Of a stretch of 46,977 bases of DNA, positions 1 to 46,977 are shown piece after piece. Location: the NCBI GenBank assembly GCA_030524805.1, contig JAUNFY010000019.1:1-46977 (forward strand), in the 5' to 3' direction. Every line of letters begins with the position of its first letter. Within the stretch, counting starts at the first letter, position 1. The DNA is from Bacteroidales bacterium (GTDB lineage Bacteria > Bacteroidota > Bacteroidia > Bacteroidales > Muribaculaceae). The notes beneath the pieces are model-generated. The model saw nothing but the letters and a program-made list of their open reading frames with translations. It had not been told where the DNA came from and did not search any database. A program made the translations under genes and the position numbers.

Positions 1-2
1 AA

Positions 3-2435
3 CCTAAGCCGGAACCAAAGCCCGAGCCCAAGCAGGAACCGAAACAGGAACCCAAGCCCGAACCGGCTGAAAAGCAGGAATCCAAGCCCGAGCAAAAGCC
101 CCTGCCCAAGAAAGAGGGCAAGAAAACTCCCGAGGTGGAGGTAGAGGAAGTGAACGGCGTATACCGCGTGAAGAGCAACGCCGAAGGCCCCAAGATCAAG
201 GTCCTGGGCACGATCGACCTCGACACCCTCAACCAGAACACGCGGCCTAAGAAAAAGAGCCGCAGCGAACGCAATCGCAGCGCCCAAGGTGGCGCCGCCA
301 ACGGACAGGCAGGCAGTGGCGACCGCCGTCGCCGCAACCGCATCGGCAAAGAGAAGGTAGACATCGACAAGGTGGCTGCACACGGCACCAACCAGCGCCC
401 CGAAAAGCAGGGCAAAGGCAACGGTGGCGGCCAGGGCGGCAACCAGCAGGGTGGCCAGAACCGTGGCGAACGCAACCGCAACAAAGGGCCCAAGGGGGGC
501 GACAAGAACCGCCAGCAACAGCAGCACCAGGGCGTGAGCGCCGAAGACGTGCAGAAGCAGGTGAAGGAAACACTCGCGCGCCTCACCAACAAGACGACCA
601 AGAAGGCCGTGAAGTGGAGAAAGGAAAAGCGCGATGAATTCCACAACCGCGAGGAAGCTGCCGCAGCAGCGGCTGCCGCAGAAAGCAAGGTACTGAAGCT
701 GACCGAGTTTGTGACAGCCAACGACCTTGCGCAGATGATGGACGTGCCCGTCAACAACGTCATCGCCACCTGCATGAACCTCGGCGTGATGGTGTCGATC
801 AACCAGCGTCTGGACGCCGAGACCATCAACATTGTGGCCGAGGAATTCGGCTTCACCACCGAATATGTGAGCGCTGAAGTGACCAACGCCATCGCCACGG
901 AAGAAGACTCGGAAGAAGATCTCGTGGCGCGTCCGCCGATCGTGACCGTGATGGGCCACGTAGACCACGGCAAGACATCGCTTCTCGACTATATCCGCAA
1001 CGCCAACGTGATAGCCGGCGAGGCCGGCGGCATCACGCAGCACATCGGCGCCTACAACGTGAAGCTGGCCGACGGACGCCACATCACCTTCCTCGACACC
1101 CCGGGCCATGAGGCCTTCACCGCGATGCGTGCGCGCGGCGCGAAGATCACCGACCTTGCCATCATCATCGTGGCAGCCGACGACGACGTGATGCCGCAGA
1201 CCATCGAGGCCATCAACCACGCCACTGCAGCGGGCGTGCCCATGGTGTTTGCCATCAACAAGATCGACAAGCCCACGGCCAACCCCGACAAAATCAAGGA
1301 GCAGCTGGCGGGCATGAACTATCTGATCGAAGACTGGGGCGGCAAATACCAGAGCCAGGACATCTCCGCCAAGAAAGGCATCGGAGTCGACGAACTCATG
1401 GAGAAAGTGCTTCTCGAAGCCGAGATGCTCGACCTCAAGGCCAACCCCAACCGCAGGGCCATCGGCTCGATCATCGAGTCGTCGCTCGACAAGGGTCGCG
1501 GCTACGTGGCGACAGTGATGGTGCAGAACGGCACACTGCGCGTGGGCGACGTGATCCTTGCCGGAACACACTATGGCAAGATCAAGGCAATGTTCAACGA
1601 ACGCAACCAGCGCGTGAAAGAGGCCGGCCCCTCCACCCCCGTGCTCGTGCTCGGCCTCAACGGAGCACCTGCCGCCGGCGACACCTTCAACGTGATGGAG
1701 ACCGAGCAGGAGGCACGCGAGATAGCATCGAAGCGCGAGCAGCTGCAGCGTGAGCTCGGCCTGCGCACCACCAAGCGCCTCGGCCTCGAGGAACTCGGCC
1801 GCCGCCGCGCCCTCAACGACTTCCACGAGCTCAACCTCGTGGTGAAGGGCGACGTGGATGGCTCCATCGAGGCACTTTCCGACTCGCTCATCAAGCTTTC
1901 CACTCCGGAGATCCAGGTCAACGTGCTCCACAAGGGCGTGGGCGCCATCTCGGAGAGCGATGTGACGCTGGCCGCCGCATCCGACGCCATCATCATCGGC
2001 TTCCAGGTGCGTCCCTCGGGCGCAGCCAAGAAAGAAGCTGAGAAGGAAGGAGTCGAGATACGCCTCTACTCGGTGATCTACAAGGCCATCGAGGAAGTGA
2101 AGCAGGCTATGGAAGGCCTTCTCGCACCGGAAATCAAGGAAGAGATCACCGGCACGGCCGAAGTGCTCCAGACCTACCACATCTCGAAAGTGGGCACGAT
2201 CGCGGGCGCCATCGTTCGCGACGGCAAGATCAAGAGCCGCAGCCATGTGCGCGTGATACGCGACGGCATCGTGGTCTACACCGGCGAACTCGGCTCGCTG
2301 AAGCGCTTCAAAGACGACGTGAAGGAAGTGGTGAGCGGCTACGACTGCGGACTCTCCGTGGCGGGCTACAACGACATCCGCGAAGGCGACCTGATCGAAG
2401 GCTACGAAGAAGTGGAAGTGAAGAAGAAGTTATGA
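3..2435 (+). CDS. infB: Translation initiation factor IF-2 (5' end outside window)
   Basis: IF-2 is the GTPase that brings fMet-tRNA to the 30S subunit and promotes subunit joining. The frame is open from base 3, so the gene is cut by the window edge; the GTG at 135 is internal. Visible in order: a low-complexity Lys/Pro/Glu stretch (3-134), a basic Gln/Asn/Gly-rich linker, an IF2_N helical segment (about 690-890), then the G domain with GHVDHGKT (G1, about 955-978), DTPGHEAF (G3), NKID (G4) and SAK (G5), followed by the beta-barrel and C-terminal fMet-tRNA domains. The stop overlaps folK by 4 bp (ATGA), so the two are probably translationally coupled. Long charged N-terminal extensions are usual in Bacteroidales IF-2. 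Identification is secure. Confidence 0.98.
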
Positions 2436-2896
2436 AATATTATCTGAACCTCGGCAGCAACCTCGGCAACAGGTTGCTGCATCTCACCCGCGCCATGAAG
2501 GCGATCGGCGAGGAGTTCGGACCATACGCGACAAGCCATAAGGTGGAGTCGGACCCGTGGGGGTTCGATTCCACCAATCGTTTTGTCAACATTGGTCTGG
2601 CAATCACGAGCGACCTTGAGCCGGAGGAAGTGCTGGCACGGCTGCAGGAGATAGAGAAACGTCTTTCGCCCCGAAGCCACCGCCGATGGGACGGAAGCTA
2701 CAACGACCGCGAGATCGACATCGACATAATGGCCACCGACGGCGGAGCCTATCATTCGGAAAACCTCGACATTCCCCACCGGCATCTGGCCAAAAGGGAA
2801 TTTTTCCTGAAGCCTCTCGCCGAGCTGGCACCGGAATGGACCGACCCCGCTACGGGAAAGACAATAACCGAACTACTGGAAAGTCCGGAATCATAA
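2432..2896 (+). CDS. folK: HPPK: 6-hydroxymethyl-dihydropterin pyrophosphokinase
   Basis: A 154-residue protein of the FolK family, which moves pyrophosphate from ATP to 6-hydroxymethyl-dihydropterin in folate synthesis. Family marks are the opening [10 protein letters not shown], the substrate-loop region with DPWGF and FVNIGL, and the acidic metal-binding signature DREIDIDIM followed by [16 protein letters not shown]. It is a stand-alone HPPK without a fused DHNA or DHPS domain. The ATG overlaps the infB stop by 4 bp; nudC follows after 31 bp. Confidence 0.96.
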
Positions 2897-2927
2897 GTGT
2901 CTCGAATAAATGGTTTAATCTAAGAAA

Positions 2928-3587
2928 ATGTCTGGAATCATAATAAGAAACGGGCGCGTGGCGCTGCGCGGCAACGATTTCGCCACTGATGAGGCCTGTG
3001 CAGAATGGGTGGAGCTGCGCGAATCGTGGCAGCGTCTGGGCGACGAGAAATGGCAGCAGGCCGCCAAACAGCAGGAACTGCTCAACTTCAGGGCTGCCAA
3101 CCGATTCTGCGGCGTATGCGGCGGGAAGATGGCCGACAGCACGCCCATCTCGCTCCGCTGCGGCGCGTGCGGGCGTGAGATATGGCCTGCGCTGTCGCCG
3201 GCCATTGTGGTGCTCGTGAGCCGCGACGGAGGGCACGAGGCACTGCTGGTGCACGCCGCAAACTTCAAGCGCCCGGGAGTGCATGCGCTCGTGGCCGGAT
3301 TTGTGGAGACGGGCGAGACGCTCGAGCAGTGCGTGGCCCGCGAGATAATGGAAGAGACATCGCTTGAAGTGACCGACATACAATATGCCGGAAGCCAGAG
3401 CTGGCCTTTTCCGGGGCAGATGATGATAGGGTTCACGGCTAAATACAAGAGCGGAGAACTGAATGCCGCCGACGGGGAACTGACGTCGCTCGGATGGTTC
3501 AGTCGCGACAACCTGCCGGAACTCCCCTCTCCCCCCTCGCTCTCGCGCCGCATCATCGACCGCTGGATTGCGGGAGAGTTGGATTAA
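2928..3587 (+). CDS. nudC: NADH pyrophosphatase / NAD-cap hydrolase (Nudix)
   Basis: A 219-residue NudC-type Nudix hydrolase. The family cleaves NAD(H) to NMN(H) and AMP and removes NAD caps from RNA. Visible marks: a four-cysteine zinc ribbon (FCGVCGGKM ... CGACGREIWP, about residues 62-86), a complete Nudix box GFVETGETLEQC-x4-EIMEETS (about 124-146), and the NudC-specific SQSWPFPGQMM motif just after it. It is somewhat shorter than E. coli NudC because the N-terminal domain is reduced. The ATG at 2928 lies 31 bp after folK, so the three genes probably share a transcript. Confidence 0.95.
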   Translation: MSGIIIRNGRVALRGNDFATDEACAEWVELRESWQRLGDEKWQQAAKQQELLNFRAANRFCGVCGGKMADSTPISLRCGACGREIWPALSPAIVVLVSRDGGHEALLVHAANFKRPGVHALVAGFVETGETLEQCVAREIMEETSLEVTDIQYAGSQSWPFPGQMMIGFTAKYKSGELNAADGELTSLGWFSRDNLPELPSPPSLSRRIIDRWIAGELD

Positions 3588-3678
3588 GGCGCCCACAAGA
3601 ATCAAACAACATAAATGTGCTTCAAGTAACTTACGAAAATTAAGTAACATAAATCTACGATTAACAAAATATTTTTAC

Positions 3679-3686
3679 TATATTTG
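3679..3686 (+). promoter_or_regulatory. Putative -7 box (TATATTTG)
   Basis: The AT-rich 164-bp gap after nudC holds a TATATTTG match to the Bacteroidetes TAnnTTTG element, 66 bp before the lipoprotein ATG. I do not see a TTG at the expected upstream distance, so the call is moderate. Confidence 0.45.
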
Positions 3687-3751
3687 CAACATCAATATAG
3701 ACAACGACTTTTGCATACAGACAACAATATTTGCTTTTTCACCAACAATAC

Positions 3752-4519
3752 ATGAAGATGAAAAAACTATTCAATGCTTTTCTAATCATTGTGGCCACCG
3801 GGATAGCGCTCGCCACAGCCGGATGCAACTTTCCGGGCTCATCATCAGACGACGATGATGACGACTATCCCGACTACCCCGACAATCCCGACTACTGCTA
3901 CGTGAGCAGCGGCTACTTCAACCACATCTCAGGGCAGAACTGGGAAGTGCAACTCGACTATCAGGCAGATGCCGAAGTGATCGACCTCGGAGTGAAAGTG
4001 ATGCGTGATTCAGAGGAATTAAGGAGAGTCTCGGCCAACCGACCCGAAGGTGGGTATTCCACGGTAGGACAGACCATGCTGGTCTTCGGCTGGAACAAGG
4101 GCGAAGAGGGTAGCAAGCTCATCCCTTACGTAGCCACATCGGCCGGAGTGACCGAAGGATGGGAGATAAACTTGCCTTTCGGAGTGGTCATCAACTCAAT
4201 GAGAATCGAGCTGACCGGCGATTTCGCCTTCGATGTGGTGCTCGACATGTTCTGCGACTGCAACATCCCCGACCAGATGAGCAAATTAGCACTCTACGAC
4301 CAGAACAACAAAGAAGTGTTCAACTCATGGATATGGAGTATGGGATTTGACGGCAAAGAGATGCGCTATCCGCTCAGCGGAATGCCCATCATGCCCAATA
4401 CCACATACCGGGCTGTGATGACAGTCGGTACCGAATTCAACAGCGACAGCGCTGAGTGCCAATTCACCACCCCCTCGCGCAAACCCAACCAGGGCGACAA
4501 CAATCCTCCCCAACAATAA
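3752..4519 (+). CDS. Surface-exposed lipoprotein, function unknown
   Basis: A 255-residue protein. The ATG at 3752 is chosen because it starts a clean type II signal peptide (MKMKKLF, a hydrophobic core, then lipobox ATAG before Cys); a longer TTG-initiated reading adds nothing sensible. Shortly after the lipidated Cys comes Ser3 then Asp6, the acidic Ser/Asp pattern that acts as a lipoprotein surface-export signal in Bacteroidetes. The rest looks all-beta and I do not recognise a family. Only 11 bp separates it from the next gene, so the two secreted products are probably made together. Confidence 0.8.
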   Translation: MKMKKLFNAFLIIVATGIALATAGCNFPGSSSDDDDDDYPDYPDNPDYCYVSSGYFNHISGQNWEVQLDYQADAEVIDLGVKVMRDSEELRRVSANRPEGGYSTVGQTMLVFGWNKGEEGSKLIPYVATSAGVTEGWEINLPFGVVINSMRIELTGDFAFDVVLDMFCDCNIPDQMSKLALYDQNNKEVFNSWIWSMGFDGKEMRYPLSGMPIMPNTTYRAVMTVGTEFNSDSAECQFTTPSRKPNQGDNNPPQQ

Positions 4520-4530
4520 CCGACCGACAC

Positions 4531-7500
4531 ATGAAAACCAAAATATTCATCACACTTCTTATGCTGGCAGCTGGCTTCCTGAATGTATTTGCACAGGATG
4601 AGCCGGCTAAGACCATGGCACCCACATTCTACGTGATATCGTCTGACACAGATCAGATGACAATGAGTATTGAATGCAGTGATGCCGACGCCACAATCTA
4701 TTACACACTCGACGGCAGCATCCCGACCCATTCCAGTACCGAATACTCCGGCTTCTTGAAAATCACACGGAATCTGACAATCAAAGCCATTGCATGGACC
4801 GCAGCAGGTGGAGATTCAGACCTTTCTGTTTATAACGTAGAATATCTTGCAACTCCGATGCCGGAATTTTCATACGACTTGAATTATGTCAGCATAACCA
4901 ACAGACTGGAAGGCACTACCACCAGATATACGCTTGACGAAACCGACCCGAGGACAAGCGCGACAGCCATCACATACGACGGAAATCCCGTACTGCTGAC
5001 CGGCGACTGCACAATCATGGCGTATTCCTCCAAGGAAGGTCTGAAAAATTCTCAGATAAGCGTAGGGACATTCTATTTCACGCGCACCCAGGTGCCATAC
5101 ATCAGTATCGAGGCAAACTTTGTAAGTATGGAATGTCAGGATGCCGGAGCCACGATATATTACACTCTCGATGGATCCACTCCCACACACGACAGCAATA
5201 TCTACAACGGACGCTTCAAGATCGAGCGCAACGCCAACGTTAAAGCCATAGCCTGGACCGAATGGGGCGGTGACTCCGAAGTCAGCACGTATGAAGTAAC
5301 ATGGTTTGTAACTCCGTTGCCGGAATTTTCACAGGAATTGAATAGCGTCAGGATAACGAACAGTATGGAGGGCACTACCACCAGATATACGCTCGACGAG
5401 TCCGACCCGAAGACAAGCGCTACGGCCATCACATACGACGGCAATCCTATCCGACTCACCCATGACTGCACCATCTTGGCCTATTCCTTCAAAGAAGGGC
5501 TGAACGATTCCGGTATTAATACATTATTATTCTCTTTCACACACACTCAGGAGCCATATATCAATATAGCGGCAGGCTTAGTAAGTATGGAATGCCCGGA
5601 TGCCGGAGCCACGATATATTACACTCTCGATGGAACCACTCCCACACACGACAGCAATCTCTACACCTCCCCATTCAAGATCGAGCATAACGTGACAGTG
5701 AAAGCCATAGCCTGGACCGAATGGGGCGGCGACTCCGAAGTGAGCACAACCGAAGTAAGCGAGTTTTGCGTTCCGATGCCGGAATTCTCACAGGAATTGA
5801 ATAGCGTAAGGATAACGAACAGTATGGAGGGCACTACCACCAGATATACGCTCGACGATTCCGACCCGAAGACAAGCGCGACCGCCATCACATACGACGG
5901 CAATCCTATCCGGCCCACCAAAGACTGCACAATAATGGCCTATTCCTTCAAAGAAGGGCTGAACGATTCCGCGGTCAACATCTGGTACTTTTATTTCACG
6001 CGTACACAGATGCCGAACATCAATTTCGAGTCTGACATAGTGAGTTTGGAATGCCAGGATGCCGAAGCCACGATATACTACACCCTTGACGGGTCCATTC
6101 CCTCGCACGACAGCAATGTCTACACCACTCCTTTCAAGATCGGGCACAACGTGACCGTGAAAGCCATGGCCTGGACCGAATGGGGTGGCGACTCCGAAGT
6201 GAATACGTATGAGGTAAACCTGTTTGAAACCCCGATGCCGGAATTTACTCAGGAATTCAACAGCGTCAGGATAACTAACAGCATGGAAGGCACGACAACC
6301 AGATATACGCTCGACGAGTCCGACCCGAAGACAAGCGCGACTGCCATCACATACGACGGCAATCCTATCCGGCTTACCAAAGACTGCACAATAATGGCCT
6401 ATTCCTTCAAAGAAGGGCTGAACGATTCCGGAGTCAACATCTGGAACTTTTATTTCACGCGTACGCAGATGCCTAACATCGGCACCGAGGCAAATTTTGT
6501 AACCATCGATTGCCCGGACGCCGTAGCCACCATATATTACACTATCGACGGATCAACCCCCTCGCACGACAGCAATATCTACTCATCTCCTTTCAAGACC
6601 GAACAGAACCTGACTGTAAAAGCCATGGCCTGGACCGAATGGGGAGGCGACTCCGAAGTGAGTACGTATGAAGTAAACTGGTTTTACGTTCCGGCGCCTG
6701 AACTGGAACAGGTAGGCGACAACAAGTACATCTTTACAAATTCAATGGAGGGAGCCGCAACGAAATATACCCTCGACGGCTCCAACCCGAAGACCAACCC
6801 GTCGGCGATCGTATTCGACGGCAATCCTTTCGGAATCACTCAGGATGTCACAGTATACGCTTACTCTTACAAAGAAAACTTCACCGATTCGCCGGTAGTG
6901 GAATTCTCACTGACAGCCAAATGTGCAGCACCCGTAGTGTCAGACTACGACGGTCACATTGTGACCCTGTCCTGTCCTGAACCCGGAGCCACCATCTACT
7001 ATTACGACAACTACTCCGGCAAGTTGAAGAAATATACAGAGCCATTCGCCCTCCACAGTATCAATCCGTTTGAATTCTATGCTGTGGTCGAACGTAGTGG
7101 CATCAGCGAATCCGACCGTGTGTATTATGAACCTGAATACTTCAGCGATTCAGAATCAGTTCAGCTCCGCAAGCCGGGATTGGCAGCGAAAGCCATGGAA
7201 TGGCAGCCCGAGAATAACTCCGCCAACCTGACGGTGAAAACCTACGATGAAAACTGGGCACCTTTTGCCCTCGACAACAGCGACTTCGGCTACATCCGCA
7301 GCAAGGCCGGGCTCAAACATCTCGACTTGACGGAAACCGCCAACACCACGCTTCCCGACGGCGCATTCCAGAACATGCAACTCATATCGCTGACTTTGCC
7401 GTCGACGCTGACCGACTACGGAAAGAACACGCTCTCCGGATGCAACAGCCTGTTGAGCGTGACATTCCTCGCCGACTCGCCCCTGCCGGCAAATCTGCTC

Positions 7501-8436
7501 GACAGCAAGACTCCGAATCCCAACATGATGCTCTTCGTGGAGAAAAAGGCCAACGCCGACCTTTTGCCTGCGGGCAGCTGCAACGTGCTGGCAAAATACG
7601 GCAGCGGATATCGCGCCGACAACGTTTCGCTGACGCATGGATATCCGTTCTACTACAACCAGAACTTCCACGCAGTGGCGATATCCTATTCCCGCGACTT
7701 CAACAAGACAACTCCTCTCGGAGGCTGCGCGGGCTGGGAAGGAATCTGCATTCCCTTCGAGGTGGAAAGCATAAGATTCGGCGAGAAGGAACTGAAACCA
7801 TTCGGATACTGGAGCGATGACGACGTCCTCAACTTCTGGCTCTACAGCTATGAGCAGAACATCTGGAGCCAGACATCATACATATTTGCAAACCGCGCGT
7901 ATCTGATATCGATGCCCAACAACGAGAACTATCTCGAAGGCTACAGCATCAGCGGCACGGTGACCTTCTCCGCATCCAACAAAGACTTATATCCTAATGA
8001 CTATGACCCCAACGGGAATTCCCAGCTTAAGGCAAACTACGCTGAGATGGAAGCATCGGACGACGTGATGACCCTCAACGACTACAGCTACATGGCCGAT
8101 GGCAACCTGTATGAACCGGGAAGCGTGTTTGTGGCCGGAGAGCGCGGAGCGAAACCTTTCGAGGCATATATACTCAACGAAAACGGTGCCCGCTACATGA
8201 AGGTGTTCGACGGCGCAAGCGCCGATGAGATACCGGCAGCGCAAGGCTTCAACGTATGGACCGAGGGTAACGAACTCTGCATCGTCTCCTCGATCGACGT
8301 GAGAGTGAGAATCTTCGACACCACGGGACGCCTCGTGCGTATAGCCGAGGTGCGACATGGCGAGACATGCCGCGTGCAGGGCCTGACAGCGGGTATCTAC
8401 ATCGCAGGCAACCGCAAGATCTATGTGAGGAAGTAA
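4531..8436 (+). CDS. Large secreted repeat protein: chitobiase/hexosaminidase C-terminal-like repeats, BspA LRR, sorting-type tail
   Basis: A 1301-residue protein. The ATG at 4531 gives a signal peptide (MKTKIFITLL...VFAQ), and upstream readings would overlap the lipoprotein gene. From about residue 38 to 803 it holds five near-identical 153-residue units. Each unit carries two beta modules of the CHB_HEX_C type: one marked by ATIYYTLDGS..PTHDS and KAIAWTEWGGDS, the other by TRYTLDESDPKTSATAI and DCTIMAYSFKEG. A degenerate sixth half-unit follows. Around residues 926-983 is a BspA-like LRR_5 segment (LPDGAFQNM, LTLPSTLTDYG). The last roughly 50 residues (VRIFDTTGRLV...LTAGIYIAG...) resemble a Bacteroidetes C-terminal sorting domain. 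No catalytic domain is visible; a cell-surface adhesin or glycan-binding role is inference. Convergent with the next gene. Confidence 0.88.
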   Translation: MKTKIFITLLMLAAGFLNVFAQDEPAKTMAPTFYVISSDTDQMTMSIECSDADATIYYTLDGSIPTHSSTEYSGFLKITRNLTIKAIAWTAAGGDSDLSVYNVEYLATPMPEFSYDLNYVSITNRLEGTTTRYTLDETDPRTSATAITYDGNPVLLTGDCTIMAYSSKEGLKNSQISVGTFYFTRTQVPYISIEANFVSMECQDAGATIYYTLDGSTPTHDSNIYNGRFKIERNANVKAIAWTEWGGDSEVSTYEVTWFVTPLPEFSQELNSVRITNSMEGTTTRYTLDESDPKTSATAITYDGNPIRLTHDCTILAYSFKEGLNDSGINTLLFSFTHTQEPYINIAAGLVSMECPDAGATIYYTLDGTTPTHDSNLYTSPFKIEHNVTVKAIAWTEWGGDSEVSTTEVSEFCVPMPEFSQELNSVRITNSMEGTTTRYTLDDSDPKTSATAITYDGNPIRPTKDCTIMAYSFKEGLNDSAVNIWYFYFTRTQMPNINFESDIVSLECQDAEATIYYTLDGSIPSHDSNVYTTPFKIGHNVTVKAMAWTEWGGDSEVNTYEVNLFETPMPEFTQEFNSVRITNSMEGTTTRYTLDESDPKTSATAITYDGNPIRLTKDCTIMAYSFKEGLNDSGVNIWNFYFTRTQMPNIGTEANFVTIDCPDAVATIYYTIDGSTPSHDSNIYSSPFKTEQNLTVKAMAWTEWGGDSEVSTYEVNWFYVPAPELEQVGDNKYIFTNSMEGAATKYTLDGSNPKTNPSAIVFDGNPFGITQDVTVYAYSYKENFTDSPVVEFSLTAKCAAPVVSDYDGHIVTLSCPEPGATIYYYDNYSGKLKKYTEPFALHSINPFEFYAVVERSGISESDRVYYEPEYFSDSESVQLRKPGLAAKAMEWQPENNSANLTVKTYDENWAPFALDNSDFGYIRSKAGLKHLDLTETANTTLPDGAFQNMQLISLTLPSTLTDYGKNTLSGCNSLLSVTFLADSPLPANLLDSKTPNPNMMLFVEKKANADLLPAGSCNVLAKYGSGYRADNVSLTHGYPFYYNQNFHAVAISYSRDFNKTTPLGGCAGWEGICIPFEVESIRFGEKELKPFGYWSDDDVLNFWLYSYEQNIWSQTSYIFANRAYLISMPNNENYLEGYSISGTVTFSASNKDLYPNDYDPNGNSQLKANYAEMEASDDVMTLNDYSYMADGNLYEPGSVFVAGERGAKPFEAYILNENGARYMKVFDGASADEIPAAQGFNVWTEGNELCIVSSIDVRVRIFDTTGRLVRIAEVRHGETCRVQGLTAGIYIAGNRKIYVRK
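4646..6940 (+). repeat. Five tandem 459-bp in-frame repeats
   Basis: The anchor element (atgcc then ggagcc or a near variant) recurs at 4682, 5141, 5600, 6059 and 6518, exactly 459 bp (153 codons) apart each time. Units 2-4 are the most alike, with long identical DNA stretches; units 1 and 5 are more diverged. The boundaries chosen are one arbitrary phase of the repeat. Confidence 0.92.
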
Positions 8437-8440
8437 AATT

Positions 8441-8473
8441 TTACCGCTTCGGTAAGATTTATCGAAGCGGTAA
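8441..8473. terminator. Bidirectional hairpin terminator
   Basis: An 11-bp perfect stem TTACCGCTTCG / CGAAGCGGTAA with an 11-nt loop lies between two convergent genes. It is flanked by AAAATT on the left and GTTTTC on the right, as expected of a terminator serving both strands. Confidence 0.85.
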
Positions 8474-8513
8474 GTTTTCAGAGAGAATGCAGGGTTTTAC
8501 TTAAATGTAAATT

Positions 8514-10280
8514 CTACTGATTGAAATAGTCTCCGCGGATTATCAGGTCGGAGACTTGGAAAGCAGCGTCGAGGGTGTCGAGAGTCGCCTTCGACGCTTC
8601 TCCATATATATTGCCGTTGGCATCGCGCGAGCCCACCACCGCCGGATTGAAAGCCGAGGGAGCCAGCCCGGCATATCCGGCGTTGCAGCCGAGGATGTCG
8701 AGGGCGGCAGGGAAAAGATTCACCTGTCCGACCGTTCTTGATATGCGGCCCGTCTGCGGCGCTGTAGCGGTGAGATGCGTATTGAGGGCCATGAACATGG
8801 CGGGCGGTGTGGAATCGTCGGACGAGGCCACTCCCTGGCTATGGTCGGAAGCAATAAAGACCAGCGTGTTGGCGGGCAATGACCTCAGGAACTCCCCTAT
8901 ATAGAAGTCGGTATGATGGCAGACGTTTGCATAGTCTTTTTCCATCCGGCTCAAACCGGGAGCATCGGCTACCGCCTGCGGCATTTCCCAACCCTCTTCC
9001 TTGAAGGGAATGTGCATCGAAATGGTCATGAGGGTCATGAAGAATGGTTGCCGGGCAGTCTTGACGATGTCGGCCGCCTGGCGGAACATCGCTCCGTCGC
9101 GTCCGAGGATGGCGGGGTCGTAGCGGTCGCTGCGGTCGCCAATGACCAACGGGTCGCCCAACCCGAAATTGCGGAGTGTGTTGCCTTCATTCCAGCACAC
9201 CCCCTCATCGGCGAGCAGGAGATATTTGTGATGGCGCGGCATCACGTCGGCGAGGGAGGGGAACTTGTTGACACTGCCATACGAAATGGAATATGCCACC
9301 TTGTCGGGAGGAAGCAGACCGGTGAGGAGCAGCAGATGACCGTCGGACGAGCTGGAAGCCTTGATCTGGCTCACCACATTATCGAAAAGCACGGTGTCGC
9401 CGATGCGCGCGAGAGAATCGAGCACCGGCATCACGGGCAGGCCGCCAATCCGGGTGCCGAGCATCTCGGCATTGAGCGATTCCACGATGATGTAGACCAC
9501 ATTTATCGAATCAAGCGTCGCCAGATCATCAGGATTACCCTGGCGCCGGTAGCGGCCGATGAAGGCGTCTATATCGCTCCGCTGCGATTGGTCGAGATCT
9601 ACCGAGCTTGTGAGCAGTCCGACGGTATCGAACAGGTAGCGCACGCCGTAATAGGCGGGGCCATTGTAGGTGTAGAGCCGTTTCTGCCCGGTGTAGCCTC
9701 CGAAGAAATGGTCGCGGAACTCAACCGCGAGAGTGCGTGGCGAGACGGCATTGTTCCATGCAAATGTGGTTTTCAGGTAGGCAGCCTGTCCGGCCAAGCC
9801 CACCACGAGCGAGGCGCAGAAAAGCAAAAATCTGCGGCGCCATGCGAGGGCGGGCAACTGCCTGACGCGCAGCAGCCGATAGGCCACTGTAGCCAAAGCC
9901 GGAATAATGAGAAAGCATATATCAGTCCATCGCAGAAGCGAGGCGCCATACTCCATGAGATTGCCGTCGACATTCCCACCCATCGTGATGGCCGCAGGCG
10001 GTATCAGATCGCCCCAAAAACGGAAATAGGCAAGATTGGCAACACTCCATATCGAAGCGGCCCAAAGAGCGGCCACGGCAATCCATCGCCATTTGGGAGA
10101 AAGCAGCCAATAGAGAGCGAGCATCAGGGCGACATCGCCCACCGCCTTTACAGCTGTGCCGGCAAAATTAGTGTAACTTATATCGAAGCCTGACTTCAGC
10201 AGCATCCACTGCGCGAGGGCGGCAATGAATAGCAGACAATAGAACAATATGTTGTCGCGACGGGAAGCAGAACGGTTCAT
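8514..10280 (-). CDS. LtaS-like membrane phospho-/sulfo-transferase (alkaline phosphatase superfamily)
   Basis: A 588-residue protein with about five N-terminal membrane helices (roughly residues 11-28, 45-60, 66-86, 119-136, 150-168), then an extracytoplasmic sulfatase-fold domain. Expected metal and active-site positions are visible: Glu267 in VVYIIVESLN, a Ser-rich nucleophile loop SSSSDG at 309-314, Trp363-Asn364, His423 in SMHIPF, and Asp479-His480 in IASDHSQG. The layout matches lipoteichoic-acid-synthase-like enzymes, but the nucleophile position appears to be Ser rather than Thr. In Bacteroidetes such proteins probably transfer a phospho-head group from a membrane lipid to an envelope glycan or lipid; the substrate is unknown. 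It lies 84 bp downstream of the DUF4230 pair, so it may share their transcript. Confidence 0.87.
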   Translation of the reverse strand: MNRSASRRDNILFYCLLFIAALAQWMLLKSGFDISYTNFAGTAVKAVGDVALMLALYWLLSPKWRWIAVAALWAASIWSVANLAYFRFWGDLIPPAAITMGGNVDGNLMEYGASLLRWTDICFLIIPALATVAYRLLRVRQLPALAWRRRFLLFCASLVVGLAGQAAYLKTTFAWNNAVSPRTLAVEFRDHFFGGYTGQKRLYTYNGPAYYGVRYLFDTVGLLTSSVDLDQSQRSDIDAFIGRYRRQGNPDDLATLDSINVVYIIVESLNAEMLGTRIGGLPVMPVLDSLARIGDTVLFDNVVSQIKASSSSDGHLLLLTGLLPPDKVAYSISYGSVNKFPSLADVMPRHHKYLLLADEGVCWNEGNTLRNFGLGDPLVIGDRSDRYDPAILGRDGAMFRQAADIVKTARQPFFMTLMTISMHIPFKEEGWEMPQAVADAPGLSRMEKDYANVCHHTDFYIGEFLRSLPANTLVFIASDHSQGVASSDDSTPPAMFMALNTHLTATAPQTGRISRTVGQVNLFPAALDILGCNAGYAGLAPSAFNPAVVGSRDANGNIYGEASKATLDTLDAAFQVSDLIIRGDYFNQ

Positions 10281-10364
10281 GATTGATTATGGTAATAACT
10301 ATGATTATGGTGATAAGGGATTGATTATGCTGACAAACGGATGAGATGATGCTGGGCGGGAAGG

Positions 10365-10961
10365 TCAGTGAGTTTCGGCGGAGGGACCCGGATCCACTAC
10401 CTGCACCGGACGGCGGAAGAGTTTCTCCATCATCTGCTCCAGGTTCTTGACAGCCTCTGCGCGGGCATGCGCCACAGTGCCGTCGGCGTAAAGACGGCGT
10501 ATGGAATTTCTCTGCAGTTTCGCCTTGACACGGTTTTCCTCATTGACTGAGATGCGGGGAACACGGATATGGCCGAGCATGCCGGTATATTTTGTGTCGA
10601 TCACCTGCCATGAATTATCGTCGGTGGCCTCACGAAGCTGCACTATCTCGGGCGGAAGCACAATCCTGACGGTATCGCCCGAGGCATCGATGTCGAGATG
10701 CTCGATATCAAACGAGATGCTTCCGCGTTGCTTCTGGACAGCGAAAATCACTTTGGAATTGATGGTGTCGAGCACCGGCACCTCGTTGTAGATATCCATA
10801 GTGCATAGCTGCACCATCGCCGTCACCTCGTTGACGCGCACCTTCTCCACCTCGATATTGCTTTTGCGGGAAGTGAAGCGGGAATAGAGCACTATGGCAC
10901 CGGCCGCCACCGCAAGGACAGCGATAAGCGTGAGGGATAGTTTGATGATGGTCTTGGTCAT
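10365..10961 (-). CDS. DUF4230 family membrane-anchored protein
   Basis: A 198-residue protein with one N-terminal hydrophobic segment (about residues 7-26) acting as anchor or uncleaved signal, and a DUF4230-type body (VRVNEVTAMVQLCTMDIYNEV; VRIVLPPEIVQL; a C-terminal helix RAEAVKNLEQMMEKLF). Function of the family is unknown. Its start overlaps the stop of the upstream paralogue by 4 bp, so the pair is translationally coupled and may form a complex (inference). Confidence 0.82.
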   Translation of the reverse strand: MTKTIIKLSLTLIAVLAVAAGAIVLYSRFTSRKSNIEVEKVRVNEVTAMVQLCTMDIYNEVPVLDTINSKVIFAVQKQRGSISFDIEHLDIDASGDTVRIVLPPEIVQLREATDDNSWQVIDTKYTGMLGHIRVPRISVNEENRVKAKLQRNSIRRLYADGTVAHARAEAVKNLEQMMEKLFRRPVQVVDPGPSAETH

Positions 10962-11566
10962 GGCATCGATAGATTTGAAGATTTCACATCCTGCTGCGAA
11001 TCGGAACGGAAGTCTACCACGGCTGTATAGCCCTGCGACTCCAGCAACGACTCGAAATACTTCCGCGCCTTTCTGCGGGCTGTCTCCTCAAGCTGACGCC
11101 GGAACCCGCCATCGGCCTCCAGTTCCTTTTTCAGCGATCGGTTGGCCTGCTCTTTGACGGCAGCCCTCTCCTTGGGGTCGATATCGCTTCTGAACACCCC
11201 GATATTCTCATATACCTTGCGCATCTGCATGTCGCGGCCGGCGAGCTCCACCTCCACAGGGGGGAGCGTGAGCCTCACGGTGCGGGTAGCATCGTCGAAA
11301 ACCACGTCTTCCGGCTTCAGCAGCGACATGTCGATAAAGGCCTCAAGATAGGAATCGTAGGAATAGACGGCGATTCTCTTGCCTATCTTATACCATTGCG
11401 AATCCTCGAGCCGAGCGGTTTTGGTGAGCGACATCGAGGCAAGCACCAGTTTGTCGGCAGCTTTCAGCTCCTGATACAGCTGCGGAGGCTCCTCCTTACC
11501 GGAGCAACCGCCCAGCAAAGCAGCCGCAACCGCCATATATATAATCCATCTGAGATTCATCTTCAT
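10958..11566 (-). CDS. DUF4230 family lipoprotein
   Basis: A 202-residue paralogue of the preceding protein, with a lipoprotein signal (hydrophobic core then ALLGGCSGKEE). The body follows the same plan: an ELKAADKLVLASMSLTKTAR start, a VRLTLPPVEVELAG strand motif, and a charged C-terminal helix. It is the first gene of the unit that continues into the second DUF4230 gene and probably the LtaS-like gene. I see no clear TAnnTTTG promoter close to its start. Confidence 0.82.
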   Translation of the reverse strand: MKMNLRWIIYMAVAAALLGGCSGKEEPPQLYQELKAADKLVLASMSLTKTARLEDSQWYKIGKRIAVYSYDSYLEAFIDMSLLKPEDVVFDDATRTVRLTLPPVEVELAGRDMQMRKVYENIGVFRSDIDPKERAAVKEQANRSLKKELEADGGFRRQLEETARRKARKYFESLLESQGYTAVVDFRSDSQQDVKSSNLSMP

Positions 11567-11994
11567 AACAATATTGACCGGGAACGTGTAGAAAACCGCA
11601 AAGCGCCCTCCACCCTATCCGCGTAAAGAAAGAAAGCATCTAACTATATAAAGAGAAAGCCCACCAAAAAGTTGAAGCATCTCCAAAAAGTTGGACAGAG
11701 TTAACCTTAAAAGTTGGACAGAGTTAACCTTATGAGTTAACTTAAAATCCGGTATTACACCCGACTCTTTTCTTTTTAACCGATATTTACTTCTTTTATT
11801 GTTGTAATAGTCAATCTAATCTTACCCAAACATCATAACATGTAGCGCCAATATATAGAATGTATAAGTGCGTGTACAGTGAAGACTTTCTTCCCTTTAT
11901 TTTCTGTATTTTAAGTCGCCAGTCAGCGGAATTTCCGGAGTTTTATTTTGCAAATGTTAAAATTCACATTGAATGAAACTTTCCGGTACGAAAA
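11567..11994. other. AT-rich intergenic stretch without a gene
   Basis: About 430 bases between the DUF4230 operon and the promoter of the small-gene cassette. The only structure I see is the 23-bp tandem repeat at 11686-11731. There are no convincing reading frames. Base composition is clearly more AT-rich than the flanking core genes. Confidence 0.6.
11686..11731. repeat. Two head-to-tail 23-bp direct repeats
   Basis: AAAAGTTGGACAGAGTTAAC plus CTT occurs twice with no gap (11686-11708 and 11709-11731). A diverged partial copy (AAAAGTTGAAG) starts near 11667, and a further GTTAACTT follows. The role is unknown; an element-end remnant or a protein-binding array are both possible. Confidence 0.85.
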
Positions 11995-12026
11995 TTTGTA
12001 TAATACGAAAATTAGTATTAACTTTG
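11987..12026 (+). promoter_or_regulatory. Promoter with two overlapping operator-like 14-mers
   Basis: TTTG at 11995-11998, 20 bases, then TAACTTTG at 12019-12026: a full match to the Bacteroidetes promoter pattern. Two near-identical imperfect palindromes, TACGAAAATTTGTA (11987-12000) and TACGAAAATTAGTA (12004-12017), lie 17 bp apart over the -33 box and the spacer, well placed for repressor binding. Confidence 0.75.
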
Positions 12027-12069
12027 CAGTGCAATTAATTTTAAGTTAAACATTTAAATTCTACTGCTT

Positions 12070-12207
12070 ATGCAATATGATTTAAATGAGGATGAAGCAG
12101 AATTGATTGAAATAATCCGGAATCTGCGAAAGGCTTTTCCCAACGGATACGCAAACCAATATTGGCTCGCACAAAAGGCCTTCGACAAATTGACCGATCT
12201 GCCATAA
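12070..12207 (+). CDS. 45-residue acidic small protein
   Basis: A short frame starting at the ATG of a good promoter-leader region. The sequence opens MQYDLNEDEAELIEIIRNLR and contains an amphipathic helix followed by FPNGYANQYWLAQKAFDKL. It lies 64 bp before a DUF5053 gene. Small proteins of this general form often accompany DUF5053 genes in Bacteroidales mobile DNA. Function is unknown. Start and frame are supported by promoter position and absence of alternatives rather than by homology. Confidence 0.6.
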   Translation: MQYDLNEDEAELIEIIRNLRKAFPNGYANQYWLAQKAFDKLTDLP

Positions 12208-12271
12208 TCCTCGGGTGTTCTGTAATGGAACACCCACTTAAAATTAATTTTACAAAAACAAGAAAACTGAT

Positions 12272-12523
12272 ATGGAAACTGAAAAAACACCGGTAATCAC
12301 GGATGCAAAAAAGCGGTTGGAAGACATTCTTCTTGCAATCTCGTGGAGAGAAGTAGCAAGGACCTATTTCGGCAAATCTTCATCATGGCTCTACCATAAG
12401 ATGGATGGAATCAAGAGCGATGGAACTCCCGGAGGTGGCTTTACCCCGGAGGAGGCAAAAATGCTTGCAAACGCACTTAATGACACTGCGGACAGAATAC
12501 GTAAAGCTGCATCATCCTTATAA
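12272..12523 (+). CDS. DUF5053 family small protein
   Basis: An 83-residue protein with the DUF5053 core: ISWREVARTYFGKSSSWLYHKMDG, a Gly-rich turn, then FTPEEAKMLANALNDTADRIRKAA. The first part resembles a helix-turn-helix (WREVARTYF...SSWLYHKM), so DNA binding is plausible. The family is common on Bacteroidales prophages and integrative elements. It is the second gene of a two-gene cassette closed by a strong terminator at 12558-12583. Confidence 0.8.
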   Translation: METEKTPVITDAKKRLEDILLAISWREVARTYFGKSSSWLYHKMDGIKSDGTPGGGFTPEEAKMLANALNDTADRIRKAASSL

Positions 12524-12557
12524 TAACTTAAAATAATTGCGCAATCTCATCCTCACC

Positions 12558-12583
12558 CCGGCTTCTCTGAAGCCGGTTTTTTT
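12558..12583 (+). terminator. Rho-independent terminator
   Basis: The perfect 8-bp stem CCGGCTTC / GAAGCCGG has a 3-nt loop and is followed by seven T residues, 34 bp downstream of the DUF5053 stop. Confidence 0.93.
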
Positions 12584-12770
12584 ATACGGAAACTTGTATG
12601 TCTCGCGAACTGTTTATAGGATTTGTTTAAATTGTAAAATTTGCGTCAAAACGCGACTATTTATCCACGAAAAAGTTTTTTGGGGCATTATTCGGTTCGG
12701 ATAACGCCTGATGAAACACAATATTTTTACCGGTCGCGGCACGCTTCTGTCCCGCTTTAAAACCGACAAA

Positions 12771-12799
12771 GGGTTCAACTTGCTGAGTTGAACCCTTTT
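12771..12799 (-). terminator. Hairpin terminator of the tRNA-Pro transcript
   Basis: A perfect 10-bp stem GGGTTCAACT / AGTTGAACCC with a 5-nt loop. On the - strand it lies just after tRNA-Pro and is followed by TTTG; on the + strand it is followed by TTTT, so it could act both ways. Confidence 0.85.
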
Positions 12800-12812
12800 A
12801 GAGTGGTTATTG

Positions 12813-12886
12813 TCGGGGTGAGGCGACTCGAACGCCCGACCTCTACGTCCCGAACGTAGCGCGCTAACCAACTGTGCTACACCCCG
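12813..12886 (-). tRNA. tRNA-Pro (anticodon CGG)
   Basis: Read on the - strand: acceptor CGGGGTG / CACCCCG (7 bp), D arm GCAC..GCGC with GTTGGTTA, anticodon stem CTACG / CGTAG with loop TTCGGGA (anticodon CGG, proline), and T arm GGGCG / CGCCT (imperfect) with TTCGAGT. The discriminator base is A, and the 3' CCA is not encoded (ACA follows). It has its own promoter (12926-12957) and terminator (12771-12799). Confidence 0.95.
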
Positions 12887-12925
12887 AGTGCAATGTAACG
12901 GGGAAGAATTCCCTAATTGCGAGTG

Positions 12926-12957
12926 CAAAATTAATCTTTTTTTTTGGAATATGCAAA
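12926..12957 (-). promoter_or_regulatory. Promoter of tRNA-Pro
   Basis: On the - strand: TTTG (12957-12954), 20 bases, TAATTTTG (12933-12926), a full match to the Bacteroidetes pattern, placed about 40 bp upstream of the mature tRNA 5' end. Confidence 0.82.
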
Positions 12958-12964
12958 TTTTTAA

Positions 12965-14050
12965 TCAAGAAGTTGTGTAGATGGGCTGCATTTTCTCGAT
13001 GAAGCGTGGCCATGCGAGCCGTGAAACAAACCTTTGGCGTGCTGCATCGCCAAGTTTCCGGCGCAATTCCGCATCTGTTGCGAGCCTTCTCATCTCAATG
13101 GCGAGGATGTCGGGATTGCCGGGCGGCACCAATATGCCTTCCTTTCCGTCGGATATATATTCAGGCTGCGCTCCATTGTCGGACGCTATCACGGGGCGTC
13201 CCTGCGCCATACACTCTATATTGCTGAGTCCGAATGCCTCGGGTGCCGACGAAGGTGCCACTCCGAAGTGTGAGTTGCGTATGAAATCGAGTGCTTCCTC
13301 CTTATGGCGCGGCCAGTCGATCATGTTCATCACTCCGGCTGCCACCGCCTTAGCCCGCAAAGAATCCACATAGTCGGGCCTGCCGGTGCCGACGAGGCGC
13401 AGACGGAGTTTCTCGCCTTTGAGCAACGCAAGGGCATCGATGATGCACTCAAGCCCTTTGTCGGGGGCGAGGCGTCCGAGATAGATGGCGGTGACGGGGC
13501 CTTTTGCCGGTTCAGGCACGGGAGGCAGGTCAGGGATGTTCAGGCTGTTGTGGATCACGTGGAGGCGCGGGTCGGAAGGTTCCAGAGCCAGGCGACCGCC
13601 CCAATTTGAGAAAAAAGCCTCCTTGGCAATCGCCGACACAAATATGAGATGGTCGACATTGCGATACACGAATTTATGTAGCGGCGAACGGCCGGCCTTC
13701 TTCACATAGTGGCGCGTGAGCACGACGCGGATTCCGGGCCGCCCCGTAAGCTTACGGGCCATCAGGGCTGTGAAGGCATCGCGGGTATTGTGGCAATGTA
13801 TCAGGGCCGGGGCGTCAGACGACGCTATTATGGCCGAGAGGGTCTTCACGGCCTCGTAAGCAAAGAATCCTCCGAGGGGTGCGAACGCCACGGGGATGGA
13901 ATGATGGCGGAACACATCGTCGACGGCCCGCGCATCGCGGCTGACCACGAGCACATCGTCGCCCGTGTCGCGGCAATGGCGGCAGAGGTCGAGAGTGTAT
14001 CTCTCGACGCCCGACCACATGACCGAAGAAAGCACATGAATGACCCTCAT
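12965..14050 (-). CDS. Glycosyltransferase family 4
   Basis: A 361-residue GT-B enzyme. The ATG at 14050 (MRVIHVLSSVMWSGVERYTL) is preferred over an upstream TTG. The N-terminal half has the GT4 opening with a G-E-R loop and HCHNTRDAF. The C-terminal GT4 domain shows AIYLGRLAPDKGLECIIDAL, LRLVGTG, the nucleotide-sugar E-x7-E motif EAFGLSNIE, and GILVPPGNP. It probably adds a sugar from a nucleotide donor to an envelope glycan; donor and acceptor cannot be told. The start lies 26 bp after the alanine-dehydrogenase-like gene, so the two are probably one transcript. Confidence 0.9.
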   Translation of the reverse strand: MRVIHVLSSVMWSGVERYTLDLCRHCRDTGDDVLVVSRDARAVDDVFRHHSIPVAFAPLGGFFAYEAVKTLSAIIASSDAPALIHCHNTRDAFTALMARKLTGRPGIRVVLTRHYVKKAGRSPLHKFVYRNVDHLIFVSAIAKEAFFSNWGGRLALEPSDPRLHVIHNSLNIPDLPPVPEPAKGPVTAIYLGRLAPDKGLECIIDALALLKGEKLRLRLVGTGRPDYVDSLRAKAVAAGVMNMIDWPRHKEEALDFIRNSHFGVAPSSAPEAFGLSNIECMAQGRPVIASDNGAQPEYISDGKEGILVPPGNPDILAIEMRRLATDAELRRKLGDAARQRFVSRLAWPRFIEKMQPIYTTS

Positions 14051-14076
14051 GGCCTGCAACTATATCAGGAGACAGA

Positions 14077-15186
14077 TCAATTTCTTGCAGCAAGCATCAC
14101 CGAAATGTCGGCTGAAGGGAGACCGGTGTAGCTGCCTACGAGTTTATCCACAAGTTTACCGCCGTATGTCACGATGCCTTGCTGAACGCCTTCGTTGGTG
14201 GCGAGCATTCGCTCGAAATTATCCTTGAGGCGGATCTCATCGATGAAACTTACCATGACGTTGCTGAGCGCCATAGCCACAGTGCGGGGCACCGACACCG
14301 AGGGGCGCGACTCCTTGAAGTCGAGAACGTAGGCCGACTCTTTCATCACAGCGGTAAGATTCTTGGGGAATTCAAACGGGCGTGTGGTGGTGCCGAGGAG
14401 AATCACGTCGGCCGACTTCACCTTATTGTAGAGCACACGCGGATGAATCATGATGGTCTGCACCTGCGCTCCGCATTCACGGCGCGCCACGGCGAGCATC
14501 GACACGTCGTTATTGACCACAGTAACCTGCGCGCCCATGCTCAAGGCCGCATTGGCGGCGGAATAGACGTCGACGCCGTCGCCAATGATGAGCACCTCGC
14601 AGGGATTGATACCTGCCACGCTTGCGAGCAATACACCCTTGCCTCCGCCGAGGAACGAAAGGTGCTCCTGGGCGTACATGATGGCGGCACGTCCGTCGAT
14701 CTCATCTATGATGTCGGCAAAAATCGGGGTGCTGTTGTGGCTATACATGTTGTCGAGGCATCCCATCGTGATTCCCATCTCCAGAAGCGTATTGATCGAT
14801 TCCTTGTCGATGAGGCCGGACGCCATGATGCAGAGCAGAGTGGCACCGGGCTTCATACGGCGGATGTCTTCGGCGCGAAGTGGAGTGAACGAAAGCACGA
14901 TGTCGGCTTTGAGAGCGACCTCGCGGTCTACTATCTGAGCGCCATAGTCGGCATAAGCCTCGTCGCCAAACGAGATGTCGATGCCGGCACCTGTCTCCAC
15001 GGCGAGTTTCATGCCTGAAGAAGTGATGAGGCCACAGGCCTCCGGAGTGAGCAGCACACGGGTCTCATCGGTGTCGCCATAGTTGGCGAGCATTGCTATG
15101 TCCAAGCGGCCGGCATCTGACATAAGGTTTTCCGGCATAAGCAACGGTTCTATATCAAGGGTTTTTGTTTCTTTTTCTGCAATCAT
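14077..15186 (-). CDS. Divergent alanine dehydrogenase / PNT-family protein, active site eroded
   Basis: A 369-residue protein with the two-domain Ald/PNT fold: ETRVLLTPEAC and ETGAGIDISFGDEAY in the N-terminal part, FLGGGKGVLLASVAGINPCE leading into a Rossmann segment VLIIGDGVDVYSAANAALSMGA. Compared with Mycobacterium Ald, the Arg of the RVALTP motif is kept. The substrate Lys (KVKEP region, here LSFTPL) and His (FLHLA region, here CIMAS) appear lost, GxGxxG has become GDGVDV, and the DIAID stretch is now DFKES. It may be a non-catalytic or changed-activity relative, so I withhold the symbol ald. It is first in a unit with the GT4 gene. Confidence 0.75.
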   Translation of the reverse strand: MIAEKETKTLDIEPLLMPENLMSDAGRLDIAMLANYGDTDETRVLLTPEACGLITSSGMKLAVETGAGIDISFGDEAYADYGAQIVDREVALKADIVLSFTPLRAEDIRRMKPGATLLCIMASGLIDKESINTLLEMGITMGCLDNMYSHNSTPIFADIIDEIDGRAAIMYAQEHLSFLGGGKGVLLASVAGINPCEVLIIGDGVDVYSAANAALSMGAQVTVVNNDVSMLAVARRECGAQVQTIMIHPRVLYNKVKSADVILLGTTTRPFEFPKNLTAVMKESAYVLDFKESRPSVSVPRTVAMALSNVMVSFIDEIRLKDNFERMLATNEGVQQGIVTYGGKLVDKLVGSYTGLPSADISVMLAARN

Positions 15187-15236
15187 GACAAAAAATGCTA
15201 AATAAAGCCGACGGCCACAACGACCGACAGCGAAAG

Positions 15237-15266
15237 CAAAATTAACAAAAAAATCCGAATCAACAA
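15237..15266 (-). promoter_or_regulatory. Promoter of the Ald-like / GT4 unit
   Basis: On the - strand: TTG (15266-15264), 19 bases, TAATTTTG (15244-15237), about 50 bp upstream of the start codon at 15186. Confidence 0.65.
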
Positions 15267-15368
15267 CAAAATACCCTTAAAAAAGCGGAAGAGACTGCTG
15301 AAATCAGGAGAGGTCGCCTTTGGCGCCATCGTCAGCCGCGCACAACCGCGCTGCAGACGCCACCGGCA

Positions 15369-15911
15369 TCATCCGGCTGACATTCCGGGCATATAAGCCT
15401 TGATGAAAGAGTCGACCGTAGAGGCTATCTGCGATTTAGACTCGAGCCTGTCGCCCGAGATATGGATCTTCGCCATATCGTAGAAAGGACGGCGCACCGA
15501 CATGTGGGCACCTATGGCCGCCATAATCTCATCGCGCGACTTGCCGGCCATGAGCGGACGCTTGTCGCCAGCCTGAATTATGCGGTCGGCAATCACATCG
15601 TCGGATGCCTTGAGGCAAACGGTCATGCCACGCGAGTTCATATAGTCCATATTGCCGGAGAAACAGGGAGTGCCGCCCCCGCATGAGATCACCACATCGG
15701 AGAACTCCCCTACCTCGCGGAGCATGTTGCCCTCGATGCGGCGAAATTCCTCTTCACCCTTGCTTGCGAAAAAGTCTTTGACCGAGCAATGGAAACGCTG
15801 CTCTATAAAGAAGTCGAGGTCGATATGGCGCAGGCCCGCGGTGCGTGCGAGGGCCTTTCCGAAAGTGGTCTTGCCTGAGGCCATGTAGCCTACAATAAAA
15901 ATCGGATTCAT
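15369..15911 (-). CDS. aroK: Shikimate kinase
   Basis: A 180-residue P-loop kinase that phosphorylates shikimate in the chorismate pathway. Marks: Walker A GYMASGKTTFG near the N-terminus, DLDFFIEQRF with the Mg/shikimate Asp pair, FRRIEGNMLREV, the glycine motif ISCGGGTPCF, and the lid RPLMAG followed by RRPFYDMA. It sits 43 bp downstream of the histidine kinase gene; the gap contains a short hairpin (ATGGGA / TCCCAT, 15930-15946) that could modulate read-through. Confidence 0.95.
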   Translation of the reverse strand: MNPIFIVGYMASGKTTFGKALARTAGLRHIDLDFFIEQRFHCSVKDFFASKGEEEFRRIEGNMLREVGEFSDVVISCGGGTPCFSGNMDYMNSRGMTVCLKASDDVIADRIIQAGDKRPLMAGKSRDEIMAAIGAHMSVRRPFYDMAKIHISGDRLESKSQIASTVDSFIKAYMPGMSAG

Positions 15912-15954
15912 GGTATTGTAAAGAATGATATGGGAAACGCTCCCATGTCAGGTA

Positions 15955-17184
15955 TCAGTTTAATTTAGCGGGGAGTTCGATGCGGAAAGTGGTGCCCTGC
16001 CCTATCTCCGACTCCTTGACGAATATGCGGCCGTTGTGGTATTCCTCCACTATTCGCTTCACGAGAGTGAGCCCGAGGCCCCAGCCACGCTGTTTGGTGG
16101 TGTAGCCCGGAGAGAACACCTTCGCGAAATTCTTGCGCGGGATGCCTTTGCCCGTGTCGCGAAACTCTATCCAGACCATTGATTTCTCCCTGCCGGTGGA
16201 GATGTGGATCTCGCCGGCCCCCGCCATGGCATCGACGGCATTTTTAGTGAGGTTTTCCATCACCCATTCGAAAAGGCTGCGCGAGATGAGCACTCCATGG
16301 TCGTCGTCGCCGAAATGGAAATTGAGCGAAACCTTTCCGGAGATGCGGCTGCTCATGTATTCGAGCGACGAGAGGATGGTCTGATTGAGATATTCGAGCT
16401 CAAGGTCGGGGCGTGAGCCGATTTTCGAGAAACGGTCGGCAATCACCGAGAGGCGCTTCACGTCTTTGTCGATTTCAGTGGTCACCTCGCGGTCGGTGCC
16501 GGCGGCTTCGAGATATTCGGTCCAGGCCATCAGCGAGGATATCGGAGTGCCCAGCTGGTGAGCCGTCTCCTTCGATAGACCTACCCACACCCTGTTCTGC
16601 TCGGCCTTCTTGGTGTAGACCACTGCGGTGTAGATGATCAGCACGAGCACGAGCATCACCGAGAGCTCGACGTAGGGGTAAAGGCTCAGGCGGCGCAGGA
16701 GGATTGAATCTTCATAGAAAATGTATTGGTTCACTCCCGGGAATACCTCCACCTTGATGAAGTGTGGATTGGAGAGCACCACCTCGTCAAGACTGCGGCT
16801 GCCGGTGGCCTTGCGCAGCTTGTCGGTGAGGAACTTCCGGTTTTTCTCGGTAAGGTCAGAAAAAGCTACATGCTCCCCGTCGTCGATGCGGTCGGGGAGC
16901 TTGTAGTTTCTATATTCAAGTATGTTTTTCTCCGCATCCGTCACCATCACCGGGATAGAATTATTCTGGGCGATGATGTTGAGCAGGAATTCGAAGTCGG
17001 CATTGGTGTCGGCTTTCGCCATCTTCTCGGTGGCTGAGGCCCAGATGTTCATGCGCTCGCGTTCCTGCGCCGAAAGCTGCTTCACGAGATTGGTGGAAAT
17101 CATGAGAAACAGGATTACAGCGAGCACTGAGCAGATGAGGAAAATCACCTTGCCGTAGCGGTCGGAGATGTCGGAGAGTTTCAT
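15955..17184 (-). CDS. Membrane sensor histidine kinase
   Basis: A 409-residue kinase. A first membrane helix (about 13-30), an extracytoplasmic sensor of about 130 residues, a second helix (about 172-190), then a HisKA-like segment with the phosphoacceptor at His209 (KETAHQLGTPISSLMAW), N box around Asn311-Asn315 (ENLTKNAVDAM), G1 at 343-347 (DTGKGIP), F box at 357, and G2 at 367-371 (WGLGLTL). No HAMP domain or receiver is visible, and there is no response regulator next door, so the partner is elsewhere. It begins 6 bp after the coiled-coil membrane protein, a strong hint of joint function. Confidence 0.92.
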   Translation of the reverse strand: MKLSDISDRYGKVIFLICSVLAVILFLMISTNLVKQLSAQERERMNIWASATEKMAKADTNADFEFLLNIIAQNNSIPVMVTDAEKNILEYRNYKLPDRIDDGEHVAFSDLTEKNRKFLTDKLRKATGSRSLDEVVLSNPHFIKVEVFPGVNQYIFYEDSILLRRLSLYPYVELSVMLVLVLIIYTAVVYTKKAEQNRVWVGLSKETAHQLGTPISSLMAWTEYLEAAGTDREVTTEIDKDVKRLSVIADRFSKIGSRPDLELEYLNQTILSSLEYMSSRISGKVSLNFHFGDDDHGVLISRSLFEWVMENLTKNAVDAMAGAGEIHISTGREKSMVWIEFRDTGKGIPRKNFAKVFSPGYTTKQRGWGLGLTLVKRIVEEYHNGRIFVKESEIGQGTTFRIELPAKLN

Positions 17185-17190
17185 CGGGAA

Positions 17191-18546
17191 TCAGATGAAT
17201 TTGATGCTGGCCTTTTTCACCACGCGGCAGGTATTGTCGGCAAAAAGGGCCTGACCGGGAGCGATGGTGACGATTTCTGTCGCGATGTCGGCATCTTCCG
17301 GATTCTCGATGTCGCAACCGCCCTCAAGCCACAGCGCGGGGTCGGACAGCAGACGGTCGAGGATGGAAGGATCGGCCACAACCCTGAAAGTGCCGTGAGC
17401 GCCGTCGGGGATATCCATCCTGTAGACCGACGACTCGGCATTGAGGCTACGGGAAGCCTTGACAAACAAGCCGCGCTGGTTGACATAACCGAGGAACACG
17501 ACCGGCGGGAGAGCCGGGCCACGTCCGGGGGCAGGCTTTGCAGGCGCAGGTGCCGGTGCCGGAGCGGGAGCAGGTTTTGCCGGTGCCGGTTTGGCGGGAG
17601 CCGGCTGCGGTCTTTGCTGAACGGGAGCGGGATTCTCGCTGCGCCGGCGCAGGAGCTCCAATTCATCCTCAAGGCGGGCGCACTGCTCGCGGAGCTGCTT
17701 TATCTCATCGTTCTTGGCAGAAACGGCAGCCGCATACTGATCGCGCATCTTGTTCACTTCCTCTTTGGCAGCGCGTTTCGCCTCGCGTATCTCCTTCTCG
17801 CTGTTGCGATGGTCGGCCACCACCTGGCCTGTCTCCTTCATGCTCTTCTGGGCATACATCACGAGCCAGACAACCACACCTATCAGAACGACAAGGATAG
17901 CTACATACCATCCGGTGCCGCTGTCTTTCTTGGGGCGTTCATCTTCGACAGCCTCCTGCACTTCGTTCACCTCCGCCTGGGCCTGAACCTCGGCGGGGAG
18001 CTGGTCGGTTTCGGCAGCAGGGGCAGCCGACGAAGCAGGCGCGGCAGCCGCGGAGGCTTCATTTGCCTTCGGCTGGGTTTCCGCAGGTTTGTCTGCCGGC
18101 TTCTCTGCCGCATCCTTATCTTCTGCCGGTTTCTCAGCAGGCTTGTCGGCTGCGGAGGCCGGCGCCACCTGAATCTTGCCCAGATTCTTGGCGAGGATGG
18201 AGAGGCACTTCTTGCCGTCGGCATTGAGGCCGGGCGACTTGAAGAAGGTGTTGCTCCAATAGTCTACGAGCTTAGCCTTATCCCAGGAAGCATAATCCTT
18301 GGGCACAGCCACTGTATTGAAGCTCTTTATATTTTCCAGCTCCTTGGCCTTGAGCGACTTCGAAAGCTCAGCCACCGAAGTCGGGTTAAGGTTGTCGAGA
18401 TAGTCGGAGCCGTTGTTGGCATACCTCAGATAATGCTTTGCAGCGACCGCTCTTGCCTGTTCCATTTCTTTCTGGGTGACGGCAAAAGAAGGAATAGCGG
18501 TGACCACGGCCACCGCTATCAAAAACAATTTGAATAAATGATTCAT
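17191..18546 (-). CDS. Exported membrane protein with coiled coil and Pro/Ala linker, unknown
   Basis: A 451-residue protein I do not recognise. Layout: signal peptide (1-22); alpha-helical exported domain (about 25-125) with an SYWSNTFFKSPG-like end; low-complexity Ala/Pro/Lys/Glu spacer (127-208); one membrane helix (213-231); cytoplasmic coiled coil (240-303); Pro/Ala/Lys repeats (306-347); and a globular C-terminal domain (348-451) starting VVFLGYVNQRGLFVKAS. It therefore has domains on both sides of the membrane. It sits between yebC (11 bp upstream) and a histidine kinase (6 bp downstream), so a link to that kinase is possible but unproven. Confidence 0.82.
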   Translation of the reverse strand: MNHLFKLFLIAVAVVTAIPSFAVTQKEMEQARAVAAKHYLRYANNGSDYLDNLNPTSVAELSKSLKAKELENIKSFNTVAVPKDYASWDKAKLVDYWSNTFFKSPGLNADGKKCLSILAKNLGKIQVAPASAADKPAEKPAEDKDAAEKPADKPAETQPKANEASAAAAPASSAAPAAETDQLPAEVQAQAEVNEVQEAVEDERPKKDSGTGWYVAILVVLIGVVVWLVMYAQKSMKETGQVVADHRNSEKEIREAKRAAKEEVNKMRDQYAAAVSAKNDEIKQLREQCARLEDELELLRRRSENPAPVQQRPQPAPAKPAPAKPAPAPAPAPAPAKPAPGRGPALPPVVFLGYVNQRGLFVKASRSLNAESSVYRMDIPDGAHGTFRVVADPSILDRLLSDPALWLEGGCDIENPEDADIATEIVTIAPGQALFADNTCRVVKKASIKFI

Positions 18547-18557
18547 CAGATCCGGTG

Positions 18558-19280
18558 TTATTCTTCGTCGGCTTCCTTCATGTTGTGGAAGACGTTCTGC
18601 ACGTCGTCGTCATCTTCGAAGCGTTCGAGGAGTTTTTCAATGCTTTCGCGCTGTTCGGGAGTGACTTCCTTGTAGTCGGTCGGTATTCTCTCAAACTCGG
18701 CGCTGACGATTTCCATGCCTGCGCCTTCGAGGAATTTCTGGATATTGTTGAACTGGTCGAAAGCGCCATATACGAGCCATTCCTCGTCTTCAGCCTCAAG
18801 TTCGGCGTCGAGGTCCATGAGTTCGAGCTCGAAGTCTTCGAGGCTTGTGTCGGGGTTGGGCTTCACGTGGAACACGCTCTTGTGGTCGAAGAGGAACGAG
18901 AGCGAGCCCTGGGTGCCGAGCGAGCCGCCATGCTTTGTGAAATAGCTGCGCACGTTGGCCACGGTACGCTGGTTGTTGTCAGTAGCGGTCTCCACCACGA
19001 TAGCGATGCCGTGAGGGCCGTAGCCTTCATATACTATCTCCTTGTAGTCGGAAGCATCCTTGTCGGTTGCTTTCTTGATGGCACGTTCGATAGTGTCTTT
19101 AGGCATGTTGGCAGCCTTGGCGTTGTGCATGAGCATACGCAGGCGCGGGTTCATGTCAGGATCGGGACCTCCGGCCTTTACGGCGATGGTGATTTCCTTG
19201 CCGATGCGAGTGAAAGTTCTTGACATGTTGCCCCAGCGTTTGAGCTTGCGGGCCTTACGGAATTCAAATGCTCTTCCCAT
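18558..19280 (-). CDS. yebC: YebC/PmpR family protein
   Basis: A 240-residue YebC-family protein, with the N-terminal GRAFEFRKARKLKRWGNMSR, NPRLRMLMHNAKAANMPKDTIERAI and the hallmark YEGYGPHGIAIVVE. The family was named as transcription regulators (PmpR); related proteins have been linked to translation, including proline-rich stalls. First gene in a tight unit with the coiled-coil protein, histidine kinase and aroK. An 11-bp hairpin lies 15 bp before its start. Confidence 0.95.
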   Translation of the reverse strand: MGRAFEFRKARKLKRWGNMSRTFTRIGKEITIAVKAGGPDPDMNPRLRMLMHNAKAANMPKDTIERAIKKATDKDASDYKEIVYEGYGPHGIAIVVETATDNNQRTVANVRSYFTKHGGSLGTQGSLSFLFDHKSVFHVKPNPDTSLEDFELELMDLDAELEAEDEEWLVYGAFDQFNNIQKFLEGAGMEIVSAEFERIPTDYKEVTPEQRESIEKLLERFEDDDDVQNVFHNMKEADEE

Positions 19281-19294
19281 ATTGATATCTGAAT

Positions 19295-19320
19295 TTAAAT
19301 TCCGCTGTGGCGGAATTTAA
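19295..19320 (-). promoter_or_regulatory. 11-bp hairpin in the yebC leader
   Basis: Perfect inverted repeat TTAAATTCCGC / GCGGAATTTAA with a 4-nt loop, between pheT and yebC. On the - strand it has no T-run after it, so it is more likely a leader structure or a weak pheT stop signal than a classical terminator. Confidence 0.6.
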
Positions 19321-19392
19321 GGTTTATATGTTTATGTTTTTATGTGTTTATATTCATTAAGTTAATTACACCAGAACCTACCAGGCGGAGAA

Positions 19393-21885
19393 TCAGCGCA
19401 GCGACGCGCCGAGAGTGTTCTGGAGCGCCTTGATGATCTTGTCCATCACGCCGTCGATCTGCTTGTCTTTGAGCGTGGCTTCAGGATCCTGGATGGTGAA
19501 TGCCACGGCGTATGACTTTTTGCCTTCGGGGAGGTTCTTGCCTTCATACACGTCGAAGAGGCGAACGTCGCGGAGGAGTTTTCCACCGGCCTTGCGTGCA
19601 CACTGTTCCACGTCGGCGAAGGAAGTGGAGGCATCGATGAGCAAGGCGAGGTCGCGGCGCACCGGCAGTGTCTTCTCTATCGGGGAGAAGAGAGTGGTGT
19701 ATTTCGCCGAGAGCTTGCAGAGATATCCCCAGTCGAGGGCCGCGTAGCACACCTCGTGGTCGATATCGGCCAGTTTCAGGGTGTTGCGCGAGAGAATGCC
19801 CAGCACTCCGAGGGGTTTTCCGCTGCGGTGGGCTATGTCGAGCTTCACACTGAAGGTGGCATCGCTGCCCTGGGTGAACTTGAGCGCCGACATCTCCACT
19901 CCGGCCTTGGCAAGGATATTGAAGACGATTGCCTTGAGATCGAAGACAGTGGCCGGTTCGGCTTTCCTGTTCCAGGAAGCTTCGTTGAGGTTGCCGGTGA
20001 TCCAGAGGGCAAGCTCGGCATGCTCGGAATATTGCGCGAGTGGTTTCTCGTCGGTCTTTTCTTTCGAGGCATCAAACGAATAGACGTTTCCGAACTCATA
20101 GAAACGGAGGTCGGTTGCCTTGCGGTTTACGTTGTGGGCGATGCTCTCGAGGCCTCCTAAGAGGAGGGTCTGACGCATCACGCCCAGGTCCTGGCTGAGG
20201 GGATTCATCACCTTCACGGCATTGTCGATGGGGAAGTCGGCATTGCCTTCGTAGTATCTCACGGCAGTGAGCGAATTGTTGAGAATCTCGCGGAAGCCCT
20301 GGCCGGAAAGGTCGTTGCTCACTACCTGCTGAAGAGTGTAGGCTTCATCTACAGGCGTGCGCTTCGAAAGGTTGGCGTGCATCTCGGTGCCGAACTCCAC
20401 ATTGTTGTAGCCGTAGATACGGAGCACTTCCTCCACCACGTCGCAGGGACGGGTGACGTCGACACGATAGGTGGGGACGCTGAGGCGCACCACATCGTCG
20501 TCGGAAGTGGACTCCACACCGAATTCAAGGGCACGCAGGATGCCGACAATCAGCGATTTCGGTATTTGCTTACCGATCAGCCCGCAGCAATAGCTGATGG
20601 AGAAATCCATCTCCACGGGATTGACCTTCTCGGGATATACATCCACTACGTCGCCGCAGATCTCGCCTCCGGCAATCTCGCGGATCAGGACAGCGGCAAG
20701 ACGCGCAGCGTAGGCGCAGATGTTGGGGTCGGTGCCGCGTTCGTAGCGGAAAGAGGCGTCGGTGCTGAGGCCGTGACGACGTGCTGTGCGACGGATGCGG
20801 GTCGGATTGAAATATGCGCTTTCGATGAATACATCGGTAGTGGCTTCGGTCACACCCGAATCCAGACCTCCGAACACGCCGGCGATACACATCGGCTTCT
20901 CGGCGTCGCAGATCATGAGGTCTTTGTCGGAGAGGGTGCGTTCCACCTCATCGAGAGTGGTGAATCTGGTGCCCTCATCGCAGGTGCGCACCACTATTTT
21001 GCCGCCTGCCACTTTGGCGAGGTCGAAGCAGTGGAGCGGCTGTCCGATGCCGAGGAGTATGAAGTTGGTGATGTCTACTATTGAATTGATGGGGCGCTGG
21101 CCGGCTGCCACGAGGAGATTGCGGAGCCATTCGGGCGATTCGCCCACCTTGACGCCGCGGATGGTGATACCGCTATAGCGCGGGCATCCTTCGCGGTCGG
21201 CGACTTCGATGCTGACAGCGCCGTCGTTGCGGTCGACGGAGAACGACGACACGTCGGGAAGGCTTATCTCGGGCAATTCCACACTTTCGGAATTGCCTTC
21301 GAGGATGCGGCGCCACTGGAGAGCCTTGAGGTCGCGGGCGCAGCCATAGTGGCTGGCAGCGTCCACACGGTTGGGAGTGAGTTCCACCTCGAGGCGGAAG
21401 TCGCTCTCGACGTTGAAATATTCGGCGGCTTCAGTGCCGGGGCACACTTCGTCGGGAAGCACCATGATGCCGTTGTGGTCGTTGCCGAGGCCAATCTCGT
21501 CTTCGGCGCATATCATGCCGAGCGATTCCACGCCGCGGAGCTTACCCTTCTTGATGGTGAATTCCTTGTCGCCATCGTAGAGCACGGTGCCGATAGTGGC
21601 CACAACCACAGTCTGGCCGGCTGCCACGTTGGGAGCACCGCAGACAATCTGGAGGGGAGCGTCGCCACCGACATCGACAGTAGTGACATGCATGTGGTCG
21701 GAATCGGGATGCGGCTCGCAAGTGAGCACCTTGCCGATTTTGAGCCCGCGGAGGCCACCGCGGACAGATTCCACTTCTTCTATCTGGTCGCACTCAAGAC
21801 CTGTCGATGTGAATGCTGCCGCCAGCTCCTTGGGCGACTCGCTGAATTCGATGTAGCGTTTAAGCCATTTATAAGAGATATCCAT
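19393..21885 (-). CDS. pheT: Phenylalanyl-tRNA synthetase beta subunit
   Basis: An 830-residue PheT; the alpha2beta2 enzyme charges tRNA-Phe and edits mischarged Tyr through the beta subunit. The ATG at 21885 (MDISYKWLKRYIEF) is the family start; a longer reading to 21924 runs through the promoter region and is rejected. Visible: EMAP-type tRNA-binding domain (about 40-150; EPHPDSDHMHVTTVDVGG), B3/B4 editing region (NRVDAASHYGCARDL, SFRYERGTDPN), B5 (about 405-475), and C-terminal FDX-ACB anticodon-binding domain (PVRRDLALLID, VRLFDVYEG). pheS is not in this window. Confidence 0.97.
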   Translation of the reverse strand: MDISYKWLKRYIEFSESPKELAAAFTSTGLECDQIEEVESVRGGLRGLKIGKVLTCEPHPDSDHMHVTTVDVGGDAPLQIVCGAPNVAAGQTVVVATIGTVLYDGDKEFTIKKGKLRGVESLGMICAEDEIGLGNDHNGIMVLPDEVCPGTEAAEYFNVESDFRLEVELTPNRVDAASHYGCARDLKALQWRRILEGNSESVELPEISLPDVSSFSVDRNDGAVSIEVADREGCPRYSGITIRGVKVGESPEWLRNLLVAAGQRPINSIVDITNFILLGIGQPLHCFDLAKVAGGKIVVRTCDEGTRFTTLDEVERTLSDKDLMICDAEKPMCIAGVFGGLDSGVTEATTDVFIESAYFNPTRIRRTARRHGLSTDASFRYERGTDPNICAYAARLAAVLIREIAGGEICGDVVDVYPEKVNPVEMDFSISYCCGLIGKQIPKSLIVGILRALEFGVESTSDDDVVRLSVPTYRVDVTRPCDVVEEVLRIYGYNNVEFGTEMHANLSKRTPVDEAYTLQQVVSNDLSGQGFREILNNSLTAVRYYEGNADFPIDNAVKVMNPLSQDLGVMRQTLLLGGLESIAHNVNRKATDLRFYEFGNVYSFDASKEKTDEKPLAQYSEHAELALWITGNLNEASWNRKAEPATVFDLKAIVFNILAKAGVEMSALKFTQGSDATFSVKLDIAHRSGKPLGVLGILSRNTLKLADIDHEVCYAALDWGYLCKLSAKYTTLFSPIEKTLPVRRDLALLIDASTSFADVEQCARKAGGKLLRDVRLFDVYEGKNLPEGKKSYAVAFTIQDPEATLKDKQIDGVMDKIIKALQNTLGASLR

Positions 21886-21953
21886 AGATATACGATTAGC
21901 GTGAAAAAGTTGTGTTGGCGGCATCTGAAGCCGCGTGATTCGCTTTCAACTCG

Positions 21954-21984
21954 CAAAAGTACAAAAAACTTGCAAATTATGCAA
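21954..21984 (-). promoter_or_regulatory. pheT promoter
   Basis: On the - strand: TTG (21984-21982), exactly 20 bases, TACTTTTG (21961-21954), about 70 bp before the pheT ATG. Its -33 box and spacer are part of the metK terminator hairpin. Confidence 0.82.
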
Positions 21985-21991
21985 GTTTTTT
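21963..21991 (-). terminator. metK terminator (overlaps pheT promoter)
   Basis: On the - strand: AAAAAACTTGCA, 5-nt loop TAATT, TGCAAGTTTTTT. A perfect 12-bp inverted repeat whose 3' arm ends in six T, i.e. a CTTGCA/TGCAAG stem with A-tract and U-tract, 50 bp after the metK stop. Confidence 0.85.
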
Positions 21992-22041
21992 GTCATCAAC
22001 GAGGGCGAAGCGCCCCCGATTTCAAAGAGAATGGGATTGAA

Positions 22042-23370
22042 TCACTGCTTTGCCGGCGCGAAGGCTTCCTTCAGAAGCTCTACCGCATCGAGTTTTTCCC
22101 AGGGGAAAAGCTCCACCTCCACGCTGATGGGGTCGGCCTCATAGCGCGAAGTGAAAGTCTTCACCACCTTGCGGGGCGTGCGGCCCACATGTCCGTAGGC
22201 AGCGGTCTCGAGATAAATCGGCATGCGGAGATTGAAGCGGCGCTCGATGGCGAGCGGGCGCATGTCGAAAAGATTGTTGACCACGTCGGCGATCTGCGCG
22301 TCGGTGAGGTTCACCTTCGAGCGTCCGAACGTGTTGACACAGAGGCTTACAGGCTTTGCCTCGCCGATGGCGTAGGCCACCTGCACGAGTGCCTCCTCGG
22401 TGATGCCGGCAGCCACGAGGTTTTTCGCTATGTGGCGGCAAGCGTAGGCCGCGCTACGGTCTACCTTGGAGGGGTCTTTGCCGGAGAAAGCGCCGCCGCC
22501 GTGGGCGCCGCGTCCGCCGTAGGTGTCGACTATTATCTTGCGTCCGGTGAGGCCGGTGTCGGCATGAGGACCGCCGAGCACGAACTTGCCTGTGGGGTTG
22601 ACATGAAGGATCAGGCGGTCGTCGAAGAGGGCGCGGGTAGATTCGGGCAGTTTGGCGAGCACGCGCGGAATGAGCACGTTCCTGACATCTTCCTTAATCT
22701 TGGCGAGCATCTCGTTCTCCGCCTTTTTCTTAGCCTCTTCGGAATCGTCGGCCGGGACCACAAACTCATCGTGCTGCGTGGATATGACCAGTGTGTGGAT
22801 GCGCAGCGGACGGTTGTCGTCGCCATATTCCACTGTCACCTGGCTCTTCGAGTCGGGGCGCAGATAGGTCACGTCCTTTCCCTTGCGCAGATAGGTCATC
22901 TGCTTCCCTTCGCGACGAATGTCGGCGAGCTCGCTGACAAACTGATGGGCAAGGTCGAGAGTGAGCGGCATGTAGTTTTCGGTCTCATCCACAGCGTAGC
23001 CGAACATCATGCCCTGGTCGCCGGCACCCTGTTCTTCAGGTACCTCGCGGTTCACGCCCTGCGCGATGTCGGGGCTTTGCTCGTGGATGGCGTTGAGGAT
23101 GCCGCAGCTGTCGCCGTCGAAGCGATAGGCGCCGCGGTTGTAGCCGATGTGGTCGATCAGTTTCCTGACCACGTTGTGGATGTCGATATAAGCCTTCGAA
23201 GAGACTTCACCGGCCACCACCACCTGACCGGTAGTGACGAGAGTCTCGATGCCGGTATGGCTCTGGGGGTCGCGGGCGAGGAATTCATCGAGCAGAGCGT
23301 CTGAGATCTGGTCGGATATTTTATCGGGGTGTCCTTCCGACACCGATTCTGATGTAAATAGATACGACAT
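22042..23370 (-). CDS. metK: S-adenosylmethionine synthetase
   Basis: A 442-residue MetK, which makes SAM from methionine and ATP. Family motifs: [12 protein letters not shown] at the start, [12 protein letters not shown], and the glycine-rich P-loop-like [19 protein letters not shown]. The sequence is slightly longer than proteobacterial MetK, with an acidic/charged insert ([15 protein letters not shown]) common in Bacteroidetes. It is alone in its unit, with a 5' leader of about 210 nt containing a predicted SAM-II-type aptamer, which suggests feedback control by its own product, and a terminator right after it. Confidence 0.98.
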
Positions 23371-23434
23371 AAGTATTTGATATTATTAATATTCCAAATT
23401 ATCAGCCGGAAGACTCTCCTGAATGGCGGCGCAC

Positions 23435-23459
23435 AAAAAAAGCACCTTGGGCTTGCGCT
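23435..23459 (-). terminator. Possible intrinsic terminator in the metK leader
   Basis: On the - strand: AGCGC, loop, GTGCT followed by a run of T. A 5-bp stem (one G-U pair) before about seven T residues, located between the aptamer and the metK start. The stem is short, so attenuation by this element is only a suggestion. Confidence 0.4.
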
Positions 23460-23513
23460 CAAAATGCCATACATCATTATTCCCGCCCCCGCATCGGGAG
23501 GCACCGGAATCAT

Positions 23514-23564
23514 GCAGTTTTAGCATTTTTTTGAGTGGTTGCAAGCAGCCAAATTTTTCCACTT
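23514..23564 (-). promoter_or_regulatory. SAM-II-type riboswitch aptamer upstream of metK
   Basis: Read on the - strand, a 51-nt block matches the SAM-II layout: P1 AGUGG (23563-23559) pairing with CCACU (23538-23534); a 20-nt loop containing AUUUGG...CUUGCAA; an A-rich linker CAAAAAAAU; and the conserved 3' GCUAAAA. These are the invariant blocks of the SAM-II class (AUUU, CUUGCA-CCAC, A-rich linker, GCUAAAA). The last pseudoknot pairs (loop GGCUG with 3' CUGC) are imperfect in my hand fold. It lies about 20 nt after the likely transcription start and 143 nt before the metK ATG, a fitting target for SAM feedback. Confidence 0.8.
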
Positions 23565-23589
23565 GGAGAGAGCCGAAGCTTTCACGCCG

Positions 23590-23620
23590 CAAAGTTACAA
23601 AAAAATTTCCATCCCTCCAA
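23590..23620 (-). promoter_or_regulatory. metK promoter
   Basis: On the - strand: TTG (23620-23618), 20 bases, TAACTTTG (23597-23590). This predicts a start near 23583, just upstream of the aptamer. Confidence 0.82.
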
Positions 23621-23859
23621 CTTTTTACAATATTGAGTGGAGGAGGGAGATGTAGCGGAGATGCAGGGGGGCATCCTTGTCAATCCGGCAGCTGATTTTG
23701 CCAATAGCCCAAAACTGTTCATGTCGGGAAACACTCGGTATATGGATAAGACTATAAAACATAGCCCATATCAATTCATTGTCATAACGAGACAAGTCAT
23801 GCCATGAAATCATATAAACAAAATCTATACATGCCGGGGGCAAAATGTCTGAAAGAAAA
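23621..23859. other. Intergenic stretch between divergent metK and hipBA, no gene seen
   Basis: About 240 bases between the two divergent promoters. A 72-codon frame on the - strand (23625-23843) begins with TTG and has no recognisable features, so I do not call a gene. Confidence 0.5.
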
Positions 23860-23898
23860 TTGGCAGCCTCATTTTTTTTTATTACCTTTGCAGTAATA
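23860..23898 (+). promoter_or_regulatory. hipBA promoter with operator-like palindrome
   Basis: TTG (23860-23862), 20 bases, TACCTTTG (23883-23890). A perfect palindrome TATTAC-N7-GTAATA (23880-23898) covers the -7 box. HipB of E. coli binds TATCC-N8-GGATA sites, so this is a plausible autoregulatory operator. Confidence 0.75.
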
Positions 23899-23942
23899 TA
23901 AGCCTGAGATAATACTACTAATATTTAACCAGTATAGCGGCT

Positions 23943-24305
23943 ATGAGAGAAGATACTGCCAATATATTATCAATGATTGATAATTTCACTCTTGAAAGCG
24001 GGGAGGACATTGCCATAGCTATCGCCGACGATTTCCGCAAGCGAAGAATCGAGAAGAATCTGACGCGCGAGATGGTGGCAAACCAGTCGGGTGTGCCTTT
24101 GAGCAACCTGAGCCGTTTCGAGCAAAAGGGACTGATCTCATTGAAAAACCTGATTTCATTGGCGGTTGCATTGGGCTATACCTCCGAAATAAAAGGTATA
24201 TTTTCCCGACCTAAATATTCCACTATGGAGGAATTGACCGCCATCCGCAGGAATGCCGGACGAAAGACCGCTCACCAAAAACGGAAAACAGATGCTAAAG
24301 ATTGA
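23943..24305 (+). CDS. hipB: HipB-type XRE antitoxin / repressor
   Basis: A 120-residue protein with an XRE helix-turn-helix in the middle (FRKRRIEKNLTREMVANQSGVPLSNLSRFEQKG, about residues 33-66), an N-terminal extension of about 30 residues, and a basic, probably disordered tail (RKTAHQKRK). It precedes and overlaps a HipA-type kinase gene by 14 bp, the usual hipBA order. Family role: neutralise HipA and repress the operon. Codons 9-15 contain a 19-bp palindrome (23966-23984) that could be a further operator. Confidence 0.88.
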   Translation: MREDTANILSMIDNFTLESGEDIAIAIADDFRKRRIEKNLTREMVANQSGVPLSNLSRFEQKGLISLKNLISLAVALGYTSEIKGIFSRPKYSTMEELTAIRRNAGRKTAHQKRKTDAKD

Positions 24306-25413
24306 ACTGCTGAATGTAAGATTTCATGGCCAGCCGGTTGGCATTCTCTCATTGACCCCCGACAACAAGCTGTGCGCTTTTGAGTATGACAAGACATGGC
24401 TCCGCACCGGTTTCAGTATTTCCCCACTTGAACTGCCATTGAAGCCCGGACTTTTCATTGCCAAGCCCACCCCGTTTGCCGGCAACTTCGGCATTTTTGA
24501 AGACAGTCTTCCCGACGGCTATGGTCGCTATATGCTCCACAAGGCATTGGCTAATATAGGTATCGACGACCGCAATCTCACAGCACTCGACCGCTTGAGC
24601 ATTGTCGGAGAGTCAGGCATGGGCGCACTGACCTACGACCCGATGACCCCCGTCGGCACAGAAGAGATTATTGGAGATTTCGACATATTGCAAGAGAAAG
24701 CGTTGGCTGTCCTGAAAGAGCAACAGGACTCCGATGCCGGATTGCTTCTATACAACAGCGGTAACAGCGGCGGCGCACGACCCAAAGCCATCTTCTCAGA
24801 CTCAGATGGCCATTGGCTGGTGAAGTTCCGTCATATCTATGACCCCAAAGATATGGGGAAGAGAGAATTTGAATACAATGAAGCCGCCCGCAATGCCGGA
24901 ATAAACGTTCCGGATTTCAAGCTTGTGAATGGCAGATATTTTGCTTCCCGAAGATTCGACATTGATGCCGACGGCAACCGCATACACACGGCAACCGCCG
25001 GAGGATTGCTTTGCATTTCACTTTCCGAACCGGTGCTTGACTACAGTAATCTGCTTGCCCTGACGGGCTTCATGACCCAACTGCCGGAAGATATAGAGGA
25101 GATGTATCGCCGCATGGTGTTCAACTATCTCACCGACAACAAGGATGACCATTGCAAGAATTTCAGTTTCGTGATATTGCCCGGTGCCAACGGCACATGG
25201 AACTGGCGACTGGCTCAAGCCTACGACCTCACCCTCAGCTCGGAAGGATACAACGGAGAACATGCCACATCTGTAAACGGCAAAGGCAATCCCTCTCTCT
25301 CCGATTTCATAGCAGCAGGCACAAAAATAAGGATGAGCAAAGAACGCTGCCTACAGATAATATCAGAGGTTACAGAAGCTTGCAAATCAATACAACGCTA
25401 CGTAATCAAATAG
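24292..25413 (+). CDS. hipA: HipA-type serine/threonine kinase toxin
   Basis: A 373-residue HipA-fold kinase; E. coli HipA phosphorylates glutamyl-tRNA synthetase and halts translation. The ATG at 24292 (MLKIELLNV) is chosen over one at 24253 because it gives the short antitoxin overlap usual for the pair. Visible: N-terminal HipA_N module, the FGIFEDSLPDGYGR segment, GNSGGARPKA (regulatory P-loop region), VKF, catalytic loop TDNKDDHCKNFSF, and metal-binding AYDLTLS. It is shorter than E. coli HipA (440 residues), as in many Bacteroidetes homologues. The target in this organism is unknown. Confidence 0.9.
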   Translation: MLKIELLNVRFHGQPVGILSLTPDNKLCAFEYDKTWLRTGFSISPLELPLKPGLFIAKPTPFAGNFGIFEDSLPDGYGRYMLHKALANIGIDDRNLTALDRLSIVGESGMGALTYDPMTPVGTEEIIGDFDILQEKALAVLKEQQDSDAGLLLYNSGNSGGARPKAIFSDSDGHWLVKFRHIYDPKDMGKREFEYNEAARNAGINVPDFKLVNGRYFASRRFDIDADGNRIHTATAGGLLCISLSEPVLDYSNLLALTGFMTQLPEDIEEMYRRMVFNYLTDNKDDHCKNFSFVILPGANGTWNWRLAQAYDLTLSSEGYNGEHATSVNGKGNPSLSDFIAAGTKIRMSKERCLQIISEVTEACKSIQRYVIK

Positions 25414-25447
25414 GAATGCCTAATGGGAATCTTTAGTGGCGACTTCA

Positions 25448-25529
25448 CCGCGACGGAGTTACAAATGTGAACATTTGTCGCGGGTAAGGCAATCCGAGGA
25501 TTTTGCCTGCGGCTAAATCCTCGGATTGC
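25448..25529. repeat. Two adjacent palindromic hairpins between convergent genes
   Basis: First structure: CCGCGAC (25448-25454) pairs with GTCGCGG (25477-25483) around an inner AAATG/CATTT stem. Second: a perfect 15-bp inverted repeat GCAATCCGAGGATTT (25489-25503) / 25515-25529 with an 11-nt loop. The place between hipA (+) and a - strand gene suits a two-way transcription stop or a REP-like element. Confidence 0.8.
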
Positions 25530-25543
25530 GGGTGGAGTGCATC

Positions 25544-25915
25544 CTATTCTTTTTCGGGGATGAAGAAGTCGGCTATGATTAGGGCACAGAGGAGGGCGGC
25601 AAACCATAGGCTTTCCTGCACGCCGGTCGCGGTCGGGTCGTAGATCAAGGCTGAGAGCACTATCGCATACGGAAACAGGAACTCCAGAAAAGTAAAGGTG
25701 AGACGCGAGGATTTGCGGGATGTCTTCCTGCTGATGCAGTACCATACCCTTGCGATAAGCCCGATGAGGGCACATGTGGCGACTGCCGCCGACAAATACC
25801 ACACGATGGGGTGCTCGTTGATGCCAAACGCCATAAAAGGGCCGGTCAGTACCAGAACGCCGAAAATCAGTTCGGAGTAGATGTCGTCTCTTAAGAAATA
25901 CTTGAGATTCTTCAT
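25544..25915 (-). CDS. Small integral membrane protein, unknown
   Basis: A 123-residue protein with three to four hydrophobic segments: LIFGVLVLTGPFMAFG, WYLSAAVATCALIGLIA, FLFPYAIVLSALIYD, LWFAALLCALIIADFF. The ATG at 25915 (MKNLKYFLRDDIYSEL) is preferred; longer readings have no support. I recognise no family. It is the last of a three-gene unit after the SPFH protein and the small ribbon-helix-helix protein. Confidence 0.72.
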   Translation of the reverse strand: MKNLKYFLRDDIYSELIFGVLVLTGPFMAFGINEHPIVWYLSAAVATCALIGLIARVWYCISRKTSRKSSRLTFTFLEFLFPYAIVLSALIYDPTATGVQESLWFAALLCALIIADFFIPEKE

Positions 25916-25997
25916 GATAATATTGTTTTTGATAGCTGTTTTTGAGCATGTTTCATGTTGCCGCTGCCGCATGCCGGGCAGAGGGGCACGATGCAGG

Positions 25998-26153
25998 TCA
26001 CTGCTTGCGGCCTGACTTTATGAGTGCGTCGTTGATGATCCACTGCAGCTGCCCCTGCACTGAGCGGAACTCATCGGCAGCCCATCGCTCCAGCGAAGCC
26101 ATGGTGTCGGCATCAAGACGCAGAAGAAAGGTTTTTGTTTTCGATGATGTCAT
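25998..26153 (-). CDS. Arc-like ribbon-helix-helix small DNA-binding protein
   Basis: A 51-residue protein, ATG at 26153 (MTSSKTKTFLLRLDADTMAS). A short beta strand (KTFLLRL) followed by two helices (ADTMASLERWAADE, SVQGQLQWIINDALIKSG) gives the Arc/CopG ribbon-helix-helix form. It begins 16 bp after the stop of the SPFH gene and so is co-transcribed with it. Small RHH genes next to SPFH genes recur in Bacteroidales; whether it regulates the unit is unknown. Confidence 0.8.
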   Translation of the reverse strand: MTSSKTKTFLLRLDADTMASLERWAADEFRSVQGQLQWIINDALIKSGRKQ

Positions 26154-26169
26154 CGCTCGGTTTTTGTTC

Positions 26170-27177
26170 TTACTGATAAAGTGATCCGGTGTTGAGCACA
26201 GGCTGAGCCGGTTCGTCGGCACAGAGCACTACCATGAGGTTGCTCACCATGGCGGCACGGCGCTCGTCGTCGAGTTCCACCACTCCTTCGCTCTTGAGCT
26301 GTTCGAGAGCCATCTTCACCATCGACACGGCTCCCTCCACAATCTTTTCCCTTGCGGAGATAATGGCGGTAGCCTGCTGACGGCGGAGCATGACGGCTGC
26401 GATTTCGGGGGCGTAGGCAAGATAGTTGAGACGTGCTTCCACTACCTCAATTCCGGCCATGGCCAGGCGCTCGTTGATCTTCTTCTCGAGCAGATCATTG
26501 ATTTCCTCGCCTCCGCTGCGCAACGTGATGTCGCTGTCGGATGCGGAGTCGGTTTCGTCGTAGGCGTAACGGCCTGTCACTTCGCGGAGGGCTGCGTCGC
26601 TCTGGATCCTTACGAAAGCGTCGAGCGCATCGGTCACGGCCACGGAGCCGGTCTCTATCTTGATTTTTCCGGGCACCACGGGTTCGGCCGGGGAATCTAC
26701 GTCAAACACGCATTTGTAGGTGTCCTTTATCTTCCACACCAGCACCATGCCTATAAGCACCGGGTTGCCTATCTTATCGTTGACCTTTATCGGCTCGATA
26801 TCCATGTTGCGCAGACGCAGCGATATTTTCTTGCGGTTCATGAAAGGGTTGACCCAGAAGAAACCGGTTTTCTTGAATGTACCTTTGTATTTCCCGAAGA
26901 AAATCATCACTCTCGCCTGATTGGGCTGCTGCATGAAGAATCCGATGCACATGATGATTTCTGCAAAAATCAACAGCATAGATGAGATGCCAACTGCCGC
27001 GTGCACGTTCTCTGAGTCGGTGCCGACAGCCCAAACCACCATCGCCACCATCAACGCCGGCACAATCAGCGCCACGATTGCGAGCATCGCAAACCCATTG
27101 AGCACGAAGCCTTCATATCCGTATTCCTTGTTCTCTTCAGCCCGGCTACCTTGCCGAGCCATTTCATTTCCACTCAT
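26170..27177 (-). CDS. SPFH / band-7 (prohibitin-stomatin) membrane protein
   Basis: A 335-residue protein with two N-terminal membrane helices (about 27-53 and 60-83), then an SPFH domain (FFGKYKGTFKKTGFFWVNPF; ISLRLRNMDIEPIKVNDKIGNPV; VLVWKIKDTYKCVFDV) and a long C-terminal helical region (EEINDLLEKKINERLAMAGIEVVEARLNYLAYAPEIAAVML). SPFH proteins form membrane-microdomain scaffolds and often accompany proteases; no protease partner is next to it here. First gene of the trio, with a good promoter at 27250-27280. Confidence 0.92.
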   Translation of the reverse strand: MSGNEMARQGSRAEENKEYGYEGFVLNGFAMLAIVALIVPALMVAMVVWAVGTDSENVHAAVGISSMLLIFAEIIMCIGFFMQQPNQARVMIFFGKYKGTFKKTGFFWVNPFMNRKKISLRLRNMDIEPIKVNDKIGNPVLIGMVLVWKIKDTYKCVFDVDSPAEPVVPGKIKIETGSVAVTDALDAFVRIQSDAALREVTGRYAYDETDSASDSDITLRSGGEEINDLLEKKINERLAMAGIEVVEARLNYLAYAPEIAAVMLRRQQATAIISAREKIVEGAVSMVKMALEQLKSEGVVELDDERRAAMVSNLMVVLCADEPAQPVLNTGSLYQ

Positions 27178-27249
27178 GATACTACCGTTTTAAGTTAAAC
27201 TGATTATAGAAACGCGGCATGATATTATTATGATATCATATCCACATCG

Positions 27250-27280
27250 CAAAGATATATATAAATTTTCTAATTTCCAA
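27250..27280 (-). promoter_or_regulatory. Promoter of the SPFH operon
   Basis: On the - strand: TTG (27280-27278), 20 bases, TATCTTTG (27257-27250). The AT-rich leader contains the palindrome ATGATATCAT near 27230. Confidence 0.78.
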
Positions 27281-27309
27281 AAAAAATTGTAAAAAAAAGA
27301 CATACGACA

Positions 27310-27336
27310 GCACCCCCGGAATTCTACCGAGGGTGC
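27310..27336 (-). terminator. Terminator of the DUF4836-ABC-DUF2752 operon
   Basis: A 10-bp stem with one mismatch (GCACCCTCGG / CCGGGGGTGC on the - strand, 7-nt loop), with an eight-T run about 11 nt downstream. Confidence 0.65.
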
Positions 27337-27393
27337 AATGAGGGTGGCCGCCCGGAATCAAGCGGGGGTGGTATCACATAGCAGAGGGTGATG

Positions 27394-27780
27394 TCAGAGG
27401 AGGTTGCGGAGAAGCCACCAGGCGAGGATGGCGGCGGTGAGGATGGCGATGGCGGCCGGCGAATGGACGCGGCGATAGAGGGATGGGTGGCGCTCCCTGA
27501 AAAATTCAAGCCAGATGAGAAAGACCACTACGGGGAGCATGCAGAAAGCAAAGGCGTTGGCCTTCCATGCCGCTGCCAGGTCGCCATGCACCAGTGCATG
27601 GGCCATGCGCTGGGAGCCGCATCCGGGACAGTCGGTGCCGGTGAGCACCTTCCAGATGCAACGCGGCATCCATGAGGCTTCAGAAGGGTCGAAAAAGTAA
27701 TATACCGCAGCCATCGCAGCGACAAGAGCTGCAACAGCCACGGCTATGTATATCCTTGCGGTGCGGTTCATATTCCTCAT
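27394..27780 (-). CDS. DUF2752 membrane protein
   Basis: A 128-residue protein. The ATG at 27780 overlaps the upstream permease stop as ATGA, which decides the start. Three hydrophobic segments flank the family signature TGTDCPGCGSQRMAHALVHG, with its CPxCG pair. DUF2752 has no agreed function. Here it is the last gene of a tightly coupled ABC-transporter operon, so a role in the same process is likely. Confidence 0.88.
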   Translation of the reverse strand: MRNMNRTARIYIAVAVAALVAAMAAVYYFFDPSEASWMPRCIWKVLTGTDCPGCGSQRMAHALVHGDLAAAWKANAFAFCMLPVVVFLIWLEFFRERHPSLYRRVHSPAAIAILTAAILAWWLLRNLL

Positions 27781-28976
27781 TCCATCTTCATGGCCCATGC
27801 TCCCTTCACCTTAGAGCGGACTGCAAAGATATTGGCCACGATGATGACAGCCGTCAGCACACCGCCCACAAGTAGAGCATACAGAATGCCTTGCGCGCCG
27901 ACTCCGAAGCCTTCGAGCGCAGGCTGATAGAGCACACGCAGGACGACGAGCGCCACCGCGGAAAGCAACCATGCCGCCATGCCGCCCCACACAATCATGA
28001 GCCGATACGGTCGCTCTATGGCCTCAAGCGGAGTGCCGAGCATGAGGAGGCGATGCATAGTGGCGCGGTTCTTCTCCATGAGAAGCGAGATGGAAAGCAT
28101 GAGCACGAAAAACGACAGAAGGGTGATGATGGCACCCACGGCTATCACAATGGCAAGCACCACCTTGAGCAGATAGGCCGCCTGACTCGCCGACTTGTCG
28201 CCGGCAACCTCAAGACCATTATCGGAAAGATACCGCTCTATGGCCACATCGCCCGGCGAAGAAACGTCGACTATGAGTCGCGAGGGGGCCTCCGGAGTCC
28301 CTGAGCCGAGCCGAGAATTGGCATAACGCATGAAGGCATCGGGCACGAGCACCGTGTTGAGGCGATTGCTGAATCCCGCTATCCTCCCCTTCATGCGCAT
28401 GGTGCGGCTGCCGTCGTCGCTGCGCATATAGAGGTCGAGCGGTATGCCGGAAATCAGCTGTTCGCTAAGTTGCGGAAGCCCTGCCGACCCGGCAAAGCCG
28501 AAGTTGTAGAGGGCAAGATAATCTTTCGATATGATCACCGGGAGGGTCTCATCGCCCTCGGCATAGTTCCAGTCGGCACCGGACACGTCTACAAAACCGT
28601 CAGGAACCGACTCGAAAAAGAGAGCCGTCTCCATGCCCCTTCCGCCGGCATCGACCGAAGCATAGACGCGGAAACCGGAGCTGCTGAACTCACCGACACG
28701 TCTCACCCATGGCTGAGCCTTCAGGCGCGCGATGTCGTTGGCCGAAAACCGGGTAGACTCGCGGTCGCCGAGGGTGCTGGCCGATGTCACCTTTTTGTTG
28801 ATGACGAGGAAGTCGGAATTGACCACGCTGTCGTCGTTGCCGAAAATGCCGCGCGAGTCGAAATAAAACATCACGGCGCCGGCCACTATGAGCAAGCCTA
28901 TGAAATCAGAGAGCGCAAATCCTGCGATCCGCGCCCGCGAAGTATTCTTTCTGAGAAGTTTCGATATAAGATTCAT
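27777..28976 (-). CDS. ABC transporter permease, FtsX/MacB-like
   Basis: A 399-residue permease with one N-terminal membrane helix (about 19-39), a large periplasmic domain (about 45-265), and three C-terminal helices (about 268-293, 318-345, 362-387): the type VII (MacB/LolCE-like) four-helix plan. The ATG at 28976 overlaps the ATPase stop as TGATG. Such systems work on substrates in the periplasm or outer membrane leaflet rather than by classical transport. The large ectodomain probably meets the DUF4836 lipoprotein encoded just upstream (inference). Confidence 0.85.
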   Translation of the reverse strand: MNLISKLLRKNTSRARIAGFALSDFIGLLIVAGAVMFYFDSRGIFGNDDSVVNSDFLVINKKVTSASTLGDRESTRFSANDIARLKAQPWVRRVGEFSSSGFRVYASVDAGGRGMETALFFESVPDGFVDVSGADWNYAEGDETLPVIISKDYLALYNFGFAGSAGLPQLSEQLISGIPLDLYMRSDDGSRTMRMKGRIAGFSNRLNTVLVPDAFMRYANSRLGSGTPEAPSRLIVDVSSPGDVAIERYLSDNGLEVAGDKSASQAAYLLKVVLAIVIAVGAIITLLSFFVLMLSISLLMEKNRATMHRLLMLGTPLEAIERPYRLMIVWGGMAAWLLSAVALVVLRVLYQPALEGFGVGAQGILYALLVGGVLTAVIIVANIFAVRSKVKGAWAMKME

Positions 28977-29632
28977 CAAAGTGAGAGTTTAACCGGATTT
29001 GCAATCAGAAGCGGATTGCCTACGGAGAAGACGATGATACCGGCATCCTGCCGTGCTGCCTCTTCCTCCACGATGGCAGCCGCCATGCGGTTGTTGGCTT
29101 CGTCAAGATGACTCACCGGCTCATCGAGCAAAATGAAGTCGAAAGGCTGGCAAAGGCTCCTGATGAGAGCCACCCTCTGCTGCTGCCCGATGGATAGTTT
29201 GCCGGCGGGATAGTCGCGTCGCGCGTCGACGCTGAGGCGCTTCATCCACTCCTCCGCTTTCGCCACATCGGGCGAAGGCATCAGCCGGGCCTTGAGCATG
29301 ATATTGTCGAAAGCCGATAGCTCCGGAAAAAGACCCAGTTCCTGCGGAAGAAAAGCGATATGGCTGCGGCGAATCTCCTGCCAGTCGGCGATTCCGAGCG
29401 AGCGTATGTTCTCGCCGTTAAACTCTATCGAGCCTTCATAGTCGCGGCGGCATCCGGTGAGGAAAGCGGCAAGGCTCGACTTGCCGCCACCGCTGGCTGA
29501 CTCCACAAGGTATTTCTCGCCGCGCCGCAGCTGCAGCTTCGTGCGCCACACGTCGGAGCGGGGCGTCTTCTCATGGGCGAAGACCTCTGGAAGGATATCG
29601 TCGAGTGCTATCTCGTTGATTCTGCGTGTCAT
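28976..29632 (-). CDS. ABC transporter ATP-binding protein (LolD/MacB-like)
   Basis: A 218-residue ATPase with Walker A SASGGGKSSLAAFL, Q loop FLPQELGLF, signature LSIGQQQRVALI, Walker B FILLDEPVSHLD and a short C-terminal end. The signature LSIGQ departs from the common LSGGQ by one residue. Start overlaps the DUF4836 stop (ATGA); end overlaps the permease start. It is therefore the ATPase of the following permease. Confidence 0.92.
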   Translation of the reverse strand: MTRRINEIALDDILPEVFAHEKTPRSDVWRTKLQLRRGEKYLVESASGGGKSSLAAFLTGCRRDYEGSIEFNGENIRSLGIADWQEIRRSHIAFLPQELGLFPELSAFDNIMLKARLMPSPDVAKAEEWMKRLSVDARRDYPAGKLSIGQQQRVALIRSLCQPFDFILLDEPVSHLDEANNRMAAAIVEEEAARQDAGIIVFSVGNPLLIANPVKLSL

Positions 29633-30951
29633 TTAAGCAGGCTTATCATGAGCGCCTCGAGACCGTTTTCCATCTCGATGTCGAGTTTCAGGCTATTGTC
29701 GGCGGGCACAAGACGCACCAATGTGCTCATTCCTTTGCCCGGCACATCGTTAGCGAGCAAAGCCATCCAAGCACCCTTGAACTTCGCAGCCGCGTCGGCT
29801 GCCGGTATGCTGCCGGGGGCCATAGCCTGGCCGTACCTTACGGTGAGCACATCGCCATCGCGTGTCACTCCGGCGCCGGGAATCATCTGAAGCAGCTGCG
29901 AGAGGCCGGCGAAATCCTTGCCGGTGGTCTGCACGCGAGCCTCGAGGCCGGTGAGGGCGCCGTCGGCACATACGGCCGTAGTGCCGTCGATCTGCGCCAG
30001 CGGAGTGGCGATTGCACTAAGCTGCTGGCCGAAAGCTGAAGTAATGGCATCTCCAATCTTCTTGGTGAGTTTTCCGGAGAGACCGGCTGCAAGGAAAATG
30101 TCGCCATTCTTATCGAGCGACTTCACCACCGACACATCAATCTTCTCGGCCGGGAGGAGGAGTTTGGCCGGTTTCATCTTGGAATTAAGCACCACCGAAT
30201 TGGAAACCACATCCTTGCCATTGATGCTTGCGCTTCCGGCGAGATAGGCTATATCGTCGAACATCATCGACATGGCCACCCGCGAGTAGCCGGCCTCAGG
30301 CATGCGGTCGAGGGTGCGCTTCACGTCGGCCACGTATGTGAGCACCTTGTCTTGCTGCAGCAGGAGCGTAGCCGCCTCGGCCGAAGCATACGACTGGTTG
30401 CCGTTGAGAGTCTGATAGTAGCGCAGCTGATCTGTGTCGGGAGTGCCCTGCACGCACATCCAGAACTGATTGCCGATGACCGCCACGTCGCCGATCTGCC
30501 TCATTCCGTCCTGCTCCACTGCCTTCACCGCGGGGAGAGAGTCGGCACGGTTCTCCGACTTCAGACGCTCCACGTAGGCCACGAACTTGTCGGGATCGTC
30601 GAGCAGTCCGGTGAAATAAGACCTGGCGGCCGAGAAAAACGCAATCGAAGTCATGGACACTCCGGTTTCGCCGTTGCAGATATCCTTGAATATTCGTTTA
30701 TGGCTATCGCGCAGCGCGTTGCTACCGGCCACAGCCTCCTGAAGCTCGGCGGGGAGCTCGATTGTCTTCCCGTCGGTCTTTCCGCCCACGCTCTTCACGG
30801 CCTGCTGCAGATTGAGCATTGCCACACTCGATGCATCGGCCGGGATAGTGCGCAGCAAGGCATCGGAATCGCCGTTGCCGCTTTTCGAGCAACCGGCAGC
30901 CACGGCCACTATCATGACCATGAGCAAAATATGTCCAAATAACTTCTTCAT
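29629..30951 (-). CDS. DUF4836 family lipoprotein
   Basis: A 440-residue protein with a type II signal (MKKLFGHILLMVMIVAVAAGC) and a DUF4836 body: TIPADASSVAMLNLQQAVKS at the start, a middle part with DPDKFVAYVERL, and a C-terminal SFGQQLSAIATPLAQIDGTT... segment. The family occurs in Bacteroidetes and its function is unknown. Promoter-proximal gene of a four-gene unit in which every junction overlaps by 1-4 bp, which suggests a fixed stoichiometry with the ABC pair and DUF2752. Confidence 0.87.
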   Translation of the reverse strand: MKKLFGHILLMVMIVAVAAGCSKSGNGDSDALLRTIPADASSVAMLNLQQAVKSVGGKTDGKTIELPAELQEAVAGSNALRDSHKRIFKDICNGETGVSMTSIAFFSAARSYFTGLLDDPDKFVAYVERLKSENRADSLPAVKAVEQDGMRQIGDVAVIGNQFWMCVQGTPDTDQLRYYQTLNGNQSYASAEAATLLLQQDKVLTYVADVKRTLDRMPEAGYSRVAMSMMFDDIAYLAGSASINGKDVVSNSVVLNSKMKPAKLLLPAEKIDVSVVKSLDKNGDIFLAAGLSGKLTKKIGDAITSAFGQQLSAIATPLAQIDGTTAVCADGALTGLEARVQTTGKDFAGLSQLLQMIPGAGVTRDGDVLTVRYGQAMAPGSIPAADAAAKFKGAWMALLANDVPGKGMSTLVRLVPADNSLKLDIEMENGLEALMISLLK

Positions 30952-30962
30952 GACATTAAATA

Positions 30963-31054
30963 TTTATAGGCGGGTTCTATAAATTGAACGCCTAATTTTA
31001 AACAATTAACAATCGGCAGGCTTTTAGAAATGATTTATAGGACCTGCCTATAAA
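30963..31054. repeat. 21-bp near-perfect inverted repeat between ribH and DUF4836
   Basis: TTTATAGGCGGGTTCTATAA (30963-30982) is repeated in inverse at 31034-31054 with two differences over 21 bp. Each arm itself begins TTTATAG and ends CTATAAA, so it is also a palindrome. A 50-bp AT-rich loop separates the arms. It could be the ribH terminator, a paired operator for the DUF4836 operon, or a tiny mobile-element remnant. Confidence 0.8.
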
Positions 31055-31062
31055 GCTGCAGA

Positions 31063-31551
31063 TCAGCGGAGGAAGCAACCCATCTCGATAGCGGCCACAG
31101 CAGCTTCGGCACCCTTGTTGCCCAGGCTTCCGCCCGCCCTGTCGAGGGCCTGCTGAAGTTCGTTGACAGTGAGCACTCCGAAAATTACCGGGGTGCTACC
31201 CTGGGTGTTGAGCTGGCACACTCCATCGGCGGCCTGCGAGCAGACATAGTCGAAATGGGGTGTATCGCCCCTTATGACAGTGCCGATCACTATTATGGCG
31301 TTGTAGCGGCGCGGACTCTTCATGATGCGGGCAGCGGCATAGACCAGCTCCACCGCTCCCGGCACCCGGTATTGCTCCACCTGCTCCGCCTTGAGACCTG
31401 CCTTGTCGAAGACATCGAGTGCTCCGGCGAGCAGGCGGTCGTTGACCTGACGGTTCCAGTTGGCAGTGACGATAGCCACCCTGAAGTTTTCCTTATCCCT
31501 GATTTCGGGAATCTCGAGCAGAGATCCCTCAGTATTCAAAATTGTCGACAT
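31063..31551 (-). CDS. ribH: 6,7-dimethyl-8-ribityllumazine synthase
   Basis: A 162-residue RibH, which condenses the ribityl-pyrimidine with dihydroxybutanone phosphate in riboflavin synthesis. Marks: VAIVTANWNRQVNDRLLAGA, RVPGAVELVYAA, and the catalytic GTVIRGDTPHFDYV, with GVLTVNELQQALDRAGGSLGNKG. Located 45 bp after the TPR gene; other rib genes are not in this window. Confidence 0.97.
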   Translation of the reverse strand: MSTILNTEGSLLEIPEIRDKENFRVAIVTANWNRQVNDRLLAGALDVFDKAGLKAEQVEQYRVPGAVELVYAAARIMKSPRRYNAIIVIGTVIRGDTPHFDYVCSQAADGVCQLNTQGSTPVIFGVLTVNELQQALDRAGGSLGNKGAEAAVAAIEMGCFLR

Positions 31552-31570
31552 TTCTGACAGTATCTACATT

Positions 31571-31610
31571 AACTTTCAAGCCTTACGGCAACACTTTCAA
31601 GCCTTACGGC
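31571..31610. repeat. Tandem 21-bp-spaced duplication at a stop codon
   Basis: CTTTCAAGCCTTACGGC occurs at 31573-31589 and 31594-31610. The second copy encodes the last codons and stop (RKA*) of the TPR gene on the - strand; the first is its downstream duplicate. Confidence 0.88.
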
Positions 31611-32430
31611 TCATCACCTTGAAGGAAGAGAGCCACGACGACTTCATGTTGTCGTGAAGGCGGATCATATCTTTCAGGATCTCAATCTCCTTCTCCAGTT
31701 CGGTCTCCTGCAGGGAGATGGCATGGGGAAGCACGGCGTCGAGCAAGCGTTCGGCGCGGGGACGCATGGCCTTGACATTCATCATCACGGCAGCCATCTC
31801 GAGAGTCATCTTTATTTCCTTACGGTTGACGCGTCCCGAGCGCTTTTTGGATATGCCTATGGCCTCCTTGTAGAACTTCATTGCCTCGCGGTAGTTGCCG
31901 GTGGAGGCAAGCAGTTTGGCCACGTTGCATAGGGAATCCACAAGGCGCTCAGTGGCATTGCTGATGCCGGCGTTCACCTTTTCGGTGAGGGCATCTACGT
32001 TTAGCTGCTGGCGTGCGAGCAGGTCGATGGTCTTCTTGCGCGAGCGCAGAATCCTTGTGGAGAGTTCCATGGCAAGGATGTGCAGACGTCCGAACCGGTC
32101 TGCATTCTTCGAAAGCAGCGGATCGAGCACCTTGAAGAGGGAATCAAGCTCCTTCTCGCTGCGCTTGTAGTCCTGCAGCATGAAATGTATTTCCGACAGG
32201 TCGAAAATGAGCGCTACCAAAGCCGCTCCGAATTCCTCGTCGGAATGGTCGGGGAAATCCTTGAGGCGCTGCAAGGCCATGATGGTCAGCTCAAGAGCCG
32301 CCATATATTTCTCATCGGCAAGGAGGCTGGCCGTCTGCAGACGTGTGGTTGCCACATTGGCGAGCACTTCGGCCTCGACCGAATCTTTCGGGAACCGCTC
32401 CGTGCGGATATGGATATCAATCTGATTCAT
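31597..32430 (-). CDS. TPR-like helical repeat protein
   Basis: A 277-residue, cytoplasmic (no signal), all-helical protein. TPR-like helix pairs are visible at LLADEKYMAALELTIMALQRL, ALIFDLSEIHFMLQDYKRSEKELDSLF and VAKLLASTGNYREAMKFYKEAIGISKK. A gene of this kind directly upstream of ribH is a familiar Bacteroidales arrangement. The partner and function are unknown. Its end is marked by the small duplication at 31571-31610. Confidence 0.82.
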   Translation of the reverse strand: MNQIDIHIRTERFPKDSVEAEVLANVATTRLQTASLLADEKYMAALELTIMALQRLKDFPDHSDEEFGAALVALIFDLSEIHFMLQDYKRSEKELDSLFKVLDPLLSKNADRFGRLHILAMELSTRILRSRKKTIDLLARQQLNVDALTEKVNAGISNATERLVDSLCNVAKLLASTGNYREAMKFYKEAIGISKKRSGRVNRKEIKMTLEMAAVMMNVKAMRPRAERLLDAVLPHAISLQETELEKEIEILKDMIRLHDNMKSSWLSSFKVMSRKA

Positions 32431-32509
32431 AATCTTAACTTTATTTAAGCGGCAGTTCGGAATAAACCGCTGCTATAAATTATAACACTCAAACCCACCA
32501 AAATTCCTA

Positions 32510-32950
32510 TTACCACTTCCTGAGTTCCTGAAGAATATTGTCGGGAATAGGTTTCGACTCCCTCGTCTCCATGTCGACGCTCACGAGCACCGACTCGCAG
32601 AAGGAGCAGATCACGCCGGTGTCGGTGTTGCGGAGAATCTGCTGAAGCACGAAACTTCTCTCGCCGATTTTCTTCACGCGGGTGCGCACCTCGATCGGGT
32701 CGGGGAAACGGATCTGCTCCATGAAGGTGCAGTTGATGTTGACTATCACTGCCTCCACGCGGCTCCAATCTTCGAGGCGGCCGCGGAGCGCGTTGTAGAA
32801 TTCCGTCTTTCCCACGTCGAAGAGCGAGAGCTGCGAATTGTTGTTGACATGGCCGAGCACGTCAATGTCGTTGAAGCGAAGCTGCAACGGAGTGGCATGG
32901 CGGAATGAAGTATAGTCGAGATTTTCGAGAATATCGTTTATCTTGCTCAT
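32510..32950 (-). CDS. Hotdog-fold acyl-CoA thioesterase (4HBT family)
   Basis: A 146-residue protein. The 4HBT signature is present as RFNDIDVLGHVNNNSQLSLFD, with the Asp of DxxGHVNN as catalytic residue, followed by VNINCTFMEQIRFPDPIEVRTRVKKIG. The substrate cannot be told from sequence. It follows the dciA-like gene by 67 bp and may be the last gene of the upp-recF unit. Confidence 0.88.
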   Translation of the reverse strand: MSKINDILENLDYTSFRHATPLQLRFNDIDVLGHVNNNSQLSLFDVGKTEFYNALRGRLEDWSRVEAVIVNINCTFMEQIRFPDPIEVRTRVKKIGERSFVLQQILRNTDTGVICSFCESVLVSVDMETRESKPIPDNILQELRKW

Positions 32951-33017
32951 TTTTATTTGTATATTTGAGTTTCAAGCGACGCTTCCCGACAGCCTGCAGG
33001 GGAACTGCCGGAGCATG

Positions 33018-33308
33018 CTAAATGAATTTTATCTGTTTCACCACATCCTTCCCCATCAGATCGTTGATGCCCTTCATTATCCTCCCCCGGCGCATGTTGA
33101 GATCCTGTCGCAGCGAGGCGTTGGAGGTGGCGATGGTCATCACGCCTTGCCTCATCGAGGGGCGGCGGCAAAGTGCGGCAAGCTGGATGCCCACCACAAG
33201 CTGAAAATTGTCGCATGCCCTCACCTCGTCGAGGCGGTCGTGCATGCGGCTCTGCTCAAGGCATTCGCGCAATACGTCGCCGATCGAGACTACATCTTTT
33301 CTTTCCAT
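33018..33308 (-). CDS. dciA: DciA-like DUF721 protein
   Basis: A 96-residue protein starting at the ATG at 33308 (MERKDVVSIGDVLRECLEQS); a far longer frame through recF is a shadow. It has the DUF721 pattern: VLRECLEQS, WxxxVG replaced by FQLVVGIQLA, then a strand MTIATSNASLRQDLNMRRGRIMKGIN. DciA-type proteins help load the replicative helicase. Placement directly after recF (20 bp) fits a replication/repair role. Confidence 0.85.
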   Translation of the reverse strand: MERKDVVSIGDVLRECLEQSRMHDRLDEVRACDNFQLVVGIQLAALCRRPSMRQGVMTIATSNASLRQDLNMRRGRIMKGINDLMGKDVVKQIKFI

Positions 33309-33328
33309 ATCGCTTTTGCAGATGCCGG

Positions 33329-34426
33329 CTAACGCAATGAGAAACGCCCCTGCTCCACAGTGAAGAGCCGGCTTTCCCCGCGGATGTTGCCGAGAATTTC
33401 GTCGAGATGCTCGCGGTTGGTGTCGGTGATGAATATCTGTCCGAAGCCCTCGCCACCGCTCACCATCTCCATGATGCGGCCCACGCGGCTCGAATCCAGT
33501 TTGTCGAATATGTCGTCGAGAAGGAGAATCGGGGTTATGCCCGACATTTTCCTCAGATAGGCGAAGATGGCGAGGCGGAGGGCTATGGTGAAGGTCTTCA
33601 CCTGGCCCTGGCTGCCGAGACGGCGCATCGAGTAGTCGCCGAGCCCGGTCAGGAGGTCGTCGCGGTGTATTCCTTTCGAGGTGTAGCCGAGGGCGGCATC
33701 TTTCTGGCGGGTTCTGTCGAGCAGCTCGCGGAAGCTTGTGTCGTTGAGCGCGCTTGAATATCTTATTCCAGCAGTCTCGGCATCGCCGGAGATTTCGGAA
33801 TACCGCGCCTTGAAATCGGGAAGGATGTCGGCCACCCATTGCCGGCGTGTGGCATGGATGGCGTTGGCGGCCTCCTCCATCGACGACTCCACCGACTCGA
33901 AGAGCAACGGATCGGTGAGGCCGGCACGCAACATGCGGTTGCGGCTCTCGAGGCTGCGGTTGTAGCGTATGAGCTGCGCCAGATAAGACTTGTCGGCCTG
34001 CGATATCACCATGTCGACAAGTTTGCGCCGCTCATCGGCTGCACCGCTCACGAGGGCATGGTCGGCCGGAGTGACCGTGACCACCGGGAAACGGCCGATA
34101 TGCTCCGAGAGGCGCTGATATTCCTTGTCGTTGCATTTCAGGCTCTTTCCCTTCCCCTTTACTATGCCGCAGCTGACGTTTTCGAGGCTTCCGGCATCCA
34201 TCTCGAAGCGCCCCTTCACCATCAGCATCTCCTGCCCGTGGCGCGGCAGGGCCGATTCGGGCATGGAGTGCATTGGGCGCGCCAGGCACAGGAAATGGAT
34301 GGCTTCAAGCAAGTTGCTCTTCCCCATTCCGTTCATGCCGAGAAGGCAATTGACACCGGGGGAGAATTCAAGCGAAGCCTCCTCTATGTTCTTGAAGTTT
34401 ACTATGTCGAGCGTCAGTAGCCTCAT
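33329..34426 (-). CDS. recF: DNA replication and repair protein RecF
   Basis: A 365-residue SMC-like ATPase that loads RecA at gaps. ATG at 34426 (MRLLTLDIVNFKNIEEASLEF), overlapping the upp stop by 4 bp (ATGA). Walker A is GMNGMGKSNLLEAIHFL, followed by RPMHSMPESALP; signature LGSQGQVKTFTIALRLA; Walker B PILLLDDIFDKLD; D loop TDTNREHLDEIL. Full length for the family. Confidence 0.96.
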   Translation of the reverse strand: MRLLTLDIVNFKNIEEASLEFSPGVNCLLGMNGMGKSNLLEAIHFLCLARPMHSMPESALPRHGQEMLMVKGRFEMDAGSLENVSCGIVKGKGKSLKCNDKEYQRLSEHIGRFPVVTVTPADHALVSGAADERRKLVDMVISQADKSYLAQLIRYNRSLESRNRMLRAGLTDPLLFESVESSMEEAANAIHATRRQWVADILPDFKARYSEISGDAETAGIRYSSALNDTSFRELLDRTRQKDAALGYTSKGIHRDDLLTGLGDYSMRRLGSQGQVKTFTIALRLAIFAYLRKMSGITPILLLDDIFDKLDSSRVGRIMEMVSGGEGFGQIFITDTNREHLDEILGNIRGESRLFTVEQGRFSLR

Positions 34427-35088
34427 GCGTTGTCTTCCTTTTCGCCGTAGGCCAGGTCGCCGGCATCGCCGAGTCCGGGCACGATGTAGCTGTGGGAGTT
34501 GACTTCCGGATCGATAGCGCCACACCAGATTGTGGTGCGGTCTTCAGGCAGATGGCTTTTCACGTAGTCGACGCTTTTCTGCGATGCGATGACGGCAGCC
34601 ACATGAATCTTAGCCGGCTGGCCCTTGCGGAGCAATGCGCGGTAGCCGAGTTCCATCGAAGTTCCGGTGGCGAGCATCGGGTCGACAAGCACGAGAGTCT
34701 TGCCAGCCATCGAGGGAGATGCCATATACTCTACCAGCACGTCGAAAGTGTCGCCTTTCTCATGATATTTGCGGTAGGCGCTCACGAAAGCGTTTTCCGC
34801 ACGGTCGAAGATCTGGAGGAAACCGTGGTGGAAAGGCAGGCCTGCCCGGAGGATTGTGGCCACCACAATCTTGTCGGCCGGCTGACGGCAGACGCATTCG
34901 CCAAGCGGAGTGCGGATGGTGACTTCCTCGTAGGCTATACGCTTTGAAATCTCGTAGGCCATGAGCTGCCCGATGCGGTCGAGGTTGGTGCGGAAACGCA
35001 TGCGGTCGCCCTGGATAGTGACATCGCGCAATTCGCGCATATACTGGCTGATTATCGAAGGGGTGTCGTCAAAATTAATTACTTCCAT
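34423..35088 (-). CDS. upp: Uracil phosphoribosyltransferase
   Basis: A 221-residue PRTase of pyrimidine salvage (uracil + PRPP to UMP). Marks: ATILRAGLPFHHG, PRPP loop VLVDPMLATGTSM, uracil-binding SHSYIVPGLGDAGDLAYG at the C-terminus. First gene of the upp-recF-dciA unit; translationally coupled to recF. Confidence 0.96.
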   Translation of the reverse strand: MEVINFDDTPSIISQYMRELRDVTIQGDRMRFRTNLDRIGQLMAYEISKRIAYEEVTIRTPLGECVCRQPADKIVVATILRAGLPFHHGFLQIFDRAENAFVSAYRKYHEKGDTFDVLVEYMASPSMAGKTLVLVDPMLATGTSMELGYRALLRKGQPAKIHVAAVIASQKSVDYVKSHLPEDRTTIWCGAIDPEVNSHSYIVPGLGDAGDLAYGEKEDNA

Positions 35089-35110
35089 TGCAATATCTTG
35101 TTTGGGTCTA

Positions 35111-35118
35111 CAAATTTA
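35111..35118 (-). promoter_or_regulatory. Putative -7 box of the upp-recF unit (TAAATTTG)
   Basis: TAAATTTG on the - strand, 23 bp before the upp ATG; no TTG at the expected -33 distance, so moderate support. Confidence 0.5.
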
Positions 35119-35193
35119 ACACTAAAATTTGAAAAACGGAAATATCGCCGTTGATTTTTAGGCCTTGCGCACCGATTGAGTCGGCAGACGCCG

Positions 35194-36495
35194 TCAGACC
35201 GCGCGGATACGGGAAAGAAGCCAGTCGCGGTATGCCTCCCACGACACCACATAATCAGAGCCTCCCATCGGATGGAGGAAGCGGCCGTTGAGCATAAGGG
35301 CCGCCATCACCTTCCCGGAGGGGGATGCGAGAAGAATCACATCGAGATGCGCCCCGAGCGGCACGATGTCGGAATCCACCCACCTGTCGGCGAGCGACGA
35401 CAGATCGGTTGACTCATAATGGCATCCCTCTACCTGCATGAGCGAGAGGAGCGGCATCAGCGTCTCGGCATGCCCGAAATAGAGATTGGCCGAGTAGGGC
35501 TCCGGTGCGATCGCCGCCGAGTGCATCCCATCACGCATCAATGTCTGACCGAGCAGCATTGCGCCGAGCGAGGCATCGGCATCCGTGATGATTCTGGCCA
35601 GCAGCGGCGACGAGGCCTTTCCGGCAAGGTCCGACCATGGAGTGTCGGCATTACGCAGATAATGCTCTGTGTTGTCGAGGCGCCAGCAGCTCTCATATTC
35701 TTTCTCAGTCATGAACTCATCATCGGCCGGTGGCATCCCGAAGGCCGCCAGCGACTGGAGAATGTCGTAGATCTCCATCGTGAGTGTGCGCAGTTTCTTG
35801 TCGGAAAATCCCGATTTCTTGCCGAAGAGTCGCATCGCAGGGGCAGCCGGTGCCATTGAGTCGAGATAGTCTTCATGGCCGCGCCGCCAGAGATCGTGCT
35901 GGCGGAAGTCGTCATAGAGGGAATCGGCCTCGAAGCATCTCACGAGAGGGTCGAATTCCTTTCCCTCGGCGGTGACGGCCGACACATCGTGGGAAAGCCA
36001 TGTAAGTTCGTGGCAGAACTCATACATGGTCATCACCACCCGCGGCACATAGCTCGATATGGCATTGAGGCGCGCATGGCGAAACAGCGACGGCATGAGG
36101 GAATAGAGGTTACGAGCGATGCCTACTTCCTCGCGGCGCCCCACCTCCGACAGGGCTCCCCATTTTCCATCGGAAAGGGATGCCACGGAGTCGAGCAACC
36201 GTTCGAAATTCTCGCCTGCCCGTGTGAGGCTTCCCTTGGCGCGGCTTTCGGAGATGGCCTTCCGGAGTTTTTCCAATTTCTTGTCGGACGACATGTAGCG
36301 GGCGCCGTGGCGCGCCACGTGGGCCACATAGACGGGGCGCAGCGAGTCGGGCCATACGGCCTTGTCGGCCACGCGGCTGAAATCGTAGGGCATCATCGTG
36401 CCCGAAAATCTGGCGGGAAGCGGGGTCGCTGCCGAGATGCCGGCCGGGATGGCAAACGCCATCACAAGGGTCAGCAAGAGGTATATCTTCTTCAT
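35194..36495 (-). CDS. Exported histidine acid phosphatase (phytase/MINPP-like)
   Basis: A 433-residue protein; ATG at 36495 gives a signal peptide (MKKIYLLLTLVMAFAIPAGISA). Branch-2 histidine phosphatase marks: the nucleophile motif VARHGARYMSS near residue 60 and the proton-donor motif FGHAETLMPL in the C-terminal third (HAE). Helical insertion between them is large, as in MINPP-like inositol polyphosphate phosphatases of gut Bacteroidetes. Substrate not determined by sequence; inositol phosphates or other phosphate esters are likely. Confidence 0.88.
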   Translation of the reverse strand: MKKIYLLLTLVMAFAIPAGISAATPLPARFSGTMMPYDFSRVADKAVWPDSLRPVYVAHVARHGARYMSSDKKLEKLRKAISESRAKGSLTRAGENFERLLDSVASLSDGKWGALSEVGRREEVGIARNLYSLMPSLFRHARLNAISSYVPRVVMTMYEFCHELTWLSHDVSAVTAEGKEFDPLVRCFEADSLYDDFRQHDLWRRGHEDYLDSMAPAAPAMRLFGKKSGFSDKKLRTLTMEIYDILQSLAAFGMPPADDEFMTEKEYESCWRLDNTEHYLRNADTPWSDLAGKASSPLLARIITDADASLGAMLLGQTLMRDGMHSAAIAPEPYSANLYFGHAETLMPLLSLMQVEGCHYESTDLSSLADRWVDSDIVPLGAHLDVILLASPSGKVMAALMLNGRFLHPMGGSDYVVSWEAYRDWLLSRIRAV

Positions 36496-36672
36496 GTCGG
36501 TAATGATTGTGTGTAAGATAAGTAGTTGTCTTGATAACAATGCGGCGGCCGAAAAGGTTATCGGCAATGGCCGCGACAAGGGGCTGAACCAACGGGGCGG
36601 ATGGTTTGTTGCTAACTATAGCAGGCGGCGCGCTCCGATATGCCGCCATAATCACTTTTACCTATTGATGCT

Positions 36673-37101
36673 ATGAAAAACACAGACAAAACCGAGCAGG
36701 CGCTCTTCGACAAAGCGAAGAGCGATATTGCCGCCGACATGAAAAGCCGCGGCATTGGCGCCATAATCTGGAACACCGCCATGGCAGGATTCCAGTATCA
36801 ACCGGAGATAGTGCACCACTCCGAGAAGGATCCTTCCAAGACCCGCGTTGCGGAAATAATGGGCCTTTACGACTATGAGGGCACCGTATATCTGATTGAA
36901 GAGGATCGGGCGCCTGTGAAATTCAGCGATTTCTGGGACCGGGACACCGAGGTGGCGCCGACAGTGGTGACACTCTCTCCCGACGCGGCACACTCCGAAC
37001 TGGGCGACCCGACCAAAGTGAAAGGCTACACCACACAGGGCACGCTGGAGGAATGGACAGCAATCGCCGACTGCTATTTCCAGGCGCTCATCCAGGATTA
37101 A
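36673..37101 (+). CDS. Conserved-looking small soluble protein, unknown
   Basis: A 142-residue acidic protein without signal peptide or membrane segment. It begins MKNTDKTEQALFDKAKSDIA and contains GIGAIIWNTAMAGFQYQPE and a C-terminal GTLEEWTAIADCYFQALIQD helix. I do not recognise the family. It is divergent from the phosphatase gene, with GC-rich coding character like the core genome. A 17-bp tandem duplication begins just after its stop. Confidence 0.75.
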   Translation: MKNTDKTEQALFDKAKSDIAADMKSRGIGAIIWNTAMAGFQYQPEIVHHSEKDPSKTRVAEIMGLYDYEGTVYLIEEDRAPVKFSDFWDRDTEVAPTVVTLSPDAAHSELGDPTKVKGYTTQGTLEEWTAIADCYFQALIQD

Positions 37102-37103
37102 GA

Positions 37104-37137
37104 CCGGCTTCCCTTACAAGCCGGCTTCCCTAACAAG
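37104..37137. repeat. Tandem 17-bp duplication after a stop codon
   Basis: CCGGCTTCCCTTACAAG (37104-37120) is followed at once by a copy with one change (37121-37137). The duplication also creates a 7-bp stem CCGGCTT / AAGCCGG that could serve as a terminator. Confidence 0.85.
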
Positions 37138-37184
37138 AGTCCATGGGCGCTCTCGCGAAAACTGCCGTCCTTTCAGGAAAGCAG

Positions 37185-37204
37185 CCGCACTCACACGAGT
37201 GCGG
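37185..37204 (-). terminator. Weak hairpin at the end of the TPR-like gene
   Basis: A 7-bp stem CCGCACT / AGTGCGG with a 6-nt loop overlaps the stop codon at 37191-37193; no clear T-run. Confidence 0.4.
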
Positions 37205-38411
37205 CATGCACAATCTTCCCGTTAAGGATGCGCACGGCCACCTCCGTTCCCATCGGGAGGTCGGGTGATATTCCGAAGCGGTGCGGCTGAAACCAATAAT
37301 TGACCCCGGACTCATCCGCCACACGCCAGGCCGGGCCGGATGGCTTCTTCCATCCCGGTCTGGCATTCGCCGTGTCGGGATTCTTGTGATAATTCTTTCT
37401 GGCCCTCACCACAGGCAGCGCGGAATAAATGAAGTCGTCGGCAAGGGAAAGGACGCGGGAATAGGCGCCGGCAGTGTCAGCCGCCACCGTGCCCTGCGGA
37501 ATCCTGTCGGCCAATATGCCGTAGGCCCGCGGAAGATGCCACTGCTTCGATTCGTAGAGCCGCTTCACCTGGGCGAGTTCCCATGCCGCCTGGGCAAACC
37601 GGGATTGCGACAGCCAGACGTCGGCGAGTTCCAGGCGTATGCGCCCCTTGAAATCTTCTTGCCCGGGCGAAGCGAGCCCCCGCGCCAGAAGTGCCAGTTT
37701 GAGTCTCGGAGATGAATCTTTATCTACGAGGGCGGCCAACCGGCTCCACAGATGGAACTTGCCGGGAGCAAGCAGGAGCGCTTTCTTAAGCAATTCGATG
37801 GCTTCGCCGTCGGCGCCGGCCTTGGCGTGGAGCGACGCCCTCTGGCTGAGCAGGCTGCTGCTGTCGGGATATTGCCCGAGGGCATTGTCGATGATATTCA
37901 TGAATTCCGGCGACGGGAATATGGCCGTCTTCTCCGCTTCTCCCACATAGAGGGTGATGAGTTTCTCTACTGTCGAACTCAGTTTCTTTCCATCCAGTTC
38001 ATGGCGGTTCCAGTCGCCGGGCCGGAGATTGGCAGGGTTCCATATCGGCAGGAAACGGATGATGGAGAATCCGGTGGAGGAGTCGGTAGCGGCATTCCTT
38101 GCATAACCGGCAGATTTCACCACATTCTCGCGCAGGCGTATGGCCTCGCACAGTATCATGGAGTGCAATTTGTGGGGACGCGGAGTGGTGAGTCGCAGAT
38201 AATGGTCGAGCAGACGCCGGCGCCGCTCTATGGCGTACTCATCGGCCTGATGTAGCGCATAATAGATGATCCAGCCCAAGGCATAGTGGCTTCTTTGCGG
38301 CACAGGGCTGCCGCACGCGGCGATTTCATCATACACGGCCAGCGCCTCGCCGAGTCTGGCACGGTCTACTCCCTTTGATATGAGGGCTACCATAATCTCT
38401 TCGTTTTCCAT
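37191..38411 (-). CDS. TPR-like protein with C-terminal small beta domain, unknown
   Basis: A 406-residue cytoplasmic protein, mostly helical, with TPR-like stretches: LGEALAVYDEIAACG near the start, and a stronger pair at about 180-235 (NALGQYPDSSSLLSQRASLHAKAGADGEAIELLKKALLLAPGKFHLWSRLAALV). The last roughly 60 residues (GPAWRVADESGVNYWFQPHRFGI..PMGTEVAVRILNG) look like a small all-beta module. I do not assign a family. Last GC-rich core gene before the AT-rich island. Confidence 0.75.
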   Translation of the reverse strand: MENEEIMVALISKGVDRARLGEALAVYDEIAACGSPVPQRSHYALGWIIYYALHQADEYAIERRRRLLDHYLRLTTPRPHKLHSMILCEAIRLRENVVKSAGYARNAATDSSTGFSIIRFLPIWNPANLRPGDWNRHELDGKKLSSTVEKLITLYVGEAEKTAIFPSPEFMNIIDNALGQYPDSSSLLSQRASLHAKAGADGEAIELLKKALLLAPGKFHLWSRLAALVDKDSSPRLKLALLARGLASPGQEDFKGRIRLELADVWLSQSRFAQAAWELAQVKRLYESKQWHLPRAYGILADRIPQGTVAADTAGAYSRVLSLADDFIYSALPVVRARKNYHKNPDTANARPGWKKPSGPAWRVADESGVNYWFQPHRFGISPDLPMGTEVAVRILNGKIVHAALV

Positions 38412-38502
38412 CAGTTTCGTTTGATTTCCGCCTTTGCGGATGATTAGATTTTAAGTATAATGTGCCGGGTATTGATACCAAAACAAGACCAGCAAATATC
38501 AA

Positions 38503-39273
38503 TTAATTATCAGGGATATATTGATTGTACTCGTTTCCAAAGTTATCGCCACCTCTACGATTCTGTCTTGGCTCAATGCCTTCTATTAACAAGCCTTCTA
38601 AAGCATCTACTAAATTGTTTAAATCTATTCTTAAATTATCCTCAGAAGGAATAATTCTGCCAGAAGTTCCGTCTACTTTATCTATTCCGAACCAAGAAAA
38701 GCGATTCCATCGATTCGCGTGGCGATCTTTAGTATGAGCTTTTAATCTATCGGCTATGGAACTATTGCCCACTGCTTGACCCACATATACAACTTCTCTA
38801 AAATCATACAATAGATATACTCCTCTCATACTTCGGAAATCAATCGGACCTGTTTCTTGTGAATCGATACCCAGTAATTTAAATGGATACCCATTCCAAT
38901 CTACATTCTCTCGATTCCAAAATACGCCGTAATGCTTAATTACTTTTTCATTTTCGATGATTTCGATGGAATTATTTAATAAATCTTCTTCTTGAGTTTC
39001 TTGCTCCTGATTCGATGATTGATGAATGTGACTATTGTCCGCATATTGTTTTCCTTCTTCCGAAAGCCCATAATAACCGTCTCCTTTTGCATTAAAAAGA
39101 CGGGGATTCTTCGTTAACACCGCACTTACAGTCATTTTCGGTGTCAAACCTGTTGTCCTTTTTAGTTTACTACTTAATATTTTATCTGTTATGTCCTGAT
39201 AATGCATTGGGGCAAGTTCTTTATTTCTGTAACTATTCTTTAATACAAGAATAATAGCTTCTTTCCAGGTCAT
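38503..39273 (-). CDS. HARE-HTH + GIY-YIG nuclease
   Basis: A 256-residue protein, ATG at 39273 (MTWKEAIILVLKNS); a longer reading starts with TTG and adds an unlikely leader. Residues 1-75 fit a HARE-HTH winged helix (TWKEAIILVL, PMHYQDITDKIL, TVSAVLTKNPRLF, GYYGLSEEG), a module linked to sensing modified DNA. Residues about 150-240 fit a GIY-YIG nuclease: GVYLLYDF..VVYVGQA (Tyr153, Tyr163), catalytic Arg176 in IADRLKAH, metal-binding Glu226 in ALEGLLI, and Asn238 in PRQN. All key residues seem present. No methyltransferase is adjacent. A defence or mobile-element nuclease acting on modified DNA is inference. Confidence 0.83.
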   Translation of the reverse strand: MTWKEAIILVLKNSYRNKELAPMHYQDITDKILSSKLKRTTGLTPKMTVSAVLTKNPRLFNAKGDGYYGLSEEGKQYADNSHIHQSSNQEQETQEEDLLNNSIEIIENEKVIKHYGVFWNRENVDWNGYPFKLLGIDSQETGPIDFRSMRGVYLLYDFREVVYVGQAVGNSSIADRLKAHTKDRHANRWNRFSWFGIDKVDGTSGRIIPSEDNLRIDLNNLVDALEGLLIEGIEPRQNRRGGDNFGNEYNQYIPDN

Positions 39274-39544
39274 AAGAATGTGTTGTGAATTATTGGGGCA
39301 AGTTTCAATGTAATTATTAAAAGAAAAGAGGACTCTCGCACTAAGAATCCTCAATTCAGTACCCCCAACCGTGCCGTATTAGAACCGATTTTAGCCGACC
39401 TCGACCGATTGTGGGAAATGCGTCACTGGATACCCGAGCCAGGGAAACCTATATTCCCAAAACGCAAAGTTAGTTAATTACTTCACTAAATCATTGTTCT
39501 TGGGAGATACATTCAGTTGGCAGGGGAAATGTAAGTTTTACAAA
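39274..39544. other. Intergenic region with promoter box and possible gene remnant
   Basis: Contains TAACTTTG on the - strand (39472-39465), a probable -7 box for the nuclease gene, without a clear -33. A + strand frame ending at 39477 (ending EPGKPIFPKRKVS) has no good start and may be a remnant of a displaced gene. Confidence 0.45.
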
Positions 39545-39835
39545 TCAATCCTCGTTCTCTATAAATACTTGAAAGTCCAACTGCTCAATGTATTTACCTG
39601 ACATATCAGTGCCAGCGCTGCTATTGATGGCAACATGATGAGTAGTCACTTTATAGCCATCAGGCAACATCCTTGACAGAAGGGAACAAATAGAATCTTC
39701 AAACGCTCTCTCCTCTTGATAACACTTCTTTTCACACACCGCTCTTACAATGGCGTTGCCATTGGGAGCAAAAGTACCAACACTTATATGCTGGTCACAC
39801 TCTAATCCTTTTGAAGAAAATTTTACTTGAATCAT
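39545..39835 (-). CDS. 96-residue protein, unknown
   Basis: A small soluble protein starting MIQVKFSSKGLECDQHISVG. Features: a Cys-containing CEKKCYQEE segment, a helix ERAFEDSICSLLSRMLPDGY, and a C-terminal strand LDFQVFIENED. No family recognised. Its own promoter (39849-39879) is a good match, which supports it being real. A 30-bp direct repeat (23/30 identical) brackets the gene at 39491 and 39938. Confidence 0.68.
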   Translation of the reverse strand: MIQVKFSSKGLECDQHISVGTFAPNGNAIVRAVCEKKCYQEERAFEDSICSLLSRMLPDGYKVTTHHVAINSSAGTDMSGKYIEQLDFQVFIENED

Positions 39836-39848
39836 ATTCTTTTTTCTG

Positions 39849-39879
39849 CAAAGTTACGTGATATTTGCGTCCTCCACAA
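39849..39879 (-). promoter_or_regulatory. Promoter of the 96-residue protein gene
   Basis: On the - strand: TTG (39879-39877), 20 bases, TAACTTTG (39856-39849), 13 bp before the ATG. Confidence 0.8.
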
Positions 39880-39985
39880 TAGGATAAGGGATTTATTAAT
39901 AGTCATATAAGTGGATTTATAAGGGTTGCTGACTCTATCATTGTTCTTAGGGAAAACTTTCAGTAGCGATTTTCGGGTATGCTAT

Positions 39986-40100
39986 AGTGATAAGTCACTG
40001 ATTTACATGGGGAGGGGTGACGTAGGAGGAGCTACGTAACTCGCCACTCCCTCCTATAATATAGGGAGGAGGGCTATACCCATCGGTTGGGTGTGGGCTA
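39986..40100. other. Cluster of strong hairpins, two mutually exclusive (origin-like or ncRNA)
   Basis: From left to right: AGTGA/TCACT (39986-39999); a 9-bp stem with one bulge between 40011-40019 and 40045-40054 enclosing ACGTAG/CTACGT (40020-40037, 6-nt loop); a competing stem using CTCCTAT (40051-40057) with ATAGGGAGGAG (40061-40071); and ACCCA/TGGGT (40078-40092). The block lies between two divergent promoters, so it is in neither leader. Possible roles: replication or nicking origin, operator array, or independent small RNA. Confidence 0.7.
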
Positions 40101-40134
40101 TTCTGAAAATTTTGGGGACTTATATAAAAGTGAT

Positions 40135-40165
40135 TTTGTGGTTTGGCTGATTTGCGGTATGTTTG
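40135..40165 (+). promoter_or_regulatory. Promoter of the winged-helix gene
   Basis: TTTG (40135-40138), 19 bases, TATGTTTG (40158-40165), about 100 bp before the start codon. Confidence 0.65.
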
Positions 40166-40266
40166 GAATTGATGTCGGTGTTGACATTGAAAACTAAGAG
40201 GGGTAAGGCGAAATCCTACTCATTGAAATAAAAATTTTAGGTGCTGGGAAACACGATAATTTGAAA

Positions 40267-41277
40267 ATGGGAAATAAAAAAGATGAAGTTGGGTATCAGT
40301 TCAATGCTGTTCCCATGAATTTGATGGCTTGCTGCGATTTGAATTGCAGGAGTATGTTGTGGACGCTGGTACAGTTGTCAAGTTATTATGCGGATAAGGA
40401 TGGATGGTTTTTCCGCACCAATGAAGATTTGAGAGTGCAAAGCCGACTAAGTGAAAATTTGGTGAGAGCAACACTTAGCACGTTTTATCGGGTCGGAATG
40501 GTCGAGGTGCAGACGGTTGGAAAGGGCAAAAGCAAAACGCCGAATAAATTCAGATTGAATGTTGAGCGTTTCAAAGACTGGGAACAGTACAGTCTTGAAG
40601 ATTGTATCAAGCATCCCGATTTAAGAATTGAAACAGACGGTTATAAAACTACGGGATGGCAAGCGTCATATCTTACGCAACAAGATAACGAACCCATTAG
40701 CGATACTGTCACTGTTCCAATATCATCACCCAAACCTCAACAATGTGAGGACAATATAGAGAATACAGATAATAAAGAAAATAAACTCTCTGAAGGGTAT
40801 AAGCAGGTTGAGGCGAAGTCTAATGAGTTTGACAGGTATAAGCAGAGAGAGAATTATCTTATGGATAGGTTGTATAACGTAACGACATGGACGGACTTCA
40901 AGCTGATACGAAAGCAAATCAATGAACTAATCTCAACTGCCCCATCTGAGAAGGTAGCTGAGAAGACAAGAACGAGGTATAAGAAAATCGAAGAGGGTAA
41001 GATTACGTACCTCAAGAGTAAAATCAGTAAACTACCGTATAATTCATTTTACGATGAGTTCTACCGCGAGTATGACTGTGGATGGCTTGGTAAGGATAAC
41101 AAACAGAACATAACTCAACCTCAACATACGAAGGAAGAAGTGGAAGACCCCAACGCCGATTTGCGAGAGATATTTAGAATTAACGGTTGGGGAGAACCCG
41201 ATATCGTGAAATACGACAAACAGAAACAAGAGGGGCAAGACTTCTCTCCGATAGACGATGATAACTTGCCGTTCTGA
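40267..41277 (+). CDS. Winged-helix protein, replication-initiator-like
   Basis: A 336-residue protein (ATG at 40267; a TTG two codons earlier is also possible). The N-terminal 110 residues look like a winged helix of the replication-organiser type: MLWTLVQLSSYYADKDGWFFRTNEDLRVQSRLSENLVRATLSTFYRVGMVEV, followed by a basic wing (GKGKSKTPNKFRLN). The middle is low-complexity and charged, then a helical region (about 190-265) and an acidic C-terminus (FSPIDDDNLPF) that resembles tails which bind replication proteins. Codon use is AT-rich. With the hairpin cluster upstream it could be part of a plasmid- or element-type replication module (inference). Confidence 0.65.
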   Translation: MGNKKDEVGYQFNAVPMNLMACCDLNCRSMLWTLVQLSSYYADKDGWFFRTNEDLRVQSRLSENLVRATLSTFYRVGMVEVQTVGKGKSKTPNKFRLNVERFKDWEQYSLEDCIKHPDLRIETDGYKTTGWQASYLTQQDNEPISDTVTVPISSPKPQQCEDNIENTDNKENKLSEGYKQVEAKSNEFDRYKQRENYLMDRLYNVTTWTDFKLIRKQINELISTAPSEKVAEKTRTRYKKIEEGKITYLKSKISKLPYNSFYDEFYREYDCGWLGKDNKQNITQPQHTKEEVEDPNADLREIFRINGWGEPDIVKYDKQKQEGQDFSPIDDDNLPF

Positions 41278-41299
41278 GGTAAGAATGTATCAATGTCAG

Positions 41300-41345
41300 G
41301 AGTGTGTCAATTTAATCTCTGTGGAGGTGTTGATACGCTCTTTTT
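41300..41345 (+). terminator. Rho-independent terminator
   Basis: GAGTGTGTCAA (41300-41310) pairs with TTGATACGCTC (41330-41340) over 11 bp including two G-U pairs, followed by TTTTT; 22 bp after the stop of the winged-helix gene. Confidence 0.8.
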
Positions 41346-41400
41346 CATGTGTCAGATTAACTTAAAAAATTATATAGCTCCAACTCTGGACTAAAGTTAA

Positions 41401-41425
41401 AATCGGATTCGGCTTCCCGATTTTT
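41401..41425 (+). terminator. Second terminator
   Basis: Stem AATCGG / CCGATT with a 10-nt loop and five T residues, insulating the next promoter from read-through. Confidence 0.75.
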
Positions 41426-41465
41426 GATGTTTTGAGTTAATTTTGCGGTGAAATAGCAACTCAAC

Positions 41466-41497
41466 TTTGCGTGATAAGAAAATTCTTGCTATATTTG
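41466..41497 (+). promoter_or_regulatory. Strong promoter of the structured leader / ncRNA
   Basis: TTTG (41466-41469), exactly 20 bases, TATATTTG (41490-41497): the full Bacteroidetes consensus. It predicts a start near 41504. Confidence 0.83.
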
Positions 41498-41503
41498 CAG
41501 CGT

Positions 41504-41759
41504 CTTTGGTGAGGTGGCTTCGGCCATTATCCAATGACAAGACATATATAGGAAGGTTTTCGCTTCCTCTGACATGTGCAAATCACCACCTTGCAAACAT
41601 CAATAAGTCAGAGATTGCCGAGAATGCTTCTCACGTATCTGCATATCCATCTAACACGATATACAGCTTACGGTGAGTTGCTATTTCGTGTTATCTGCTT
41701 ATTGAGCCTTGTGGTGAGGCTGCACATGAGGATGATTCTGAAAGTGGCTCACCTTTTTT
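41504..41759 (+). ncRNA. Candidate structured ncRNA or attenuated leader
   Basis: About 256 nt from a consensus promoter to an intrinsic terminator with no convincing gene. Visible hairpins: TGGC-UUCG-GCCA (41515-41526, the stable cUUCGg tetraloop), AGGAAG/CTTCCT (41550-41568), GAGAA/TTCTC (41620-41632), AACACGA/TCGTGTT (41653-41692), and the terminator (41713-41759). A longer pairing GGTGA (41508-41512) / TCACC (41583-41587) would enclose the 5' domain. AGCCT/AGGCT (41705-41719) overlaps the terminator stem and could act as anti-terminator. I see no second promoter before the lipoprotein gene at 41827, so it may control that operon. I match it to no known RNA family. Confidence 0.6.
41713..41759 (+). 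terminator. Intrinsic terminator of the ncRNA / leader
   Basis: GGTGAG / CTCACC with inner CAC/GTG pairs, followed by six T residues. Confidence 0.75.
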
Positions 41760-41826
41760 ATGTGCCTTAACGAATACCAATCACTCACCACACCCGACAG
41801 AGCCATAAGGGGTAAGGAATTGAAGT

Positions 41827-43116
41827 ATGAAACGACTTCTTAGTTTACCTTTGGCATTGGTGCTTGTCGGTTACGCGACAAGTAGCTGTTCTTCTTCTGC
41901 CTCAAAAGATAAAGAGCGAAATGACTCCACTGCCGCAGAAGCAGCCAGACTTGATTCTATCCGTCAAGATTCGATAGCTCGCCGAAATTTTATCACTCCC
42001 GATTTGGCGTTTAATGACCTACATGGGGACGTGAAGAAATGCGTATGTGATAATAACGAATATCTCACATATACTTACGATGAAAACGGTAAATGGACTA
42101 ATGAACCTCAATGGAATGAGTCCGATAAAAAGTTTTGTCCCGACAGAACGAAACATCCAAGAGTAATAAGGAACAAAGACGGATACATTACTCGAATATA
42201 TTGGGAATGTGATGCTGATTATGAATATGAGGATATAAGTTGGAAAGACGGTAGAGTTAAAACACGCTTTAATTCCACCTATTCTTATGATAATGATTTT
42301 ATCATTACACAAGAGAATGAGGAAGAATACGATGCTCAAGTCACATATACGTACTGCAATTATGAGGTGGACGGCATGGGCAACTGGGTAAAACGTGATG
42401 TAATTGAGAAGATTACTGATACCTACCAAAACTCTGTAAGATATGAAAAGAAAACAGAAACGCGCAATATAACTTATCATAAGAGTAATGGCGAGGGTCG
42501 TACCACTATACCTAACAATGCAAAGCAAGAACAAGCATTGCAAGCCCTAAAATCCTTCAATCATAAGAAAGAGCAGGAAGAAGCTAAAAGTCAAATTCCC
42601 GCGTGGATTCAAGGTGTATGGCATCTTGATATTGATGGACCCAATGGCATTTCAGTATCAAATTACACTATCACGATAAGCGGCAATAATGCTACGTTTG
42701 TAGATGGTAGAAATACCAAATATGATGGTGAATGTCATATCGAAGACGGTTATCTGTATTTGGGGTCTTACAAACGCTATAAAATTGATGGAAAGTCTTT
42801 GGTTTTCATGGGTAGAAGACTTGCGAAAGAGGGTAGCTCATCATCATGGAGCGGAAGTTTCAGAACAGACAGCGATGTAATGCGCTATCTCACCGACCGC
42901 ACGTTCTACTCAGGCAGTCACCGCATGTCGTTCACCTATAATAGCTGTAAAATTGACGGTTATACCGTATCGGGCGCACCTCGCATCAGCAATTTCACTT
43001 CAACATCAGCCACTATCGTAGTTAATCCTATTGGCGGAGGCAGTGCGGTATATCTTTACCTCAACGCCTCCAACGGTACAATCAACTACGAAGGCGACAT
43101 ATTCCGTGCAAGATAA
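41827..43116 (+). CDS. Lipoprotein, unknown
   Basis: A 429-residue lipoprotein (MKRLLSLPLALVLVGYATSSC, then a Ser-rich stretch and charged helix with AARLDSIRQDSIARR). The middle has repeated Tyr/Asp/Gly strands (YLTYTYDENGKW, YEYEDISWKDGRV, YTYCNYEVDGMGNWVKR), recalling RHS/YD-like or MORN-like beta repeats. The C-terminal part (from about 258) is a lipocalin-like or Ig-like beta domain (WIQGVWHLDIDGPNG). First gene of the exported-protein operon. Confidence 0.78.
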   Translation: MKRLLSLPLALVLVGYATSSCSSSASKDKERNDSTAAEAARLDSIRQDSIARRNFITPDLAFNDLHGDVKKCVCDNNEYLTYTYDENGKWTNEPQWNESDKKFCPDRTKHPRVIRNKDGYITRIYWECDADYEYEDISWKDGRVKTRFNSTYSYDNDFIITQENEEEYDAQVTYTYCNYEVDGMGNWVKRDVIEKITDTYQNSVRYEKKTETRNITYHKSNGEGRTTIPNNAKQEQALQALKSFNHKKEQEEAKSQIPAWIQGVWHLDIDGPNGISVSNYTITISGNNATFVDGRNTKYDGECHIEDGYLYLGSYKRYKIDGKSLVFMGRRLAKEGSSSSWSGSFRTDSDVMRYLTDRTFYSGSHRMSFTYNSCKIDGYTVSGAPRISNFTSTSATIVVNPIGGGSAVYLYLNASNGTINYEGDIFRAR

Positions 43117-43153
43117 CGTCATTCTAATTTCGCTAACAAATACCTCTAAAATC

Positions 43154-44365
43154 ATGGATAATTTTATTAAGAGAGTCGTTTTCTTTCTATTCATGCTGGC
43201 CTCAATTCACCCAATCAAGGCCTACAACTCAGACGATGTTTTCTTTTTCGTAGTGCCTAAAGGGTACACTATGACAACTCTATCGAATACTCTTTCGGTC
43301 AGTCAAGAAGTTCTTTATAAGTACAATCCCAACCTTCGGAACGGTCTGACGGCAGGTATTCAGATATACCTTCCTGCTACTGCGGTTTCTGAAGATAATT
43401 TGAAAAAAGTAGATGCAGCCCCGACTTTTGCAGGTGGAGCTTTGAATTCTGTGTATTCCTTTGCATTATCTGAATATGGGAAATCTGTACAGAAACAGAA
43501 TGAATTAGCTAACCTTTATGTAAATATGTCAGTAAAGGACAGAATAAGACAAGGAGGTCAGTTGTATCACTATGATGAGATTTCAATAGAGGGCGAACTA
43601 TTTTGGTATCTCAACAACATCCACATGGATGTTACGGCCAATCAAATTTCTGAAACGACTGGAATACCTCTTGACCAATTAAAATTATACTGCAAATATG
43701 CAGCTGAGCTTAAGGGATATGATACACAAGATGAAAAAAATCGTTTCAATATAATATGTCAATATTATCTTTCACACCCTAATACAACAAGAAAAGAGCT
43801 TGAAGATATTTCACGTGCTATGTTTCATGGCCATAATTACCATCTGTCAATATACGTACCCACCGACCCTTCAAGTCTGAAATTAAATGCTGATGGTTCA
43901 GTAGATTTACCTGCTGTAATACCGTCAAAAATTGAATCGGCTAAAACATTAAGAAAGTTCTTCTCGAATTCTCCGCGTTTCAAATGCAGTCAAACGAATG
44001 TGACATTAACATTGTCGTATAATGCGACCGATGGATTTATTGCGTATGCAGACGGCAAGCGACTTGGCAAATTTGAAGTTGATACTCGTGAAGACCAACC
44101 GCAAAAAGCCTTAATAGGTTTGCCGTGGTTGAACGGTTACGGTCCTGCGCCTATCCTTCTCACTCTTAACGGAGACAATACGACATTGGCATTGTTGCCC
44201 GTTCAAGGAGAAGAAAATCTGAGTTATAATTCAAGGGGTTATTTACAGCACGGCAGGACGGGAAATACGACCTGGATGCAGCTGTCGCTCTCGTCAGACG
44301 GGCTCTCTTTTACCCCCGTTGATTATAAACCTAATCCCGAAATGTTCCATTTCATCGGATTTTAG
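43154..44365 (+). CDS. Secreted LysM-domain protein
   Basis: A 403-residue protein, ATG at 43154 with a signal peptide (MDNFIKRVVFFLFMLASIHPIKA). Residues about 30-75 form a LysM module (FFVVPKGYTMTTLSNTLSVSQEVLYKYNPNL..GIQIYLP), which binds peptidoglycan or chitin-like sugars. The remainder has a helical middle and a beta-rich C-terminus (LTLSYNATDGFIAYADGKRLGKFEVD) that I cannot place. It starts 37 bp after the lipoprotein and ends 10 bp before the next start. Confidence 0.8.
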   Translation: MDNFIKRVVFFLFMLASIHPIKAYNSDDVFFFVVPKGYTMTTLSNTLSVSQEVLYKYNPNLRNGLTAGIQIYLPATAVSEDNLKKVDAAPTFAGGALNSVYSFALSEYGKSVQKQNELANLYVNMSVKDRIRQGGQLYHYDEISIEGELFWYLNNIHMDVTANQISETTGIPLDQLKLYCKYAAELKGYDTQDEKNRFNIICQYYLSHPNTTRKELEDISRAMFHGHNYHLSIYVPTDPSSLKLNADGSVDLPAVIPSKIESAKTLRKFFSNSPRFKCSQTNVTLTLSYNATDGFIAYADGKRLGKFEVDTREDQPQKALIGLPWLNGYGPAPILLTLNGDNTTLALLPVQGEENLSYNSRGYLQHGRTGNTTWMQLSLSSDGLSFTPVDYKPNPEMFHFIGF

Positions 44366-44375
44366 AACTGAAATC

Positions 44376-45875
44376 ATGAAAAAGAAATGTCTAATACTTT
44401 ATAAGGCTATAATTGTAGCAATATTTATCGGCATTACATGTGTTGCTAACGCTCAGCAGTCACTTTCAGCCGAAGAATATTCGCAGACCGTGTGGAAGCT
44501 TGCAGATGAATTAAAGACTAAGTTGGAGAAAATTGAACGTTCCAACGATGTAGATATAATGGTTAATAGGCTGCCACGTGAGGAAGAGGTTTCTAAAAGG
44601 AAACTTTGGGCTGCGGCGCATTATGCGCTTGAAGATTTGAAAAACGTAAGATATTTCTATCTTCATCCGAATGCTCTGCCACTCGGTTGGGAAAGACCAA
44701 GTAGCGATTCTCATCAAACATTGACGAAAATTATAGTTAAAGATGGAAAGAGCTTCTATATTGAAGGGACTCTGCCAGGCTTACATTCCTCAAAATATCG
44801 AGAAACAACAGCCATATCTTTTTATGATCCCTCGGGTAGAAAAATTCAGTGTTGTGGTACAATACTGCCATTTGATCAATTGAAAGAATTGATTAAAACT
44901 TCTCAAATTAAGGTCGTTTCTAAACGTGGTTCTAAACCATTCCTGGATATGACGGGTAGTAGCACTAACGGAGGGATGGGCGCGGCTTATGTTGATGTCG
45001 CTGATAGTTGGCTTTTGAAGAGCTCCTATACCAATGAAGTTGTAAATTTGCCCTTTGGAACTTTTTGGACAAGTACTCCTAATGACGGTGGATTGAAATG
45101 CATCACAGTTGATGTTTATGCTACTCATGCTTATGAAGAGACCTCTCTAAATAAGTCAGACGAAGCGTTGTGTCTCTATGCTTTTGAAATTGACTATACC
45201 CAATTATTGAATTGGTATAAAGAGTCGCTTGACTATCTTATGCGCGATGTTAATAAACTGCTTGGAGAACAAGAAGCGAAAGAAAAGGCTAAAGAAGATG
45301 CTTTTGACGAAGCTGACAAGAAAGAACCGCTCGCAAGTCTACTTATAGAAACAGCCTCAAAATTAAGTTCAGACAAATCCTTGTTTGATTTCATCGTCAT
45401 GGACAAATTGTCCAATTACGAAATCAATGTCATAGCCAACAGCAATACTGTTCGTCTGACAAAAGATTTTTGGAAAAGACTTCAATCACTGGAGAATAAG
45501 CACGGTAATATTTGCCTTTATTATATAGGTTCGCCTACTTCCAATTACAAATATGATATAGCATCGACTGAAAAAGAAAATCGTCTACATATTAAGAGTC
45601 TTGTAAATTCCATACAAGAAAGCTCCAATAACAATATTCTCGCTTTTATCAAGCGAATGTTTAGATACAATGTATCAGTTGCGGATAGAATTAAAGAAGG
45701 CAATAGTTTTGATATTCATGTGCCTATAACAGACGGCTCGTATGGTATTAAAATTCCTTGTCTAACACCGTCTTTATCGAAAGGAGATGTTATATACACA
45801 ATTACCTTACCTAAGTCAGAGTTTAATTTGCAATCTAACAATAAAGGCAATGGTTACTCTGTTAAGTTCAAATAA
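44376..45875 (+). CDS. Exported protein, unknown
   Basis: A 499-residue protein; the ATG at 44376 (MKKKCLILYKAIIVAIFIG...ANAQQ) gives a signal peptide. The body holds an N-terminal helical part, a beta domain with TAISFYDPSGRKIQCCG, a Lys/Glu/Ala-rich coiled-coil-like stretch (LLGEQEAKEKAKEDAFDEAD, about residues 305-325), and a C-terminal beta domain. Family not recognised. Co-transcribed with its neighbours (10 bp before, 1 bp after). Confidence 0.75.
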   Translation: MKKKCLILYKAIIVAIFIGITCVANAQQSLSAEEYSQTVWKLADELKTKLEKIERSNDVDIMVNRLPREEEVSKRKLWAAAHYALEDLKNVRYFYLHPNALPLGWERPSSDSHQTLTKIIVKDGKSFYIEGTLPGLHSSKYRETTAISFYDPSGRKIQCCGTILPFDQLKELIKTSQIKVVSKRGSKPFLDMTGSSTNGGMGAAYVDVADSWLLKSSYTNEVVNLPFGTFWTSTPNDGGLKCITVDVYATHAYEETSLNKSDEALCLYAFEIDYTQLLNWYKESLDYLMRDVNKLLGEQEAKEKAKEDAFDEADKKEPLASLLIETASKLSSDKSLFDFIVMDKLSNYEINVIANSNTVRLTKDFWKRLQSLENKHGNICLYYIGSPTSNYKYDIASTEKENRLHIKSLVNSIQESSNNNILAFIKRMFRYNVSVADRIKEGNSFDIHVPITDGSYGIKIPCLTPSLSKGDVIYTITLPKSEFNLQSNNKGNGYSVKFK

Positions 45876-45876
45876 T

Positions 45877-46743
45877 ATGGGACAAATATCTAAGAGCCTA
45901 AAACTTGCAGTCATTTTTATGATTTCAACTTCCGTATATTCGTTTGCTCAAAGAGTGAATGAGCATGGGTTGAAAATGGTGAGTGAGGTAAAACTTTACA
46001 GTTTAAAAGATGGTATAGATTGTAACCTTAAATTTGAATACAATTCTACGGGTAGCCTAATCGGAGTGAAATGTTATGGCCACAATAATTTGACAGAAAA
46101 GTATGGCTTAAAGAATGAGTATCGGTTAAATAATGAGCGATTGATATTTAAGGATTATGAAGCTGATTGGAATATCTATCAATATGAATTTGAATTTGAT
46201 TGGAATAATCATATTACGCGAATAACTGAGACTCCAATTAAGGGTCAAGATGTTGGATCAAAGTGGGAAATGAACTATTTATATAACTTTGACACCAACA
46301 CAAATTCATATCATTTAAGTAAAAAGACACTACGAGAGTGGAATACTAACACTATAACAAATACCTATGTGTTTTTATCTGACCATTGTTTCGGGGAATA
46401 TGAATTAAGAGATGAATGTGTATTGCGGAAAAGAGTAGATTATGTGATTGATAAATGCAAAGTAAATGATACAAATTTGTCATTATTGGATTTTTTAAGA
46501 TTTGGCGGGATTGGTGTATCTGCTGGTATTGAAAGGTATCTAAGCATTACAGAATGGATAGGGAAACATAATAAGTATTTGGTTGATACTGATAATCCCA
46601 AGTACCATAGGTATGAATATGTTTATGATAAGCAAGGGAATCTTTTAGAAGCATATCTATATGATTGGGGGAAATGGGAGGAGTATGATGGGAATTATGG
46701 ATGGGGAATTCAGAGAAGTATCAAACTCAAATATTTGTATTAG
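45877..46743 (+). CDS. Exported protein with YD-like beta repeats, unknown
   Basis: A 288-residue protein, ATG at 45877 one base after the previous stop, with a signal peptide (MGQISKSLKLAVIFMIST..SFAQ). It contains strand-turn motifs such as LKFEYNSTGSLIGVKCYG, YEFEFDWNNHITRIT and YEYVYDKQGNLLEAYLYD, the YD/DUF-type pattern seen in secreted Bacteroidetes proteins. The similar style to the lipoprotein at 41827 suggests related surface roles. Confidence 0.75.
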   Translation: MGQISKSLKLAVIFMISTSVYSFAQRVNEHGLKMVSEVKLYSLKDGIDCNLKFEYNSTGSLIGVKCYGHNNLTEKYGLKNEYRLNNERLIFKDYEADWNIYQYEFEFDWNNHITRITETPIKGQDVGSKWEMNYLYNFDTNTNSYHLSKKTLREWNTNTITNTYVFLSDHCFGEYELRDECVLRKRVDYVIDKCKVNDTNLSLLDFLRFGGIGVSAGIERYLSITEWIGKHNKYLVDTDNPKYHRYEYVYDKQGNLLEAYLYDWGKWEEYDGNYGWGIQRSIKLKYLY

Positions 46744-46977
46744 AATTGGGAAACAGCACTCTTACCAAATCGGAATTGAAGCGGATGCACTCGGAATACA
46801 ATCAGATGTATTTCGGTGGGCGGCTGTCTATGCCCGATTTTAAGTTTATCAATGCCAAGAGGCCGTTTGGACGGTTCAGAGCGGATAAGAAAACCTCGGA
46901 AATCGGAATCTCGGCTTATAGGAAAGGTTGGTCTGAGGAGTTTCTAAAAGATACGCTAATTCATGAGATGATACACC
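46701..46977 (+). CDS. SprT-like zinc metalloprotease (3' end outside window)
   Basis: The frame starts at ATG 46701 (MGNSEKYQTQIFVLELGN), overlapping the previous gene by 43 bp, or at TTG 46746; it runs off the window. Visible: SELKRMHSEYNQMYFGGRLSMPDFKF, FGRFRADKKTSEIGISAY, and the zinc-binding start LKDTLIHEMIH (HExxH). This is the SprT/Spartan domain layout, whose relatives cleave DNA-protein crosslinks. No signal peptide is seen, unlike the four preceding genes, so its product probably acts in the cytoplasm. Confidence 0.8.
   Translation, partial: MGNSEKYQTQIFVLELGNSTLTKSELKRMHSEYNQMYFGGRLSMPDFKFINAKRPFGRFRADKKTSEIGISAYRKGWSEEFLKDTLIHEMIH

Follow-up and report, generated by a model that had tools for sequence, protein, structure and literature searches.

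The window, meaning the whole stretch of 46,977 nt that was analysed, carries metK on the minus strand (22042..23370), encoding a methionine adenosyltransferase of 442 aa that matched the TIGR01034 equivalog (479.9 bits; cut-off 309.4) and three Pfam SAM synthetase domains. The gene pheT comes after metK. Upstream of metK, on the same strand, lie a predicted intrinsic terminator (23435..23468), a SAM-II (long loop) aptamer (23510..23568) about 140 nt from the metK start, and a promoter (23590..23620). The promoter was composed of TTG (23620-23618), a 20-nt spacer and TAACTTTG (23597-23590), ending 26 nt before the first aptamer helix (P1); this TTG-20 nt-TAnnTTTG type is presumably the Bacteroidetes sigma consensus. 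A simple sigma-70 scan returned nothing at the promoter site. In 109/146 leaders of the window's family, TAnnTTTG lay no more than about 40 nt ahead of P1 (1.7 expected from shuffles), so that the promoter claimed just before the leader by an earlier, sequence-only reading was real in kind. Divergent from metK, two overlapping plus-strand frames at 23943-25413 encode a protein with a helix-turn-helix (PF01381) and a HipA-like one (PF07804, PF13657); they are likely a HipBA-type pair, and no NCBIfam match was found for them.

Scanning the whole window with cmscan placed the RF01726 (SAM-II long loop) model at 23510-23568 of the minus strand (61.9 bits; gathering score 44), over all 60 model positions (1-60) and with E = 1.3e-9 over the whole window. 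Only two Rfam families exceeded their gathering scores in the window, the other being a tRNA at 12813-12886, and no second RF01726 copy was found elsewhere in the assembly. The classical SAM-II model RF00521, which the sequence-only reading had proposed for the search, scored 16.0 bits at the aptamer (gathering score 36), and membership in that family was rejected; the fitting model was RF01726, known from Bacteroidetes and marine samples. The conserved blocks that the same reading had listed were all present on the minus strand: AGUGG (23563-23559) and CCACU (23538-23534), AUUU, CUUGCA, the A-rich linker, and GCUAAAA from 23524. Its claim of a SAM-II-type riboswitch before metK was borne out, with metK as the next gene.

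Aptamer structure was evaluated on 45 aligned aptamers (alignment A2), hand-picked for spread. Paired cells amounted to 89.9% (83.9 in shuffles), cells changed on both sides to 36 (12.3 in shuffles), and the covariation score to 0.174 (0.079 shuffled; best slid version 0.113, with all slid versions lower). None of 500 shuffles, which ignore relatedness, reached any of these three values. Double-change pairs and further pair types showed no excess over shuffles in the 45 aptamers. In P1, formed by AGUGG (23559..23563) and CCACU (23534..23538), 92.9% of cells were paired and 3/5 pairs changed on both sides, with the outer pair varying among A-U, U-A and G-C, and the third pair between U-A and A-U. 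The loop strand of the pseudoknot, GCUG-C-UUGC (23541..23549), contributes to P2a (23549-23546) and to the inner pairs (UUGC, 23544-23541). Its tail strand (23514..23524) begins with GCUAA, paired in 45/45 sequences, followed by CUGC, which forms P2a with one U.U mismatch. The four inner UUGC/GCUAA pairs were invariant. The outer pseudoknot pairs 21-57 and 22-56 changed on both sides in 7 and 4 sequences, respectively. Compensatory variation among aligned relatives, proposed earlier as a check, was thus found both in P1 and in the outer pseudoknot, alongside the RF01726 match.

The outer P2a pairs were G-C or A-U, then C-G or U-A, in the 45 sequences, and the third P2a pair (columns 23 and 55 of A2) was U.A in 15/45 and non-standard in 30/45, the window included. 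Within the window's family almost every loop read GCUGC and most tails AYYGC, which gives a short P2a of two G-C pairs and one G-Y pair, interrupted by a U.Y mismatch. The imperfect pseudoknot suspected from the sequence was therefore real; alternative P2a registers tried by hand gave no better pairing. Since the mismatch recurs across the family, it was not read as decay. That the element might be a chance resemblance or a decayed aptamer is scarcely credible: the mismatch in P2a would fit such an origin, but the mismatch is common to the family, the E value of the window match is low, and the element recurs in nearly every family genome. By sequence and model match, the element in the metK leader is a SAM-II long loop riboswitch, real, apparently intact and ordinary, for which sensing of SAM is predicted.

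The RF01726 element was present in at least 188/198 genomes of the window's family (probably Muribaculaceae; 138/141 good genomes), in at least 197/295 genomes of the order and in at least 45/296 genomes of the phylum sample, these counts being lower bounds because of stricter search filters. The earlier view of Bacteroidetes occurrences as merely some cases needs revision, as the element was nearly universal in the family and common in the order. Loci were examined in 149 of the 188 matching family genomes (13 loci read for the window's genus, of 16 genomes), and metK was next to the aptamer in 146/149; the other three (L127, L147, L173) were unparsed and stand outside all platform counts. 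Among the matches listed, metK lay within 700 nt of the aptamer in 144/150 order-wide and further loci, which partly repeat family genomes; of the six remaining loci, four break off less than 100 nt from the aptamer, one (L220) was unparsed and one (L300) has a metK frame. In the phylum sample metK was parsed in 13/29 loci, and a metK frame was present in 8/8 inspected of the 16 unparsed. As metK adjoins the aptamer across family, order and phylum loci, control of metK by the SAM-II long loop aptamer appears to be the norm in Bacteroidota. In this gut-bacterial family, for which RF01726 is the correct model of the metK leader, a known SAM sensor very probably exerts feedback on metK.

Aptamers L089-L100, from other families (f6 and f3) of the phylum sample, had matches spanning 77-109 nt on the 60-position model and therefore carry an insertion inside the aptamer; metK followed in all five that were read. 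The search pattern also matched three contigs labelled Planctomycetaceae (L302), Lachnospiraceae (L232) and Clostridium (L255), which are probably mislabelled bins.

In the stretch from the aptamer core to metK, two mutually exclusive structures were predicted. A switch strand within the aptamer core, AAAAUGCUA (23521..23529, minus strand), can form nine pairs with an anti-core strand, UGGCAUUUU (23461..23469); the proposed SAM-free antiterminator (23461..23529) would thereby be a G+C-rich inner hairpin closed by a 9-bp helix. The stretch 23532-23461 had a predicted energy of -26.2 kcal/mol (z -3.21; 2/200 shuffles as good). The anti-core can alternatively, as GGCAUUUU, form the 5' arm of the terminator, GGCAUUUUGAGC-GCAA-GCCCAAGGUGCU plus seven U (U run 23441-23435, its first U being the last base of the hairpin). 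The terminator hairpin (23468-23435; -12.9 kcal/mol, z -2.51, 2/200 shuffles as good) was absent from the list of a simple terminator scan. The terminator and the antiterminator overlap in the anti-core. Neither the whole 146-nt leader (z -0.91) nor the aptamer by itself (z -0.48) surpassed shuffles in stability.

Leaders were folded free and with the aptamer held, that is, with P1 enforced and with loop, linker and core barred from other pairing, a constraint that stands in for SAM; eight permuted controls were used per leader. At full length, the predicted terminator probability of the window leader was 0.00 free and 0.97 with the aptamer held. Permuting only the 18-nt linker-and-core stretch raised it to 0.87 (mean of 8), and it is therefore this stretch that blocks the terminator in the prediction. 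The predicted fold of the transcript cut after the anti-core was the antiterminator. In the window alone the anti-core was only marginally unusual (p = 0.05 and 0.07 in two sequence tests). Given the A+U-richness of the stretch, 4 or more pairs with the 5' arm also arose in the cut transcript for 56% of the permuted cores.

These predictions make it probable that the SAM-II long loop riboswitch stops metK at high SAM through early termination of transcription. In the absence of SAM, the pocket strand AAAAUGCUA (23529-23521), made first, would pair with UGGCAUUUU (23469-23461), which would remove the 5' arm of the terminator and let transcription read into metK. With SAM bound, the pocket strand would be locked in the pseudoknot, GGCAUUUU would be freed and the terminator would form, so that the SAM-making enzyme would be lowered by its own product.

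Translational control in the window, with SAM altering access to the metK start as proposed for the metX SAM-II and SAM-V riboswitches, or as in start-sequestering relatives, is unlikely. Relatives lend it some weight: across 36 leaders from nine related genera the start was predicted to be unpaired at 0.39 free vs. 0.16 with the aptamer held, and pairing between element and start was better than in swapped combinations (0/5000 permutations). In the window, however, openness of the metK start was nearly constant (0.34 free vs. 0.38 held), which speaks against a translational switch there, and the start lies 154 nt beyond GCUAAA with the terminator in between.

The AUG in the aptamer core opens a frame of 46 codons (23386..23526, minus strand), in phase with metK and stopping 15 nt before it. 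Control of the terminator through translation of this frame as a leader peptide is very improbable, even though the AUG stands in an A-rich context and was kept in 145/146 family leaders. Frame lengths were close to those of shuffled leaders (mean 32 vs. 28 codons), the 13 frames of the genus ended at differing places with peptides unlike past the first few residues, and conservation of the AUG is explained by its position in the conserved aptamer core. The frame is probably no gene.

Support for termination was then compared among relatives. A terminator hairpin was present in 11/13 leaders of the window's genus, with GGCAU or AGCAU in the 5' arm of 9/11 by eye, and in the cut transcript the core paired with the 5' arm in 8/11 (2.2 expected). 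Switching at equilibrium exceeded 0.5 in 4/11 terminator leaders (L001, L007, L035, L040), and in 7/11 the terminator was already predicted when the aptamer was free. This last result would agree with a terminator acting at all SAM levels, the aptamer working mainly on RNA stability or on translation at a distance, as is reported of Sinorhizobium metA. Excerpts from PMC9373788 give a precedent, a terminator between aptamer and start predicted to be unaffected by SAM. Such an arrangement is nevertheless unlikely for the window, where the pocket strand can pair with the terminator's 5' arm and the terminator is predicted to switch completely. Leaders L301 and L325, the closest of five compared (82% MetK identity to the window), had the same 5' arm and loop as the window, a 3' arm that was changed yet still paired, and an unlike inner hairpin. 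Their terminator was preferred at equilibrium even when free, and the order of transcription (kinetics) must therefore matter in them if SAM-dependent termination is to operate.

Over the 78 terminator leaders of the family, mean predicted terminator probability was 0.41 free, 0.50 with the core permuted and 0.80 with the aptamer held; holding the aptamer raised it by more than 0.5 in 31/78 leaders and lowered it by more than 0.2 in 2/78. Pairs between core and 5' arm in the cut transcript were found in 26/78 leaders (8.5 expected), mostly of genera g1, g9 and g16, and genera g3, g4, g14, g25 and g30 gave little or no support for a core/5' arm switch. The 13 extra close relatives in this pairing test were picked by eye and are no fair sample. 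Complementarity of the core to the 5' arm, relative to shuffled arms, had a mean z of -0.57 (0.06 for the 3' arm; 78 leaders) and reached p ≤ 0.05 in 12/78 leaders for the 5' arm vs. 4/78; genus means were negative in only 8/14 genera. The core's complement was enriched over 131 leaders (mean z -1.21 vs. 0.00 for the reversed core; p ≤ 0.05 in 35/131), most strongly in start-sequestering genera. A terminator was predicted for Muribaculum sp. An289 (L283), and none was found in the leader of Paramuribaculum intestinale. In five Bacteroidales bins, mostly ruminant (L236, L292-L294, L313), a hairpin had, by eye, a 5' arm, UUUUAGCC, complementary to GCUAAAA and a 3' arm, GGGGCUAA, resembling the core.

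Rough rules divided the 146 family leaders into 78 terminator, 35 start-sequestering, 15 direct-start (aptamer and start overlapping) and 18 unclear ones, with 18 of the 78 terminator leaders satisfying the start rule as well. Leaders L017 and L030 were picked up by the hairpin rule but are probably start-sequestering, and within the window's genus L036 owes its start-sequestering label to the rule alone. In nine genera, most leaders carried an element of the type UUAGCAUUUUUCCACU ahead of metK, and the metK start region had the sequence UGGAAAAAUG; possible partners of this element are the pocket strand, the 5' strand of P1 and the metK start. Predicted start openness changed by more than 0.1 in 31/36 leaders with the start element and in 0/36 with shuffled spacers. 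The fit between element and start was -11.1 kcal/mol for own vs. -8.8 kcal/mol for swapped combinations (32 distinct leaders; relatedness kept in the test). The same element occurred in leaders of Prevotella and Leyella stercorea; in L. stercorea DSM 18206 (L231), where no terminator was found, holding the aptamer lowered the predicted openness of the metK start from 0.39 to 0.14. In three leaders of genus g18 (L025, L104, L105) the U run had become UUCAU while the start had become CAAUGAAC. In this compensated variant the partner of the element is not UGGAAAA but the start codon plus codon 2 (UUCAU against AUGAA); among the three, only L104 had a predicted change in start access. In the 15 direct-start leaders (L045, L170, L131, L134, L049, L051, L066 and others; genera g13, g7, g21 and g23) the metK start codon followed the first base of GCUAAA by 7 to 23 nt, without a separate platform, and these leaders were often without the GC of the aptamer tail.

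On a metK tree of 144 leaders (390 columns, short search; 53/141 inner branches open), the three labels needed 13 changes, compared with a shuffled mean of 44. Strongly supported branches forced at least 6 changes for each of the terminator and start-sequestering labels, and only 1 of the 4 changes of the direct-start label. Some of the label changes may be labelling errors. On balance the pattern leans towards a constant aptamer and gene (SAM-II at metK) with a switch type that was replaced repeatedly within one family, the types being terminators whose 5' arm complements the pocket strand, the UUAGCAUUUUUCCA element and direct starts. As part of that reading, and with the same slight preference in its favour, UUAGCAUUUUUCCA would have two alternative partners, the aptamer (its pocket strand or its P1 5' strand, GUGGAAAAA) and a matching UGGAAAAAUG where metK starts; the metK start would thus mimic a strand of the aptamer itself, in a decoy arrangement.

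The riboswitch of the window is itself ordinary, and the added value lies in the computational series of platforms. If true, the series would place the same sensor at the same gene with three switch types over 26 labelled genera, a comparative set and a natural series for how riboswitch output modules (expression platforms) arise, are exchanged and evolve. Term searches among open-licence papers gave no title on SAM-II platforms at metK in Bacteroidota, although the additional files of PMC2864571 may describe the metK link and platforms, and named nothing on repeated platform replacement or a decoy arrangement. For TPP riboswitches in Bacteroides, a title cited in PMC7366714 records one class that acts through transcription as well as translation.

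Among known systems, the nearest is the RF01726 group itself, which excerpts from PMC2864571 list as "SAM-II long loops" for Bacteroidetes and marine samples. The window shares with it the full-length match, P1 and pseudoknot, UUGC, GCUAAA and position in the leader of a SAM gene; the window's family differs in its GCUGC loop and AYYGC tail, where most outside relatives have CUGA and CAG, and in the U.Y mismatch of the outer pseudoknot. With classical SAM-II (RF00521), as far as excerpts from PMC1273637 describe it, the window has in common the architecture, CUUGCA, GCUAAA, a promoter close upstream and putative terminators downstream, and differs in its score of 16 of 36 bits, its short P2a and its placement before metK. 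In Sinorhizobium meliloti metA and metZ, according to the consulted parts of PMC9373788, a terminator likewise lies downstream of the aptamer, that of metZ being SAM-dependent by prediction, and an AUG at the aptamer is followed by a second, in-phase AUG further on. The aptamer there is alphaproteobacterial, whereas in the window the two AUGs are separated by a stop codon 15 nt before metK. Compared with the SAM-V and metX SAM-II structures, as given in part of PMC6061858, equivalents of the pocket residues U19, U20, G21, U47, A48, A49 and A50 were present in the alignment made here, and the inner UUGC/GCUAA pseudoknot would by that comparison hold the pocket residues; the position of A18 is C in the window, the window is without P3, and those riboswitches are translational.
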